Positions 1 to 64,000 of a DNA stretch of 64,000 nucleotides are shown one piece after another. The position numbers and the translations under genes are program-made. The notes under the pieces are model-generated. The model saw nothing but the letters and a program-made list of their open reading frames with translations, did no database searches and was not told where the DNA came from. How positions within the stretch are numbered: position 1 is the first letter of the stretch; every line of letters begins with the position of its first letter. Origin of the DNA: Sediminitomix flava (lineage in GTDB: Bacteria; Bacteroidota; Bacteroidia; Cytophagales; Flammeovirgaceae); contig NZ_QGDO01000003.1 in NCBI RefSeq assembly GCF_003149185.1, positions 640,379 through 704,378 on the forward strand. The letters are read 5' to 3'.

Positions 1-170
1 TCAGCCCACTGGCTATGACTCCTCCGCTTTTGTGGCAAACATCCCGCCTATAGAACGCATTTAGCGGAAGGCTTGTCCCATCGTGAGGAGCTAGGGGTGG
101 TTGTAGCGTGAGAGATTTGAATGGGACTTGACTTTTTTTGCTTCGTTTTTTGTGTCAAGACAAAAAATGA
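1..170. repeat. GC-rich, hairpin-containing repeat-like stretch
   Basis: The first 120 bases contain 64 G or C (about 53 percent), clearly above the AT-rich DNA that follows. A 7-bp inverted repeat (GTCCCAT at 75-81, ATGGGAC at 121-127) and a second imperfect palindrome near 147-168 (a T-run with GTC, then GAC with an A-run) are visible. No credible coding frame starts here. It resembles a dispersed intergenic repeat of Bacteroidota genomes or the end of something lying outside the window. The identification is inference. Confidence 0.4.
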
Positions 171-340
171 AGACTACAATAAATAATGTAAACATTAGTA
201 CCCACAGTGAAAGGACATTTTTATGGAAATCGAAATACAAGAAATATACAGTAAGACTTCTATCTAGTCTTCATAAACTAAACTATTGTTTTAGAAAAAA
301 TCCAAATAATATGATGAGAAGGACAAACAAATGGAGCAAG

Positions 341-3004
341 ATGAAGCACAATTTAGTCGTACTAAGTTTCTTCTTCTCTAGTCTCAACTTGTACGCACAA
401 GAAGAACAAACAAGAAACTTTATGCCTGTCCCACAAGAAGTAACTTGGGAAAATGGCAGGTTTGATATTGATCAAAATTTTACACTTTCCCTACACGGAA
501 ATTTTGATGATAGATTGTATGGTGCAAGCCAAAGGTTTTTACGTCGTTTGCAAGAAAGAACAGGTGTCTTTTTTGAGCAAGCGTATGTCAATGAAAGCCA
601 TGTCAATCAACAAGCAAAGTTTATCATTGAGGTAGAAAGAGCGGGAGTCGTAAAATTGAATGAAGATGAAAGTTATAGTCTTCAAGTAAACTCAGATCAG
701 ATTTTACTAAAAGCAAAAACAGATATTGGAGCAATTAGAGGATTGGAAACCTTACTTCAAACCTTTGATGCAGACCGAAAAGGTGCCTTTTTCATGACTG
801 CAAATATTCAAGATAGTCCACGATTTCCTTGGCGTGGTTTGATGCTTGATGTATCACGTCATTTTCACCCAATGGATGTCGTAAAAAGGCAATTGGATGC
901 AATGGCAGCCGTAAAAATGAATGTACTTCATATGCACCTTGCAGACGATCAAGGTTTCAGAATTGAAAGTAAAGCACTCCCAAAATTACATGAATTGGCA
1001 AGTGAGGGAGAATATTTTACCCAAGATGAAATCAGAGAGATCATAGCATATGCAGATGACAGAGGTATTCGTGTAATGCCAGAGTTCGATATGCCAGGAC
1101 ATGCCACAGCCATGATTTTGGCTTATCCAGAAATGGCAAGTGCTCCTTTTCAGTATATGGATAAGAAGCCCGATTTGAGTCCTGAAGAAAAGAAAAAAGC
1201 CTATGCAGAAATGAACGTAGAGCATATCTTGGAAAGACATGCAGGTGTTTTTGATCCTACAATTGACCCTACAAATGAGAAAAACTACGAGCTGATCAAT
1301 TTATTGATCGATGAAATGACAGCGCTATTCCCCGATGAGTATTTCCATATTGGAGGAGATGAAAATGAATATAAGCAATGGGCTGACAATGATCAGATTC
1401 AAGCTTTCATGAAAGAAAATGACATTCCAGATCATCATATGCTTCAGAATTACTTCAACACCAAATTGTTGGCAATGATCCAAGCACAAGGAAAGAAAAT
1501 GATGGGTTGGGATGAAATTTTGGTAGAAGGCTTACCAAAAGATGCCATTATTCAGTCTTGGAGAGGAAAAGAGTCGTTGTTCGAAGCCGCAGAAAAAGGT
1601 TATACAGGGCTTCTTTCAAATGGTTATTACATTGATTTGATGCATTCGGTAGACGATCATTATACGGTTGATCCTTTGGAAGGTGGTGAGCAACTTTCTG
1701 AAGAAGAACAAAAAAGTATTCTAGGGGGCGAAGCGACAATGTGGTCTGAATTGGTTACCAAAAATACGATTGATTCTAGAATTTGGCCACGGACAGCAGC
1801 GATTGCGGAGAGACTTTGGTCTTCAAGTTCGGTAACAGACCTAGATGATATGCACCGAAGATTGGATGTGACAAGTCGTACATTGGAAGAGTTTGGTCTA
1901 AAGCACATCACTCAGCCCAATGTGATTTTGAGAAATATTGCTCGTTCGGGAGATATTGCAGCCTTAAAAGTATTGACGGGAGTGGCTGAACCAATGGAAC
2001 ATTATAACAGAAATCCGTTAGGTTTAATGTATACCATGCAATCGCCATATACCTTATTTGCAGATGCTTGTATTGCAGATGCTCCAGATGCACGTGTTTT
2101 CAGAAAATTGGTTGAAGCATATTTGGCAGGAGGTACTTCAAAAGAAAATGAGATCAAAGATTGGTTACATTTCTGGAGTGCAAATCATGAAGCGTTTATG
2201 AAATTACGTGAACACTCTTCGACATTGGCTGAAGTAGAACCACTTTCAGAAAACTTATCTAAATTGGCTGAAATTACCTTGGAAAGTTTCGACCATTCGA
2301 AGGCTATTGACCAAGAGTGGTATCATGAGGCTGAGCAATTCTATTATGAGGCCAGAAAGCAACAAGCTCGTACAATTTTACAGGTTGTAAAACCAATGGA
2401 GAAATTGTTCAAGAATAACACAAAAGTGCTTTACGCCAAACATACGACAAGTATTCCAAAGATTGATTGTAGTTTCTCAGATTGGAATATTGAAGACTGG
2501 AGTTTATTCACCAGTGAAAGAGAATATGTGGGCGGAGCTTACAGAACGGATAGTGCTCATTATGCTTTACAATGGGATGAAAACAATCTTTATGTGGCAT
2601 TGAGAATGAATAACTTCAAAATTAGTGCAGATAAAAAATACGGAGATGCTTTAGGAAACTTCATTGAGCTGATTTTTGAAACGGAAGATCAATCAAGGTA
2701 TACTTATTTATTGCAAGCGAATAACAAATCAATAGCAACCAAAGAAGTCAATGAAACATCTACTTCATGGAAGAATAAGATAAAGTCTAAAGTGATTGTG
2801 ATGGGAACTCTAAATGTACAAGAAGATTGGGATGAGGCTTATCAAGTAGAAATAGCAATTCCTTGGAAAGACTTAAATTCAAAGTTCTCTGATGCCATCA
2901 AAATGAATATGGTCATCCATGAGAAAGCTTCAGCAGATGAAGATCTCAAGTTTGATTATCTGATAGGAACAAGCCCTAATGCTCATTTAATTTTAGTTGA
3001 GTAG
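341..3004 (+). CDS. Secreted beta-N-acetylhexosaminidase (GH20) with C-terminal CBM9-like domain
   Basis: Predicted exported glycosidase removing terminal N-acetylhexosamine residues from chitin- or glycan-derived oligosaccharides. From ATG 341 it has 887 residues: a signal peptide ending near LNLYAQ, a GH20b-like N domain, then the GH20 barrel with FPWRGLMLDVSRHF, HLADDQGFR, PEFDMPGHA and the HIGGDE motif, whose Asp340-Glu341 pair is the catalytic pair of the family. Residues about 704-887 (WDENNLYVALRMN, EIAIPWKDL) look like a CBM9/DOMON-type sugar-binding module, an addition to the usual GH20 layout. The frame is open back to a TTG at 128, but that extension has no signal peptide and runs into the repeat-like DNA. 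ATG 311 and 314 are alternatives that only lengthen the n-region. It appears to be a single-gene unit with a terminator behind it. No type IX sorting domain was seen. Confidence 0.9.
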   Translation: MKHNLVVLSFFFSSLNLYAQEEQTRNFMPVPQEVTWENGRFDIDQNFTLSLHGNFDDRLYGASQRFLRRLQERTGVFFEQAYVNESHVNQQAKFIIEVERAGVVKLNEDESYSLQVNSDQILLKAKTDIGAIRGLETLLQTFDADRKGAFFMTANIQDSPRFPWRGLMLDVSRHFHPMDVVKRQLDAMAAVKMNVLHMHLADDQGFRIESKALPKLHELASEGEYFTQDEIREIIAYADDRGIRVMPEFDMPGHATAMILAYPEMASAPFQYMDKKPDLSPEEKKKAYAEMNVEHILERHAGVFDPTIDPTNEKNYELINLLIDEMTALFPDEYFHIGGDENEYKQWADNDQIQAFMKENDIPDHHMLQNYFNTKLLAMIQAQGKKMMGWDEILVEGLPKDAIIQSWRGKESLFEAAEKGYTGLLSNGYYIDLMHSVDDHYTVDPLEGGEQLSEEEQKSILGGEATMWSELVTKNTIDSRIWPRTAAIAERLWSSSSVTDLDDMHRRLDVTSRTLEEFGLKHITQPNVILRNIARSGDIAALKVLTGVAEPMEHYNRNPLGLMYTMQSPYTLFADACIADAPDARVFRKLVEAYLAGGTSKENEIKDWLHFWSANHEAFMKLREHSSTLAEVEPLSENLSKLAEITLESFDHSKAIDQEWYHEAEQFYYEARKQQARTILQVVKPMEKLFKNNTKVLYAKHTTSIPKIDCSFSDWNIEDWSLFTSEREYVGGAYRTDSAHYALQWDENNLYVALRMNNFKISADKKYGDALGNFIELIFETEDQSRYTYLLQANNKSIATKEVNETSTSWKNKIKSKVIVMGTLNVQEDWDEAYQVEIAIPWKDLNSKFSDAIKMNMVIHEKASADEDLKFDYLIGTSPNAHLILVE

Positions 3005-3035
3005 AAGAATATTTAATTATAGAAAATATTAAAAC

Positions 3036-3066
3036 AAAGCCTTCAATATTTATTGGGGGCTTTTTC
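3036..3066 (+). terminator. Intrinsic terminator after the GH20 gene
   Basis: AAAGCC at 3036-3041 pairs with GGCTTT at 3058-3063, extended by an inner CAATA/TATTG pairing, and the 3' arm runs into a T-tract. Confidence 0.65.
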
Positions 3067-3101
3067 TGTTAAGGTCTAATCTAGTTTGAAATAGTTAGTT
3101 G

Positions 3102-3129
3102 TGCATCATTCATTTTATAATCAAGTTTT
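3102..3129 (+). promoter_or_regulatory. Conserved upstream element, copy 1 (shared with 11241-11268)
   Basis: TGCATCAT, five variable bases, TTATAA, one base, CAAGT, one base, TT. The same string in the same spacing occurs at 11241-11268, with 21 of 28 positions identical. Each copy lies about 30-70 bp before the start codon of a large T9SS cargo gene. It sits just upstream of a -7 element here. An activator operator is inferred. Confidence 0.5.
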
Positions 3130-3137
3130 TATATTTG
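3130..3137 (+). promoter_or_regulatory. Bacteroidota -7 promoter element (TATATTTG)
   Basis: Matches TAnnTTTG exactly and lies 23 bp before the ATG at 3161. No TTG at the usual -33 distance is seen, which fits activator dependence through the adjacent conserved element. Confidence 0.5.
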
Positions 3138-3160
3138 TTATGAAACTAATTATTTTTTAG

Positions 3161-6100
3161 ATGAAAAACTTTTACCTAACATCAAGCTTATCTTTAAGCT
3201 TATTCTTTTCACTACTGTTTACTTCAAACCTTTGGGCACAAGACCGTCCTTTTATTGTCACAGTAGAAATTCCTGAAAACAGTAAAGACTTTTACATCAA
3301 GATTGCTGGAGAAACCAATGGCTCTGGCGCAAGTGATTATACCATTGATTGGGGAGATGGTATTGTTAGTGCAGGTGGTTCAATGACTGAGAGGCACGAA
3401 AGTCATATTTATGCTGCTCCAGGAACTTATACAGTAAGTGTGAGTGGCTTTATGCCCAATTTGACTTTCATGAAGTTCCAATATGCATCACCTAATTCTA
3501 ATGAAGCCAAAAATGCTGCAAAAGTAAAGACATTGGAGCAGTGGGGAGATAACACTTGGTATAGTACGGGTTTTATGCTAGGTCATACTAAAAATATGGT
3601 TTGCAATTATACCGATAGTCCAGACTTATCAAATGTTATTAGTATGATTTGGATGTTTGGTTTTAGTGCTTTTAATGGAACTGTTGTAGACTGGGATGTT
3701 TCGAATGTTGAGGATTTATCATTTGTATTTCACGAAACACGTTCGTTCAATGGCGATTTGAGTTCATGGGATGTATCAAATGTAACGAATATGTCATGGA
3801 TTTTTTATGGAGCAGAAAGTTTTAATGGTGATTTGAGTTCATGGGATGTGTCAAGTGTAGTGTACATGATATCAATGTTTTATAGGGCAAATTCTTTTGA
3901 AGGAGATTTAAGTACATGGGATGTGTCATCAGCGACAGATATGTCTTCGATGTTTTATAATGTGAATAATTTCACGAGTGACTTGAGTTCATGGGATGTA
4001 TCTTCAGTGACGGATATGTCCTCGATGTTTTATAATGTGAATAATTTCACGAGTGACTTGAGTTCATGGGATGTGTCTTCGGTGACGAATATGTCCTCAA
4101 TGTTTTATAATGTGAATAATTTCACGAGTGATTTGAGTTCATGGGATGTGTCTTCGGTGACGAATATGTCCTCAATGTTTTATAATGTGAATAATTTCAC
4201 AAGTGACTTGAGTTCATGGGATGTGTCTTCAGTGACGGATATGTCCTCGATGTTTTATAATGTGAATAATTTCACGAGTGACTTGAGTTCATGGAATGTG
4301 TCTTCAGTGACAGATATGTCCTCGATGTTTTATGAAGTAAATTTAGGTTTTATAAACTATGAAAAACTATTGATTGCTTGGGCAGAGCAAGATGTGGTAC
4401 ATAATGTTAATTTTTGGGGTGGCAATAACTTCTGTAATCAAAAATCAATTGCAGCAAGGCAAAAATTGATTATCGAAAAAGGATGGAGTATATCAGATAA
4501 AGGTATTAAATGTCCTGGTCCTGTAAGTTTTAATGCTTTAGGAGGGACTCCTAACATTATAGATGATCAAACACCTAATGATGATCATCAAGTAGTACCT
4601 CCTAGTGAGGCGCCAACAAAGGATGGATTATATGCGAAATGGTATACGAGTGAAGACGAGGGCGTAACATTTGGTGACGCTTGGGATTTCAATGATGTCG
4701 TAATTTCGGAAATGACTCTATATGCTCAATATTATGAAGGAGGAACTATTACTTATGAATTAAGTGGTGGAGAAAATAATCCTAAGAATCCTTTAGCATA
4801 TACTGTACATGATGAAATAGTTTTTAGTACTCCAAGCAAACTAGGGTATAGTTTCTTAGGTTGGTATGATAATGCAGATTTCGAGGGAGAACCTATAGAG
4901 ACTGTCGAATTAGGTAGTAGAGGTAATGTTAGTCTTTGGGCTCAATGGGAAATTGAGGAATATACAATTACATATTCATTGAATGGAGGTGATAACAGTG
5001 CTAGTAATCCATCTATCTATACCGTTCTAGATGAAGTTACACTTGAAGAGCCTACAAAGTTAGGATATGCATTCTTAGGTTGGTATGATAATCAATACTT
5101 TACAGGAGAACCTCTTACAGATCTAATAGGAATAGCTAGAGATATTAATCTTTGGGCAAAATGGGAGTTTGGAGTTAAACCACAAGGAGAAGGGACAGAG
5201 GCTAATCCATACCAAATCTCCAATCTTGGAGAGTTGCGTTGGTTATCAGTTGGTTTGGAGAATGGTTTAACAGAGGAAGAACGTTGGCAAGGAGATAATG
5301 CATTTTATGTACTCACTGCAAACATTGATGCAACTGAAACAGCAGAATGGCGAAATGGTAAAGGTTTTGCACCTATCGGATCTTATTTTTCTTATCTATT
5401 TGATGGTAGTTTTGATGGGCAGGGTTATACTATTTCTAATTTATATATTTCAAATGAGTCTGAGAATGACCAAGGTTTGTTTGGGGGTATTTTTGGTGCT
5501 GAAATTAAAAACCTCAGATTAGAAAATCTGCAAATTAAAGGAAATGATGCAGTAGGAGCAATAGGCTATGCAGCGCAATCTACAATAACAGGTATTCATG
5601 TAAGTGGAACAATAGAAGGAAATGAGCGTGTAGGTGGTATTGTAGGTTCACTGACAAATACAACTATAGGTCAGTCTTCATCTGATGTTGAGATTACGGC
5701 TAGTAAAGAAGTAGGAGGACTTGTTGGATATGCGACAACTGTTTTTGGAGCGGGTGGCTTAGATGCTAAAATTAATTATTCTTTTGCTGTTGGAGAAATC
5801 AATGGGACAAGTCATTTGGGTGGTATATTAGGTTATGGAGCTACGAGTGTAGAAATTTCGAATACTTTCTCAACCCTTGATATTTCGGGAGCAAGTGAAG
5901 TAGGAGGTATTGCAGGTGAAAATAATGGAGGTTATACAGAAAAATCTTATGCTATAGGAGCTATCTCTGCAAGCGGAAGCAGTGTAGGAGGTGTGATTGG
6001 TGTAAATTCTACGGGACTTTGGGTAGAAAAATCGTATTGGGATAAAGAAACAACTGGAGTTACTACATCGGCAGGTCTCAATGATAGTAATGGTTTGAAG

Positions 6101-7333
6101 ACAAGTGAATTCAACCAACAAAATAAATTCTCATCTTGGGACTTTACAAATGATTGGGTTATTACCAAACTCCGTTATGATGAAGCTCCACGTCCGTATT
6201 TTAGATGGCAGACGATTGAAGTTACGGCTACAACGGATGGTAATGGAGTAATTGAAGGAGATGCTCTATTTGTAGAAGTAGGTAGTAGTCCAATATTTAC
6301 TGTAGTACCGAATGAAGGCTATAATGTCTCAACGGTTACTGTTGATGAACAAGAGATTACATTGGATGACAATTCAAGCTTTACTATTGAGGAAGTGACT
6401 GAAGCAGCAACAATTCATGCAACCTTTGAGTTGAAGACTTTTGATATTACAGTCACTCAAGCTGATAATGGAGTGATCAGCCCTTCAACAGCAACTGTAG
6501 ATTATGACTCAAGTCAAGTATTCACGATTACACCAAATGAAGGTTATGAAATCACAGACGTACAAGTAGATGGAGAATCAGTTGGCATTGTAAGTGAATA
6601 TACTTTTGAGAATGTATCAGAAGAACATACAATCACAGCAAGCTATGCTTTGAAGACCTTTGATATCACAGTTACTCAAGGAGAGAATGGGATGATAAGT
6701 CCTTCCACTACAACCGTAAACTATGGCTCTAATCAGACTTTTGTAATTACAGCAGATGATAATTATGAGATTGCAGATGTATTAGTTGATGGAGAGTCAG
6801 TAGGTCTTGTGAGTGAATATACTTTTGAGAATGTGACCGAGGTACATGCAATTACAGCAAGCTTTATCATTAAATCTTTTAAGATTTCAGTATTACAATC
6901 TGAAGGAGGTGAGATCAGCCCTGAATCAACTATTGTGAACTATGGCAAAGAGCTAAGTTTCACAATCACGCCAGATTATGGCTATAACATTGCTAATGTT
7001 TATGTAGATGGCGAAGGAGTAGGAGCTATAGAATCTTATACTTTTGAAAATGTGACTGAAGAACATGAGATCAGAGCAGAATTTTCGCGAATTACTTCGG
7101 TAGAGATAGAGTTAGGTGAAATTTCGTTCTACCCTAATCCATCTTCTCATTGGATAGAACTAAGTGGTATAGAGACAAATAGTAATCTTTTGATTGTGAA
7201 TAGTATAGGAGTAAGCGTAGCTAGTTATAATATCAAAACATCCAAACAAAAGATATCTATAGTAGAATTACCAACTGGTGTGTATTTTCTTAAGTTAGAT
7301 GGGAAATTAATAGGGAAACTGGTTAAAGAATAA
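3161..7333 (+). CDS. BspA-like surface protein with InlB/GLUG repeats and T9SS type A sorting domain
   Basis: Predicted secreted multi-domain surface protein or adhesin, 1390 residues. A signal peptide ends at NLWAQ (residue 27). A PKD-like segment follows (YTIDWGDG). Residues about 177-390 are BspA/DUF285-type leucine-rich-like repeats of 25 residues (core SSWDVSSVTDMSSMFY). Residues about 453-675 carry Listeria-Bacteroides (InlB B-type) repeats with GYSFLGWYDN and LWAQWE. Residues about 670-950 have GLUG-type repeats (VGGIVG, VGGLVGYA, LGGILGYG). Residues about 1018-1308 hold four divergent InlB B-type repeats (VTQADNGVISPS, YTFENVTEEH). The last ~70 residues (FYPNPSS ... LPTGVYFLKLDG) are a classic T9SS type A C-terminal signal. 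Function beyond surface display is unknown. The five middle repeats are nearly identical at DNA level, so copy number may vary between strains. Confidence 0.85.
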   Translation: MKNFYLTSSLSLSLFFSLLFTSNLWAQDRPFIVTVEIPENSKDFYIKIAGETNGSGASDYTIDWGDGIVSAGGSMTERHESHIYAAPGTYTVSVSGFMPNLTFMKFQYASPNSNEAKNAAKVKTLEQWGDNTWYSTGFMLGHTKNMVCNYTDSPDLSNVISMIWMFGFSAFNGTVVDWDVSNVEDLSFVFHETRSFNGDLSSWDVSNVTNMSWIFYGAESFNGDLSSWDVSSVVYMISMFYRANSFEGDLSTWDVSSATDMSSMFYNVNNFTSDLSSWDVSSVTDMSSMFYNVNNFTSDLSSWDVSSVTNMSSMFYNVNNFTSDLSSWDVSSVTNMSSMFYNVNNFTSDLSSWDVSSVTDMSSMFYNVNNFTSDLSSWNVSSVTDMSSMFYEVNLGFINYEKLLIAWAEQDVVHNVNFWGGNNFCNQKSIAARQKLIIEKGWSISDKGIKCPGPVSFNALGGTPNIIDDQTPNDDHQVVPPSEAPTKDGLYAKWYTSEDEGVTFGDAWDFNDVVISEMTLYAQYYEGGTITYELSGGENNPKNPLAYTVHDEIVFSTPSKLGYSFLGWYDNADFEGEPIETVELGSRGNVSLWAQWEIEEYTITYSLNGGDNSASNPSIYTVLDEVTLEEPTKLGYAFLGWYDNQYFTGEPLTDLIGIARDINLWAKWEFGVKPQGEGTEANPYQISNLGELRWLSVGLENGLTEEERWQGDNAFYVLTANIDATETAEWRNGKGFAPIGSYFSYLFDGSFDGQGYTISNLYISNESENDQGLFGGIFGAEIKNLRLENLQIKGNDAVGAIGYAAQSTITGIHVSGTIEGNERVGGIVGSLTNTTIGQSSSDVEITASKEVGGLVGYATTVFGAGGLDAKINYSFAVGEINGTSHLGGILGYGATSVEISNTFSTLDISGASEVGGIAGENNGGYTEKSYAIGAISASGSSVGGVIGVNSTGLWVEKSYWDKETTGVTTSAGLNDSNGLKTSEFNQQNKFSSWDFTNDWVITKLRYDEAPRPYFRWQTIEVTATTDGNGVIEGDALFVEVGSSPIFTVVPNEGYNVSTVTVDEQEITLDDNSSFTIEEVTEAATIHATFELKTFDITVTQADNGVISPSTATVDYDSSQVFTITPNEGYEITDVQVDGESVGIVSEYTFENVSEEHTITASYALKTFDITVTQGENGMISPSTTTVNYGSNQTFVITADDNYEIADVLVDGESVGLVSEYTFENVTEVHAITASFIIKSFKISVLQSEGGEISPESTIVNYGKELSFTITPDYGYNIANVYVDGEGVGAIESYTFENVTEEHEIRAEFSRITSVEIELGEISFYPNPSSHWIELSGIETNSNLLIVNSIGVSVASYNIKTSKQKISIVELPTGVYFLKLDGKLIGKLVKE
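3691..4330 (+). repeat. 75-bp in-frame tandem repeat array in the BspA-like gene
   Basis: The string TTCACGAGTGA recurs at 3971, 4046, 4121 (last bases altered), 4196 (one change) and 4271, an exact 75-bp period encoding 25 residues. Copies upstream (3691-3940) are more diverged. The near-identity of the later copies indicates recent duplication or conversion. Confidence 0.9.
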
Positions 7334-7352
7334 ATTTTATTTTAATAAAATC

Positions 7353-7386
7353 AAAGCCTCTTACGATGCACTTCGTAAGAGGCTTT
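7353..7386. terminator. Bidirectional terminator between convergent genes
   Basis: A 14-bp perfect stem (7353-7366 with 7373-7386, arms AAAGCCTCTTACGA and complement) has T-runs on both strands. It lies between the ends of the BspA-like gene (+) and the TrpF-like gene (-). Confidence 0.9.
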
Positions 7387-7413
7387 TTTGAATGTGGTAT
7401 TTGAAAATATCAA

Positions 7414-8037
7414 TTAGTTGAAAGCAAATTCATCTGTATCTAATTCTTCCAAAATATCTGCAAGTTCATCAAAATCATTGATTCCTACCTTGATTTCTGC
7501 TCCTCCCTTCAATGAAATACCTTCAGGTTGAATAGTATCAATCATTTCTGTAACATTCTCATGATTGATGCCGAAGCCCAAGAATAGCTTAAATTCTTTG
7601 GCTACTTTACTCAAAAGATCAATTCTTTTGGCATCAAGTTGAGCCTTAGATTCGATAATAATAAAATCAACTTTATCTTTTACAGCAGTTAACACTGAGG
7701 TTACATCTTCTAATTCGGCTTCAATGGCCAAATCATATTTAAATACTAATGGAGTAGCTAAGTTCTGTAAATCTTCGAGTAAGTCTAGTTTATCGGTCTG
7801 GATGAAATCGAATTTTTCATAGGCTTCAAAGTCAATATCCAATGACTGGTTGATTTCTGCGACAAACTTAATTCCTGCCAACCAAGAAGAGATTTCTTTA
7901 AATCTTTCAGGGCTTACAAAGTCAGGATGTTCTTTGTCAAGAGGAAAACCAATCATTTCAACTCCCATTCCTGCACAATATCTACCATTGTGTAAGTTAG
8001 TAACTTCGCTTACTTTTACTCTGGTTTTTAAAGCCAT
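7414..8037 (-). CDS. TrpF-like (phosphoribosylanthranilate isomerase-fold) protein lacking catalytic residues
   Basis: 207 residues, no signal peptide, presumably a cytoplasmic TIM barrel. It can be aligned by eye to TrpF along its length: VKVSEVTN for VKICGxTN, MGVEMIGFPL for the GADxxGFVF strand, FVSPERFKEIS for the SPxxA segment, LGFGINHENV for the GGLxxENV phosphate loop and GAEIKVGINDFDEL for the SGVE-P-G-KD end. The family's general-acid Cys is Ser here (KVSE), the general-base Asp region reads FIIIESK with Glu, and the Arg before the ISP segment is Asp. Tryptophan-pathway activity is therefore doubtful. No other trp gene is nearby, and the gene stands alone, divergent from thioredoxin. 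It may be a Bacteroidota-specific paralog of unknown role. Confidence 0.7.
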   Translation of the reverse strand: MALKTRVKVSEVTNLHNGRYCAGMGVEMIGFPLDKEHPDFVSPERFKEISSWLAGIKFVAEINQSLDIDFEAYEKFDFIQTDKLDLLEDLQNLATPLVFKYDLAIEAELEDVTSVLTAVKDKVDFIIIESKAQLDAKRIDLLSKVAKEFKLFLGFGINHENVTEMIDTIQPEGISLKGGAEIKVGINDFDELADILEELDTDEFAFN

Positions 8038-8212
8038 GTTAAGTTTATATTTAAAGCTTGATTTAATAACTTTACTTCTAATAACTCACTAAATTAATTC
8101 AAATTATATTAAAAAAAGATGAATAATTGTGAATGTTGCTTTTTCTAAAACTGCATCACAAATTTAGTGTTCTTTATTAAAAAATTATTTCGGAACGAAA
8201 ATTACATTAAAA

Positions 8213-8530
8213 ATGGCAGTAATCGACGCTTTTGATAATAATATCCAAGATCTTTTAAATGAAAATAAAAAAGTTGTCATCAAGTTTTATGCGGGTTGGT
8301 GTGGCTCATGTCGACTATTTAAACCTAAATATCGAAGGCTATCTGAAGATGAGCGATTCTCGAATGTCGCTTTTTTAGATATTGATGCTGAACAAAACCC
8401 TGAAATTAGAAAGAAAGCAGGTGTGAATAATTTACCATTCTTTGCAGTATTTAAAGATGGAGAATTGGTTGATGCTAAAACGACAGCAAAGGAAGATGCT
8501 GTTGTAGAAATGATTCAGAAAATATTATAG
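8213..8530 (+). CDS. Cytoplasmic thioredoxin-family protein
   Basis: 105 residues, the normal size of a single-domain thioredoxin, with no signal peptide. The redox motif is WCGSC (about residues 29-33), a variant of WCGPC with Ser in place of Pro, which normally changes redox potential. The cis-Pro loop is present as NNLPFFAVF. The expected role is thiol-disulfide exchange. The next gene starts 6 bp after its stop, so the two are almost certainly co-transcribed. Confidence 0.85.
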   Translation: MAVIDAFDNNIQDLLNENKKVVIKFYAGWCGSCRLFKPKYRRLSEDERFSNVAFLDIDAEQNPEIRKKAGVNNLPFFAVFKDGELVDAKTTAKEDAVVEMIQKIL

Positions 8531-8536
8531 TTCAAT

Positions 8537-8779
8537 ATGAAAATACCTGTGATAAAAAAGTTAGTAGCCAACTACTCTGTAGAGGAATTGGAGAAGGCTG
8601 AAGAGGCTTTAGGGGATGAACAGAAGCCTCAAATTGAAATAGATGGAGAGGATGAGGGAGAAATGCTTACTCATGCCTATGCTGCTATTTGGGTTAAGAA
8701 TAAAATGATTGAAGATAATATGGAATTTAGGGAAGCTATGAGAGCTTTTACTCAAAAAGTCAGAAAGTCTATTAGCTAG
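8537..8779 (+). CDS. Small conserved acidic protein co-transcribed with thioredoxin
   Basis: 80 residues, strongly acidic centre (IEIDGEDEGEMLTHAYAAI), basic C-terminus (FTQKVRKSIS), no membrane segment or signal peptide. I recall a small Bacteroidota family of this type (possibly DUF6952) found beside thioredoxin or peroxiredoxin genes, but that is memory, not a search. The 6-bp gap to thioredoxin and the terminator directly after it make a two-gene operon and suggest a redox-linked role. No catalytic motif is visible. Confidence 0.7.
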   Translation: MKIPVIKKLVANYSVEELEKAEEALGDEQKPQIEIDGEDEGEMLTHAYAAIWVKNKMIEDNMEFREAMRAFTQKVRKSIS

Positions 8780-8785
8780 TATTTT

Positions 8786-8821
8786 ATAGAAGGTCAATGC
8801 TTATTTTTATTGACCTTCTAT
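8786..8821 (+). terminator. Terminator of the thioredoxin operon
   Basis: A 13-bp stem (8786-8798 with 8809-8821, arms built on TAGAAGGTCAAT) with a 10-nt loop, followed by ATTTTG. Confidence 0.85.
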
Positions 8822-8935
8822 ATTTTGAATATCCTAATCTGCTATTATCAGCTTAGAAGAGATTATAAAATATGAAGACTTTTATGATCCAAGAGTTTTA
8901 CTTTTTCAACTAGTTAGAATAATTAAACGTCAATT

Positions 8936-10912
8936 ATGAAATATTTTTTGGTTCTATTTTTTATTGCAATTCTACCTTTATCTTCTATTGCGCAAGATAG
9001 TGCTAGTATAGAGTTAGATACCTTAGAAGTTGAAACTGATTCTACAGAGTCAGAATATCATTTTTGGGGTAATATTACCGATGCTCATCTAAATATGAAA
9101 GTAGCACCTATAGATTCAGCCTCACATTCTGTGATGTTATATGATATAGGGAGTTACAATTTTTATTATTCGTCAAGACCAGTTCTATTTAAAAGAAAAC
9201 GGATTGTAAAAATTTTAAAGGAAGATGGTATAAATGATTACGGTGTGATTGAAATACCCTTTCAGTCTTATACCGATAGAGTTTATAATTATGATGCAGC
9301 TATTATTAGACAAGAGGATGACTCAGTTATTATAAATACTGTTCCAGCAGAAAATTTTGTGATTGAAGAGGGCTATGATGGTTGGGCTTCTCTTAAAATA
9401 GCATTTACGAAGTTACAAATTGGGGATATTATTATTTGGAACTATTGGAAGTCTTCAGACAATCCCATTTACATAGAACCGTGGGAGTTTCAGAATGAAA
9501 TTCCAACCTTGTCAAGTCGAATATCTGTTTCAAGAATTCACCCCAACCTTAAATTTAATTATTATATAAGGGGGGAAGCGTTAGCTGATAAGTATACAGG
9601 AGGTGACTTCAGTCTTTTTGAATTAAACGATTTACCACCAATGAAGGATGAGGCATTTGTTAGTAATCCAAAAGACTATAAAGATGTTATTTATTTTCAG
9701 CTTTCGGGCATTGAAATACCAGGATATAAAAAAAGAGGGTTTATGAGATCATGGGATGATCTTTCTAAATCATTTTATAGTAGAGATGAAGTCAAATCTT
9801 TCCATAAAGGACGTAAGTATAAAAATGACTTAGAACTTATTCCATATTCATCAGATAGTTTGGTTTATCTTCAGAATATAAGAAATTATGTGATTGAGCA
9901 TTTTGAGTGGGATGGTAAAGAAGGCTTGTACCCAAAGCTTAGTCATAAACAATTAGATAAAAAGAAGATAGCAAATTCTGCTACAATTAATTTATATCTT
10001 CATGGTCTTTTGAAAGAGGCAGGGTTTGACGTTTCGTTATTTCTAATAAGTACTAGAAGTAATGGTCAGTTTTCGACCAAAACACCACTCTTAACACAAT
10101 TCAATTATCTTCTCTGTTACTTGAATTTAGATAATCAAGTGCTTTTACTTGATGCGACAACGAAAGAGTTACCATATGACATACTTCCAATGGAGTGTTG
10201 GGTAGGGAATGGTTTGAAGTTAGGGAAAAAGGAAGGAGAATCTGAAATGATAAGTGGCTTAAAAACTTCTAAAAATTATAGAAGTAGAAGCTTAGTGAAT
10301 ATCTCTTTTGATTCTTTACTGAATATGAATGTGAGTCGTAAGGTAAGCTATTCTGGTTTTGAAGCAATGTTAGTTCGCGAAATCTTAAATCAAGAAGGTG
10401 AAAAGAAGTTTAAGGAATTATATATGCCGTCAGATATTGAAGATGATTCTATTGCAATTCAAAATAATGATGATCCTAGTAAAGATCTATTGATTGACAT
10501 GAGTTATTTCAAAGAAAGGGAAGATGGTGTATATTTTGATATCTCTCAATTTTTTGAAATTCAAGAAAATGACTTTAAACAAGAAACTAGATATCTTCCA
10601 ATTGAAATCTCACATGATCAGAGAATATATCAAGTCATTAACATTGAAGTACCTGATAATTATAGTTTAAGTTCCATCCCGAAACCTGTTAAATTGGTAA
10701 TCCCTGGTAGATTAGGATCATTTCAATATAATGTAGTTGAGCGAAACTATAATATGGAGGGGGAAATGAAGAATGTTATATCAATCAATATTGTGTATAA
10801 TCTAAAAGAAATTATCATTCAGAAAGATTATTATCAGTATTACAAAGAGTTTCATATTCAGCTTCTAGCTAAACTCAAAGAGCCTTTGATTTTTACAAAA
10901 AATGAGATGTAG
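8936..10912 (+). CDS. Secreted DUF3857 protein with degenerate transglutaminase-like domain (paralog 1)
   Basis: 658 residues, signal peptide ending at LSSIAQ (residue 20), so periplasmic or exported. The first half is a DUF3857 beta domain (RKRIVKILKEDGINDYG, GDIIIWNYW, NEIPTLSSR). From about residue 310 comes a transglutaminase-like region. Where active members have the catalytic Cys (GDCKD-type motif) this protein reads IANSATINLYLHGLL, and the catalytic His strand reads FNYLLCYLNLD. Only the Asp strand (LLLDATTKELPY) remains, so it should not be an active transglutaminase. A DUF3858-like C domain ends the protein. A close paralog at 26901-28826 brackets the intervening T9SS adhesin block. 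Role unknown; a structural or surface-assembly role is inference. Confidence 0.8.
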   Translation: MKYFLVLFFIAILPLSSIAQDSASIELDTLEVETDSTESEYHFWGNITDAHLNMKVAPIDSASHSVMLYDIGSYNFYYSSRPVLFKRKRIVKILKEDGINDYGVIEIPFQSYTDRVYNYDAAIIRQEDDSVIINTVPAENFVIEEGYDGWASLKIAFTKLQIGDIIIWNYWKSSDNPIYIEPWEFQNEIPTLSSRISVSRIHPNLKFNYYIRGEALADKYTGGDFSLFELNDLPPMKDEAFVSNPKDYKDVIYFQLSGIEIPGYKKRGFMRSWDDLSKSFYSRDEVKSFHKGRKYKNDLELIPYSSDSLVYLQNIRNYVIEHFEWDGKEGLYPKLSHKQLDKKKIANSATINLYLHGLLKEAGFDVSLFLISTRSNGQFSTKTPLLTQFNYLLCYLNLDNQVLLLDATTKELPYDILPMECWVGNGLKLGKKEGESEMISGLKTSKNYRSRSLVNISFDSLLNMNVSRKVSYSGFEAMLVREILNQEGEKKFKELYMPSDIEDDSIAIQNNDDPSKDLLIDMSYFKEREDGVYFDISQFFEIQENDFKQETRYLPIEISHDQRIYQVINIEVPDNYSLSSIPKPVKLVIPGRLGSFQYNVVERNYNMEGEMKNVISINIVYNLKEIIIQKDYYQYYKEFHIQLLAKLKEPLIFTKNEM

Positions 10913-10967
10913 AAGTCAGGTTAATATAGTTAAAACAATCTTCTTTTTTTGGAATCAAATTATTCTT

Positions 10968-11000
10968 AAAAGCCACTTTAACATTGTTAAAGTGGCTTTT
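10968..11000 (+). terminator. Terminator after the first DUF3857 gene
   Basis: A perfect 14-bp stem, 10968-10981 (AAAAGCCACTTTAA) with 10987-11000, followed by ATTCTTT. Confidence 0.9.
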
Positions 11001-11240
11001 ATTCTTTCAGATGAAATCTCTTTAAGTACTGATTTGAATGAGCGATTAATATTTATCTAAAAGTTATTTTATGGTCTGGAATTTACAAAACGCCTTCTCG
11101 AATGGTAATATTATTTAATAGAATGACTTTTAACTAAAAAATATATCGTATATTTCAAAACCTTTTATAATAATATAGATTATTGTAAATGTCCAATTGT
11201 AAATGTGTAGCTAATGATGAGATAATTACTTGATTATTTA

Positions 11241-11268
11241 TGCATCATCGGCCTTATAAGCAAGTATT
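11241..11268 (+). promoter_or_regulatory. Conserved upstream element, copy 2
   Basis: TGCATCAT, five variable bases, TTATAA, G, CAAGT, A, TT, in the same order and spacing as at 3102-3129. It lies 45 bp before the giant T9SS adhesin gene. Confidence 0.5.
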
Positions 11269-11313
11269 CCTATATCAGTTTACTTTGCTAACTATCTAAA
11301 ATTCAATTATTAA

Positions 11314-14300
11314 ATGACTCACTTACCTATTAAAATAAGATGGATCTATTCAGTTCCACTTATTTTTATGCTTAGTATCACGCAGTTATATGCCCAAGAG
11401 AGTAATTGTGGAGATGGCATAGATAACGATGGAGATGGACTTATTGATTGTTTTGATGGCGACTGTTATACAAGTGAAGAATGTGACTTGTATGAAGCTG
11501 ATTATTGCCAATCAATCTTACCTGACTCAAAAGAGTTTGGGATGCAGCTCCGAAATAATTTTGTTTCAGGAACCTATACAGTCCGCAGTACTGGAGAATC
11601 TAAAACGTTTAATCCAACAGGTTATGACACACCCAAAGTAGCGGATGTAGATAATGATGGAGTATTAGAGATTGTAGTAGTTGGGGACAATTCCGGAGAC
11701 AAGGGTATCTATATATTTGATCCTGTAGCAGACGATTTGGAGTATTACATACCAATTATTATGTCTGGAAAAAATGCTGGAACTTCAATTGCAAATGTTG
11801 ATACAGACCCCTTTGTTGAGATTTTTATCGCTACAGGAAAAGAAAATTCTTCAGGAGATAATTCTTTAAGAAGATATGATTTTGATGGTTCAAATTGGAG
11901 TGAGTACTCTAATGGTAATTGGCCTATCTTAAATGCTTATTCAAGAAGAGGTTTTCCTGCAGATATCGTAGATTTTAATGAAGACGGTAAAGCTGAGTTA
12001 CTTTTTTATGGACAAGAAGCAGGTGGTAAAACTGCCAAAATTTACGATGTAGCTAACGGGGAAGTTCTAGTTGATATAGGAGCTAAATCTTCAGAATTGC
12101 TCAATAATCTATATTGGAAAGATGTTTTTGCTTATGCTGATGTCATCCCCGAAGGATTTAACACCGGTTCAAAAACATTACAGTATGCTAAAGGTGTAGA
12201 ATTGATTACAGGTAATCGAATCTATACTATTGATATTGAATCTGGTAATATAGAAGACGTATGGGATTCTAACCCAGTAGGTGTTCATAAATCTTATGTT
12301 GGAGGAATTGATGATAGTGATGCCGGGCAAAAAGTAGCTTTGGGTGATATGAATATGGATGGTTTTCTCGATGTGATTTCTTCTGGGCAAGGTAAATTAT
12401 CTGTATGGGATCCGTTAACGAATGCTGCTATTTACTCAACTTTTGATCTTGGTGGTGGACGTAAAGGTAGTGTAGCTTGTATTGGTGATGTAGATGGTGA
12501 TTTAGAAAATAGACCAGAAATTGGGATTGTTTCATCTAGGTATGTTGAGGTTTTAAGGGCGAATGATGCTACAGGTAAGTTAGAAAGAGTGTGGGGGCTG
12601 GCAAATTCTGATGGTTCAGGGGAAACTGCTTGTAATTTCTTTGACTTTGAGGGGGATGGAAGTGTAGAAATGGTATACAGAGATGAGGATGACCTTTGGG
12701 TATATGAAGGTGAAGGCAACGGCTCTGGTGGAGCTGAAGTACTGTTAACTTCTAATGAAACTTATAATACAAATAATGGTCTTATCACCGATGTAGATGG
12801 TTGTTCAAGTAATACAGGAAATGAACACCCTATAATTGTAGATGTAGATCAGAATGACCGAGCTGATATTGTAGTGGCTTGTGAGGAAGGAATTCGAGTT
12901 TATCGAGATCGTTTAACACCATGGATTGCATCTAGAAAGATATTTAACCAAAGGTCTTATAACTATGTGAATATCAATGATGATTTGACAATTCCTGCAC
13001 CCATGCAACAGAATCATAAGGTTGATCGTCTGAACAATTACCTTACACAGTTATATCGTATAGATCAGTCTGGTAATCCATTTTACCCTGCTCCTGATTT
13101 TACAGTAGAAGTAAAAAGTATAGAGAATTTATGTAGTGGTGCTGACAATGATGAGGTAGACTTTGTCCTAAATATTCTAAATTATGGAGATGGTCATGCG
13201 GATAAATTTGAGTTACCAATTACTTTCTATGATGGGGACCCGTCTGTAGCTGGAGCTCGATTTATTAAGCAAGAAATAGTTGAGATTGATTTATATCCTT
13301 TAAATGCTCATGAAACTCATGTGATTGGAGTTAAGATGAGTGATCTTGATGGTGATAGTGCATCGGATGGGCTTGACGGAGAAATTTATATCACGATCAA
13401 TGATAATGTGAAAGGATTGTCAGTGGGAGATTATACTACTGAAGCAACTCAATTGCCAAATTCGCCTTACCCAGAGTGTAACTATGATAATAACACAGTT
13501 GGACCATTTTTATTAAGTGACTGTGCTTTAAAAGCTCCAATTATTACTCTTGATAAAGATGAGAGTAGTCATGGTGGTTCTTTACATTTCACTGATTTTG
13601 CAACTAGTTTTACAGAAGATGGGGTAAGAGTTTCAATCACTGATTCTGATGTAGAAATTACTGACGATGGCGCTGAAATTTATGAAGCGATTATAGAGCT
13701 TTATAACCCTTTAGATGGTTCAAATGCCGAAGGTTTATATTGGGATGCTACAGCATTGTCAGACCTCGGAATTTCAACTCTATCTAATCAAGGAGATGAT
13801 ATCGTCTATTTTTCAGGAAACGCATCTTTAAGTGCTTATCAAGATGCTATTAAGTTAGTCTCTTATCAAAATACTTCTGATATCCCAAACCAAGATGAAC
13901 GTCTAGTAATTATTCGAGTTAAAGATGTAAATGATGGCTTAGAAAGTGGTTCTGCTGTTTGTCGAATCAATATTCAAGGTGTCAATGACTTACCTTCTTC
14001 TGAAGATAAAACGGTCTCAACTGAGGAAGATATTAATTATATCTTTAATGGAACTGAGTTTGAATTCAGTGATCCAGATAAAGGTACTTTAACAGCTATT
14101 CGCATTGAAACTCTACCTTCAAAAGGTACTTTATACTTTGATGAAAATCTAGATGCTACTTTAGCAGAAAGTGAAAAAGTAAATGCTTCAGATGAGTTCT
14201 CAATTAATGATGTTTATGCTACAAAGTTAATTTTTGTACCAGTAACAAATGAATCAGGAATAGCTGATGATGATTTCATTTACACAAGCTTTTCATTCAA

Positions 14301-17300
14301 AGTCAAAGATGAAGCTGATTATTCATCAGATGATTATACAGTAACTGTTCGTGTAATTCCTACTAATGATCCACCAACAGCCGCAGATAATACATTTACT
14401 TTAGTTGAAGACAATGATCATACTTTTGCTCCTTCTGATTTTAATTTTAATGATACAGATGGAGATGAATTGCATAAACTTAAATTTATTTCAATTCCAG
14501 CTAAAGGTTCGTTCTTTAATGATAAGAACAGTAATGGTGAAATAGATGAAGGCGAATGTATTGCTCCTTATGATGAATTACTTGAAGAAGATATTAATCA
14601 ACTAATTTATAGACCAGCAGCAAATGACAGTGGAGATCCTTATGCATATTTTGATTTCTATGTAAATGATCAAAAAGAGTATTCAGAAGAATATTATCAA
14701 ATCAACTTTGTTGTTACTCCATTTAATGATGCTCCTGTAGCAGAACAGGATTCTTATAATTTGGATGAAGGAAGTTCTCTGACGATACTAACTGATGCTG
14801 ATAAAATTCTTTATAACGACAGTGATGTAGAAGACGAAGGCTTATCGATAAGTCAAATTACATTTAAAAAACCTGACAATTCTGTAATTACAATCTTAGC
14901 TAATGTAGAAACAGCTTTGACTTATGGTGATTTTACATGGTACACAGATGGTAGTTTTACATATGAACAAAATGTAGATATTACTCTTGGTGAAGGAGGA
15001 GAGCTTAAAGAAGTCTTGAATTATAAAATCACAGATGGAAACAGCGAATCTGAGGTAACTCAAGTGGAGATTACTATAAATGGTAAAAATGATCCTCCAG
15101 TAGCCGAAGATGATAATGCAGGTAATGATTTTTATGAAAATGAAGAGCATACAGCCAACCTTCTAACAAATGATTCAGACCCTGATGGTGATGACTTGAG
15201 TATTGCAAATGTAGGAGGAATAACTTCAGGTACTTACATAGGTACTTATGGAAATTTGGTTTGGAGTACTGATGGTTCATTTACTTATTCGCCAGATCAA
15301 GATAAGTTAAAACCGCTTAAGGCAGGTGAAAGCAAGACGGAAACGATTCCATATACAATTGAAGATGGCAATGGTGAAGAAGATGATGCTATACTGAGCA
15401 TTAAAATAAATGGCATCAATGATTTGCCAACGGCAGAAAATATAACGATAGGAATAGATGAAGATGCATCTTATCAATTTGATGGTAATGAATTCCAAAA
15501 TGTCTATGAAGACTTGGATAATGACGCATTATCAAAAATTCAATTAATTTATGATGCTACTATTAAAGGTTCTTGGTGGTTTAACGGAGCAGAATTTACT
15601 TCTAATCAAGAAGTACAGGCATCTGATGTAGACTTACTAGAATTCTTGCCAACTCCTAATGGTCACGGATCAGAACATGGTAAAATAGGATTTAGGGTTC
15701 ATGATGGTGCGGCATTTAGTGAACGTATATATCTATTTAGAGTAAATGTAAGTTCATTGAATGATTTGCCAACAGCAACTTTAGATAGTTATACGGTTCT
15801 TGAAGATGCCTCTACTACTAACTTTATGATTTTATCAAATGATGATTTTGGTGGAGATGGAGTTGGAAGTATTTCAATTACTGTGTTGCCAAATAAAGGT
15901 GGTAGTGTAGTCTTGAATGATAATGGCACATCGAGTGATGCAAGTGATGATTATATAGAGTATACACCATCCACAAATTATTCAGGGGAAGAAAAGTTTA
16001 GTTATAAAATACTAGACTCAGACGGAGATGCCTCTGAAGTTGAAGTTACAATTACGGTTAGCCCTCAGTTTGATGCACCAAGTTCTTCGGATAAAACTGT
16101 GACTACGAATGAGGATGCAACTTATAATTTTGAGACTACAGATATTGCATTCTCAGATGTAGATGGTGATTTCTATTCAGCCTTCCAATTGTCGAGTCTA
16201 CCATTAACTGAAGAAGGTGTCTTGCAGTATGATAAGGTAGCAGCGGTAGTAGGAGTAGATTATCCTGATCGCAGTAAGTTGAGCTTTGTTCCATCCTCGG
16301 ATTATTCTGGTGATTCGGAGTTTACTTTTAAAGTAAAGGATGATAGTGGAGATGGGACAACAGAGTATAGTATAATATATACTGTATCTATTGATGTTTT
16401 AGCGGTAAATGACTTACCGGTACTAACTGCGAATAATGCGACTGTTTCCGAAGGATTTACCGGTGTGATTACAGACATAGGTGTAGCCGGAAGTGATGTA
16501 GATGGCGATGCTTTGAGTTATGCCTTATCTGGATCAGATGCTGCAGATTTCACGATAGATGCAGATGGTAATATTAGTTTTGTCAGTGTACCGGACTATG
16601 AGTCACCAGTTGATTCAGACGGCGATAATGTTTATGATTTGACAGTAGATTTGACTGCTGGAGATGAGAAGGTAAGTAAGTCGATTACCGTGACTGTAAC
16701 AGGAGTAAATGATAACAGTCCTGTCTTAAGTGCGAATAATGCGACGGTATCTGAAGGTTTTACAGGTGTGATTACCGATATAGATGTAGAAGGCAGTGAT
16801 GCAGATGGTGATGCTTTAAGTTATGCCTTATCGGGATTAGATGCAGATGATTTTGAAATTGATGAATCAAGTGGCGAAATCAGTTTTGTGAATTCTCCTG
16901 ACTATGAGTCACCGGTAGATTCAGACGGCGATAATGTTTATGAATTGACAATCGATTTGTCTGCTGGCGGAGATCTAGTAAGTGAGTCGATTACCGTGAC
17001 AGTAACAGGTATCAATGATAACAAGCCAGAGTTGAGCGCTGAAAATGCGACTGTTTCCGAAGGATTTACCGGTGTGATTACGGACATAGGTGTAGCCGGA
17101 AGTGATGCAGATGGTGATGCTTTAATTTATGCCTTATCGGGATTCGATGCCGCAGATTTCATGATAAATAGTGATGGTAATATCAGTTTTGTCAGTGTAC
17201 CGGACTATGAATTGCCAGTTGATGCTGATACGGATAATGTCTATGAGTTAACCGTAGAGTTGACGACAGGAGGAGAGACGGTAATTAAGTCGATTACCGT

Positions 17301-20300
17301 AAGGGTAACAGGAGTAAATGATAACAGTCCCGTCTTAACGGCGAATAATGCGACGGTAGCTGAAGGTTTTACAGGTGTGATTACAGATGTCGGTGTAGTA
17401 GGAAGTGATGCAGATGGCGATGCTTTGAATTATGCATTATCTGGAGCAGATGCCGATGACTTTACGATAGATGCAGATGGTAATATCAGTTTTGTTAATG
17501 TACCAGATTATGAATTGCCAGTTGATTCAGACGGCGATAATGTTTATGATTTGACAGTAGAGTTGACAGCAGGAGGAGAGACGGTAAGTAAGTTGATTAC
17601 CGTGACATTAACTGGAGTAAATGATAATAGCCCAGTGCTGAGTGCGAATAATGCGACTGTTTCCGAAGGATTTACAGGAGTGATAACAGATATAGATGTA
17701 GAAGGAAATGATGCAGATGGTGATGCCTTGAGTTATGCATTATCTGGAGCAGATGCCGATAACTTTACAATAGATGCTGATGGTAAGATCAGTTTTGTAA
17801 GTGTACCGGATTATGAGTTACCAGTTGATGCTGATACGGATAATAATTATGAGTTAACCGTAGAGTTGACGGCAGGAGGAGAGACGGTAAGTAAATCGAT
17901 TACCGTGACCGTAACTGGAGTAAATGATAACAGCCCAGTGTTGAGTGCGAATAATGCGACTGTTCCCGAAGGATTTACAGGAGTGATTACCGATATAGAT
18001 GTTGAGGGAAGTGATGCAGATGGCGATGCTTTAAGTTATGCATTATCAGGAGCAGATGCGAATGACTTTACGATAGACGTTGATGGTAATATCAGTTTTG
18101 TAAATGTACCGGATTATGAATTGCCAGTTGATACGAATACGGATAATGTTTATGAGTTAACAATAGACTTGACGGCAGGAGGAGAGACGGTAAGTGAGTC
18201 GATTACCGTGACCGTAACTGGAGTAAATGATAACAGTCCAGTGTTGAGTGCGAATAATGGGACGGTTTCCGAAGGATTTACAGGAGTGATTACCGATATA
18301 GATGTTGAGGGAAGTGATGCAGATGGTGATGCCTTGAGTTATGCCTTATCAGGAGCAGATGCGAATGACTTTACAATAGATGCTGATGGTAAGATCAGTT
18401 TTGTCAATGTACCGGATTATGAGTTACCAGTTGATGCTGATACGGATAATAATTATGAGTTAACCGTAGAGTTGACGGCAGGAGGAGAGACGGTAAGTAA
18501 ATCGATTACCGTAACCGTAACTGGAGTAAATGATAACAGCCCAGTGTTAACAGCGAATAATGCGACGGTTTCCGAAGGATTTACAGGAGTGATTACCGAT
18601 ATAGATGTTGAGGGAAGTGATGCAGATGGCGATGCCTTGAGTTATGCATTATCAGGAGCAGATGCCGATGACTTTACGATAGATGCAGATGGTAATATCA
18701 GCTTTGTAAGTGTACCGGACTATGAGTTGCCATCGGATTCGAATACAGATAATGTTTATGAGTTAACCGTAGAGTTGACCGCTGGAAGTGAGATGGTAAG
18801 TAAGTCGATTACCGTGACGGTAACTGGCTTGAATGATAACAGTCCCGTCTTGACAGCGAATAATGCGACCGTTTCTGAAGGTCATACAGGCGTGATTACG
18901 GATGCCGGCGTATCAGGAAGTGATGCAGATGGTGATGCCTTGAGTTATGCCTTATCGGGATTAGATGCAGATGATTTTGAAATTGATGAATCAAGTGGCG
19001 AAATCAGTTTTGTAAGTGTACCGGACTATGAGTCACCAGTTGATTCAGATGGCGATAATGTTTATGAATTGACAATCGATTTGTCTGCTGGCGGAGATCT
19101 AGTAAGTGAGTCGATTACAGTGACAGTAACTGGGTTAAATGATAACAGCCCAGTGTTGAGTGCAAATAATGTGACGGTAGCTGAAGGACATACTGGTGTG
19201 ATTACGGACATAGGTGTAGTGGGAAGTGATGCAGATGGCGATGCTTTAAGTTATGCCTTATCGGGATTAGATGCAGATGATTTTGAAATTGATGAATCAA
19301 GTGGAGAAATCAGATTTGTAGATGTACCGGATTATGAGTCGCCAGCCGATACGAATACAGATAATGTCTATGAGTTGACAGTAGAGTTGACGGCCGGAAG
19401 TGAGACGGTAAGTAAATCGATTACAGTGACGGTAACTGGAGTAAATGATAACTGTCCCGTCTTAACAGCGAGTAATGCGACCGTTTCTGAAGGTTTTACC
19501 GGTGTGATTACAGATATAGGTGTAGAAGGAAGTGATGCAGATAGTGATGCTTTGAGTTATGCCTTATCAGGAGCAGATGCTGCAGACTTTACGATAGATG
19601 CTGATGGTAATATCAGTTTTATAGATGTACCGGATTATGAATTGCCAATTGATACGAATACGGATAATGTGTATGAGTTGACAGTCGAGTTGACAGCTGG
19701 AAGTGAGACGGTAAGTGAGTCGATTACCGTGACAGTAACAGGCTTGAATGACAATAGTCCAGTGTTAGCGGCAAATAATGCGACGGTAGCTGAAGGTCAT
19801 ACTGGCGTGATAACAGATATCGTTGTAGCCGGAAGTGATGCAGATAGTGATGCTTTGAGTTATGCCTTATCAGGAGCAGATGCCACAGACTTTACGATAG
19901 ATGCTGATGGTAATATCAGTTTTGTAGATGTACCGGATTATGAATTGCCAATTGATACGAATTCGGATAATGTTTATGAGTTAATAGTAGAGTTGACAGC
20001 AGGAGGAGAGACGGTAAGTAAATCGATTACCGTGACCGTAACTGGCTTGAATGATAATAGTCCAGTGTTAACGGCGAATAATGCGACGGTAGCTGAAGGA
20101 TTTACAGGAGTGATTACCGATATAGATGTAGAAGGTAGTGATGCGGATGGTGATGCTTTGAGTTATGCATTATTGGGAGCAGATGCAGATGACTTTACGA
20201 TAGATGCAGGTGGTAATATCAGCTTTGTAGATGTACCAGATTATGAGTCGCCAGCCGATATGAATACGGATAATGTTTATGAGTTGACCATAGAGTTGAC

Positions 20301-23300
20301 GGCTGGAAGTGAGACGGTAAGTAAGTTGATTACCGTGACCGTAACTGGAGTAAATGATAACAGTCCAGTGTTATCGGCGAATAATGCGACGGTAGCTGAA
20401 GGTTTTACTGGTGTTATTACAGATATCGATGTTGTAGGAAGTGATGCAGATGGCGATGCTTTAAGTTATGCATTATCAGGAGCAGATGCGAATGACTTTA
20501 CGATAGACGTTGATGGTAATATCAGTTTTGTAAGTGTACCGGATTATGAATTGCCAGTTGATACGAATACAGATAATATTTATGAGTTGACCGTCGAGTT
20601 GACAGCAGGAGATGAGACTGTAAGTAAGTCGATTACCGTGACAGTAACTGGAGTAAATGATAACAGTCCCGTCTTAAGTGCGAATAATGCGACCGTTTCT
20701 GAAGGTTTTACTGGTGTGATTACGGATATCGGTGTAGCCGGAAGTGATGCAGATGGCGATGCCTTGAGTTATGCATTATCAGGAGCAGATGCCGATGACT
20801 TTACAATAGATGCAGATGGTAATATCAGCTTTATAAGTGTACCGGATTATGAGTTGCCAGTTGATGTTGATACGGATAATATTTATGGATTGACAGTAGA
20901 GTTGACGGCAGGAAGTGAGACGGTAAGTGAGTCGATTACCGTAAGGGTAACAGGAGTAAATGATAACAGTCCCGTTTTAAGTGCGAATAATGCGATCGTT
21001 TCAGAAGGATTTACTGGTGTGATTACGGACGTCGGAGTAGTAGGAAGTGATGCAGATGGCGATGCTTTGAGTTATGCCTTATCGGGGTTAGATGCCGCAG
21101 ACTTTACGATAGATAGTGATGGTAATATCAGTTTTGAAGATGTACCGGATTATGAGTCGCCAGTTGATGCTGATACGGATAATATTTATGAGTTAACAGT
21201 AGAGTTGACGGCTGCAGATGAGACGGTAAGTAAATCGATTACCGTGACCGTAACTGGCTTGAATGATAATAGTCCAGTGTTAACGGCGAATAATGCGACG
21301 GTAGCTGAAGGATTTACAGGAGTGATTACCGATATAGATGTAGAAGGTAGTGATGCGGATGGCGATGCTTTGAGTTATGCCTTATCGGGGTTAGATGCCG
21401 CAGACTTTACGATAGATAGTGATGGTAATATCAGTTTTGAAGATGTACCGGATTATGAGTCGCCAGTTGATGCTGATACGGATAATATTTATGAGTTGAC
21501 AGTAGAGTTGACGGCAGGAGGAGAGATGGTAAGTGAGTCGATTACCGTGACCGTAACTGGCTTGAATGACAATAGTCCCGTCTTAAGTGCGAATAATGCG
21601 ATGGTAGTTGAAGGTTTTACTGGTATGATTACGGATATCGGCGTAGCCGGAAGTGATGCAGATGGTGATGCTTTAAGTTATGCCTTATCTGGGACAGATG
21701 CAGATGACTTTACGATAGATGCTGATGGTAATATCAGTTTTGTCTATGTACCAGATTATGAGTCTCCAGTTGATGCGAATACGGATAATGTTTATGAGTT
21801 GACAGTAGAGTTGACGGCAGGAGGAGAGATGGTAAGTGAGTCGATTACCGTGACCGTAACTGGCTTGAATGACAATAGTCCCGTCTTAAGTGCGAATAAT
21901 GCGACCGTTTCAGAAGGATTTACCGGTGTGATTACGGACATAGGTGTAGTAGGAAGTGATGCAGATGGCGATGCTTTGAGTTATGCCTTATCTGGAGCAG
22001 ATGCAGATGACTTTACGATAGATGCTGATGGTAAAATCAGTTTTGTAAGTGTACCGGACTATGAGTCGCCAGTTGATACGAATTCGGATAATGTTTATGA
22101 GTTAACTGTAGAGTTGACAGCAGGAGGAGAGACGGTAAGTCAGGCTGTAATAGTGACTGTTTTACAGATTGAAATTCCAGATTCTGATGAGGATGGTATT
22201 TCAGATTCGGAAGAAGGCAATGGTGATACAGATGGAGATGGTACTCCAGATTACTTAGATCAAGATTCCGATGGCGATGGAATTCCAGATTCAGAAGAAG
22301 GCAGTGGTGATACAGATGATGATGGCGTTCCAGATTATAAGGATGAAGACGCTGATGGAGATGGAATCTCAGATTCGGAAGAAGGTAGTGGCGATACGGA
22401 TGGAGATAGCATTCCAGATTATCTAGATGAAGACGCTGATGGTGACGGTATTCCAGATTCAGAGGAGGGTAATGTAGATACCGATGATGACGGCACTCCA
22501 GATTATAAAGATGAAGATTCAGATGATGATGGTATCTCGGATTTGGAAGAAGGAAGTGGCGATACGGACGGAGATGGTATTCCGAATTATAAGGATGAAG
22601 ATACAGATGGAGATGGTATCTCGGATTCGGAAGAAGGAAGTGGCGATACGGATGGAGATGGTATTCCGAATTATAAGGATGAAGAAGCTGATGGCGATGG
22701 AATCCCAGATTCAGAGGAAGGTACTGTCGATACCGATGATGATGGCACTCCAGATTATAAGGATGAAGATTCCGATGGTGATGGTATCTCAGATTCAGAG
22801 GAAGGTAATGTCGATACCGATGATGATGGCACTCCAGATTATCTAGATCAAGATTCAGATGATGATGGTATTTCAGATTCGGAAGAAGGTAGTGGTGATA
22901 CGGATGGCGATGGTATTCCAGATTATAAGGATGAAGATTCCGATGGCGATGGCATCCCAGATTCAGAGGAAGGTAATGTCGATACGGATGATGATGGCAC
23001 CCCAGATTATCTAGATGAAGATTCCGATGATGACGATATTTCAGATTCAGAAGAAGGTAGTGGTGATACAGATGATGATGGCATCCCTGATTATAAGGAT
23101 GATGATGCTGATAATGATGGCATCTATGATGATGAAGAGGGGAATGTAGACACTGATAATGACGGAATTCCGGATTACAAGGATGAAGATTCTGATAATG
23201 ATGGAATTTTAGATAAGGATGAGGCTGGAGACGATCCATTCTCTGACTGTGATAAAGATGGAATTCCAGATTACTTAGATCAAGATTTATGTGATGTAGA

Positions 23301-23583
23301 GGTTTCCAAAGGGTTCTCACCAGATGGTGATGGGCAAAATGATTTCTGGTATATCGAAGGCATAGAGTTACATCCAAATAATAATGTCAAGATCTTTAAC
23401 CGTTGGGGAAATCTGATATTTGAGCGCAAAGGTTACAACAATGAAGATGTGGTGTGGAAAGGACAAGCAGAGAAAGGATTAGTAGCTGGTGGTAGCCAAG
23501 TACCAGAAGGGACTTATTTCTATCTCATAGAATTAGGTAATGGCTTGAAACCTTTAAGTGGATATGTAATTATTAAGCGCTAA
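11314..23583 (+). CDS. Giant cadherin-repeat surface adhesin with TSP3 array and T9SS type B (gliding-associated) C-terminus
   Basis: 4089 residues. Signal peptide to residue 28 (QLYAQ), then a MopE-like metal-binding motif (CGDGIDNDGDGLIDC, residues 32-46). FG-GAP/VCBS-type propeller repeats cover about residues 100-540 (PKVADVDNDGVLEIVV, DVDQNDRADIVV). A CARDB-like segment follows (~605-740), then several cadherin-like/VCBS domains (~740-1700). Nineteen nearly identical cadherin domains of 101 residues span ~1701-3617 (ANNATVSEGFTGVITD, GSDADGDALSYALSG, VPDYE). About 13 TSP3-type Asp-rich repeats of 28 residues (DSDGDGIPDSEEG) run to ~3995. The last ~90 residues (FSPDGDGQNDFW, IFNRWGNLIFE, VPEGTYFYLIELG) are the gliding-motility-associated, type B T9SS domain. 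It is a predicted calcium-stiffened adhesin like SprB-class cargo. The PorP/SprF gene overlaps its stop, as is usual for type B cargo. Confidence 0.9.
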   Translation: MTHLPIKIRWIYSVPLIFMLSITQLYAQESNCGDGIDNDGDGLIDCFDGDCYTSEECDLYEADYCQSILPDSKEFGMQLRNNFVSGTYTVRSTGESKTFNPTGYDTPKVADVDNDGVLEIVVVGDNSGDKGIYIFDPVADDLEYYIPIIMSGKNAGTSIANVDTDPFVEIFIATGKENSSGDNSLRRYDFDGSNWSEYSNGNWPILNAYSRRGFPADIVDFNEDGKAELLFYGQEAGGKTAKIYDVANGEVLVDIGAKSSELLNNLYWKDVFAYADVIPEGFNTGSKTLQYAKGVELITGNRIYTIDIESGNIEDVWDSNPVGVHKSYVGGIDDSDAGQKVALGDMNMDGFLDVISSGQGKLSVWDPLTNAAIYSTFDLGGGRKGSVACIGDVDGDLENRPEIGIVSSRYVEVLRANDATGKLERVWGLANSDGSGETACNFFDFEGDGSVEMVYRDEDDLWVYEGEGNGSGGAEVLLTSNETYNTNNGLITDVDGCSSNTGNEHPIIVDVDQNDRADIVVACEEGIRVYRDRLTPWIASRKIFNQRSYNYVNINDDLTIPAPMQQNHKVDRLNNYLTQLYRIDQSGNPFYPAPDFTVEVKSIENLCSGADNDEVDFVLNILNYGDGHADKFELPITFYDGDPSVAGARFIKQEIVEIDLYPLNAHETHVIGVKMSDLDGDSASDGLDGEIYITINDNVKGLSVGDYTTEATQLPNSPYPECNYDNNTVGPFLLSDCALKAPIITLDKDESSHGGSLHFTDFATSFTEDGVRVSITDSDVEITDDGAEIYEAIIELYNPLDGSNAEGLYWDATALSDLGISTLSNQGDDIVYFSGNASLSAYQDAIKLVSYQNTSDIPNQDERLVIIRVKDVNDGLESGSAVCRINIQGVNDLPSSEDKTVSTEEDINYIFNGTEFEFSDPDKGTLTAIRIETLPSKGTLYFDENLDATLAESEKVNASDEFSINDVYATKLIFVPVTNESGIADDDFIYTSFSFKVKDEADYSSDDYTVTVRVIPTNDPPTAADNTFTLVEDNDHTFAPSDFNFNDTDGDELHKLKFISIPAKGSFFNDKNSNGEIDEGECIAPYDELLEEDINQLIYRPAANDSGDPYAYFDFYVNDQKEYSEEYYQINFVVTPFNDAPVAEQDSYNLDEGSSLTILTDADKILYNDSDVEDEGLSISQITFKKPDNSVITILANVETALTYGDFTWYTDGSFTYEQNVDITLGEGGELKEVLNYKITDGNSESEVTQVEITINGKNDPPVAEDDNAGNDFYENEEHTANLLTNDSDPDGDDLSIANVGGITSGTYIGTYGNLVWSTDGSFTYSPDQDKLKPLKAGESKTETIPYTIEDGNGEEDDAILSIKINGINDLPTAENITIGIDEDASYQFDGNEFQNVYEDLDNDALSKIQLIYDATIKGSWWFNGAEFTSNQEVQASDVDLLEFLPTPNGHGSEHGKIGFRVHDGAAFSERIYLFRVNVSSLNDLPTATLDSYTVLEDASTTNFMILSNDDFGGDGVGSISITVLPNKGGSVVLNDNGTSSDASDDYIEYTPSTNYSGEEKFSYKILDSDGDASEVEVTITVSPQFDAPSSSDKTVTTNEDATYNFETTDIAFSDVDGDFYSAFQLSSLPLTEEGVLQYDKVAAVVGVDYPDRSKLSFVPSSDYSGDSEFTFKVKDDSGDGTTEYSIIYTVSIDVLAVNDLPVLTANNATVSEGFTGVITDIGVAGSDVDGDALSYALSGSDAADFTIDADGNISFVSVPDYESPVDSDGDNVYDLTVDLTAGDEKVSKSITVTVTGVNDNSPVLSANNATVSEGFTGVITDIDVEGSDADGDALSYALSGLDADDFEIDESSGEISFVNSPDYESPVDSDGDNVYELTIDLSAGGDLVSESITVTVTGINDNKPELSAENATVSEGFTGVITDIGVAGSDADGDALIYALSGFDAADFMINSDGNISFVSVPDYELPVDADTDNVYELTVELTTGGETVIKSITVRVTGVNDNSPVLTANNATVAEGFTGVITDVGVVGSDADGDALNYALSGADADDFTIDADGNISFVNVPDYELPVDSDGDNVYDLTVELTAGGETVSKLITVTLTGVNDNSPVLSANNATVSEGFTGVITDIDVEGNDADGDALSYALSGADADNFTIDADGKISFVSVPDYELPVDADTDNNYELTVELTAGGETVSKSITVTVTGVNDNSPVLSANNATVPEGFTGVITDIDVEGSDADGDALSYALSGADANDFTIDVDGNISFVNVPDYELPVDTNTDNVYELTIDLTAGGETVSESITVTVTGVNDNSPVLSANNGTVSEGFTGVITDIDVEGSDADGDALSYALSGADANDFTIDADGKISFVNVPDYELPVDADTDNNYELTVELTAGGETVSKSITVTVTGVNDNSPVLTANNATVSEGFTGVITDIDVEGSDADGDALSYALSGADADDFTIDADGNISFVSVPDYELPSDSNTDNVYELTVELTAGSEMVSKSITVTVTGLNDNSPVLTANNATVSEGHTGVITDAGVSGSDADGDALSYALSGLDADDFEIDESSGEISFVSVPDYESPVDSDGDNVYELTIDLSAGGDLVSESITVTVTGLNDNSPVLSANNVTVAEGHTGVITDIGVVGSDADGDALSYALSGLDADDFEIDESSGEIRFVDVPDYESPADTNTDNVYELTVELTAGSETVSKSITVTVTGVNDNCPVLTASNATVSEGFTGVITDIGVEGSDADSDALSYALSGADAADFTIDADGNISFIDVPDYELPIDTNTDNVYELTVELTAGSETVSESITVTVTGLNDNSPVLAANNATVAEGHTGVITDIVVAGSDADSDALSYALSGADATDFTIDADGNISFVDVPDYELPIDTNSDNVYELIVELTAGGETVSKSITVTVTGLNDNSPVLTANNATVAEGFTGVITDIDVEGSDADGDALSYALLGADADDFTIDAGGNISFVDVPDYESPADMNTDNVYELTIELTAGSETVSKLITVTVTGVNDNSPVLSANNATVAEGFTGVITDIDVVGSDADGDALSYALSGADANDFTIDVDGNISFVSVPDYELPVDTNTDNIYELTVELTAGDETVSKSITVTVTGVNDNSPVLSANNATVSEGFTGVITDIGVAGSDADGDALSYALSGADADDFTIDADGNISFISVPDYELPVDVDTDNIYGLTVELTAGSETVSESITVRVTGVNDNSPVLSANNAIVSEGFTGVITDVGVVGSDADGDALSYALSGLDAADFTIDSDGNISFEDVPDYESPVDADTDNIYELTVELTAADETVSKSITVTVTGLNDNSPVLTANNATVAEGFTGVITDIDVEGSDADGDALSYALSGLDAADFTIDSDGNISFEDVPDYESPVDADTDNIYELTVELTAGGEMVSESITVTVTGLNDNSPVLSANNAMVVEGFTGMITDIGVAGSDADGDALSYALSGTDADDFTIDADGNISFVYVPDYESPVDANTDNVYELTVELTAGGEMVSESITVTVTGLNDNSPVLSANNATVSEGFTGVITDIGVVGSDADGDALSYALSGADADDFTIDADGKISFVSVPDYESPVDTNSDNVYELTVELTAGGETVSQAVIVTVLQIEIPDSDEDGISDSEEGNGDTDGDGTPDYLDQDSDGDGIPDSEEGSGDTDDDGVPDYKDEDADGDGISDSEEGSGDTDGDSIPDYLDEDADGDGIPDSEEGNVDTDDDGTPDYKDEDSDDDGISDLEEGSGDTDGDGIPNYKDEDTDGDGISDSEEGSGDTDGDGIPNYKDEEADGDGIPDSEEGTVDTDDDGTPDYKDEDSDGDGISDSEEGNVDTDDDGTPDYLDQDSDDDGISDSEEGSGDTDGDGIPDYKDEDSDGDGIPDSEEGNVDTDDDGTPDYLDEDSDDDDISDSEEGSGDTDDDGIPDYKDDDADNDGIYDDEEGNVDTDNDGIPDYKDEDSDNDGILDKDEAGDDPFSDCDKDGIPDYLDQDLCDVEVSKGFSPDGDGQNDFWYIEGIELHPNNNVKIFNRWGNLIFERKGYNNEDVVWKGQAEKGLVAGGSQVPEGTYFYLIELGNGLKPLSGYVIIKR
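16417..22165 (+). repeat. Nineteen tandem 303-bp cadherin-encoding repeats
   Basis: Unit length is 303 bp (306 bp in three units that carry the EIDESSGE variant). Long exact matches exist between neighbours, for example between units 16 and 17 (starting near 21058 and 21361, over 100 bp identical). This indicates recent homogenisation. The array is a likely site of copy-number change and of short-read assembly error. Confidence 0.92.
22177..23300 (+). repeat. 84-bp TSP3-like Asp-rich repeat array
   Basis: About 13 units of 28 residues alternate SDSEEG and DTDGDGxPDY motifs, typical calcium-binding thrombospondin type 3 repeats. The low-complexity DNA creates a long false open frame on the opposite strand (22037-23377). 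Confidence 0.9.
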
Positions 23584-24518
23584 TGATTAAGAAGATGAAA
23601 AGAATGAATTTATTACAAAAAGCGCTTCTGACTGTATTTGTAGTGTTGGCATTTACTTTTAAAGTAAATGCCCAACAACAGTCGCTCTTTTCGCAGTATA
23701 TGAATAATATGTTGACCATAAACCCAGCATATGTAGGTTCTCAGAAGGCTTTAAGTCTTACAGCAGTGGCCAGGGAACAATGGATTGGACTTGATGGGGC
23801 TCCTAGCACACAAACGTTTTCAGCTCACCTACCTATAGAAAGAAAAAATATAGGGGTGGGAATGATGTTAACCAATGATCGAATTGGAGTGACCAAGCAA
23901 AATGGAGTTGCTTTTTCGTATGCCTACAAAATAAAAATGTTAGGTGGTGAATTATCAATGGGGATCAAAGGTGGTTTTATCAATTATAGTATTATTTATA
24001 GTGATATTTCTGAAACAGACCCTAGTTTTCAAGAAGGGAATGTAAGTGAAGTACATCCTGATATTGGCTTGGGTTTATATTTTAATACGAATAAGTTTTA
24101 CCTAGGGCTTAGTGCTCCTCAGATTACCTTATCAGAGAAAGAAACAAATGATATTCGACCAGAATCTGCTTTAATTCCTCACTATTTTATACAAGGGGGA
24201 TATGTATTTGATATCAATCCAGACTTGAAATTAAAACCAAGTTTTATGACCAAGATTGTAGAAGGAGCTCCAATTGAAGTGGATATCAATGCGAATGTTT
24301 ATTTGAGAGATTTGGTTGGTTTGGGAGTCTCATGGCGTTCAATGGATGCGGTGGTTCTTTTAGGACAAGTTCAAATAACGAACCGACTACAGTTCGGGTA
24401 TGCTTATGACATCACAACAACAGATGTCAGACAAGTAAGTGCGGGTTCGCATGAGATATTTTTGAACTATAGAATTCCGATTTCTAAGTCAAAGATTATT
24501 ACCCCAAGATATTTTTAG
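23583..24518 (+). CDS. PorP/SprF family outer-membrane protein (T9SS type B accessory)
   Basis: 311 residues with a signal peptide ending VNAQQQ. The N-terminal motif QQSLFSQYMNNMLTINPAYVGS, a following QWIGLDGAPSTQTFSAH, and repeated amphipathic strands are hallmarks of the PorP/SprF family, an outer-membrane barrel. In Flavobacterium, SprF is needed for export of the type B cargo SprB encoded just upstream. Here the ATG overlaps the adhesin stop codon (TAATG), so the two are translationally coupled. This protein is therefore the likely dedicated surface anchor or export partner of the giant adhesin. Confidence 0.92.
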   Translation: MIKKMKRMNLLQKALLTVFVVLAFTFKVNAQQQSLFSQYMNNMLTINPAYVGSQKALSLTAVAREQWIGLDGAPSTQTFSAHLPIERKNIGVGMMLTNDRIGVTKQNGVAFSYAYKIKMLGGELSMGIKGGFINYSIIYSDISETDPSFQEGNVSEVHPDIGLGLYFNTNKFYLGLSAPQITLSEKETNDIRPESALIPHYFIQGGYVFDINPDLKLKPSFMTKIVEGAPIEVDINANVYLRDLVGLGVSWRSMDAVVLLGQVQITNRLQFGYAYDITTTDVRQVSAGSHEIFLNYRIPISKSKIITPRYF

Positions 24519-24543
24519 TAGGACAGGATAATTGATACAACAA

Positions 24544-26694
24544 ATGAAGAATTATTTTTTTTATAAGGCTATCCTATTCATACTATTTCTGTGTCAAACG
24601 AATTTACTTTCAGCACAAAATAAAAAGGAACAGAAAGGAGATCGTTTGGTTGAGAAGTATGCTTATCTAGCTGCAACTGAGGCTTACAAGCAAGCACTAA
24701 GTGAAAAACAGGTGGATTCATCGGCTGTAGCACATAAATTGGCGAGCTGTTACCGAAAGTTGAATGATCCACAAAACATGGTTTTTTGGTATGCTTCAAT
24801 TATTGATTCAGACTTTATTGAAAGTGTAGATAAATATTATTACGCACAAGCTTTAAGTAGTATCGGGAATTATGCCGATTCTAAGTTTTGGTTTGATGTG
24901 TACCTTAAGGAAGTCCCTAATGATGAGAGAGCGAAGAAGTTTTCTCAAACCTTAGTTTCTTTAGAGGATATAAATTCGGAGTCTGAATGGTTTACTTTAT
25001 CAGATGTAACCTTTAACTCAGAGCATTCTGATTTTAGTCCGATGTTTTATGGTGAAGGGCTTGTGTTTGTGAGTGCTCGAAATGAAAAATCTAAAAAACA
25101 CAGCTGGGATGATACCCGATTTTTAGACCTTTTCTATACTTCAGAAAGTGATACTATTGGTTTTGAAATACCTAAGCTATTTTATTCTAAGATTAATACA
25201 CGTTATCATGAAGGTCCATTAGCATTTTATGATCATGAGTCGAAGCTTGTTGTTACAAGGAATAATTATGAGAATAGAAAACTACTAAAGGATAATAAAG
25301 GAGTCACAAAGTTGAAGTTATACTTTTCATCCAAAGATTCTTTAGGGAATTGGAGTCGAGTAGTACCTTTCAAATACAACAATGATAATTATTCGGTAGG
25401 ACATCCTACGATCACAGAAGATGGACAGACCTTATATTTTGTTTCTGATAAACCAGCAGGAATAGGAGGAACAGATATTTATGTGAGTAAGCTAAAAGAG
25501 AATGGTAAGTGGTCAAAACCTCAGAACCTTGGTGAAAAGATCAATACTAAAGGGGATGAGATGTTTCCATTTTTGTACAATAATGAGAAACTCTACTTCT
25601 CGTCAAACGGACATGGAGGCTTAGGAGGTTTGGATGTTTTTATTTATGATTTAAGCAGTCAAGAAATTACAAATATTGGGGCTCCAATTAATTCAAGTAG
25701 AGATGATTTTGGGATCATTTTAAATGAAGCGGGCAATGAAGGCTACTTTTCATCTAACCGTTTAACTGAGGATGGAAATGACAATATTTACCATTTTACA
25801 TTTGAAAAGCCAGATTTTCAAGAGTTATTATTAACTGTTAGAGACTCGGTAACTTCTAAAGTAATTTCAGATGCAAAAGTACATTTGGAGGGAGAGTTTA
25901 TCAAAGAATCCGAAATTTCTACAGATAGCCTTGGTCAATCTAGATTACAATTAGCCTTAGGTTACAACTATTCAATTGATATTTCAAAGGAGTCTTATAT
26001 CGATAAAGGGTTAACTTTTAAAAATGAAAAGTCAACCACAGCTCTCGAAGTTTTATTGACACGTGATTGTTTGAGCTTTGAAGGTGAGATTATAGCGACA
26101 ACAAGTAATATTAATGGTACATTACTGACATTAGTTGATAATGCTACAGGGGAAGTTCAAAAGTTGTTGTTAGACGATCATACCTACAGTTTTTGTGTAG
26201 AACCTTATCATTCTTACAAACTGAAAATTACCAATGATCAATTCTTTACAAAAGAGGTTGAGATAAAGATTGAAGATAAGCCTGCAATCGTAAAAACAGA
26301 AATTGTACCTATTGAATTAGGTAAGTCTTTTAAGCTAGAGAATATTCATTACGATTTGAATAAGGCAAATATTCGAAAAGATGCGGCTATTGAATTAAAT
26401 AAGTTGGTGAAAATTTTAAAGGATAATCCCGCTATCGAAATCGAATTGGGGTCTCATACAGACTCTAGAGGTAGTGATTCGTACAACTTGAAGCTTTCAG
26501 AGCGAAGAGCTGCTTCCGCTGTGAAATATATCATTACTCAAGGTATTGATCCTTCTCGATTAAGTTCTAAAGGTTATGGTGAAACACAGCTGATAAATCA
26601 ATGCTCAAATGGAATATCTTGTTCAGCTGAAGAACATCAGGCAAACCGAAGAACTGAGTTTAAGGTATTACGTATCCGTAAAAGAATAATGTAA
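24544..26694 (+). CDS. PorE-like OmpA protein (TPR, PD40 propeller, CRD, OmpA_C)
   Basis: 716 residues from ATG 24544; an in-frame TTG at 24532 only lengthens the signal peptide n-region. Order: signal peptide (1-25, LLSAQ), TPR-like helices (~30-150), a PD40/WD40-type propeller (~152-419; LYFVSDKPAGIGGTDIYVS, LYFSSNGHGGLGGLDVF), a carboxypeptidase-regulatory-like domain (~425-500; SKVISDAKVHLEGE), and an OmpA C-terminal peptidoglycan-binding domain (~592-716; GSHTDSRGSDSYNLKLSERR). This is the architecture of T9SS PorE, which ties the machinery to peptidoglycan. It lies 25 bp after PorP/SprF, in one operon with the adhesin. It could be a dedicated paralog for this cargo rather than the core PorE. 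Confidence 0.85.
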   Translation: MKNYFFYKAILFILFLCQTNLLSAQNKKEQKGDRLVEKYAYLAATEAYKQALSEKQVDSSAVAHKLASCYRKLNDPQNMVFWYASIIDSDFIESVDKYYYAQALSSIGNYADSKFWFDVYLKEVPNDERAKKFSQTLVSLEDINSESEWFTLSDVTFNSEHSDFSPMFYGEGLVFVSARNEKSKKHSWDDTRFLDLFYTSESDTIGFEIPKLFYSKINTRYHEGPLAFYDHESKLVVTRNNYENRKLLKDNKGVTKLKLYFSSKDSLGNWSRVVPFKYNNDNYSVGHPTITEDGQTLYFVSDKPAGIGGTDIYVSKLKENGKWSKPQNLGEKINTKGDEMFPFLYNNEKLYFSSNGHGGLGGLDVFIYDLSSQEITNIGAPINSSRDDFGIILNEAGNEGYFSSNRLTEDGNDNIYHFTFEKPDFQELLLTVRDSVTSKVISDAKVHLEGEFIKESEISTDSLGQSRLQLALGYNYSIDISKESYIDKGLTFKNEKSTTALEVLLTRDCLSFEGEIIATTSNINGTLLTLVDNATGEVQKLLLDDHTYSFCVEPYHSYKLKITNDQFFTKEVEIKIEDKPAIVKTEIVPIELGKSFKLENIHYDLNKANIRKDAAIELNKLVKILKDNPAIEIELGSHTDSRGSDSYNLKLSERRAASAVKYIITQGIDPSRLSSKGYGETQLINQCSNGISCSAEEHQANRRTEFKVLRIRKRIM

Positions 26695-26711
26695 TCAACT
26701 CTTATTTTAAG

Positions 26712-26754
26712 AATCCCCTTCAATCAAAAGAAACTTGATTGAAGGGGATTTTTT
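26712..26754 (+). terminator. Terminator of the adhesin operon
   Basis: A perfect 16-bp stem (26712-26727 with 26735-26750), 7-nt loop, then TTTT. Confidence 0.93.
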
Positions 26755-26900
26755 ATTCTCCTAATAGTATTTCAATTCTGAATGTCAAACAACTTTTTAA
26801 AGCTTGAATTAGTTTTGTAGTATACACTTTACGATCTTTATAGTTTGATGTTATAAGTTATACTAGAAGCTTTTTTCGCAGATTTTTTAATTCGAAATAT

Positions 26901-28826
26901 ATGTTTAGATCAATTTTTTTAATTGTTAGTTTACTCTTTTTCTATTCTAATGTTTTTGCGCAATCAAAGTTGATGAAGTGGGGAGTGGTACCCAAAGAAC
27001 ATTTAGAAATGACAGTTGCACCTTTTGACTCAGCTGCTCATGCTGTAGTTCTTTCAGAGTATGGGGCTTATGAATTTTCTCGAACAACTTTTCCAATAAG
27101 ATTATATTACACGAAAAGGGTAAAATTAATGGATACCGACGGTATAGATGAATTTGGTACCGTTAAAATTCCATTTTATCAGAAAGATGGGAAAGAGAAT
27201 ATTACTAAGATTAGAGCTCATGTGATCAAGAATAAAGGTGGTGTGGCCCAAAAAATTGAAGTACCTAAAAAAAATATCGTAAAAGACGAAGGTATGTATG
27301 GTTGGGCTGATGTAAAAATAGCATTTCCTCAGTTGGAAGTAGGAGATATTATTGAGTGGAAATACACTTTCAACTCTGCTAGATATTGGGCAATTGACCC
27401 TTGGAAATTCCAAAGTGACTATCCAACAATAAGAAGTGAGGTTGTTGTAAAATCCATAGATTCTAGTCTTGACTTTAAGTTTTTCCTTAATGGGAGTAAT
27501 TCAAAAAGTCTTTATGACAAAAGTAAATCAAAGTTTTTACTTGAAAATCAGCCGCCTTTAAAAGATGAGCCTTTTGTCGCTAATCCTGATGATTATAAGG
27601 ATATCGTTTACTTCCAATTAGCAGGGTATAAAAAGTTTGGTTCTACTGTTTCTTATGAGTCTTTCTTGAATACTTGGGATGAACTAGCGAGTGACTACTA
27701 CTTAGATACTGATGTTAGGACTTATTTTAGAGACAGAAAATATGAAGATATTTTAGCTCTTATTCCTAAAGGAGAATCGGATATAGATTATATAAAGAAT
27801 ATTAGATCTTATGCAGTTTCTAATTTTGGATGGAATGACAGATGGGGGATATCACCTAAGCAGACTTATAATGAATTACTAAAGAGTAAAAGTGGAAGTA
27901 TTCCAGAATTGAATTTACACTTATGTGGTTTGCTTCAAGCTGCAGGATTTAAGGTAACCCCTCTATTAATTAGCTCAAGATCGAACGGGAAGTTGTTTTC
28001 TATTGCTCCATTGCTAACGCAGTTCGATTATTTACTCTGTTATCTTGAATTAGACGATAAAAACTATGTGTTAGATGCTACTCATAAGAATTTGCCATAT
28101 AATGTTTTACCAAAAGAAGCATGGGTAGAAAAAGGGCTTTACTTGGTGAAAAAAGAAGCTAAGATTATTGATTTAGATGTTCAAGGTACCAAGTTTATAA
28201 ATCGTAATAATATTTTGGTTGAAGTTAAATCTGATGGAACATTAGAGGCTTCAGCTAATAATATTTATTCGGGTTACAATTCAGTTAATGTTCGTTCTGG
28301 TATAAATAATAAAGGTTTAGAAGAATATTTAGAACAAAGAATTTACGAAGAAGAGGCCGAATTAGATTCTAGTTCAGTGACGAATTTAGCTGATCCTGAA
28401 AAGCCTTTAAGTGTTTTTTCAAGAGTGATTAAAGAAGTAGGTAAAGGGAAAGTATTTATACAGCCTAAAGAATTTTTTCCTTTAAGAGAAAATCCTTTTA
28501 CTCAGGAGAAAAGATTTTTACCGATTGAGATTGCTAATGATAGAGCAATTAGGTCTTCTATTCAGTTTAAAGTGCCAGAAGGTTATGAAATTACGTCGTT
28601 CCCAGAAGTTCTAAACATTACATTGCCTAGTAAAATTGGTAAATTTACTTTCATCTCTAAAAAGTCATTTGACAGGGAACTTCAGATGATGATCATGTTT
28701 AACTTAAAGAAGGTTACAGTAAACCCAGAATATTATCAATACTTCAGGGAGTTTTATATACAGCTTTTAGCTAAACTCAATGAATCTATTGTGATTTCAC
28801 CCGTTAAGGGAGAATTAAATCAATAG
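26901..28826 (+). CDS. Secreted DUF3857 protein with degenerate transglutaminase-like domain (paralog 2)
   Basis: 641 residues, signal peptide to SNVFAQ (residue 21). It is clearly paralogous to the 8936-10912 product across its length: both share PPLKDEPFVANPDDYKDIVYFQ-type and PLLTQFxYLLCYL segments, an LDAT strand and a near-identical C-terminus (YYQYFREFYIQLLAKL). The catalytic Cys and His positions of transglutaminases are again replaced (KSGSIPELNLHLCGLL near 331, FDYLLCYLELD near 375), leaving only Asp in VLDATHKNLPY. The region before the ATG holds a TAGTTTTG sequence (26810-26817) fitting the -7 consensus. It appears to be a single-gene unit with its own terminator. Function unknown. 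Confidence 0.8.
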   Translation: MFRSIFLIVSLLFFYSNVFAQSKLMKWGVVPKEHLEMTVAPFDSAAHAVVLSEYGAYEFSRTTFPIRLYYTKRVKLMDTDGIDEFGTVKIPFYQKDGKENITKIRAHVIKNKGGVAQKIEVPKKNIVKDEGMYGWADVKIAFPQLEVGDIIEWKYTFNSARYWAIDPWKFQSDYPTIRSEVVVKSIDSSLDFKFFLNGSNSKSLYDKSKSKFLLENQPPLKDEPFVANPDDYKDIVYFQLAGYKKFGSTVSYESFLNTWDELASDYYLDTDVRTYFRDRKYEDILALIPKGESDIDYIKNIRSYAVSNFGWNDRWGISPKQTYNELLKSKSGSIPELNLHLCGLLQAAGFKVTPLLISSRSNGKLFSIAPLLTQFDYLLCYLELDDKNYVLDATHKNLPYNVLPKEAWVEKGLYLVKKEAKIIDLDVQGTKFINRNNILVEVKSDGTLEASANNIYSGYNSVNVRSGINNKGLEEYLEQRIYEEEAELDSSSVTNLADPEKPLSVFSRVIKEVGKGKVFIQPKEFFPLRENPFTQEKRFLPIEIANDRAIRSSIQFKVPEGYEITSFPEVLNITLPSKIGKFTFISKKSFDRELQMMIMFNLKKVTVNPEYYQYFREFYIQLLAKLNESIVISPVKGELNQ

Positions 28827-28830
28827 AAAT

Positions 28831-28870
28831 AAAAAAGCGTTACGAAGTCTAAACCTCGTAACGCTTTTTT
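28831..28870. terminator. Bidirectional terminator between convergent genes
   Basis: A 15-bp perfect stem (28831-28845 with 28856-28870) with A-run and T-run ends serves the DUF3857 gene (+) and the arginine deiminase-family gene (-). Confidence 0.93.
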
Positions 28871-28885
28871 TAGTCATTATATCTA

Positions 28886-30337
28886 TTACATAAATCCATC
28901 TCTTTGGATAGGCATACTCATACAGTGAGAACCTCCTCTAGCTCTTGAAAGTTCAGCTGATGGAAGCAGAATCAATGTATTTTCTACATCATCTGGGTGG
29001 AGTTCTTCACAGTCAAAAAGTTCTAGAAGCTTTGATACTTCAATAACTTTCATTCCTGCATTTTCTATAGCTTGAATAGTTTTGTCATTTCTGTCATAAC
29101 CAATAACAACACCCTCTTTCAAAGCCAACATATTACAAGAGTCAGTCCATTGCTCTCTTCTTCCGTAAGGGAATTCCTTATTACCAGAATAGATGATTTT
29201 CGCATTTGTATTACAACCAAGATCATATCTTGTGATATGGTGTAATAATGATTCAAGATGCTCAAATCTGATTGGATCACTATAATCTTTTCCTTTTACA
29301 TATTGGAAGATTTCTAAGTGGAAACGTCCATCAGGTTCATGAAGTCCGACCATCTCATTATCTCCAAAATCAGTGTTAGCTCCTGAGAATTCTCCGAACA
29401 TTACCCAAGTATCTCTCTTGATCTGTGTGAATACAGTATCAATATGCATACAAGAACGGTGAGCAGGAATCTTGATTACCGTAACTTTTTCAACCAAGTC
29501 ACGTGCATGAAGTTCTTTAACCACTCTTTCAGCAGCATAAGAAGAAGTTCTTTCACTAACACCAATCAGAACGTGATTAGGTGCAACCATCATAACATCA
29601 CCACCTTCAAGCGTGATTCTACGGTGATCTTGTTCATCTTCTTCTAATAGGAAGAAACCTGGCTGATCTTCAATTTCAATCACATTATTCTTGATAGAAT
29701 TGAAAATTGGGTGATGGAAAAAGATGTGACGCATAATAATTGACTCTCTTGTACGAGCCAATTTAGCTGGTCTGTTCAATAAGATATGGTCTTTAATAGT
29801 GATTCCGACATCACGAGTAAAGATCAAGTTTGGAACAGGTGGGAACAGCATCTCTTTTTCTGGCGTAAGACCTGAAATCAATGTTCTAGATAAAGCCAAA
29901 GAAGACATTTCCATCAATTGAAGTTGCTTTCTGTAAGAAACACCTTCATGCGTACAAATTGATGCCACAATACGCTCTCTAATAGTTGGGTTATCCAACA
30001 CTTGAGACAATAGGTATTGTGGGTCAAGTACTTTCTTTGAATTGTAGTAGTTAGGGTGATCTGGTTTGTAGAAACTACGATCCTCATCTGAATCTACTTC
30101 TGACATTCTTCCATGAATGTTTTCATAATCCAAGAAGTATAGTAGAAGTTTCAAATAATAGTCATACTCATTTTTACGCATTGTATCTAGGTGAATGATA
30201 TCATCAAACAACCAGTCTTGCGCTTTCATAGGGATGACTTTACCGAGACCTTCATCTGGACTATGAATTAATAACCTTTTAAGTGTTCCTATTTCTGAGT
30301 CAACAAAAATAGGAGATGGATTCAATTGAGGTTCCAT
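28886..30337 (-). CDS. Arginine deiminase-family amidinohydrolase
   Basis: 483 residues, cytoplasmic, longer than classical bacterial arginine deiminase (about 410). It carries the guanidino-group-modifying enzyme signature set: FTRDVG for substrate Asp, EGGDVMMV, SCMHIDTVFTQI with the catalytic His, and a C-terminal RGGSHCMSMPI with nucleophile Cys472. Arginine to citrulline plus ammonia is the expected reaction. There is no ornithine carbamoyltransferase, carbamate kinase or antiporter nearby, so this is not an arc energy operon. It stands alone opposite pckA. The long N-terminal part, with an inserted segment around EDRSFYKPDHPNYYNSKK, suggests a Bacteroidota subfamily whose exact substrate could differ. 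Confidence 0.8.
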   Translation of the reverse strand: MEPQLNPSPIFVDSEIGTLKRLLIHSPDEGLGKVIPMKAQDWLFDDIIHLDTMRKNEYDYYLKLLLYFLDYENIHGRMSEVDSDEDRSFYKPDHPNYYNSKKVLDPQYLLSQVLDNPTIRERIVASICTHEGVSYRKQLQLMEMSSLALSRTLISGLTPEKEMLFPPVPNLIFTRDVGITIKDHILLNRPAKLARTRESIIMRHIFFHHPIFNSIKNNVIEIEDQPGFFLLEEDEQDHRRITLEGGDVMMVAPNHVLIGVSERTSSYAAERVVKELHARDLVEKVTVIKIPAHRSCMHIDTVFTQIKRDTWVMFGEFSGANTDFGDNEMVGLHEPDGRFHLEIFQYVKGKDYSDPIRFEHLESLLHHITRYDLGCNTNAKIIYSGNKEFPYGRREQWTDSCNMLALKEGVVIGYDRNDKTIQAIENAGMKVIEVSKLLELFDCEELHPDDVENTLILLPSAELSRARGGSHCMSMPIQRDGFM

Positions 30338-30937
30338 AACGTATAAAGAGTAAATAAGTTAATGTGAGAAGGATGTTTATCAGTCAAATAATAGCATTTG
30401 GCTATTTTTAGCTTTATCCTATTATAACTAACGTGAATTAAAATGATTTGTTAAATCAAGTTTGTTTTATTAAGAAATAACCCTTCTTCTCCGTTTTAAT
30501 TAAACACAAGTTATTAACGTTCCTTTAAATTTTATATTTCACATCGAACTAAAAATATTTTTTTGAAAAAAATACACGTAAAATTTACACTAAAAGAGTT
30601 TATATCTTATGTTTGCATCAAGATATTTCATGTTTAAAGTAATTAGTATAGTTTTTAGATTAAATATTCCTTTTTCAAGGTAGTATTTACAACCAGAAAT
30701 AGATACGTAATATTTTCATTTTCAACTCATTAAAATTTCAAATTTTTAGATAAATTTAAACAATGATGAAAGTCATTAATCGTTAATTATCTATTCAATG
30801 TCGATGATAATAATTGGTCAATTTGATAAAGTTGATCTAGTAAAAATTTTAATACACAGCAGAAACAACACAGAAATCAACTGTAATATTCTTACGCAAC
30901 ACTACTAAATACTTAATTAATTTAAACAACAACCATC
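30338..30937. other. 600-bp divergent intergenic region between arginine deiminase and pckA
   Basis: Very AT-rich with no ORF or recognisable RNA fold. TATGTTTG at 30608-30615 fits the -7 consensus for pckA and would give a leader of about 315 nt. No matched -33 TTG was found. The size is unusual for this compact window and suggests complex regulation of the gluconeogenic gene. Confidence 0.5.
30608..30615 (+). promoter_or_regulatory. Candidate -7 element (TATGTTTG) for pckA
   Basis: Exact TAnnTTTG match 323 bp before the pckA ATG. No TTG lies at the usual -33 distance, so this is tentative. Confidence 0.3.
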
Positions 30938-32530
30938 ATGACAGAGATTAACAAACTGAATACTCAGAACCTTAATGCTGTTAAGCAAGTGAAGATGAAC
31001 CTACCAGTAGCTGAATTGGTAGAAGAAGCACTTAAAAATAATGAAGGCGTTTTAGCCGATACGGGTGCTTTTATGTGTGATACAGGCAAATTCACAGGTC
31101 GTTCTCCACAAGATAGATTCTTGGTTAAAGACGATGCAACAGCGAATGTTTGGTGGGGTAATATTAATATCCCATTTGAAGGAGCTAAGTTCAAATCTTT
31201 GCATGCTAAAGTCTGGGATTACATCAATGAGAATGACAAGAAATTGTACGTTCGAGATATGTACGCAGGTGCAGATGTTAATCATAGGCTAAAAGTGAGA
31301 GTGATTACTACTTTGGCATCAGTTAATCACTTTGTGTCTAATATGTTTATCCAACCTTCAGCTGAAGAGTTAGTTGGTTTTGAGCCTGATTGGGTAGTCG
31401 TTCAAGTTCCTGAATTTGAGGCAGACCCAGAAGTAGATGGTACAAGACAAGGTAATTTTGCAATTGCCGATTTTACTGAACAATGTATTATTATTGGTGG
31501 TACACGTTATACTGGTGAGATTAAGAAAGGAATCTTCTCAGTGTTGAACGCATTACTTCCTGAAAGAGATGTACTTCCGATGCACTGTTCTGCTAATGAA
31601 GGCAAAGATGGCGATGCAGCCGTATTCTTTGGACTGTCTGGTACAGGTAAAACGACGCTTTCAGCAGACCCTAATCGTTTACTTATCGGAGATGATGAGC
31701 ACGGTTGGACTGAAAGTGGTATTTTCAACTTTGAAGGTGGATGCTATGCAAAAACTATTGACTTGTCGCAGAAAAAAGAACCTGAAATTTGGGATGCGAT
31801 TAAGTTTGGTGCTACACTAGAAAACACTCGTTTCTTTGAAGGAACAAGAACGGTGGATTATGAAAACGTATCTGTTACCCAAAACACACGTACGTCTTAT
31901 CCATTAGAGCACATTGAAAATGTGAAAATTCCATCAGTAAGTACGCACCCTAAGAATATTTTCTTCTTGACTTGTGATGCTTACGGTATTTTGCCTCCAA
32001 TTTCAAAATTGACTAAAGCACAAGCAATGTACCACTTTATGTCTGGTTATACGGCACAAGTAGCGGGTACAGAAGTAGGTATTACAGAGCCAAAACCAGT
32101 ATTCTCAGCTTGTTTTGGAGCGCCATTTATGCCGCTTCATCCTTCTAAGTATGCTGAAATGCTAGGTCAGAAAATGGAGCAGTTTGATACAAATATATGG
32201 TTGATTAACACAGGTTGGGCTGCAGGACCTTACGGTAAGTGTGATCGTATGAAATTGAGATATACAAGAGCAATGATTACAGCTGCTTTGGAAGGAAAGT
32301 TAGCAAACGTTGAGTTTACAGAAGACTCAATCTTTGGAGTTCAAATTCCTAATGAAGTAGAAGGAGTACCATCAGAAGTACTAAGACCTAAAGCTCAATG
32401 GGAAGCAAATGGAATTGAAGGTTACGAAGAAGCGGCTAAGAACCTAGCTGAAAAATTCGTGGCAAACTTCAAGAAATTTGAAGAAGGAACATCTGCTGAT
32501 ATTCTTGCAGGAGCGCCTAAAGCACTATAA
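30938..32530 (+). CDS. pckA: Phosphoenolpyruvate carboxykinase (ATP)
   Basis: 530 residues, the normal size of ATP-dependent PEPCK (E. coli about 540). It converts oxaloacetate and ATP to PEP, CO2 and ADP, the entry step of gluconeogenesis, in the cytoplasm. Visible motifs: GKFTGRSPQDRF near the N-terminus (substrate Arg), MHCSANEGKDGDAAVFFGL, the kinase-1a loop GLSGTGKTT (residues 232-240), LIGDDEHGW (metal/kinase-2 Asp pair), and GWAAGPYGKCDRMKLRYTRAM near the C-terminus. Start ATG 30938 gives MTEINKLNTQ. A terminator follows directly, so it is monocistronic. Confidence 0.97.
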   Translation: MTEINKLNTQNLNAVKQVKMNLPVAELVEEALKNNEGVLADTGAFMCDTGKFTGRSPQDRFLVKDDATANVWWGNINIPFEGAKFKSLHAKVWDYINENDKKLYVRDMYAGADVNHRLKVRVITTLASVNHFVSNMFIQPSAEELVGFEPDWVVVQVPEFEADPEVDGTRQGNFAIADFTEQCIIIGGTRYTGEIKKGIFSVLNALLPERDVLPMHCSANEGKDGDAAVFFGLSGTGKTTLSADPNRLLIGDDEHGWTESGIFNFEGGCYAKTIDLSQKKEPEIWDAIKFGATLENTRFFEGTRTVDYENVSVTQNTRTSYPLEHIENVKIPSVSTHPKNIFFLTCDAYGILPPISKLTKAQAMYHFMSGYTAQVAGTEVGITEPKPVFSACFGAPFMPLHPSKYAEMLGQKMEQFDTNIWLINTGWAAGPYGKCDRMKLRYTRAMITAALEGKLANVEFTEDSIFGVQIPNEVEGVPSEVLRPKAQWEANGIEGYEEAAKNLAEKFVANFKKFEEGTSADILAGAPKAL

Positions 32531-32548
32531 ATTCAATATTACAGAATT

Positions 32549-32578
32549 AAAAGCTCAACTTCGGTTGGGCTTTTTTTA
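32549..32578 (+). terminator. Terminator after pckA
   Basis: An 11-bp stem (32549-32559 with 32564-32574, one G-U pair) closed by a TTCG tetraloop, followed by a run of T. Confidence 0.93.
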
Positions 32579-32636
32579 TACCCAATCATTCCAACAACTT
32601 TTGAAATAGAGGTGTTTTTAAGAGAAAAATTAAAGT

Positions 32637-33257
32637 ATGGAATACTCAAGTTTAGAGTTATTGAAACAAGACTACTGGCTTTTTGAAGATGATCATTTGA
32701 GCTTACGGCTTTATCCTCATTTTTACGATGATAAAGAAAGTTTAGCGCATTTCGATCTGTTGAAAAATACGATTGATTGGAAAACAGAAAAAATTAAAAT
32801 CTTTGGAAAAGAACATTTAGTACCTAGAGTAGTCGCTTGGCAAGGAGAGGAAGGAGTGAAGTATAAATATTCTGGAGTATTACATAAGGCAGTAGGATGG
32901 TCTTCTGAAATTGAAGACATAAAAAATAAAATAGAATCCGAAACTAGAACAAAATATAACAGTGTGTTATTAAATAGGTATAGAGGAGGAAGTGATAAAA
33001 TGGGTTGGCATTCAGATGATGAAAAAGAGTTAGGAGTAAATCCTGTTATCGCATCTTTAACTTTTGGAGCTGTTAGAAGATTTGATTTTAAAGAAAAAGT
33101 GAAGGAAAACCCTAAATCTTTGAAGCTACATCTGCCATCGGGTAGTTTATTGATAATGGAAGGTGAAACGCAACATTATTGGAAACACCAGATTCCGCAA
33201 CAAAAGAAAGTAGAAGAGGAGCGAATTAATCTTACCTTTAGACTGATAAAAGCATAA
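32637..33257 (+). CDS. AlkB-like 2-oxoglutarate/Fe(II) dioxygenase
   Basis: 206 residues, cytoplasmic. The Fe-binding facial triad is readable: HxD in GWHSDDE (His125, Asp127) and the distal His184 in YWKHQIP. The 2-oxoglutarate-binding Arg is in ERINLTFRLI, and the NxYxxG motif appears as LLNRYRGGSDKMGWH. This order and size match ALKBH2/3-type AlkB proteins, which reverse N-alkyl damage in DNA or RNA by oxidative demethylation. It is flanked by terminators on both sides, so it is monocistronic. No Ada or other alkylation-repair gene is adjacent. Confidence 0.9.
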   Translation: MEYSSLELLKQDYWLFEDDHLSLRLYPHFYDDKESLAHFDLLKNTIDWKTEKIKIFGKEHLVPRVVAWQGEEGVKYKYSGVLHKAVGWSSEIEDIKNKIESETRTKYNSVLLNRYRGGSDKMGWHSDDEKELGVNPVIASLTFGAVRRFDFKEKVKENPKSLKLHLPSGSLLIMEGETQHYWKHQIPQQKKVEEERINLTFRLIKA

Positions 33258-33288
33258 AAAAAAAGCCACTTCATTAAGAAGTGGCTTT
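33255..33288. terminator. Bidirectional terminator, strongest for the minus-strand TonB receptor
   Basis: An 11-bp perfect stem (33262-33272 with 33278-33288). Read on the minus strand it is followed by a long T-run (the A-run at 33255-33264). Confidence 0.88.
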
Positions 33289-33310
33289 CGTATTTCAATT
33301 CTTGATTGGT

Positions 33311-36300
33311 TTAGAAGATATATCTCAAACCAATTTGCATTTGCCATTTTGACAAGATAGAAACATCATCGTTGAATGTTTCTGTAAGTTCAGTGTCAAA
33401 TGAATAAGTCGGGATATTTGTACCTTCTTGGTATCCTTCAAAAGTAATTGGAGTTCTTGTCGATGGTAATTTTCTTACACCCCAGTCAGAGTTTAACATA
33501 TTACCAAAATTCAAGACATCAACAGACAATTGAATAGTATTTGTTTTGTCTCCTACTTTGAAGTTATAATCTTGAAGTAATCTTACGTCAAATTGAGTGT
33601 ACCAAGGAAGCATAGCGCCGTTACGCTCAGCGTAGTCACCTCTTCTTTCACTTAGGTACTCATCTTGCTCTATGAATTGATTCAAAGCATTCCACTGTTC
33701 TGTAGGTGTCGCTGTATTAGCTTCAGTGCTTACAAGAACGATTTCATCTTCTGATGCAGGAACATAAATCAAATCATTATTTGCGATAGCATCTCTGTTC
33801 ATGTCACCAGCATAAGTGTAAGAGTATCTGTTACCTCTTGCAATTTCACCAAACATAGAGATTGATGTTGCATGACGACCATTTCCGTATGTTTTCTTGT
33901 AACCTACAGAAGTGATGAAACGGTGTTGTAAACCGTAACGAGAGTTTGCAAACTGAGATTGGTTAGGGTCACCTACTACAGGGTTTCTTTGGAATGCATC
34001 AGCAGCAATCTCAGCAGGGATTGATGTGTAGTCCATTGATTCCATGTAAGTATATGCTGCACTTGCGAATAAACCAAAGTCAAATACTTTTTGTATCTGT
34101 CCTGTCAAAGAGTACTGGTGTCCTTCGTCTACGTTTTCTAGTACAATTGCTCCTGCTTCTAAGAATTGTGGATCATCCATATTAGCAGCGTATTCAGAGC
34201 TAGAATATAAGTTTGTTTCGTGGAAACCTGCGAAAATTGCTCTGTTGTCACCTTTACCTTCTGCATTTTGAGAAGGAGCAGCCATATTGTAGTTTCTGTG
34301 AACTACAGCGTTGATATCTTTAGAGATAATACCTTCTAGTGTAACAGACCATCCATTTGCGAATTTCTTATCCCATGCTAGGTTTGTTTTCCAAACTTGA
34401 GGGAATCTGAAATCATCCTCTGTGTCATTCACTTGGAAAGTATAGAAAGGATCAATTTTAGGGTTTGAAGCTTGGTTTCCTAACCATACAAAAGGAATAC
34501 GACCAGTGAAAATACCTGTACCACCTCTTACCACTGATGATTGATCACCTTTTACATCATAGTTGAAGCCAACTCTTGGAGACCAAAGTGGTCTTGCTGT
34601 AGGGAATGTTGAAGGATCTACATTTTTACCATCTTTCCATCCGTCAAAACCTTTTGTAACTGGGTCTTCAGCAATTTCTGATAAATAGATAGGCATATCC
34701 ATTCTTACCCCCATAGTTACATCTAACTTGTCAGAAACATTCCACTCATCTTGTAAATAGAAAGCGATTTGAGCTACATCTACTTCAGCCATTGCGTAAG
34801 GAGCATTTTGTGAAGCTACATCATTTCTGTAATCTACAGTATAATAGTCTCCAGTAAATGTGTTGTATGCTCTGTCTGCTAAAAAGTCGTCAACATTTTG
34901 GAATGTATGACCTGGGTAGTAGAACAAGTTGAATGAGTTATTGAACTGGAATACCTCAGCATTGAAACCAGCTGTCAATGTGTGATTATCCATGTACATT
35001 GTGAAGTCATCTCTCAATTGGAAGATATCTTGATCCAATACATTGTTTGTTGAGAACATCTCCGAACCAGCAGTAAGAGAAATTTGTCCGTTTGCGTCTA
35101 AGATATCAATTACTGGGAATGGCTCTGACCAAGGCATTCTTTTATCTCTGAATCTAGAGTATGTTACTTGGAATTTGTTTGAGGCAGTATTTCCAAAACG
35201 AGAGTTCAATTCTGCAACCCAAGAGTCGATGTTGTTGTGAATTGCGTAAGATGAGTTCGAGAAAGGAAGACGGTAAGGTTGAGGACCACGACCACCAATT
35301 GCTTCAGGGTGAGGCAAAACATCTTTCCATGCTCTTAGCATATTGTAACGGAAAGAAGCATTGTGGTTATCATTGATGTTCCAATCCAATTTGATTAGAA
35401 GCTTCTCATTTTCTTTACCGTGATTGTAGTTTTCAAACTCACCTGCATCGTAATCCCATTTATCCATGAAATGGTTCTTCACAGCCATAGCATCAGCATA
35501 TTGAACAGAAGTTACGTTTGAACCTTCTCTACCTTCTTTTGCAGCCACAAAACCGTGAGCTAAACCTTCTGCTCTTTCAATTTCTCCGTTGACGAAGAAG
35601 AAAAGTTTATTCTTGATGATTGGACCACCTAAAGAAAGACCTGATTGAGTGGTACTATAATTTAGGTTTTCGATAGTAGTTCCAGATACTTTATTACCAA
35701 TCATATTTTCATTTCTGAAGAAGTGGTAGGCAGTACCTTTGAATTCGTTTGTACCTGATTTAGTAACGGCGTTTACACCCGCACCTGTAAATCCACTTTG
35801 TCTAACATCAAATGGTGCTAAAGTTACTTGAACTTGCTCGATAGCATCTAACGATACTGGTTGAGCATCAGCCTGTCCACCAGGCGTAGAAACGTCCAAA
35901 CCAAATGAGTTGTTGAAGATAGATCCATCCAACGAAAAGTTGTTGTAAAGATTATTTCTACCTCCGAAGCTGTTTCCGTCAGATTGAGGAGTTAAACGAG
36001 TAAAATCAGCAGTAGAACGGCTAATTGAAGGTAAAACTTTAATAGTTTCACTGTCAATACTAGTAGCAGCACCTGTTCTTTCACCATCAGCAGAAGCTGT
36101 TACTTCAATCTCTGTAAGTGTTTCAGCATCAGCTGCAAGGTTTGCATTCATTCTGAATTTCTTACCCAATTGTAAAGTGATACCTTCTTGAGTAAATTGT
36201 TGGAAACCAATGTAAGATACAGTAATTGTATAAGGTCCTCCAACTCTCATGTTTGGAATATCGTATCTACCATCAGCACGTGTAGCGACACCGTACTTAG

Positions 36301-36472
36301 TTCCAGATGGAGTGTGAAGAGCAATTACAGTAGCTCCTGGTAGTGGTTCTCCATCAGCATCTTTTACCAAACCTGATAAGGCTGATGTTGTGGACTGTGC
36401 AAAGGCAGTCGACGTTAGTAAGATTAGTGTAAATAAAGTTGCAAAAAAGTGTGTAAACTTTCGCATGATCAA
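33311..36472 (-). CDS. Oar-like TonB-dependent outer-membrane receptor with N-terminal CRD
   Basis: 1053 residues (ATG 36472; ATG 36466 is equally possible). Signal peptide ends STAFAQS. Residues ~28-125 form a carboxypeptidase-regulatory-like beta-sandwich (LSGLVKDADGEPLPGATVIAL, ADGRYDIPNMRVGGPYTI). Then a TonB plug (~140-270; LTPQSDGNSFGGRNNLYNNFSLDG, GAGVNAVTKSGTNEFKG) and a large barrel ending in aromatic Phe (LRYIF). The FSLDGSIFNNSFGL plug and size near 1050 match the Oar family, linked in other bacteria to adhesion and signalling and in Bacteroidota to uptake of unknown large substrates. There is no SusD partner gene, which fits Oar rather than SusC. A minus-strand promoter is visible upstream. 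Confidence 0.9.
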   Translation of the reverse strand: MIMRKFTHFFATLFTLILLTSTAFAQSTTSALSGLVKDADGEPLPGATVIALHTPSGTKYGVATRADGRYDIPNMRVGGPYTITVSYIGFQQFTQEGITLQLGKKFRMNANLAADAETLTEIEVTASADGERTGAATSIDSETIKVLPSISRSTADFTRLTPQSDGNSFGGRNNLYNNFSLDGSIFNNSFGLDVSTPGGQADAQPVSLDAIEQVQVTLAPFDVRQSGFTGAGVNAVTKSGTNEFKGTAYHFFRNENMIGNKVSGTTIENLNYSTTQSGLSLGGPIIKNKLFFFVNGEIERAEGLAHGFVAAKEGREGSNVTSVQYADAMAVKNHFMDKWDYDAGEFENYNHGKENEKLLIKLDWNINDNHNASFRYNMLRAWKDVLPHPEAIGGRGPQPYRLPFSNSSYAIHNNIDSWVAELNSRFGNTASNKFQVTYSRFRDKRMPWSEPFPVIDILDANGQISLTAGSEMFSTNNVLDQDIFQLRDDFTMYMDNHTLTAGFNAEVFQFNNSFNLFYYPGHTFQNVDDFLADRAYNTFTGDYYTVDYRNDVASQNAPYAMAEVDVAQIAFYLQDEWNVSDKLDVTMGVRMDMPIYLSEIAEDPVTKGFDGWKDGKNVDPSTFPTARPLWSPRVGFNYDVKGDQSSVVRGGTGIFTGRIPFVWLGNQASNPKIDPFYTFQVNDTEDDFRFPQVWKTNLAWDKKFANGWSVTLEGIISKDINAVVHRNYNMAAPSQNAEGKGDNRAIFAGFHETNLYSSSEYAANMDDPQFLEAGAIVLENVDEGHQYSLTGQIQKVFDFGLFASAAYTYMESMDYTSIPAEIAADAFQRNPVVGDPNQSQFANSRYGLQHRFITSVGYKKTYGNGRHATSISMFGEIARGNRYSYTYAGDMNRDAIANNDLIYVPASEDEIVLVSTEANTATPTEQWNALNQFIEQDEYLSERRGDYAERNGAMLPWYTQFDVRLLQDYNFKVGDKTNTIQLSVDVLNFGNMLNSDWGVRKLPSTRTPITFEGYQEGTNIPTYSFDTELTETFNDDVSILSKWQMQIGLRYIF

Positions 36473-36503
36473 GAATTGACGAGTTTAATATTTATTAACA
36501 GCG

Positions 36504-36535
36504 CAAAAATAAAACTTAATGTTTGAATAATACAA
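36504..36535 (-). promoter_or_regulatory. Promoter of the Oar-like receptor gene
   Basis: On the minus strand the -7 element reads TATTTTTG (36511-36504) and a TTG -33 element lies at 36535-36533, spacer 21 bp. The distance to the ATG is about 32 bp. Confidence 0.6.
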
Positions 36536-36682
36536 ATAAACGTAAATGAGTAACTTGTAAATGCAGTGTTGTTATATTGTATTATATTATGAAGATGAAT
36601 GTTTATTCATTGTTAACGTAGGGTGAACGCGATATTATCTTAATATTTTAAAAAAAAATAAAGAATTAAATCTAAGTGGATT

Positions 36683-37129
36683 ATGAATTTAGCAAAACAG
36701 CTATCAGAGTTGAAAAAAAGTTTCAAAGAGTTAAAAAAAATTAATGAAGAACTCTTCAATAGGTATACAAATCTCGTCTTATCTAAGGATGTTACAATTG
36801 AAAAATCACTTGGTTCAAATATAAATAATGCAAAAATAAGTATTGAAGATGTAGAGCGTTCTATCCAAAAAATCACTTCAGAAATAGAGTCTTTTTCTAA
36901 TTACTCTTACCAAGAAGGGGAAACTACTGATCAGATGCTTCATCGTATGCAGCAGAAAAGAACCCTTGAAGAAAAAGAAGATTTATATACTAAAGAAATA
37001 AATGATCTGGATCAAAAAGTGAATATGGTGTATACTGTTTTAAAAGAGGTCGAAAAGGAACTTGATAAATACAAAAAAGCTGATGCGCTTGAAGCTTTGA
37101 AGCAAAGAATTAAACAGAATAAGGTTTAG
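36683..37129 (+). CDS. Small coiled-coil protein of unknown function
   Basis: 148 residues, no signal peptide or membrane segment, rich in Lys and Glu with heptad-like spacing over nearly its whole length (LAKQLSELKKSFKELKK, EVEKELDKYKKADALEALKQ). A short less helical linker (FSNYSYQEGETTDQ) sits in the middle. Two antiparallel coiled-coil helices are likely. I do not recognise the family. It stands between the divergent Oar-like receptor and sucA, with 206 bp before sucA, which has its own promoter-like element, so operon membership is doubtful. Confidence 0.6.
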   Translation: MNLAKQLSELKKSFKELKKINEELFNRYTNLVLSKDVTIEKSLGSNINNAKISIEDVERSIQKITSEIESFSNYSYQEGETTDQMLHRMQQKRTLEEKEDLYTKEINDLDQKVNMVYTVLKEVEKELDKYKKADALEALKQRIKQNKV

Positions 37130-37299
37130 TAAAAAATAGTTTAAATAACGGTTTTATCATTTTTTTTGTGTTTTAAATACATTTTATGATTTAAAAATAA
37201 TCAATTAAATAATTGATATACAGTATTTAAGTGTTGTATAGTTGTTGGTGTGTATTTGTGTAACCGCATTAATGTAATGTATATGTGTTCGAATAATAT

Positions 37300-37307
37300 T
37301 ACCTTTG
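37300..37307 (+). promoter_or_regulatory. -7 element (TACCTTTG) for sucA
   Basis: Exact TAnnTTTG match 28 bp before the sucA ATG. No clean -33 TTG was found. Confidence 0.5.
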
Positions 37308-37335
37308 GTTTAGTAAATAAATCATAACAGGGCCA

Positions 37336-40101
37336 ATGAACGAATATTCATATATAGCAAACGCACATGGCGCTTACATAGATGAACTCTATGAAGCTTA
37401 CCAAGCAGACCCAAGTTCAGTAGATCAGACTTGGAAGTATTTTTTTGAAGGTTTCAATTTTTCTCTTAAAAAATACGGAGAAGAAATCGTTGATGGAGCT
37501 GAAGTAACTACGGGTGGTGGTCTTAGTTTTGAGACACTACGTAAAGAAGTTGCCGTACGTCAGTTGATTAATGGTTACCGTTCAAGAGGACATTTGCAGT
37601 CTACTACAAACCCAGTACGAGATAGAAAAGATCGTAAAGCACGTTTAGAGTTGTCTGATTACGGACTAACGGAGGCTGATCTTGATACAGAGTTTACTGC
37701 AGGAGAGTATTTGGGACTTGGAAAAGCAAAGCTGAAAGATATTATTGCTGCCTTGAAGAAAATCTATGAAGGCACAATGGGTTTTGAATATATGGCTATT
37801 CGTGAGCCAGATGTTCTTGAATGGTTCCAGAAAAAAGTAGAGACAGAGCGTCTTAATTTCAACTTGAGTCCAGAAGAGAAGAAGAGAATTCTTACAAAAT
37901 TAAATGAAGCAGTTGTTTTTGAGAATTTCTTGCATACAAAATATGTAGGTCAAAAACGTTTCTCACTAGAAGGTGGTGAATCTACAATTCCTGCATTAGA
38001 TACAATCATTAATGAAGGTGCTAAGCATGGATTGGAAGAAGTAATCATCGGTATGGCTCACCGTGGTCGTCTGAACGTTCTGACAAACATCATGGGGAAA
38101 ACTTATGAAGAAGTTTTCAATGAGTTTGAAGGAAACGGTATTCCAGAGCAGACAATGGGAGATGGAGATGTGAAATACCACTTAGGTTTCAAATCTCAAG
38201 TTACAACTCCTACAGGTCAGAAAGTGAAGTTGAACTTGGCAGCCAACCCTTCTCACTTGGAAGCTGTAGACCCTGTTGTTATCGGACAGGTAAGAGCGAA
38301 AAGAGATACACTTTATGATCGTGATTCTAAAAAGATTCTTCCAATCTTGATACATGGTGATGCGGCAATCGCAGGACAAGGTGTTGTTTATGAAACAGTA
38401 CAAATGTCTAACCTAAAAGGTTACCAAGTAGGGGGGACAATTCACTTCGTAATTAATAATCAAGTAGGCTTTACAACAGACTTTGAAGATGCTCGTTCTT
38501 CAATTTATTGCACAGATGTTGCAAAACTTGTAGAGGCTCCAACAATTCACGTAAATGGTGATGACCCTGAAGCTGTAGCATTCGCTATGAAATTGGCGAT
38601 TGAATTCCGTCAGAAATATCAAAGAGATGTTTTTGTAGATATGGTATGCTACCGTCGTCACGGACACAACGAAAGTGATGAGCCTAAGTTTACACAGCCT
38701 AAACTTTATAATTCGATTTCTAAGCACGCGAACCCTCGTGAGCTTTATAATAAAGAACTTTTATCGAGAGGTGAAGTAGATGCACAGCTTGCAAAACAAA
38801 TGGATAAAGAGTTTAGAAAGCTCTTGAATGACCGTTTGAATGAAGTAAGACAAAATCCACTTCCATATAAACCTCAGCCACTAGAAGTTCAATGGAAACA
38901 ACTAAGATTTGCTACAGATGAAGATTTCTTAGAGTCTCCAGATACAAGTATTTCAGAAGATACAATTAGCTTAGTAGGTCATGCTTTGACTACTATCCCA
39001 GAAAACTTCAAACCATTGAAGCAAATTGAAAAGCTTCTGAAAGACCGTAAAAAGTCATTCTTTGAAGAAAAGAAATTTAACTGGGCAGCTGCTGAACTTT
39101 TAGCGTATGGTTCACTTCTTTTAGATCAGAAGAAAGTAAGAATCAGTGGTCAAGATGTGCAACGTGGTACGTTCTCTCACCGTCATGCAGTATTGAATGA
39201 TGCAGAGACAAATGAAAAGCACTACAGCTTGTCACACATCAGTAAGCTTCAAGGTGAATTTACAATTCACAATTCATTGCTTTCAGAGTACGGTGTATTA
39301 GGTTTTGAGTATGGCTATGCTAGTGCAAATCCTAATATCTTGAACGTTTGGGAAGCTCAGTTTGGTGATTTTGCCAATGGCGCTCAAACAATGATTGACC
39401 AATTCATTACTTCAGCTGAATCAAAATGGAGTACAATGAATGGTTTGGTGATGTTACTTCCTCATGGTTATGAAGGTCAAGGTCCTGAACACTCAAATGC
39501 TAGACCTGAGCGTTTCTTGCAATTGGCTGCAGAGAATAATGTAGTGATTGCTAACTGTACAACACCTGCTAACTTCTTCCACATCCTTAGACGTCAGTTG
39601 ACTTGGGATTTCAGAAAGCCATTGATCGTAATGACTCCTAAATCCCTTTTGAGACACCCTAAAGTTGTTTCATCAATTGAAGATTTCACGGATAACAAAT
39701 TCCAAGAAGTTTATGATGATTCTTATGTGGCAAGAAGCAAGTCTAAAGTAAAGAGAGTATTGCTATGTAGCGGTAAGATTTACTATGACTTACTTGAAAA
39801 GCAACAACAAGATAAACGCAAAGATGTAGCGATTGTAAGAATCGAGCAATTACATCCGTTCCCAGAAGTGAAATTGGATAAAATTATAGATGCTTATAAG
39901 AATATGGAAGAGTTGTATTGGGTACAGGAAGAGCCTGTAAACATGGGAGCTTGGACATACATCTATAGAGCGTACATGAATATGGACCGTCGTCGTCAGA
40001 TGCAAATTAAGGCACGTAAACCAAGTGCTTCTCCTGCTACAGGATTTGCGAAAATGCACGCGAAGGAACAAGAAAATATTGTAAATGCTTCTTTTGAATA
40101 G
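37336..40101 (+). CDS. sucA: 2-oxoglutarate dehydrogenase E1 component
   Basis: 921 residues, the usual E1o size. Thiamine-diphosphate enzyme decarboxylating 2-oxoglutarate and reductively acylating the E2 lipoyl group in the TCA cycle. The N-terminal E2-binding helix (YSYIANAHGAYIDELYEAY) is present. Core motifs: GMAHRGRLNVL, GDVKYHLGF, HGDAAIAGQGVVYE, VINNQVGFTT, YRRHGHNESDEPKFTQP, and in the second half LLPHGYEGQGPEHSNARPERFL. It heads a cluster with E2 (40693) and E3 (42302), separated from E2 by an acetyltransferase gene. A 13-bp inverted repeat lies just past its stop. Confidence 0.97.
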   Translation: MNEYSYIANAHGAYIDELYEAYQADPSSVDQTWKYFFEGFNFSLKKYGEEIVDGAEVTTGGGLSFETLRKEVAVRQLINGYRSRGHLQSTTNPVRDRKDRKARLELSDYGLTEADLDTEFTAGEYLGLGKAKLKDIIAALKKIYEGTMGFEYMAIREPDVLEWFQKKVETERLNFNLSPEEKKRILTKLNEAVVFENFLHTKYVGQKRFSLEGGESTIPALDTIINEGAKHGLEEVIIGMAHRGRLNVLTNIMGKTYEEVFNEFEGNGIPEQTMGDGDVKYHLGFKSQVTTPTGQKVKLNLAANPSHLEAVDPVVIGQVRAKRDTLYDRDSKKILPILIHGDAAIAGQGVVYETVQMSNLKGYQVGGTIHFVINNQVGFTTDFEDARSSIYCTDVAKLVEAPTIHVNGDDPEAVAFAMKLAIEFRQKYQRDVFVDMVCYRRHGHNESDEPKFTQPKLYNSISKHANPRELYNKELLSRGEVDAQLAKQMDKEFRKLLNDRLNEVRQNPLPYKPQPLEVQWKQLRFATDEDFLESPDTSISEDTISLVGHALTTIPENFKPLKQIEKLLKDRKKSFFEEKKFNWAAAELLAYGSLLLDQKKVRISGQDVQRGTFSHRHAVLNDAETNEKHYSLSHISKLQGEFTIHNSLLSEYGVLGFEYGYASANPNILNVWEAQFGDFANGAQTMIDQFITSAESKWSTMNGLVMLLPHGYEGQGPEHSNARPERFLQLAAENNVVIANCTTPANFFHILRRQLTWDFRKPLIVMTPKSLLRHPKVVSSIEDFTDNKFQEVYDDSYVARSKSKVKRVLLCSGKIYYDLLEKQQQDKRKDVAIVRIEQLHPFPEVKLDKIIDAYKNMEELYWVQEEPVNMGAWTYIYRAYMNMDRRRQMQIKARKPSASPATGFAKMHAKEQENIVNASFE

Positions 40102-40122
40102 GAGAAGCTTTCAAATACCTTA

Positions 40123-40173
40123 GAAATCCTTCTATCCTGACTTGATTTTTTATCATTAAAATAGAAGGATTTC
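40123..40173. repeat. Inverted repeat after sucA
   Basis: GAAATCCTTCTAT (40123-40135) pairs perfectly with 40161-40173 across a 25-nt loop. The 3' arm is followed by A-rich, not T-rich, sequence, so it is not a standard terminator. It could stabilise the sucA mRNA end or attenuate readthrough into the next gene. Confidence 0.6.
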
Positions 40174-40223
40174 AAAAAGGCTTGATAGCTTTGTGTGAGT
40201 TTATACCTAAAAGAAGAGACGAT

Positions 40224-40655
40224 ATGATTATTAAAGAAATTAAGCACGGGTCAGAGGATTACAAAAGAACAGTGGAATTAAGAGATGCCGTTCTCAGAAA
40301 GCCATTAAATCTTGAATTCTCTGCTGAAGAGTTGGATAATGAATTCGACAGTTTTCATTTAGCAGCTTTAAATGATCATGATGAGGTAGTTGGTTGCTTG
40401 GTTTTACAGCCATTAGAAAATCAACAAATCAAAATGAGGCAAGTAGCCATCCGTGAAGATTTTCAAGGGAAAGGATTAGGTAAAGTTTTAGTCAACTTTT
40501 CGGAAGTTTTCTCATACGAGCAAGACTTTAATGAAATGATTGTGCATTCTCGTGATGTAGCAATGGGTTTCTACGAGAAGTTAGGTTACACAAAGGTAGG
40601 AGAGCCTTTCGAAGAAGTTGGAATTAAACACTTCCGACTCGAAAAGAAATTATAA
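40224..40655 (+). CDS. GNAT-family N-acetyltransferase
   Basis: 143 residues from ATG 40224; an in-frame TTG at 40182 lies inside the spacer after the inverted repeat and adds nothing GNAT-like. The acetyl-CoA loop is readable as RQVAIREDFQGKGLGKVLV (Q/R-x-x-G-x-G/A type), followed by the helix and the strand FYEKLGYTKVGEPFEE typical of GNAT proteins. The substrate cannot be told from sequence. It resembles ElaA-like members. Its place between sucA and sucB, with 37 bp to sucB, suggests co-transcription with the dehydrogenase genes. Confidence 0.85.
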   Translation: MIIKEIKHGSEDYKRTVELRDAVLRKPLNLEFSAEELDNEFDSFHLAALNDHDEVVGCLVLQPLENQQIKMRQVAIREDFQGKGLGKVLVNFSEVFSYEQDFNEMIVHSRDVAMGFYEKLGYTKVGEPFEEVGIKHFRLEKKL

Positions 40656-40692
40656 ATAAGAAATTTTTACAGCGTCAATAAACAAAAGCATT

Positions 40693-42246
40693 ATGAGTTT
40701 TGAAATGAAAGTCCCTGCGGTAGGCGAGTCGATTACCGAGGTGACCATCGCAAGCTGGATGAAAAGCGAAGGGGATTTTGTAGAACAAGATGAAATAATC
40801 TGTGAGCTAGAGTCTGATAAGGCTACTTTTGAATTAGCGGCAGAAACATCAGGTAAATTATCTATTGTTGCACAAGAAGGTGATACACTGCCTATTGGCG
40901 CTGTGATTTGTAAGATAGAAGCAAGTGTAGGAGAGCCAGTAGCTGAAGCAGTAGGAGCAGATGCATCTGTAGTAGAAGATGCTGCACCAGTAGCTGCTGC
41001 ACCAGCGGAAGGACCAAAAGCAACTGGCGAAGTTGTGGAAATGAATGTGCCAACTGTAGGAGAGTCAATTACTGAAGTTACGATTGCAACTTGGTCAAAA
41101 GAAGATGGAGAGTTTGTGGAAGCAGACGAACTTCTTTGTGAAATAGAATCAGATAAGGCAACATTTGAGCTAATGTCTGAGCACAGTGGTATTGTCAGAA
41201 TTGTAGCACAAGAAGGTGATACGGTTGAAGTAGGGCAATTAATCTGTAAAATTGAGGTGATGGAAGGGGGAGCACCTGCAGCTCCTCAAGCAGAAGCTCA
41301 AGCATCAGCAGCTCCAACATCAGTAAATGGTGATGCAAATTATGCAACAGGTCATGCTTCTCCAGCAGCTAAGAAAATCTTGGATGAGAAAGGCATCGAT
41401 GCTAGTCAAGTTCAAGGTAGTGGCGTAAATGGTAGAATTACGAAAGAAGATGCTCTTAAGGCTGAAAAACAAGCTCCAGCACCTGCACCAGCTAAAACGG
41501 CTGCTAAATCTGAAGCTCCTGCCCCAGTAGCAGCTCCTTCTGGAGATCGTGAAGTTTCACGTGAAAAAATGTCTTCGATGCGTCGTACAATTGCTAAGCG
41601 TTTAGTTTCTGTAAAGAACGAAACGGCAATGCTTACGACTTTCAACGAAGTTGACATGAAGCCAATCATGGACATCCGTAAGAAGTACAAGGATATGTTC
41701 AAAGAGAAATATGAGGTTGGTTTAGGATTCATGTCTTTCTTTACAAAAGCAGTTACAGTAGCACTTCAAGAGTGGCCAGCTGTAAATGCTCAGATTGATG
41801 GTAATGAAATTTTATACAGTAACTTCTGTGATGTTTCTATTGCCGTTTCTACACCAAAAGGTTTGGTAGTACCAGTGATCAGAAATGCTGAAAAACTATC
41901 TTTCAACGGTGTGGAATCTGAAATCATTAGACTTGCTAAAAGAGCAAGAGATGGTAAGTTGTCTATCGATGAGATGATGGGAGGTACATTCACAATTACG
42001 AATGGTGGTGTATTTGGATCTATGCTTTCTACTCCAATTATCAATGCTCCGCAATCTGCAATTTTAGGAATGCATAACATCGTAGAAAGACCAGTAGCGA
42101 TCAATGGTCAAGTAGAAATTCGCCCAATTATGTATGTGGCACTTTCTTACGATCACCGTATCATTGACGGTCGAGAATCTGTAAGTTTCTTGAAACGTGT
42201 AAAAGAGTTGTTGGAAGATCCAACTCGTCTATTACTAGGTGTCTAA
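40693..42246 (+). CDS. sucB: 2-oxoglutarate dehydrogenase E2 (dihydrolipoyl succinyltransferase) with two lipoyl domains
   Basis: 517 residues. Transfers the succinyl group from lipoyl to CoA. Two lipoyl domains come first, each with the ESDKATFEL loop: lipoylated Lys43 and Lys155 expected. Ala/Pro-rich linkers follow, then the E3-binding domain ([19 protein letters not shown] ... GRITKEDAL, ~215-255), then the trimeric catalytic domain ending with [16 protein letters not shown], which contains the catalytic His and Asp. E. coli SucB has a single lipoyl domain, so the duplicated arm is a difference. [16 protein letters not shown] at the N-terminus is typical of E2o rather than E2p. Confidence 0.95.
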
Positions 42247-42301
42247 TTTTTTAGCATCTAAAATCAAGAAATTATTTTTTTACCATTAAATCTATAACTA
42301 A

Positions 42302-43705
42302 ATGAATTACGACGTTACAGTCATTGGTTCGGGACCTGGTGGATATGTTGCAGCTATTCGTTTTGCACAACTAGGGTTTAAAACTGCATTGATTGAAAAA
42401 TATAATGCACTCGGAGGTACATGTCTAAATGTAGGCTGTATTCCTTCAAAAGCATTGCTTGATTCTTCAGAGCATTATCATCAAGCACTTCACAAATTTG
42501 AAAAGCACGGAATCAAAGTTGAAGGTTTAGGCATTGATTTCGGTCGTATGATCGAGAGAAAACGTGAAGTTGTGAAGCAGATGAACAAAGGAGTTGAGTT
42601 CTTGATGAAAAAGAACAAAATCGATGTTCACTACGGATTCGGTTCATTTGTCGATAAAAATACAGTGAAAGTTTCTAAAGAAGATGGTTCTGAAGAAACT
42701 TTTACTTCTGAGAATATTGTGATTGCAACTGGTTCTAAACCAATCATTATTCCAGGAGTTGAGTATGATAAAAAGCGCGTAATTACATCAACTGAAGCTC
42801 TTGAATTAGACGAAATTCCAAAGAAACTAGTAATTATTGGTGGAGGAGTTATCGGCCTTGAGCTTGGTTCAGTATATGCTAGATTGGGTACTGAAGTATC
42901 AGTAGTAGAATTTACTGATAGCCTAATCCCAGGCATGGATAAGTCTTTGGGTAAAGAGCTACAAAGAGTATTGAAGAAAGAAGGATTTAAATTTAACTTC
43001 AATACAAAAGTAACTTCTGCCAAAACAGAAGACGATGTAGTTAAGATTACTGCAGAAGATATGAAAAAAGGCAAATCTTTAGAGATTGAGGCTGATTACT
43101 GTCTAGTATCTGTAGGTCGTCGTCCTTATACGGATAAACTTGGTCTTGAAAATGCAGGTGTGAAACTTGATGATAGAGGTCGAGTAGAAGTGAATGCAAA
43201 TCTTCAAACTAATGTAGAGAATATCTATGCTATTGGTGATGTAGTCAAAGGTGCGATGCTTGCTCACAAAGCGGAGGAAGAAGGTATGTTTGTTGCAGAG
43301 CTATTAGCAGGTCAGAAGCCTCACATTAACTACAAATTGATTCCAGGTGTTGTTTACACTTGGCCAGAAGTAGCAGGTGTAGGTTATACTGAAGAAGAAC
43401 TGAAAGCCGAAGGAAGAAAGTACAAAACTGGTTCATTCTCTTTTAGAGCTTCAGGTAGAGCTGTAGCAAGTATGGATGTAGATGGTTTTGTAAAAGTAAT
43501 TGCAGATGAAGCCACTGACGAAATTTTAGGAATGCACATGATTGGCCCACGTGTTGCAGACTTGATTTCTGAAGGTGTAGTCGCGATGGAATACAGAGCG
43601 TCTGCAGAAGATGTTTCTCGTATGTCACATGCTCACCCTACATTTACGGAAGCAATTAAAGAAGCTTGTTTGGCTGCTACAGAAGACAGAGCACTTCATG
43701 CTTAA
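42302..43705 (+). CDS. lpdA: Dihydrolipoyl dehydrogenase (E3)
   Basis: 467 residues, standard length. FAD-dependent disulfide reductase reoxidising the dihydrolipoyl groups with NAD+. FAD-binding GSGPGGYVAAIRFAQLG at residues ~8-24, redox-active GGTCLNVGCIPSK with Cys41 and Cys46, NAD-binding IGGGVIGLELGSVYARLG, and C-terminal HAHPTFTEAIKEA with the His-Glu active-site pair from the partner subunit. It lies 55 bp after sucB, completing an E1-(GNAT)-E2-E3 set. It may also serve pyruvate and glycine-cleavage complexes. Confidence 0.97.
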   Translation: MNYDVTVIGSGPGGYVAAIRFAQLGFKTALIEKYNALGGTCLNVGCIPSKALLDSSEHYHQALHKFEKHGIKVEGLGIDFGRMIERKREVVKQMNKGVEFLMKKNKIDVHYGFGSFVDKNTVKVSKEDGSEETFTSENIVIATGSKPIIIPGVEYDKKRVITSTEALELDEIPKKLVIIGGGVIGLELGSVYARLGTEVSVVEFTDSLIPGMDKSLGKELQRVLKKEGFKFNFNTKVTSAKTEDDVVKITAEDMKKGKSLEIEADYCLVSVGRRPYTDKLGLENAGVKLDDRGRVEVNANLQTNVENIYAIGDVVKGAMLAHKAEEEGMFVAELLAGQKPHINYKLIPGVVYTWPEVAGVGYTEEELKAEGRKYKTGSFSFRASGRAVASMDVDGFVKVIADEATDEILGMHMIGPRVADLISEGVVAMEYRASAEDVSRMSHAHPTFTEAIKEACLAATEDRALHA

Positions 43706-43733
43706 TGAGAATATGAATTTTTGAAAATTATAT

Positions 43734-43761
43734 AAGCTGTCTTTTTCCCAAAAGGCAGCTT
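43734..43761 (+). terminator. Terminator after lpdA
   Basis: A 12-bp stem (43734-43745 with 43750-43761, one G-U) with a TCCC loop. The following T-tract is weak (TATATTTAT). Confidence 0.7.
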
Positions 43762-43911
43762 TATATTTATTATAAATTGGATAAATTTAAATTAACCTAA
43801 CTTATATAACTTGCGTAATTCAAAGTAGAAATACCTTATTATATAAGTTGGTGAGATTGATTTATCCATAGGATTAATCAAAATCAACACAGACTATTAA
43901 ACCGTAACATT

Positions 43912-44565
43912 ATGAAATTTTTTATCGATACAGCTAATCTTGAGGAGATTAAGGAAGCACACGCATTAGGCGTATTGGATGGAGTTACTACTAACCCATC
44001 GCTAATGGCAAAAGAAGGGATTGTAGGTGCTGAAAATATCAAAGCTCATTACAAAGCAATTTGTGATATTGTGGAAGATAAAGTTAGTGCTGAAGTTTTA
44101 TCTACTTCTTATGAGGAGATGATTAAAGAAGGGGAGGAGTTAGCTGCAATCGATCCAAAGATTGTTGTGAAAATCCCAATGATCAAAGATGGTGTTAAGG
44201 CTATCAAATATTTCTCTGATAAAGGAATTCGTACTAACTGTACATTAGTTTTTTCTGTAGGTCAAGCTATTTTGGCTGCAAAAGCTGGAGCAACTTATGT
44301 TTCTCCATTTATTGGTCGTTTGGATGATATCTCATCTGATGGTCTGCAGTTGATTGAAGATATCGTTACTGTTTATGGTAACTTCGGATTCACAACAGAA
44401 GTTCTTGCGGCTTCAGTAAGACACGTCATGCATTTGGTTGATTGTGCTAGACTAGGAGCAGATGTTGCAACTTGTCCATTGAACGTGATCAATGGTTTGC
44501 TGAAACACCCACTTACTGATAGTGGACTTGAGAAATTCTTAGCTGACGCTCAAAAGTTATCATAA
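43912..44565 (+). CDS. Small transaldolase-family protein (TalC/FSA type)
   Basis: 217 residues, the short subfamily. Key segments: [62 protein letters not shown] containing the Schiff-base Lys, and [32 protein letters not shown]. It is either a transaldolase exchanging dihydroxyacetone units in the pentose phosphate pathway or a fructose-6-phosphate aldolase; sequence reading cannot separate these safely, though transaldolase is the common activity in such Bacteroidota genes. Monocistronic, with its own terminator. Confidence 0.92.
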
Positions 44566-44571
44566 AATAGG

Positions 44572-44604
44572 TTCCTCTCTCGATTTGGGAGAGGAATTTC
44601 TTTT
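44572..44604 (+). terminator. Terminator after the transaldolase gene
   Basis: A stem TTCCTCTC (44572-44579) with 44589-44596, extendable inward, followed by TTTCTTTT. Confidence 0.85.
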
Positions 44605-44644
44605 ACATTAAATTTAACTATATGCGAAAAGGAATAAATATTCA

Positions 44645-44678
44645 TAAAAAAAGGTTGTCTTAATTTTAAAGACAACCT
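44645..44678 (-). terminator. Terminator of the 177-residue membrane-anchored protein gene
   Basis: A 10-bp stem (44652-44661 with 44669-44678). Read on the minus strand it ends in a run of seven T. Confidence 0.88.
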
Positions 44679-44687
44679 CAAGAATGT

Positions 44688-45221
44688 TTAATAAATCTTT
44701 TTTACCTCTTTCTTTAACTCGGAGAGGGCTTGATCAATAATTTGAAATTCTGATTGAATGATAATTTCAAATACTTTTTTGCTCAGTTCATAAGCTGATT
44801 GATCAGATTTCAATTCTTTTCCTGCTTGATTGATAAGAGCAATAGTTTCTTCAGTTCCTTGCTTAATTAAAGCCCAAGAGCCTTCTTCTAAATATATTTG
44901 CTGACTACAATTATAATTGTATTCATTTCTAATCTCATTCACTAAAACAGCTTGGAAATCGCTCACAGTATCTGCACTACCATTTAACCTCATGATAAGA
45001 TTATTTGGAGTTATTCTTTCCAAATAAAGGGTCATTCTTTCATAAGCCTGTAAACGGAGTTCCGTAATTTGCTCTTTCGGAGAAGCATTTAACTTTTGAA
45101 GTTCACTAGCAACCTGCTTTTCCATCATTGTTTTTACAACTAGAAACATCCCATATACAGCCAAGGCTGCAGGTAGACTCATCTGCACAAAATCCAACAT
45201 TAACTCCATGGTCATTGTCAT
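44688..45221 (-). CDS. Membrane-anchored conserved protein of unknown function
   Basis: 177 residues. One N-terminal hydrophobic segment (about residues 9-29, LDFVQMSLPAALAVYGMFLVV) probably anchors it in the inner membrane. The remainder is helical and cytoplasmic, with a readable block LRLQAYERMTLYLERITPNNLIMRL and EIRNEYNYNCSQQIYL. I recall a small Bacteroidota family with this LQAYERL...LERI pattern (possibly DUF7935), unverified. No catalytic motif is seen. It is a single-gene unit with a clear terminator. An ATG two codons later (45215) is equally possible as start. Confidence 0.7.
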   Translation of the reverse strand: MTMTMELMLDFVQMSLPAALAVYGMFLVVKTMMEKQVASELQKLNASPKEQITELRLQAYERMTLYLERITPNNLIMRLNGSADTVSDFQAVLVNEIRNEYNYNCSQQIYLEEGSWALIKQGTEETIALINQAGKELKSDQSAYELSKKVFEIIIQSEFQIIDQALSELKKEVKKIY

Positions 45222-45382
45222 TTAGAATATTACAAAAAATTCAAGTCCGAATATAATGAATCAAAAAGTAAATATGTCTATGCAGAACTAAAGAATTATC
45301 ACTTCTATTTCATTTATGAAAAATAAATAATTGAGTTAAATAGAAAAAAGTTAGTATAGGAAGTCTTTGTTTATAGAAATAA

Positions 45383-45414
45383 AAAATGCTCATACCTTTC
45401 AGCATGAGCATTTT
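45383..45414 (-). terminator. Terminator of the hybrid histidine kinase gene
   Basis: An 11-bp stem (45383-45393 with 45404-45414, AAAATGCTCAT and complement). The minus strand runs on into T-rich sequence. Confidence 0.88.
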
Positions 45415-45432
45415 CATTAACTATGTATTTTA

Positions 45433-47097
45433 TTAAACGATAGTGCCTACTTCGTTTAAGATCTCAATCTTATTTCTTATTAAGCCCTTGAGTTGAATGA
45501 GTTGTTCTTTTACTTCATTTTGAAGTTGAATTAAGTCAGTTTTATTTAATTCATCTCTATCAACTTGATTTAGTTTATTGATAATTAGCTTTTGATTTAA
45601 AGTCTCTAAAGTGCTTTTCATGCTATGTCTAATGAATGAAATCACATCTAGATCTTTATTTGTGATAGCAGTCAATAAATCATTTTCATAACCATCAAAT
45701 TCTTTCAGCATCAAACTTAATAAAACTCTGTAATCCTCTTTATTATCAATAAATAAGACATCTAATGTTGAAAAAATGTCAACATCATTCTGTTTTGGAG
45801 TTTCTACTTTTGTTGCTTGTTTCTTTTTATCTTCGTTATGAAGAATGAAAATATCTTTAAGCTTATCAGGATCGATTGGTTTAGGTAGATAGCCATTCAT
45901 TCCCGCTTCTTCATATTTGTTTTTACTATGCTCATAGGTGTTGGCCGTAACCGCATAGATTGGGACATTCTTTGCGAATTCAGAATCTAACATTCTGATA
46001 TCTTTTGAAACTTCATAGCCGTCTTTACCAGGCATTCTAATATCCATCAGAATGACATCGTATATATTACTTTCCAGAAGTTTCATGCATTCTTCTCCTT
46101 CAGATGCAATATCAAGCTTAATTCCCCAGTTGGAGCAGAAGCCTTTCATCAAAAATTGATTTGGTCCAATATCTTCAACATATAGAACACTCAAATCTTT
46201 AAACTCTTCAGAGGATTGATTTTCACTTTCATCGGAAACAATTTCTTCTTTTTCTTCTTCCAGGTCATAAGGAAGTTTTATGATGAATGTTGTCCCTTCT
46301 GCTTCTTTACTTTTTAAGTCTAGAGTTCCGTTATGGAATTCAACTAGATTTTTCGTGATACTAAGTCCTAATCCTGTACCTCCAAATTTTCTGAAAGTAG
46401 ATTTTTCAGCCTGTCGGAAAGGTTCAAATATTTGCCCTTGCATATCTTGTGGAATTCCGATACCAGAGTCTTTAATCTCAAACTCTAGAATAATTGTATT
46501 CTCTTTTCTTTCCACAAGTTTCACCATAATACAAACTTCACCTTGTTCAGTGAATTTGATGGCGTTACTGACGATATTATTTAGGATTTGTGAAAGTCTA
46601 GTTTCATCACCTTTAATATTTTGAGGGATATTAGAATCAATGAAAGTGAAGAATCTGATTTGTTTATCTTTAGCTTTTGGCTCAAATAGTTTTTGAGTTT
46701 GTTCGATGAGCTGATAAATATTAAAGCTTTTTGATTCTAGTTGTAGCATCCCTGCTTCTAACTTCGATAAATCTAAGGTGTCGTTTATAAGACTTAATAA
46801 TTTATTGGAAGAATAAACCAATGTATCAATGAGTTCTTTCTGATCGTCTCTTGGAGATTTACTTTCAAGTAAATGCGCCATTCCAATAATGGCATTTAAA
46901 GGAGTTCTCAATTCATGAGTGATCACAGATATATACCTATTTTTCTCAACGACTGTACTTTTAACTTCTTGTTCCAGTTCTGAGATTTTCATTTGAAGGG
47001 ATTGACCTGAGTTATTATTCTTTTTCAATAACTCATTTTCAGTTTTCAATTCCTCAATTTCTTCGATTAGAGTATTAATATCTTGTGCGTACTTCAT
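45433..47097 (-). CDS. Cytoplasmic hybrid histidine kinase (HisKA-HATPase-REC-Hpt-like)
   Basis: 554 residues with no signal peptide, membrane segment or recognisable sensor domain. An N-terminal coiled coil (~1-55) leads straight into HisKA (VITHELRTPLNAIIG, phospho-His), then HATPase_c (NNIVSNAIKFTEQG, DSGIGIPQDMQ, GGTGLGLSITKNLV). A receiver domain follows (VLYVEDIGPNQFL, VILMDIRMPGKDGYE with the phospho-acceptor Asp, and AVTANTYEHSKNKYEEAG). The C-terminal ~100 residues have SFIRHSMKSTLETL, similar to the HPt phospho-His helix. A complete internal His-Asp-His relay is possible. Input must come from a partner protein or the coiled coil. No response regulator gene is adjacent. Monocistronic. 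Confidence 0.9.
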   Translation of the reverse strand: MKYAQDINTLIEEIEELKTENELLKKNNNSGQSLQMKISELEQEVKSTVVEKNRYISVITHELRTPLNAIIGMAHLLESKSPRDDQKELIDTLVYSSNKLLSLINDTLDLSKLEAGMLQLESKSFNIYQLIEQTQKLFEPKAKDKQIRFFTFIDSNIPQNIKGDETRLSQILNNIVSNAIKFTEQGEVCIMVKLVERKENTIILEFEIKDSGIGIPQDMQGQIFEPFRQAEKSTFRKFGGTGLGLSITKNLVEFHNGTLDLKSKEAEGTTFIIKLPYDLEEEKEEIVSDESENQSSEEFKDLSVLYVEDIGPNQFLMKGFCSNWGIKLDIASEGEECMKLLESNIYDVILMDIRMPGKDGYEVSKDIRMLDSEFAKNVPIYAVTANTYEHSKNKYEEAGMNGYLPKPIDPDKLKDIFILHNEDKKKQATKVETPKQNDVDIFSTLDVLFIDNKEDYRVLLSLMLKEFDGYENDLLTAITNKDLDVISFIRHSMKSTLETLNQKLIINKLNQVDRDELNKTDLIQLQNEVKEQLIQLKGLIRNKIEILNEVGTIV

Positions 47098-47257
47098 TTG
47101 TTATGAGCTGGCGTTTAATTGATATTACTAATCTATGATCATTACCAATTTTTCATTTGGTTAAGGTAATGAGGAACTTACGGATGAAAGGATTTTGGTT
47201 TTGATCTGTTTTGAGTTAGAAGAAAAATGAATTTTACAGTGTAATTTTTATTGCTCT

Positions 47258-47300
47258 TAAAAAGAAAACGCTTTATCAGAAAGAACCGATAAAGCGTTTT
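47258..47300 (-). terminator. Terminator of the MksE/MksB-like operon
   Basis: A 13-bp perfect stem (47265-47277 with 47288-47300, AAAACGCTTTATC and complement) followed on the minus strand by CTTTTT. Confidence 0.88.
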
Positions 47301-47322
47301 TGAGCTATTTCTTATTTGTGAC

Positions 47323-50300
47323 TTAAGCTTCCCCAACAAGTTTTATTACATTCACTTTATTGGTTTTTGTATTTCGGTCAAGTTTATAAACGTGATGATA
47401 AATTAGAGGGTCGTTTTCATTTGGCGAACCAAAAATTAATCTTACGTTTTTATGATTTGTAAAATCAATAAGTTCTCTCAGATAACGATCAGAGAGTTTA
47501 CCCACTTCATCAATCATACAATGCACTCTGTAGTCATCGTTATTCTTGAAAACATTTTCCTTGAAGACATTCAGAAGTGTAATGTAGATCATAGATTTTA
47601 CAAGAACATCTGTTCCTTCAGATCCTACGTTCGATAGTTTTTCAACCCAACCAGTATCATTGTTATTTTCAGCTACTCTAAACTGTAATTCAAAGAAATC
47701 ATCGATTTTGATGTATTTTGAATTTGTTTGTTGAATTTCAGCATTCAAATCATTCAATAACTGAATTGATTTTTTATTGGTAACACTATCGGCTTTTTCC
47801 TTGAAGAAACTAGCTTGATCGCCAAAATTAAACTTACTATCCAACTCTTTGGCTTTCATAAGTAGCCCTGTCAATCCTGAAGTTTTTTCCTTGAATTGGA
47901 GTTTAACTGACTTAACAACACCGACAAAGTTGGTCTGCTCAAAATGATCATTGAGTTGTTTCACCGTCTCATGAATAGATTTATTCACCTTAGAAATATC
48001 ACCCACTTCTCTAGTGATGTTACTAATAAGTCCGCTGTGTTGTTTCTCAACTTGTTCCTGAACATTCTCAATCAGATCGTTCTCAATAAATCCCCTTAGC
48101 GTTTTGTCTACGAAGAAGAAAATAGCCCTTTCGTCATCTTGACCCGTGAGAATAGGGAATTTCATTTCATTCGCTTTTTGGAATTTACTGGTATAGCTTA
48201 GAACTTCTTTGGTGAATTTAGCTTGTATTTCACCTTTTCTAGCAAATTCGCCTCTGACTGTGGACAATAACTCACTTACCGTTTCTCCATGTCCTATAAC
48301 CGTTTCATGGGCTTCTTCAATGAATTTGATCAAACTGAAATAAGGACTCATCTCTTCAGATTTGAAACGGTCAAATTCGTTGAGCTGTGTTTCTAGATTT
48401 CGAGATTCATTTTGTAAGGTCTGAACTTCAGCTTTAAACTGTGCTCGCTGAGCATTCAGTTGTGTCTTTTCATCTTCAAATCGGTCAAGAATAGCTTTCA
48501 ATTGTGATTCTAATTCTTGAGTCTCGACTTTAAAAGCCTCTTCCTTGTCAAAATATTGTTCCTTATTAACTTTATATTCAGATACGATTCCTTTTGTACC
48601 ATCAATAAAGTTAAGCTTCTGAAGAATCGAGTTGATGGCTTCTTCTTCTTTTTGGAGCTGTTTTGTATCGACTCCTTTTTCACTTAAAGCTTCTTTCTTA
48701 CGTAGCTCTAAACTCTGTAATCTGCTAATAATGTCAGCTTCATACTTCTCTTTCTGAGAATCAAGAGTGAGGATAGCTGAATTTTGCTGCTGTAAGATTT
48801 CAGTCGAAAGTAGATTGTATTGATCTTGTGAGGAAATTCGATCATTCTCAAATTTTTGCTTCAGCTCATTCTTTTTTTCTTTTTGCTCAGAAAGCTCACG
48901 CTGTGAAACTGAAATTTTTGAATTGATTTCCTCTAAAGCACTTTCTTTTAAGCTTGAAGACTCCTTTTCAAGTTGTTCTAAATCAAGAATAAATTCTTTC
49001 TTTTTTCTTTCAGCTCTCGTCTTTTCATAAGGTAAATTTTCCTCATAGTCCTTGACTAGCTTCTTGTATTTTTGCTGATATTCTTGCTGAAGAAGGTCAT
49101 GCTCTGATTGGAAATCAGATTGAAGTTTTAGTTTCTCTTCATGAAGTGCTATTAATTCTTTCTCTGCTTCTTCTAATAGATTAGAGTAATCCGTAAACTG
49201 AATTTCAGAACTATTCAGCGAAGACAGATCAAGTTTTAACCCGAAGAATCCCTCTTCTTTATTATTGAAAGTAGGGGAAAGGTCTTTTTGTAAAAGAATT
49301 TCTTCCTTAATGAGTTTGCCAATATTTTGTTTCCAATCTTCAACATTCTCATTCAAAAACTCCCAAAGAGAGCCTTCATACTTCTTGATTTTTGCTTCAA
49401 GTGATTCTTTAGCGTTTTTCTTTTGAGAAATCTGTAAGTCAATTTTCTCTGAGTTAGATTCAAATTGAGCTTTAAGTGCCTTTAACTGAGATTCATTAAG
49501 AGCTTTTAGACCTTCAGCCTCTTTTCTGAAAAGAAGAATATTTTGTTCAATATCCTTGAGCTGAGCATCAAGTTTCTGTATTTCTTTTGAGATCAGATCA
49601 AAACGTTCGCTACTGAAATCCTTATGAGTGATTTGTGCTTTTTCCTCATTTAAGGCTTGAAGCTTTTCTCTTTTTTCTTCAATATGTTGTTCAACAGAAT
49701 CCCTGTCTTTTTCATATTCTGACTGAAGTTCTTGAATCTTCTCTTGCTGTTTTTCTTTTAACTCTTCAAGACGATCAATAAATGAAGATTTAAGATTGAT
49801 TTTCTCATTCTCAATCTCTTGTTGGTAAGCACTTCTTTTCTGACGTAAACTTGATTCTTCTTCAGAAAAACGTTGTTCTACTTCCTTAACTTCAGCCATC
49901 AAAGTTTCTTTAATACTTTGATGATGGCTAAGTTGATCTTTTAAAAGTGTTTCATTTTGATGTTCCTCTAAAATACTTTCAATAGAAAAAACACCTTCAC
50001 TACGAATAATCTCCGCGTATTTTTTACGCAACGATTTAATGGTTTTAAGGTGGTTTTTAGGAACACCAATTTTTTGGTTGATCAATGTTTTTTGTTGGTC
50101 AAAGTAGTCTTGCTTTTCATGAAGACTATCTTCAATTCCATTTAAAGCTTGTTGCGCTTTTTCAAGGTCTGCTTTAAAAACAATGGCTTTAGAACTGGCA
50201 GATTTTACTTCTTGTCCAAGCTGAATAGCAACGTTTTCAAGTTTGGATTTTGTTGAAATGAATTCGTCATGTTGAGAAATAAGCTCTTCCGCTTTAGGTT

Positions 50301-51015
50301 TATATTTCTCGAAGTTGAGTAAATCTCTTCGTGTATTCTCAAATTTTGAGATTTGACGACTGATGACCTCAAGCTCAATTGGACGAACATTTTCTTCTGC
50401 AATAGCTTCAATAATTGCTCTTTTTATATAGTCAGAGTTGAGACTAGAACTTCTGAAAATATTAGCAATTGCTTTTGGAATGGTCGTTAGCTTCTGACGC
50501 TTGATTGAAGTCTTACCATGGAATAATCCATACTTTTGATATTCTCTTTTTTCAGTTGCACCATAGATGATATTTCGTACATCGGCATATCTTCTGATCT
50601 CATCGGTAAAACTGATTTCTCTAGCTTCCAGATCAGCAAAGATGTTTTCTAAACTCTTGGCTTTACGGTCTTTTATGAAGAAATCTTTTTCATATGGCGC
50701 ATCGATAAATCGAAACTGAAGTCTTCCTCCTTTTTTATAGAGGAACAGACATACATTATTTGTCTCAGTATGAATTTCATAGATCATGTAAGACCCAAAT
50801 TCCTCGAAATAATACTCAGAAAAAGATTGCTGATTTTCTTTGATTCCTAACTCTCTCTTTTCAGAAGTAGGGTGATAGAAAAAAAGAATAGCTCTCAGAA
50901 GGGTTGTTTTTCCAAAACCGTTAGAACCTACAAAGTGAATATTACCTCCAAGACTCACCTCGGAATAGGGTAAAGATGAGCTATTTATGAATACAATTTT
51001 ATTTAGATACCTCAT
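47323..51015 (-). CDS. MksB/MukB-like SMC-type ATPase
   Basis: 1230 residues from ATG 51015 (MRYLNKIVFINSSS); an earlier in-frame ATG at 51039 lies inside the upstream gene. N-terminal Walker A is GSNGFGKTT (residues 30-38), followed by LLRAILFFYHP. Residues ~250-1000 are almost continuous coiled coil. The C-terminal head has a signature-like SNVGSEGTDVLVK (~1126-1138) and a Walker B-like VHCMIDEVGKL (~1165-1173), then LIFGSPNEND as D-loop/switch region. This is an SMC-type folding and head arrangement. The partner gene upstream is MksE-like and overlaps by 17 nt. The role is likely chromosome organisation or exclusion of foreign DNA, as in MukB, MksB and Wadjet JetC. No kleisin (MksF/JetA) or nuclease (JetD) gene is beside it. 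Confidence 0.75.
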   Translation of the reverse strand: MRYLNKIVFINSSSLPYSEVSLGGNIHFVGSNGFGKTTLLRAILFFYHPTSEKRELGIKENQQSFSEYYFEEFGSYMIYEIHTETNNVCLFLYKKGGRLQFRFIDAPYEKDFFIKDRKAKSLENIFADLEAREISFTDEIRRYADVRNIIYGATEKREYQKYGLFHGKTSIKRQKLTTIPKAIANIFRSSSLNSDYIKRAIIEAIAEENVRPIELEVISRQISKFENTRRDLLNFEKYKPKAEELISQHDEFISTKSKLENVAIQLGQEVKSASSKAIVFKADLEKAQQALNGIEDSLHEKQDYFDQQKTLINQKIGVPKNHLKTIKSLRKKYAEIIRSEGVFSIESILEEHQNETLLKDQLSHHQSIKETLMAEVKEVEQRFSEEESSLRQKRSAYQQEIENEKINLKSSFIDRLEELKEKQQEKIQELQSEYEKDRDSVEQHIEEKREKLQALNEEKAQITHKDFSSERFDLISKEIQKLDAQLKDIEQNILLFRKEAEGLKALNESQLKALKAQFESNSEKIDLQISQKKNAKESLEAKIKKYEGSLWEFLNENVEDWKQNIGKLIKEEILLQKDLSPTFNNKEEGFFGLKLDLSSLNSSEIQFTDYSNLLEEAEKELIALHEEKLKLQSDFQSEHDLLQQEYQQKYKKLVKDYEENLPYEKTRAERKKKEFILDLEQLEKESSSLKESALEEINSKISVSQRELSEQKEKKNELKQKFENDRISSQDQYNLLSTEILQQQNSAILTLDSQKEKYEADIISRLQSLELRKKEALSEKGVDTKQLQKEEEAINSILQKLNFIDGTKGIVSEYKVNKEQYFDKEEAFKVETQELESQLKAILDRFEDEKTQLNAQRAQFKAEVQTLQNESRNLETQLNEFDRFKSEEMSPYFSLIKFIEEAHETVIGHGETVSELLSTVRGEFARKGEIQAKFTKEVLSYTSKFQKANEMKFPILTGQDDERAIFFFVDKTLRGFIENDLIENVQEQVEKQHSGLISNITREVGDISKVNKSIHETVKQLNDHFEQTNFVGVVKSVKLQFKEKTSGLTGLLMKAKELDSKFNFGDQASFFKEKADSVTNKKSIQLLNDLNAEIQQTNSKYIKIDDFFELQFRVAENNNDTGWVEKLSNVGSEGTDVLVKSMIYITLLNVFKENVFKNNDDYRVHCMIDEVGKLSDRYLRELIDFTNHKNVRLIFGSPNENDPLIYHHVYKLDRNTKTNKVNVIKLVGEA

Positions 51016-51562
51016 CGTCGTCTGTTTGGTCAATATCAATCAATAATACAATTTCCTCTAAAAAGTGATATGCAGAAAGTACTTTATAAGTCTCTTTTTC
51101 TGTATCGATCACTTCAAAAAATCCTAGTCTTTTCATCTCCTCAGCCAAGTCTCTCACCTTATCAATGATTGACGGATCTTTTTCTCCAACAATCCTCTTG
51201 AGTTGCTCAAAAAGGTTTGCATCAGTTTTACAGCGGTGCACAATATCAGTAATCTGAAATTGACTTCCTTCAGAGAAGGTAGCATCATATGATGAGAAGA
51301 ATGCAAGTCTATCAATATATTTATAGAACTTTTCTACCTTTTCTCGGAGTGTTTGTCGCTGTTCTTTTCGAGAGAAGTAAAAAAAATTATTTCCTCTCTC
51401 TAGTGTAAAATTTAAGGGTAAAAAATAATCGTAAAAATCTTCGAAGTTGTCATCAATCTCATTGTATAGATTTCTGATCTCACTTCGACTACTATTAGCG
51501 CTTATGAAATTACCTCTACTCAGAATCTCAAAAGCCCTTGTGATATATGTATTATGTCTCAT
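50999..51562 (-). CDS. MksE/MukE-like condensin accessory subunit
   Basis: 187 residues, no signal peptide. A winged-helix-type small subunit by pattern: RAFEILSRGNFISANS, then DYFLPLNFTLERGNNFFYFSRKEQ, KFYKYIDRLAFFSSYDATFSEG, and an acidic tail. This resembles the MksE family as I remember it (FxYFSR and YKVLSAYHFLEEIVLLI segments). Such proteins bridge the kleisin and the SMC ATPase. It is the first gene of a two-gene operon, its last 17 nt overlapping the SMC-like gene, which implies coupled translation and complex formation. Upstream there is only a promoter region and the divergent riboswitch operon. Confidence 0.7.
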   Translation of the reverse strand: MRHNTYITRAFEILSRGNFISANSSRSEIRNLYNEIDDNFEDFYDYFLPLNFTLERGNNFFYFSRKEQRQTLREKVEKFYKYIDRLAFFSSYDATFSEGSQFQITDIVHRCKTDANLFEQLKRIVGEKDPSIIDKVRDLAEEMKRLGFFEVIDTEKETYKVLSAYHFLEEIVLLIDIDQTDDDEVSK

Positions 51563-51803
51563 TTCAATAATCGTATTCTCGCAAAAAGAACTGCAAAAAT
51601 AGTAAAAAATGAGGATTATTTAGATTAAAAAAAGTGTCTGATAAGCTTAAAAAAAGTTTATTTCAGAAATGTATCTTTTCAATTCTCAAAACTGAAAGTG
51701 AGATCTATTCATGTTTTTGTAAAAAAGACAATGAAGTCTCTTGTATGTCATAATCAATAATAAATATTCATATATATCACTTTCTTTAGGTGATTTAATC
51801 ATC

Positions 51804-51833
51804 TTGTTTCACTAACAAACTTTTATATCTTTG
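51804..51833 (+). promoter_or_regulatory. Promoter of the B12 uptake operon
   Basis: -33 TTG (51804-51806), 19-bp spacer, -7 TATCTTTG (51826-51833). The predicted start of transcription is at about 51840, right at the riboswitch. Confidence 0.75.
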
Positions 51834-51835
51834 CC

Positions 51836-51998
51836 CAAGTTTGGTGCTCGAGAGAGCTAAGAGGGAATTAGGTGAAAGACCTAAACTGTACCCGCAGCTG
51901 TAAGCTCATTTTTAATTTTGTTGTTAAACCATTGTCTACAATGTTAGATGAGAAGGTGACAAAATGTAGAGTAAGTCAGAAAACCTGCCAATCTTCGA
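51836..51998 (+). ncRNA. Cobalamin (B12) riboswitch
   Basis: The ordered core motifs of the cobalamin aptamer are visible: TTGGTGCTC at the 5' end, GAGGGAATTAGGTGAAAGACC, the conserved ACTGTACCCGCAGCTGTAAG-type B12 box (51886-51905), a variable peripheral arm, and the 3' GTAAGTCAGAAAACCTGCC (51971-51989). Immediately downstream a small hairpin (CTTTTA 52006-52011 with TAAAAG 52022-52027) may be part of the expression platform. High adenosylcobalamin is expected to switch the operon off. Confidence 0.93.
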
Positions 51999-52149
51999 AA
52001 CAGTGCTTTTACTTTCGGGAATAAAAGTTTTAGTGCAGCTGAATATCAATAGTTTATTTTATTGATTGAAATACTGTACTTTTTTAGCCTTCCCTTTCTA
52101 TTTGCCCCTGTTTCTGTTGTTTAATGTTATTCTAAATAATTAGCTAGAA

Positions 52150-53526
52150 ATGAACAGAAATCTTTTTAATCGTAAAGGAATTATTGCAGGTCTTATGGCC
52201 CTAAGTATTTTTACTTCATGCGAGTCTGATGATGAAACTCTGAGAAAACCAGATTCTATTGAAATTACAACTCCAAATGGTTCTTCTTCAATATTTCCAA
52301 GTGAAACATTAGAATTTGTCGGAGAGGTTAGTGACGCTGATTTTGTGAACTGGTATCTTGGAGATGCACACATGAGTGACTCTTCTTCTTTTACTTATAC
52401 TTTTAACGAAGTAGGTGACTTTAGAGCTTTATTCTCTGCTGGTTATACAGGAGCAGATTCTCTAACGGCTTACAGAGATATTACAGTAAATCCTTTTAAT
52501 GGTTTTATGGTATTGTCTGAAGGAAGTTTCGGTGCTCCAGGTTCTGAAAGTTTCACGTTTGTAAATACAGATAGAGAATTAAAAATAAATGGTGTTTTTA
52601 ATGCCCAAAATGACGGAGCTGAAGTAGGTAGTACTTTACAATCTGCTGTAGTTTCTGACAACTATATATATGCCGTAGCTCAAAATGGACCTAATTTAGT
52701 TAGTATCATTAATAAAGAAGATTTGACTTTAGAGCAAGGTCTAACAAGCTCAGAGTTGAATTTTGGCGAATATATTTATCCTACAAATATTACTTTGGTA
52801 GATGATGCTAAAGCTTATGTTAGATCATTTTATTATGATGATTTTTATGCAACTCACAGTGCAGTTTTCGCACTAGATTTAACAACGAATACTCTATCAA
52901 AAGTTGATGGTGTACACGCTAATTTAGGCCAAATGCAAATAGTTGGGGATGAATTGTTCACAATTGAAGGAGATGTATTATACATTACAAATGTAACTTC
53001 AAATACACTAACAGAGACTGTAGCATTAGAATCTGTAGCGACAACTATGGTAAAAGATAGCCAAGATAACTTGGTTGTAGTGTTGACAGGAGAGAATTCT
53101 AAAGTCGTAAAAATTAATGCTGCATCTAGAAACATTACTGAAACCATTGATGCTCCTGAAGGTGTATCTTTTGCTTCAGGCTCTAAAAACGCATACACTA
53201 CAATAAATCCTTCTACTGATGCAGTTTATTTCATTCCTTATACTGCAGGAGATTGGGGTGGAACAATCACTAACAAAATGTATGAAGTGAAAGATGGTGC
53301 TTTAAAAGAAGCTTTTGATATATCTAACTGGTCAGATGATGAGGCTGGTTTCCCATATGGTGAAATAGCATTTGATGAAGCTACTGGAAATTTGATGATC
53401 ACAACAATTAAAAGCTATGGAGAATACGATTCAAATGCTTTGTTCTTTGTCGACCCATCAACAGGTTCTGTAGTTAAAAAATATGCTGGTGTAGGTGAGT
53501 TCCCTGCTATGGTTCTTCCTTTATAA
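52150..53526 (+). CDS. Surface lipoprotein with PKD-like and DUF5074/YncE-type beta-propeller (BtuG-like)
   Basis: 458 residues. Lipoprotein signal with lipobox FTSC (Cys24 region, SIFTSCESDDETL); the acidic residues after Cys fit a Bacteroidota surface-export signal. A PKD-like domain covers ~35-115 (VNWYLGDAHMSDSSSFTYTFNEVGDFRA), then a YncE/DUF5074-type seven-bladed propeller (~120-458; GFMVLSEGSFGAPGSESFTFVNTD, YAVAQNGPNLVSIINKEDL, LFFVDPSTGSVVKKYAGVGEFP). First gene after the riboswitch. Known BtuG proteins of Bacteroides are surface beta-propeller lipoproteins that bind B12 tightly and sit on BtuB. Assignment as a BtuG-like B12 binder is inference from fold type and locus. Confidence 0.8.
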   Translation: MNRNLFNRKGIIAGLMALSIFTSCESDDETLRKPDSIEITTPNGSSSIFPSETLEFVGEVSDADFVNWYLGDAHMSDSSSFTYTFNEVGDFRALFSAGYTGADSLTAYRDITVNPFNGFMVLSEGSFGAPGSESFTFVNTDRELKINGVFNAQNDGAEVGSTLQSAVVSDNYIYAVAQNGPNLVSIINKEDLTLEQGLTSSELNFGEYIYPTNITLVDDAKAYVRSFYYDDFYATHSAVFALDLTTNTLSKVDGVHANLGQMQIVGDELFTIEGDVLYITNVTSNTLTETVALESVATTMVKDSQDNLVVVLTGENSKVVKINAASRNITETIDAPEGVSFASGSKNAYTTINPSTDAVYFIPYTAGDWGGTITNKMYEVKDGALKEAFDISNWSDDEAGFPYGEIAFDEATGNLMITTIKSYGEYDSNALFFVDPSTGSVVKKYAGVGEFPAMVLPL

Positions 53527-53554
53527 TATTTAGAATTCTAACAAAGGCTTCTTT

Positions 53555-54454
53555 ATGACTAAGTTTTCAAAGTCAATCTATTTTTACATGCTACTACTCT
53601 TTGGGGTAGTAGCATGTGATTCATCTGCGGTAGTTGATGAAGATGAGGATGAAATTACTCCTGAACCTATTTATTCTACCTATATCACTGATGTTTTTGA
53701 TTACCAATATGGCCCAGGTCAACATGCGCGAACAAGTGCATTGGGGGCTGATGGCTCAAATTTTATTGATAATTCAAACGAATATGTACTTCTTGGAGGT
53801 TGGGGCGGATATATTGTAGCTGGTTTTGATCATGAAATTGAAAATCAAGAAGGTTATGATTTTGGTGTATTTACTCAACCAGGCGTAGGCTCAGAGCCAG
53901 GAGTGGTTTATGTAATGAGTGATACAAATGAAGATGGTTTACCCAATGATGGTGAATGGATTCAATTGAAAGGCAGTGAGTATGAAAATGCTGAGACTGT
54001 CCAGAATTATGCAGTAACATATTATAAACCGAACGAAGGTAAAAACATCTCTTGGGAAGATAATCTAGGTAATCAAGGAGAGTTGGTTGCTGAGTTTGGT
54101 GATGGTACTCACGCTTGGTGGTGGGATGAAACTAAAGAAGAAGTTACTTTTGAAGGTGTTAAACTTCCAAATAGTCATTATCAAGTCGGGCAAAGTTGGA
54201 AAAATTATGAAGATAGATTTTTCTGGGGATATGCAGAGAATTACCAAGGAGAAGATCATGATGAATCCTTAAGAGCAAATCTGTTTGATATTTCAAATGC
54301 AGTAGATGCTAATGGTAATAAAGTAGAACTGTCAAGTATCAAATTTATAAAAGTACAAACTGGAGTGTTTCAAATTGCAGGACATTTCAATGAAATATCT
54401 ACAGAGATTAGAGGTGCTTTTGATTACAGAATGCTGTTGGATACTGAAAACTAA
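53555..54454 (+). CDS. Trp-rich surface lipoprotein of unknown function in the B12 operon
   Basis: 299 residues. Lipobox GVVAC, then a strongly acidic stretch (DEDEDEITPE) after the Cys, as in surface-exposed Bacteroidota lipoproteins. The body is rich in aromatic and Gly residues (DYQYGPGQHAR, LLGGWGGYIVAGFDHEI, GDGTHAWWWDE, DRFFWGYAENYQGEDHD), consistent with a beta-sandwich that binds a ligand. DTNEDGLPNDGEW looks like a calcium loop. I do not recognise a named family. It lies 28 bp after the BtuG-like gene and 31 bp before the receptor, so it is under the riboswitch. A role in B12 capture at the surface is inference. Confidence 0.8.
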   Translation: MTKFSKSIYFYMLLLFGVVACDSSAVVDEDEDEITPEPIYSTYITDVFDYQYGPGQHARTSALGADGSNFIDNSNEYVLLGGWGGYIVAGFDHEIENQEGYDFGVFTQPGVGSEPGVVYVMSDTNEDGLPNDGEWIQLKGSEYENAETVQNYAVTYYKPNEGKNISWEDNLGNQGELVAEFGDGTHAWWWDETKEEVTFEGVKLPNSHYQVGQSWKNYEDRFFWGYAENYQGEDHDESLRANLFDISNAVDANGNKVELSSIKFIKVQTGVFQIAGHFNEISTEIRGAFDYRMLLDTEN

Positions 54455-54485
54455 TTTTTTTAAGCGTTTATTTTCTAGTTAGCGG

Positions 54486-56465
54486 ATGATTTTGAAGGGT
54501 ATACGATATCGTTATTTACTTTTTTTTGTGTCAATTTTTACTTTAGGTTTCAATACAAATCTACTTTATGCACAAGTCTTAGATTCTGTATTGTACCTGG
54601 AAGAAGTGAATATCGTTGATGTATCAATCCCTGAACGAATTAGTTTTAAGACTACCTATATTGAGCCTGAAATTATTGAAAGTAATCTAACTGCTAGTTT
54701 AGGTGAAATGCTGAGTCTGAATACTCCAATATTCATTAAAAGTTATGGGGTTGGTGGAACACAAACACCTTCATTTAGAGGAACAGGAGCTAGTCATACA
54801 CAAGTGTATTGGAATGGTGTGAGTTTAAATTCACCAATGCTAGGACAGGTAGATTTGTCACTTTTCCCTGTTGCATTTTCAGATGAAGTAGTCGTCAATT
54901 ATGGTGCTTCTAGCTTGATGCATGGAACAGGTGGATTGGGAGGTGCTATACAAATGAACTCTAGAGTTGTCATGGATGGTGTTCCTCATGTTCTCGTTTC
55001 GCATACAGCTAATACATTACAGAATCATATTTCAAATGCAAGTGTAACTCTTGGCTCTGAGAAACTTCAGAGTACAACTAAAGTGTATTATAAGGATGCT
55101 AAAAACTTATTTGATTTCGTAAATCCTTTAGAGCCAGGTTCTCCAACATGGACAAATGAAAACTCTGCACATCTTCAGTATGGTATTCTTCAGGAGTTTT
55201 CGTTTAGGCTTAGAGAAAATGAAACATTCAGTTTTTATACATGGTATCAGACGAGTGAAAGGGAGTTACCTCCGAGTATGCATACCGAACAAAGTTTTGC
55301 ATGGCAAAGTGATGAATCTTTAAGGTTTTTAGGTTCGTGGGATAGAGTGGATGAAAAAAAGTCTTTGAGTTTGTCAACTTACTATGGTAAAGAAAATTTT
55401 TATTATCAGAAAGATATAAGTAACGATAACTTTCCTAAAATTTCTGCTTCAGATACAGACAGCTATTCATTCCAATTACATGGAAAAAGTAGTTTTCATT
55501 TGAGCGATAAACTTGATTTAAGGTTTGGTTTTGACTATCAATACGATAATCTGAATAGTACAGTCAGAGAAGGAGGCTCCCAAACCAAAAGTAATCAATC
55601 AGATCAAAACATATTCGATCTATATTCGGGAGTAGAATGGCTCCCAAGTTCCAACCTGAGTATGAGTTTCCTAGTTCGTCAAGAGTTGATTGATGACCAA
55701 ATACAACCTTTTTTACCATCCTTAGGAATTGATTGGAAAGCGTATTCAAATTATACTCAAGATTTAAATTTGAGAGTAAACCTTTCACGAAACTTCCATG
55801 CCCCAACACTAAATGACAAATATCTTTACCCTGTTGGAAATGAAGATATGAAGCCAGAAGAAGGTTGGATTGGAGAAATTGGAGGTACATATCACATCCA
55901 AAAATCAAATGCACTTTCTTTTAAAATTGAGACCACTGCATTTGCATCACTTATTAATAATTGGATTGTTTGGACTCCTTCTGTCAGTAATCTTTGGGCT
56001 CCTAAAAATCTAAAAGAAGTATTTTCTCGAGGGATCGAGCAAATAGTCTCTGCAAGCTATGATAATGGGAGAGACTTCTCCGTAGATTTATATACTTCAT
56101 TTTCGTATGTGAGGTCAGAAAATCAAGAGGCAGAAGATGAACTCGATAAGTCAGTAGGAAATCAACTTACATATACTCCAATTACAAGTTTTCAAGGATA
56201 TGCCCGTATGAAGTACAAGGATTATTACTTGACCATTGAAGAACAAGCATACGGAAAACGATTCACTCAAACCGATGCGAGTGAATGGTTACCTGCGTAT
56301 TATCTCACTAATGTTGCTGTCGGTAAAAAAATATATCTCAATTCGCATAGAATTGATGTACAAGCACGGATTGAAAATATTTTTAATTACCACTATCAAT
56401 CAATCGCACGAAAGCCAATGCCTGGCAGAGTTTATCAGTTATCATTAACCTACCGTTTAAATTAA
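54486..56465 (+). CDS. btuB: BtuB-like TonB-dependent cobalamin receptor
   Basis: 659 residues, signal peptide ending LLYAQ. No CRD; the N-terminal plug begins near residue 35 and shows IKSYGVGGTQTPSFRGTGASHTQVYWNGVSLNSPMLGQVDLS and YGASSLMHGTGGLGGAIQMNS, typical of the BtuB/vitamin-B12 receptor plug. The barrel ends in YQLSLTYRLN. The size is close to E. coli BtuB (about 610). The riboswitch upstream and the ABC permease and ATPase downstream support cobalamin or another corrinoid as the substrate. It is flanked by propeller lipoproteins on both sides, as expected for BtuB-BtuG pairs. It starts 4 bp before the next gene's ATG follows its stop. Confidence 0.85.
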   Translation: MILKGIRYRYLLFFVSIFTLGFNTNLLYAQVLDSVLYLEEVNIVDVSIPERISFKTTYIEPEIIESNLTASLGEMLSLNTPIFIKSYGVGGTQTPSFRGTGASHTQVYWNGVSLNSPMLGQVDLSLFPVAFSDEVVVNYGASSLMHGTGGLGGAIQMNSRVVMDGVPHVLVSHTANTLQNHISNASVTLGSEKLQSTTKVYYKDAKNLFDFVNPLEPGSPTWTNENSAHLQYGILQEFSFRLRENETFSFYTWYQTSERELPPSMHTEQSFAWQSDESLRFLGSWDRVDEKKSLSLSTYYGKENFYYQKDISNDNFPKISASDTDSYSFQLHGKSSFHLSDKLDLRFGFDYQYDNLNSTVREGGSQTKSNQSDQNIFDLYSGVEWLPSSNLSMSFLVRQELIDDQIQPFLPSLGIDWKAYSNYTQDLNLRVNLSRNFHAPTLNDKYLYPVGNEDMKPEEGWIGEIGGTYHIQKSNALSFKIETTAFASLINNWIVWTPSVSNLWAPKNLKEVFSRGIEQIVSASYDNGRDFSVDLYTSFSYVRSENQEAEDELDKSVGNQLTYTPITSFQGYARMKYKDYYLTIEEQAYGKRFTQTDASEWLPAYYLTNVAVGKKIYLNSHRIDVQARIENIFNYHYQSIARKPMPGRVYQLSLTYRLN

Positions 56466-56468
56466 CCT

Positions 56469-57539
56469 ATGAGATTATTAATCGTTTTCATTTTTGCTCT
56501 AATCCTAACAGGGTGTAACAATCCTGAAGATGCTTTACCTCAAGGTGATTTAGGAGATGGAAGAGACCTCTACAATGAAGGTGTATTTATCGTGAATGAA
56601 GGCAACTTTGATTGGGGATTTGGTACGCTTTCTCATTATGATAGAGAAGGTGAAGAAGTAACGAATGCTATTTTCAAGAAAAAGAATGGGCATGAATTGG
56701 GTAATGTAGTGCAGTCGTTATACATCCTTGATAGTGTTGGCTATTTACCCATAAATAATTCATCAAGAGTTGAAATAGTAGATGTTAAAACGATGGAATG
56801 GCTTGGGAGAATTGAGATACCCAAAAGTAGCCCAAGATACTTCTATCCAGTAACTCAATCGAAAGCCTATGTTACTGATATTTATGCGGATCGTTTCTAT
56901 GTAGTAAATACAGAAACGAATGCTTTGGAAAAAGATGTACAAGTTGGCGGTTGGACTGAGAAAATGATTTCACATGATGATTTCATTTATATGACTCAAA
57001 CTCGTACCGCTTATGATACACGGGAAGGTGGGCAACTTCTTTTAAAAATAGATAAGATTTCTGATGTTGTTATTGATAGCCTTAAAATGCCTGTAGGACC
57101 TATAGATATTCAAAAGGATAAGAATAATAATCTTTGGGTTTTGTGCAACGGAGGTTTAGGGAAAGCTAAGCCTTCTTTGGTAAAGGTTGATGTCGGTAGT
57201 TTTAAGATCAAAGACATATTCGAGTTTGAATCAAAAGGTTTAGAACAGCCTTCTAGGTTGAGGATTAATGCTGCAAAAGATGAACTTTATTATATCTACA
57301 ACGATGTGTTTAAGTTTAATATTACAGATTCTAATCTTCCTCAAACGCCCATAATTCCAGCAAATGGGAGACTATTTTATGCATTAGGTATTGACCCGAT
57401 ATCTAATGAAATTTATACCTCAGATGCTTTTGATTATGTACAACAAGGAATGGTTTTTAAGTACGATTATAATGGGAAGGAGCTTCATTCGTTTACAGTA
57501 GGGGTGATTCCAAATGAATTTGTTTTTAACTACAACTAA
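56469..57539 (+). CDS. Second DUF5074/YncE-type beta-propeller lipoprotein (BtuG-like)
   Basis: 356 residues. Lipobox LTGCNNPED (Cys16). The mature part is a propeller without the PKD domain: GVFIVNEGNFDWGFGTLSHYDREG, VGYLPINNSSRVEIVDVKTMEW, KAYVTDIYADRFYVVNTETN, NLWVLCNGGLGKAKPSLVKVD, GIDPISNEIYTSDAFDYVQQGMVFKYD. The last blade closes near VIPNEFVFNYN. It starts 3 bp after the receptor stop, tight coupling. By size and architecture this one is the closer match to Bacteroides BtuG, so the two propellers may have different roles, for example capture and receptor gating. That is inference. Confidence 0.82.
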   Translation: MRLLIVFIFALILTGCNNPEDALPQGDLGDGRDLYNEGVFIVNEGNFDWGFGTLSHYDREGEEVTNAIFKKKNGHELGNVVQSLYILDSVGYLPINNSSRVEIVDVKTMEWLGRIEIPKSSPRYFYPVTQSKAYVTDIYADRFYVVNTETNALEKDVQVGGWTEKMISHDDFIYMTQTRTAYDTREGGQLLLKIDKISDVVIDSLKMPVGPIDIQKDKNNNLWVLCNGGLGKAKPSLVKVDVGSFKIKDIFEFESKGLEQPSRLRINAAKDELYYIYNDVFKFNITDSNLPQTPIIPANGRLFYALGIDPISNEIYTSDAFDYVQQGMVFKYDYNGKELHSFTVGVIPNEFVFNYN

Positions 57540-57584
57540 AGACAAATCATAGAAAAATTTATTTAGTTGATTACGTAGGAGTAG

Positions 57585-58616
57585 ATGAAAAGCGGTACAA
57601 AGTCAGTCATAATTTCTTTTTTAATCTTAATCTTTTTTTGGTTTGAAATATCTACTGGTTCTGTAAAAATCGGTATTTCAGAGTTATTGCAAATACTTTC
57701 ATTCCAAGACACAGATAGTATTGCATCAAAGATTATTCTACATATTCGTTTGCCAAGAACGCTGACTGCAATTTTGGGCGGCGGCGCACTTGCTATCGCT
57801 GGTTTACTGATGCAAACACTTTTCAAGAATCCGTTAGCAGGACCTTCTGTACTTGGAGGTTCGGCAGGGGCGTCTTTAGGCGTTGGAATTATGATGCTTG
57901 CAGGAGGAAGTGTCGCATCATCTTTACATATTAAGCAATTAGATACTTTAGGAAACTGGAGTATTGCGATTGCTGCTATTATGGGAAGTACGCTAGTCCT
58001 TTCTGTTGTTTTGGCTTTCGCTCGTAAAGTAAAAGACAATGTAATTCTATTGATCATTGGTATCATGATCGGGTACTTAGCCAACGGGATTCTGAGTTTA
58101 TGGCAGTTTTTTGCTTCACCAGAAGAGCTCCAAGATTTCTTGCTATGGACTTTCGGAAACTTAAGTGCTGTAACTTATTCTCAGTTGATAGTACTTTCTA
58201 TCCTAATAATTTCGGGGGTATTTATTTCCTTGCTTGTCGCAAAACCTCTGAATGCATTACTTCTTGGTGAAAACTATGCTCAGAGTATGGGGGTCGATAT
58301 TAAAAATATCCGAATATTACTGATCGTAGTGAGTAGTGTTTTGGCAGGAGCGATTACAGCTTTTTGTGGGCCAATAGGATTTGTAGGAATTACAGTTCCT
58401 CATTTAACTCGTATGGTTTTCAGAACCTCCAATCATAAAGTTTTAATTCCAAATACTTTTTTGTTGGGAAGTTTAGTCTTGGTTATCTGTGATTTGCTTG
58501 CTCAAATTCCAGGAAGTGCTTTGGTTTTACCAATCAATGTGATAACCTCTTTTTTGGGTGCACCTGTAATCATGTGGTTTTTGTTGAGACGTAGAAAATT
58601 CAAAAGAGCGATTTAA
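57585..58616 (+). CDS. btuC: FecCD/BtuC-type ABC permease
   Basis: 343 residues, about nine to ten hydrophobic helices, standard for the family. Readable motifs: RLPRTLTAILGGGALAIAGLLMQTLFKNPLAGPSVLGGSAGASLG, and GPIGFVGITVPHLTRMVF near the ATPase-coupling loop. Inner-membrane channel of a corrinoid or siderophore importer; cobalamin is favoured by the riboswitch and BtuB. It lies 45 bp after the second propeller gene and 2 bp before the ATPase gene. A BtuF-type periplasmic binding protein is not encoded in this window. Confidence 0.9.
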   Translation: MKSGTKSVIISFLILIFFWFEISTGSVKIGISELLQILSFQDTDSIASKIILHIRLPRTLTAILGGGALAIAGLLMQTLFKNPLAGPSVLGGSAGASLGVGIMMLAGGSVASSLHIKQLDTLGNWSIAIAAIMGSTLVLSVVLAFARKVKDNVILLIIGIMIGYLANGILSLWQFFASPEELQDFLLWTFGNLSAVTYSQLIVLSILIISGVFISLLVAKPLNALLLGENYAQSMGVDIKNIRILLIVVSSVLAGAITAFCGPIGFVGITVPHLTRMVFRTSNHKVLIPNTFLLGSLVLVICDLLAQIPGSALVLPINVITSFLGAPVIMWFLLRRRKFKRAI

Positions 58617-58618
58617 TT

Positions 58619-59608
58619 ATGCTTACACTTCAGAACTTGGAAATAGGCTATCTTGAGGGGAATGAAAAAAGGAAGCTATCGAAACCTTTGAATCTTTCTT
58701 TGGAAAAAGGAAAAGTGACTTGCTTAGTAGGCCCAAATGGAGCTGGTAAATCAACTTTACTAAGAACTATTTCCAAAATGCAGCATGCTTTGAATGGAAA
58801 AGTATTTATTCATGATAAAGTTTTAAGTTCGTATTCAAATAAAGAATTGTCCAAGATTTTAGGAACTGTTCTGACGGAACATTTTGATGGTGGGTTTCTA
58901 ACTGTAAGAGAATTACTTGAAATGGGGCGTATACCTCATACTGCTTGGTGGGGAACTTTAACAGATAAGGATAAAACTAAGGTTGAAGAAGTCGCAGATT
59001 TAGTCGGTGTATCTAATTTACTTGATCGATACCTTCATGAACTCAGTGATGGGCAAATGCAAAAAGCGTTGATCGGTCGAGTTCTTTCACAAGATTCTGA
59101 GTTAATCCTACTTGATGAACCAACATCTCACTTAGATATTCCAAATAAAATTGAGCTTTATAAACTTTTAAATAAAATAGCCAGAACTAAGAATAAGTGT
59201 ATTCTTCTTACTACTCATGATTTAGAATTGGCTCTTCAGACTGCAGATCAAATATGGTTGTTCGATAAAGATCAAATTATTTCTGGAACCCCTGAAGAAC
59301 TTGTACTTGGAGGAGATTTTTCAAGAGCGTTTTCTAGTGAAGATTTATTTGATATTGAAACAGGTAAATTTCTAGTAAATCAGAAAAAAAAGATCCCTAT
59401 TAAAGTCCAAGGTGATGCTGTTGCCCGTTTTTGGTTACTGAATGCTTTACATCGATTAGAGATAAACCTACCTAAAGAGGTTAACTTTGAAATTTTTATT
59501 GAGAGAAGTAATCATAAAACAAAATTTGAGCTTTTTATTGATAATCAGTTGGTTTTACGTGATTCATTAAATGTCTTATTGCATTATTTAATGAAATATT
59601 CATCTTAG
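58619..59608 (+). CDS. btuD: BtuD-type ABC ATPase with C-terminal extension
   Basis: 329 residues, longer than typical BtuD/FecE (about 250-260). Walker A GPNGAGKST (38-46), signature LSDGQMQKALIGR (142-154), Walker B LILLDEPTSHLD (162-173), switch His in LLTTHDLE. Residues ~250-329 (KIPIKVQGDAVARFWLLNALHRL ... VLLHYLMKYSS) form an extra domain after the nucleotide-binding domain. Its role is not known to me; it could regulate transport or bind a cofactor. It powers the BtuC-type permease 2 bp upstream. Last gene of the riboswitch operon; no strong terminator was seen behind it. Confidence 0.88.
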   Translation: MLTLQNLEIGYLEGNEKRKLSKPLNLSLEKGKVTCLVGPNGAGKSTLLRTISKMQHALNGKVFIHDKVLSSYSNKELSKILGTVLTEHFDGGFLTVRELLEMGRIPHTAWWGTLTDKDKTKVEEVADLVGVSNLLDRYLHELSDGQMQKALIGRVLSQDSELILLDEPTSHLDIPNKIELYKLLNKIARTKNKCILLTTHDLELALQTADQIWLFDKDQIISGTPEELVLGGDFSRAFSSEDLFDIETGKFLVNQKKKIPIKVQGDAVARFWLLNALHRLEINLPKEVNFEIFIERSNHKTKFELFIDNQLVLRDSLNVLLHYLMKYSS

Positions 59609-59765
59609 AAGAGAAATTTTTTATACGATTTATATGCAAAATTCCGTTAGCATATTAAAAAAATGTATTTTTACGTTATCAAATTTTGATTTATTAAAGA
59701 TTTGAATCGAAATTAGAAAGTATTTTTTCTTGTAAAGGAACTGGATAAACCAATTAATTGAGATA

Positions 59766-62420
59766 ATGAACAGACTTGTATTTCTTTTTTTGTGCATGTT
59801 TTTTTCACAAGCCTTATTCGCTCAATCAACGATTGTGAAGGGGCGTGTGGTAGATGAGGAAGGGAGACCCATGGAAGGGGTTAAGATTGAAGTGTTTGGT
59901 AGCCAGTCTGTTGTCTCAAATAGTAAAGGTGTTTTTAGCATTTCAACAGTCCATGAAATTCAGGATATCACTCTTAATGCATATAAACTTGATTTTAAAC
60001 TTTTAGATTGGGGTTACGATAAAAGCGTAAACCGTCTTAAAGTTATGATGATACCTACACCTGTAGAGGTTAATGGTAAACTTGTAGATGCAAAGGGGAT
60101 TCCAGTAAGTAATGCAAAGGTTAAAGTTAAAGGACTAAAGTTTGATAAATGGGTAACCACTTCCAATAATGGTTATTTCAAGATAAAACTTCCACATGGT
60201 TCAGATGTAAATAAAATTACAGGCTTTTTTGTAGATGATGAGATCATTGAGAAAACAGCTTTCAAATTAGATTCTGATAAAAGAGAAGTAATCATCAGAT
60301 CTTCAAGAGTCGTTCAACAAGTTGCTAAGGTTGTTCCTAAGAAAAAGCCAGAGCCAGTTGTTGAAGAACCTACAGTAGATGAAGATGGTTTTGATATCGA
60401 ATCGAAATCAACCTTGATTGTAGTTGTTTATGATGATGATGTTTCTCCAGCTGATTCTATCCAAGTTAAAGTTGATGAGAAAATGTACTTTACTGATGAG
60501 AACGGTGAGTTTATCGTTAAAGCTGATTCAGTAACAAATAGTGCTTTTGAAATCAATGAGCATGATATTATCAAAAAGGTGTATGACTTTGAGGATAATT
60601 ATATGTTCATTCATATCAAAGATTCTAATCAGGCTGCTCAAGACGAACTAGAATTAGAGTATGAAGAAAACTTCTACGTGGTCTTCAATACACTAGAGGC
60701 TGAAAAGCAAATCTTGGAGCAAAAAGGACGTGATCTTAGAAAAGAAATTAATAAGATTGTTGAGAAGTTAGACCGTGAATCTACTAATGTAGACAAAGTT
60801 TCCAAATTGGAGAGTTACCTTCACCGATTGGAGGAATCATTGGTAGAAAATGAAGTAGCTTATCAAGATGCGCAATATAAAACTCATCAGATGCTTGAGA
60901 AGATGAAAACTCAAATCAATGTAGCTGAGGGTGAAATTGAAGAAATTACGCAAGAAAAAGAGATGCTAGATAAGCAGCTTGTTTTCATGGTGATTATCTC
61001 AATCTTCTCTATTGTTCTTTTTGTGATCTTCTACAGGATTTCTGCTAAGGTCAGAAGACAAAAAGAAGAATTAGAAGTCGTAAATGAAAGCTTGAAAGAG
61101 ACTCGTAACGAGCTGATGAAAGCTCAAGATGATATGCTTGCCGTTAGAGATATTGGTCAAAAATTTACTTCAACACTGAATTTTGAAGATCACATGATCA
61201 CTCTTCAAGAAAGTGTTGCGATATTACTTGACGCAAGTATCTTCGGTATTGGAGTTTACAACGATAATGAGTCTAGAATTGAATTTAGAGGTTTTGTAGA
61301 TGATGAAGGAGAACGTCCTTACTTCTTCGAAAATCTTGATGATGCGTCAAGTTTAGCTGCATGGTCATTCAATAACGAAACAGAATTGATTATCAATGAT
61401 CTTCCTAACGAATACTTCTTATATGTCCCTGAAGGAAGCATTGATTTCTCTAAAAATAATTTACCAACATCGGTAATTTTCATTCCTCTTACTATTAACC
61501 GTGAGCCATTAGGTGTATTAACGGTACAAAGTCACAAGAAGAATGCTTACATGGATATCAACGTAACAAACTTGAAATCTTTAGCATCTTATGCTGCTAT
61601 TGCCCTTTCAAATTATAACTCTTACGTTGAATTGAAATCTAAGAACCAAAGTATTACTGATAGTATGAGGTATGCTAAGACTATTCAAGAGTCATTGCTA
61701 CCAGCTCAATCAGAATTGAAATCTCAATTCAAAGATATCTTTACCTTATTCAGCTCTAAAGAAATTGTTTCTGGAGACTTCTATTGGTCAACAGTTCACA
61801 AAGATGAAAATGGTAAAGAGCGTAAGTTCCTAGCAGCAGTTGATTGTACTGGACATGGTGTTCCTGGTGCGTTTATGTCAATGATTGGAAATACTTTATT
61901 GAATGAGATCATCAATGTAAAAGGTATTACAAATACGGTTGAGATTCTGAATAACTTGAACGAAGGAGTTAAACGTATCTTGAAGCAAGAGCAGATGATC
62001 AATGACGATGGTATGGATATCTGTTTGTGTGTGATTGATGAAGAAGAGTCAAATACAAAAGTAACATTCACAGGAGCGAAGAGACCTTTATTCTATTATT
62101 CGAGTAGAAAAGGAAAGATTGATTTGATTCAAGGAGATGTGAAGTCAATTGGAAGTATGCACCGTTCAAATAAGGAATTTACGATGCATGAATTATTGCT
62201 TCACCCTGGTGATATGATTTACTTAACTTCAGATGGATTTACTGATCAGCATAATATCAATAAAGAAAAGATTGGTAGAAATCGTTTGGTAAGTCTTCTT
62301 GAAGAATATGCAGAATTATCAGCTGATGATCAATTGAAAAATCTTCAGAAATTCTTAGACACTCATATGAAAGGAGTTGAACAAAGAGATGATATTACAA
62401 TCCTAGGTGTGAGAGTATAA
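59766..62420 (+). CDS. Membrane PP2C (SpoIIE-type) phosphatase with periplasmic CRD-like sensor and GAF domain
   Basis: 884 residues. Signal peptide (FSQALFAQ), two carboxypeptidase-regulatory-like domains (~22-105 VKGRVVDEEGRPMEGVKIEVFG; ~106-185 VNGKLVDAKGIPVSNAKVKVKG), a third related domain (~210-290), a coiled coil (~295-400), one membrane helix (~405-425), a cytoplasmic coiled coil, GAF (~461-617; TSTLNFEDHMITLQESVAILL), and a PP2C/SpoIIE phosphatase (~638-884; SKEIVSGDFYW, AAVDCTGHGVPGAFMSMIGNTLLNEI, DMIYLTSDGFTDQ, QRDDITILGVRV) with the metal-binding Asp residues present. It probably dephosphorylates an anti-sigma-antagonist-type partner in response to an envelope signal. No partner gene is adjacent. 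Monocistronic. Confidence 0.88.
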   Translation: MNRLVFLFLCMFFSQALFAQSTIVKGRVVDEEGRPMEGVKIEVFGSQSVVSNSKGVFSISTVHEIQDITLNAYKLDFKLLDWGYDKSVNRLKVMMIPTPVEVNGKLVDAKGIPVSNAKVKVKGLKFDKWVTTSNNGYFKIKLPHGSDVNKITGFFVDDEIIEKTAFKLDSDKREVIIRSSRVVQQVAKVVPKKKPEPVVEEPTVDEDGFDIESKSTLIVVVYDDDVSPADSIQVKVDEKMYFTDENGEFIVKADSVTNSAFEINEHDIIKKVYDFEDNYMFIHIKDSNQAAQDELELEYEENFYVVFNTLEAEKQILEQKGRDLRKEINKIVEKLDRESTNVDKVSKLESYLHRLEESLVENEVAYQDAQYKTHQMLEKMKTQINVAEGEIEEITQEKEMLDKQLVFMVIISIFSIVLFVIFYRISAKVRRQKEELEVVNESLKETRNELMKAQDDMLAVRDIGQKFTSTLNFEDHMITLQESVAILLDASIFGIGVYNDNESRIEFRGFVDDEGERPYFFENLDDASSLAAWSFNNETELIINDLPNEYFLYVPEGSIDFSKNNLPTSVIFIPLTINREPLGVLTVQSHKKNAYMDINVTNLKSLASYAAIALSNYNSYVELKSKNQSITDSMRYAKTIQESLLPAQSELKSQFKDIFTLFSSKEIVSGDFYWSTVHKDENGKERKFLAAVDCTGHGVPGAFMSMIGNTLLNEIINVKGITNTVEILNNLNEGVKRILKQEQMINDDGMDICLCVIDEEESNTKVTFTGAKRPLFYYSSRKGKIDLIQGDVKSIGSMHRSNKEFTMHELLLHPGDMIYLTSDGFTDQHNINKEKIGRNRLVSLLEEYAELSADDQLKNLQKFLDTHMKGVEQRDDITILGVRV

Positions 62421-62449
62421 TCTCACTCTAAGTTTATATGAAATAAATG

Positions 62450-62487
62450 ACCCCATTTCCTTATTAGGAAATGGGGTTTTTGTTTTT
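62450..62487 (+). terminator. Terminator after the PP2C gene
   Basis: A 12-bp perfect stem (62450-62461 with 62466-62477, ACCCCATTTCCT and complement), TATT loop, then TTTTGTTTTT. Confidence 0.95.
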
Positions 62488-62549
62488 ACAGCAAAAATTC
62501 AAAAGTAAACATTCATAAAAGTATATGTGAATATTCTGTTTAAATACCA

Positions 62550-62577
62550 TTGTGATTGATGTATTCTTTTATCTTTG
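62550..62577 (+). promoter_or_regulatory. Promoter of the MATE exporter gene
   Basis: -33 TTG (62550-62552), 17-bp spacer, -7 TATCTTTG (62570-62577). The in-frame TTG at 62575 lies within the -7 element and cannot be the translation start. Confidence 0.75.
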
Positions 62578-62598
62578 CGCAAATTTGGTAGTGAAGAA

Positions 62599-63954
62599 AT
62601 GAAGAAAGAGAGTGTAAATCAGCAGGCTGGATTATGGAAAATCTCTTGGCCATTATTTTTAGAGATATTGTTATTCATCATGATGGGAAATGCAGATACC
62701 CTCATGTTGAGTCAATATGCAGATGATGCAGTGGCAGCAGTAGGGGTTTCCAATCAAGTTTTGAATTTATTAGTAATTATGTTTGGCTTTGTAACTACAG
62801 GTACAGCCATTCTAGTAGCTAATGCTTTAGGTGCAAATAAAGAAGAAAAAGCAAGAGATATAATTACGGTTTCATTTTGGGCGAATGGATTTTTTGGACT
62901 AATCATCAGTTTACTGATGGGCTTATTTGGAGTGCAGATCATGCAAATGATGAACCTCGAAGATAGCTTATTAGCACAAGCAGCACAGTATACAGAATGG
63001 GTAGGTGGTTTTCTAGTCGCTCAAGCAATGGTGATGACAGTTAGTGCTTCGTTACGCTCATATGGTTATACGAAAGATTCAATGCTAATTACCTTAGGAA
63101 TGAATATCATAAATGTGATAGGTAATTATATTTTGGTTTTTGGACCATGGGGTTTACCTTCTTATGGAGTAATGGGAGTAGCCTTTTCTACGACATTTAG
63201 TAGAATACTGGGTATGATAGTAGGTGTGGCTTATCTACAGTATAAGTTAAAAAAGCCTATCAAATCTCTGAAAAAAATAGACCAACCTAAAAGTTATTTA
63301 AGAGACTTATTAAGAATTGGATTACCCTCAGCGGGAGAACATTTAACATATAATGCGACTCAGATGGTAATTACCTATATCATCACTTTTATGGGAACAG
63401 CAGCGTTGACAACAAAGGTGTATGCAACAAATATTGTGATGTTTATTTTTGTTGCTGCAATAGCAATCGGACAAGGTACCCAAATCTTGGTTAGTTATAA
63501 AATGGGTAGTAAAAATTACAGAGATGCTTATACACAAGGGATTTCTAGTCTAAAAATAGCTATTGGAATTTCTTTAGTTGTCGCTCTTATAGTTTATTCA
63601 TTTGCAGATCCGATACTAGCCATTTTTACACAAGATACCCAAATCATAACTATAGCTAAACAGATCTTACTCTTATCTATCTTGATGGAACCTGGAAGGG
63701 CTTTTAACCTGGTTATGGGAAATGCCTTACGTGCTAAAGGAGATGTTAAATATCCGATGTATTTAGCCATAGGGTCAATGTGGGGAGTAGCAGTTGTATT
63801 TTCGTATGTTTTTGGAATACTATTCCATTGGGGGCTTATCGGGTGTTGGTTAGCTTTTACCATAGATGAGTGGCTTAGAGGAGTCTTGATGCTAATTAGA
63901 TGGAATAAAAGCTTTAGAAGTTTAAAAGGAATGCGCCCTCTTTCATTAACGTAA
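62599..63954 (+). CDS. MATE-family multidrug/sodium antiporter
   Basis: 451 residues from ATG 62599. Twelve predicted hydrophobic helices in two related halves, usual MATE size. Motifs: WPLFLEILLFIMMGNADTLMLSQY at helix 1 and the matching half-repeat LLRIGLPSAGEHLTYNATQMVITYIITFMG; NALGANKEEKAR and KMGSKNYRDA after helices 2 and 8 are the typical G-x-x-x-x loops. It exports cationic drugs or metabolites against a Na+ or H+ gradient. The start was chosen because the earlier TTG (62575) is inside the promoter. A hairpin follows the stop at the window end. Confidence 0.93.
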   Translation: MKKESVNQQAGLWKISWPLFLEILLFIMMGNADTLMLSQYADDAVAAVGVSNQVLNLLVIMFGFVTTGTAILVANALGANKEEKARDIITVSFWANGFFGLIISLLMGLFGVQIMQMMNLEDSLLAQAAQYTEWVGGFLVAQAMVMTVSASLRSYGYTKDSMLITLGMNIINVIGNYILVFGPWGLPSYGVMGVAFSTTFSRILGMIVGVAYLQYKLKKPIKSLKKIDQPKSYLRDLLRIGLPSAGEHLTYNATQMVITYIITFMGTAALTTKVYATNIVMFIFVAAIAIGQGTQILVSYKMGSKNYRDAYTQGISSLKIAIGISLVVALIVYSFADPILAIFTQDTQIITIAKQILLLSILMEPGRAFNLVMGNALRAKGDVKYPMYLAIGSMWGVAVVFSYVFGILFHWGLIGCWLAFTIDEWLRGVLMLIRWNKSFRSLKGMRPLSLT

Positions 63955-63962
63955 AATGAAAT

Positions 63963-64000
63963 ACTCTAGTCTTATGAGAATACAACTCTTGGACTAGAGT
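63963..64000 (+). terminator. Probable terminator after the MATE gene (cut by window end)
   Basis: A 9-bp perfect inverted repeat ACTCTAGTC (63963-63971) with 63992-64000 and a 20-nt loop. The sequence after the 3' arm, including any T-tract, is outside the window. Confidence 0.55.

Follow-up and report, generated by a model that had tools for sequence, protein, structure and literature searches.

A probable MksBEF condensin of Sediminitomix flava whose kleisin gene lies apart from mksE and mksB

Does the mksE-mksB gene pair of Sediminitomix flava represent an SMC system consisting of two subunits, or is the kleisin which Muk/Mks-type SMC complexes need encoded elsewhere in the genome? The pair resides in a stretch of 64,000 nucleotides, referred to as the window. 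A preliminary description of this DNA had presented the pair as lacking both kleisin and nuclease, and had considered a kleisin encoded elsewhere, its replacement by the small subunit, or a reduced SMC system (features in Table 1).

Table 1. Positions of the features at the mksE-mksB locus (numbered within the window) and of the distant mksF (numbered on contig C3, where the window is C3:640379-704378).
Feature	Position	Strand	Description
mksE	50999-51562	(-)	KITE (tandem winged-helix) subunit, 187 aa
mksB	47323-51015	(-)	SMC-type ATPase, 1230 aa, start = ATG at 51015
mksE/mksB overlap	50999-51015	(-)	17 nt, from mksE stop (50999-51001) into mksB ATG (ending at 51015)
Upstream gap	51563-52149 (587 bp)		usual mksF site in relatives; without kleisin gene here
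Terminator hairpin 3' of mksB	47300-47265	(-)	15 pairs, loop of 6, T-rich tail
mksF	C3:845997-847199, outside the window	(+)	profile match, intact open frame

The layout of the locus proved to be as originally described with respect to the gene overlap, the terminator and the lack of a neighbouring kleisin or nuclease gene. Translational coupling of mksE to mksB across the overlap is probable. The program-called mksB frame (47323-51039) begins at a TTG codon; the homologues begin at the ATG given in Table 1 ('MRYLNK'). Within the gap 5' of mksE no open reading frame of at least 60 aa is found, and a program-called 77-aa frame, antisense to the next gene, reaches the final 10 bases of this gap. 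Among the open reading frames of the locus neither a nuclease nor a kleisin gene adjoins the pair. The hairpin 3' of mksB has a long stem and is the sole terminator-like site in the region, the count of such sites not being above that of shuffled sequences (mean 2.7). The 8-mer TATTTTTG, present in a single copy at 51601-51594 on the (-) strand, 32 nt 5' of the mksE start, resembles the Bacteroidota -7 element and is a candidate promoter element. Sigma-70-type sites show no excess in the region (16 versus 16.2 in shuffled sequences).

Judged by sequence and, for MksE, by predicted fold, the pair is MksE and MksB of a Muk/Mks-type SMC complex, as previously proposed. MksE matches the Pfam family MksE (PF21980) with an E-value of 8.6e-38 and 130.7 bits, the cut-off being 27, and its AlphaFold2 model (mean pLDDT 87.4) aligns best, with Z from 10.3 down to 7.4, to chains from MukE-MukF, MukBEF and JetABC structures, MukE and JetB chains being the best among them. 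MksB matches DUF3584 (PF12128) across residues 18-1208, i.e. over nearly its full length, with an E-value of 3.4e-63. In a four-sequence alignment of MksB the segments Gly30-Thr38, Gly1131-Asp1136 and Asp1169-Glu1170, which we take to be the Walker A, signature and Walker B motifs, respectively, are invariant or conserved. Other searches were less productive. Using phmmer against the PDB, MksE obtains no meaningful match (the best, with an E-value of 1.5e-4, covers 29 residues of a photosystem chain) and MksB none at all, while the B profile retrieves one unrelated chain (E 8.2e-4). NCBIfam yields no match for MksE and, for MksB, nothing beyond weak matches to general ATPase models, and PADLOC likewise returns weak matches only.

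In most relatives mksE is preceded by a gene for a protein of about 400 residues, and a profile built from this family, designated F, was used to search the complete genome. It finds, as its sole match at E-values up to 10, a 418-aa frame without stops (E 6.9e-129) located about 154 kb from mksE-mksB on the same contig, where mksF begins 57 nt after the riboflavin synthase gene ribE. An assembly artefact as the cause of the split was rejected, both sites lying within one contig of 998 kb. The family lacks any Pfam match, and its profile finds no PDB chain. Since its gene is encoded elsewhere and belongs to a family without Pfam match, the kleisin was easily overlooked. The predicted model of F comprises a winged helix, a helical bundle, a low-confidence linker and a C-terminal helix-strand domain, its confidence being moderate (mean pLDDT 75.0, pTM 0.41). 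With Foldseek, the top six PDB matches all come from entries that contain MukF (best E 2.2e-4); only one match passes an E-value of 0.001, and the TM-scores to MukF chains are low (0.21-0.28, normalised to query length). In a VIA-align comparison unrelated helical bundles, scoring equal to or above MukF, fill most of the list. With moderate confidence, the predicted fold of F thus is MukF-like. An hhalign comparison of the F profile with the single sequence of Escherichia coli MukF shows no link, which is uninformative because the same single-sequence comparison fails for MukE, too.

F is positioned directly 5' of E at 15 of the 16 mksE places in the family, the own genome being excluded, and upstream of E in 79 of the 80 named loci. 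A survey of the order (148 genomes) places E, F and full-length B in one identical set of 18 genomes, with 22 copies each, accepting matches with E-values of at most 7e-42 for E, 2e-38 for F and 2e-137 for near full-length B. Not counted were a match to the E profile in G042 (63 positions, E 5.9e-4), matches to the F profile in G024, G084 and G134 (53-58 positions, E 1.6e-5 to 1.8e-4), and matches to the B profile in G090, G066 and G147. The latter, the one sizeable B-profile match outside the 18 genomes, has an E-value of 2.4e-43 and comprises only the coiled-coil positions 435-807, the frame of 392 aa lying at the edge of its contig. None of these genomes contains a strong match to the other two subunits. 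Most probably, mksF is the kleisin gene of the mksE-mksB pair, encoded in trans. Of the options originally considered, the kleisin encoded elsewhere is the one borne out, as it strictly co-occurs with the pair; a kleisin-free pair was rejected on the genome-wide match of the F profile, and the apparent exception to the kleisin requirement of Muk/Mks-type complexes disappears. As the kleisin gene is present in the same genome, we are dealing with a scattered three-part machine rather than with a two-part one. Across 89 systems the evolutionary distances of F correlate with those of E (r 0.91) and of B (r 0.96), which may stem from common species history alone.

The search suggested at the outset for a kleisin and for JetD succeeded with respect to the former only. 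In the own genome the JetD_C profile finds no match at E-values up to 1. This is a weak test since JetD_C missed the DUF7281-type genes in all six genomes which possess them (in G006 it matched a 91-aa frame at another site, unrelated to them). For this reason a DUF7281-type profile was built from four relatives and run on the own genome and on the order. It reveals no nuclease in the own genome, the best match (E 0.3) covering 26 residues, and a nuclease in trans was rejected as neither profile had a match there. The lack of a detectable JetD/MksG-type nuclease makes plasmid cleavage by the system unlikely, although a nuclease of an unrecognised family might escape both profiles.

Most probably, then, the pair and the distant mksF constitute a complete, nuclease-free MksBEF condensin with mksF located elsewhere. 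MksF would bridge the ATPase heads of MksB dimers and bind MksE, and ATP cycling by MksB would drive the extrusion or entrapment of DNA loops on the chromosome. MksBEF would work beside an apparent Smc-ScpA condensin, as the genome also encodes ScpA and an SMC frame of 1189 aa, i.e. of the size of Smc. The assembly of the three subunits, loop extrusion and a chromosomal role are what we infer, as is the displacement of F from an ancestral F-E-B order. The single F-E-B operon, which is usual but not needed for assembly, is absent here.

A true two-subunit system, in which MksE alone bridges MksB and the distant F serves another purpose, would agree with the absence of a kleisin gene from the mksE-mksB transcription unit and with the position of F behind ribE, an unrelated gene. 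It is nevertheless highly improbable, as F is intact and shares its distribution and copy numbers with E and B, while MksE does not depart from other MksE/MukE proteins in size or predicted fold and has no extra domain. In addition, the rate at which F changes is similar to that seen in the intact operons of Flammeovirga: the F/E ratio is 1.40 (1.37-1.41 in Flammeovirga) and the F/B ratio 0.88 (0.93). Against the condensin reading, both ratios rank high among the 89 systems (83 and 80), as do those of Flammeovirga. A small subunit replacing the kleisin and a reduced SMC system, both raised in the preliminary description, are contradicted by the same co-occurrence. That the operon has been torn apart and is being lost could account for the split gene order and for the separation of F from E in 5 of the 18 genomes; such a decaying relic is, however, scarcely credible, since none of the three frames is interrupted in the own genome, the residues of the ATPase motifs are conserved, and the terminal branches of the system resemble those of G017 on all three trees. 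Wadjet-type defence against plasmids or phages, relying on a nuclease in trans or of an unrecognised family, draws on the DUF7281 (JetD-like) gene which follows B in 59 of the 70 loci of the wider family with readable position. Yet the two profile searches, that with JetD_C being the weak one, failed to detect such a nuclease, and the window belongs to a well supported clade in which no set has a DUF7281 gene beside B. We therefore regard this explanation, too, as improbable.

To return to the nuclease-free MksBEF condensin with a distant mksF, its scattered arrangement is not unique. F is separated from E in 5 of the 22 sets, corresponding to four events on the tree. Scattering of subunit genes affects none of the 6 sets with DUF7281 and 5 of the 16 without, a contrast which is weak by sets alone. 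All four events map to nuclease-free branches, counted as such only where every present tip of the subtree lacks the nuclease; these branches account for 0.34 of the tree length. This gives a rough figure of 0.34^4 = 0.014, for which the presence of the nuclease at named loci was scored locally with labels by the author, and unreadable loci were pooled with the rest. The 4 changes counted by the Fitch method are only slightly fewer than in shuffles (mean 4.9), 5.6% of which have 4 or fewer. As to contig edges, the closest of the other scattered genes are B of G062, at about 0.3 kb, and B of G093, at about 1.1 kb; in either case the edge is on the side opposite to the expected position of E. 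One may speculate, although we consider it rather doubtful, that scattering repeatedly marks those Wadjet-type machines which turned into housekeeping condensins after nuclease loss. If so, a set devoid of its nuclease would no longer have to move and be expressed as a unit, and control of the kleisin would become separate, possibly through read-through from ribE, so that its supply could set the number of active MksEB units. As the MksBEF family is already known, it is the dispersal of the genes, and its possible connection with loss of the nuclease, that may be of modest interest. Where detection of Mks and Wadjet systems relies on gene neighbourhood, scattered sets may be overlooked or wrongly labelled, and natural examples that possess or lack a nuclease offer material for studying the interconversion of defence machine and chromosome condensin.

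Compared with known systems, the parts list resembles that of MksBEF as present, e.g., in Pseudomonas aeruginosa: an SMC-type ATPase, a KITE subunit of the MksE family and a kleisin, with no nuclease found and SMC-ScpAB alongside. According to PMC7485682, MksBEF and SMC share chromosome organisation and segregation. The S. flava system differs in the 154 kb separating mksF from mksEB and in an F family lacking a Pfam match. With Wadjet JetABCD/MksBEFG it has a homologous core in common, the MksE model aligning to JetB-type chains, and many relatives carry F-E-B together with a DUF7281 gene showing weak matches to JetD models. In contrast, no nuclease is detected in the genome studied here, and the mksFEBG order, conserved according to PMC10123090, is broken. 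In predicted fold, both E and F resemble chains of MukE-MukF and MukBEF structures, whereas hhalign with single E. coli Muk sequences gives no usable match for E or F and a weak one for B. PMC4255302 describes the mukBEF genes as a single operon. The mukF-mukE-mukB order of strain K-12 is that found in most relatives of the system, and MksB comprises 1230 residues as opposed to 1486 in E. coli MukB.

The mksE and SMC (mksB) genes of the window are part of a complete MksBEF complex, a name reportedly introduced by Petrushenko et al. in 2011, whose kleisin gene lies in trans. As the preliminary description had it, the two genes overlap, the last 17 nt of mksE being shared with the start of the SMC gene, which is followed by a terminator-like hairpin of 15 pairs, and no kleisin gene is present in the 587 bp upstream of mksE, a gene-free stretch bounded by a divergent gene. 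The SMC protein matches its Pfam family over nearly its full length and retains the residues at positions which we take to be Walker A, signature and Walker B. The best alignments of the AlphaFold2 model of MksE (mean pLDDT 87.4) are with chains from MukE-MukF and MukBEF entries, at Z 10.3 to 8.3, and from JetABC entries, at Z 9.1 to 7.4, ahead of a first unrelated row at Z 6.7; judged by entry and length, these chains should be MukE and JetB. On the plus strand, a cobalamin riboswitch (RF00174, 96.9 bits) precedes a gene of 458 aa, after which a 659-aa gene follows whose product looks like an outer-membrane receptor.

Coordinates of the discussed features (window positions, unless a locus (L) or C3, the contig containing the window, is named)
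Feature	Position	Strand	Remark
mksE	50999-51562	-	187 aa; Pfam MksE, E 8.6e-38
SMC gene (mksB)	51015 (ATG) to 47323	-	1230 aa; Pfam DUF3584, E 3.4e-63
Cobalamin riboswitch	51825-52006	+
458-aa gene	52150 (start)
659-aa gene	54486 (start)
mksF profile match	C3:845997-847187	+	E 6.9e-129
Inverted repeat, ribE-mksF gap	L020:7946-7985		S. flava
mksE, Microscilla-like	L037:7422-7988
mksE, Microscilla-like	L038:7136-7705
DUF7281 gene	L023:4782-5633		PF23947
DUF7281 gene	L040:10565-11416		PF23947
DUF7281 gene	L045:2032-2886		PF23947
DUF7281 gene	L046:1461-2315		PF23947

Within the family, MksE is present in 12 of 18 genomes (S. flava included) at 17 places, and at 15 of the 16 places outside S. flava a gene encoding 403-418 aa lies directly upstream, the exception being genome G015. 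A profile built from eight of these upstream proteins and searched against the S. flava genome at E up to 10 yields a single match. Hence the system is not, as had been claimed, without kleisin; the alternative that the kleisin is encoded elsewhere holds, mksF lying 154 kb from mksE on the same 998-kb contig. The match sits in a stop-free open frame of 418 aa, within which mksF likely comprises 400 aa from its ATG and ends at 847199. A gap of 57 nt separates it from the preceding gene, taken as riboflavin synthase (ribE), which contains two lumazine-binding stretches; a PorP/SprF gene follows. The ribE-mksF gap contains a short inverted repeat, rich in GC and trailed by a run of T, perhaps an attenuator, which is absent from the list of the terminator scan.

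With a cut-off of E 0.1, Pfam has no matching family for S. flava MksF. In the structure predicted for it (mean pLDDT 75.0, pTM 0.41), a winged-helix-like domain at the N terminus is followed by a long helical bundle, then by a low-confidence linker and, at the C terminus, by a helix-strand domain, which is the domain order of MukF. Foldseek against the PDB places chains of MukF-containing entries at ranks 1-6, with low TM-scores of 0.21-0.25 by query length and a best E of 2.2e-4, the sole match under 0.001. A second aligner is less specific, scoring syntaxin and STAT helical bundles at Z 12-14 versus 12.0-12.7 for MukF-type chains; six of the seven MukF-type rows, however, extend into the N-terminal domain (3rpu_B, for example, aligns over residues 2-256), whereas the majority of the other rows span only about residues 80-237. 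Independent support for a kleisin comes from gene order, as mksF precedes mksE in relatives just as mukF precedes mukE in E. coli K-12.

A kleisin-free SMC system is rejected, since mksF is found in the same genome and co-occurs with the pair: in a draw of 148 genomes of the order, strong MksE and MksF matches and near full-length MksB matches (weaker ones left out) all come from one shared group of 18 genomes, where each subunit has 22 copies, S. flava having one of each. The preliminary description had named just such strict co-occurrence as refuting its reading. Across 89 systems, MksF distances correlate with those of MksE (r 0.91) and MksB (r 0.96), to which shared species history contributes. 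For the window, the F/E ratio ranks 83rd and the F/B ratio 80th of 89, near the top of the range, but both resemble the values seen in Flammeovirga, whose operons are intact.

By analogy with P. aeruginosa MksBEF, the function of the complex may be read as that of an additional condensin-type system: ScpA is present in all 18 MksBEF genomes of the order, and S. flava has a 1189-aa SMC frame with both head halves. Order-wide, the ScpA (PF02616) matches listed include no f11 genome (e.g. G027, G045, G060, G073), no f21 genome (e.g. G038, G053) and a single one, G148, of f13 (unmatched e.g. G029, G046, G061). It is likewise unmatched in the control Bacteroides ihuae, where SMC_N, a family also covering other ATPases, did match. 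Such genomes may possess Smc with an unrecognised kleisin; one study reports two Bacteroidetes in which no known condensin was found (PMC10197239).

The absence of a nuclease was correctly described as far as the profiles searched over the S. flava genome are concerned, JetD_C giving no match and the DUF7281-type profile nothing beyond E 0.3 over 26 residues. We surveyed relatives in the best 80 of 132 loci found in genome_contigs via one conserved motif. Seven of these are unreadable after mksB and three lack an adjacent mksB; in 59 of the remaining 70 a DUF7281-type gene follows mksB, the 11 others being five Flammeovirga, four labelled Parabacteroides, L098 and L121. The members tested (three with Pfam, one with PADLOC) show weak JetD matches. 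DUF7281 proteins appear to supply the JetD-like nuclease to a Wadjet-type system of Bacteroidota which PADLOC models recognise only weakly. The literature searched names DUF7281 in no paper. In the order, DUF7281-type genes occur in six genomes, always adjoining an intact F-E-B set. JetD_C also has a match elsewhere in the genomes G093 and G139 and in a fragment in G006, so that separate Wadjet systems may exist in these.

The gene-neighbourhood survey proposed earlier shows that mksF usually lies directly before mksE (79 of these best 80 of 132 loci), the exception being L051 from an uncultured Microscilla, probably the same genome as G062. According to two papers, mukBEF genes form a single operon in bacteria possessing them (PMC4255302) and mksFEBG is a conserved order (PMC10123090). 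Within the order, mksF is apart from mksE in 5 of 18 genomes and 5 of 22 sets, namely in S. flava, G015, G062, G093 and one of two G113 sets; in G015, G062 and this G113 set mksE is also apart from mksB. The neighbours of mksF vary among the scattered lineages, save for the Microscilla-like G062 and G113, which have them in common. In a concatenated FastTree of 93 systems (two of 95, lacking a subunit, were dropped), a clade with support 1.0 unites the window with Flammeovirga and G017, which both have an intact F-E-B order; four changes are needed to account for the scattered layouts. Flammeovirga is sister to the window in this tree (0.60) and in the F tree (0.97), at odds with the B tree, which favours G017 (0.75). 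The remaining interest is that nuclease-free sets have been scattered repeatedly, a pattern with modest statistical support; among the titles and abstract starts listed we found no paper dealing with the scattering of mks genes in Bacteroidota. Priority is not claimed. In two Microscilla-like loci, L037 and L038, mksE has neither mksF nor mksB nearby; its first 4 nt are shared with the end of the gene before it, which looks like an aspartokinase gene.
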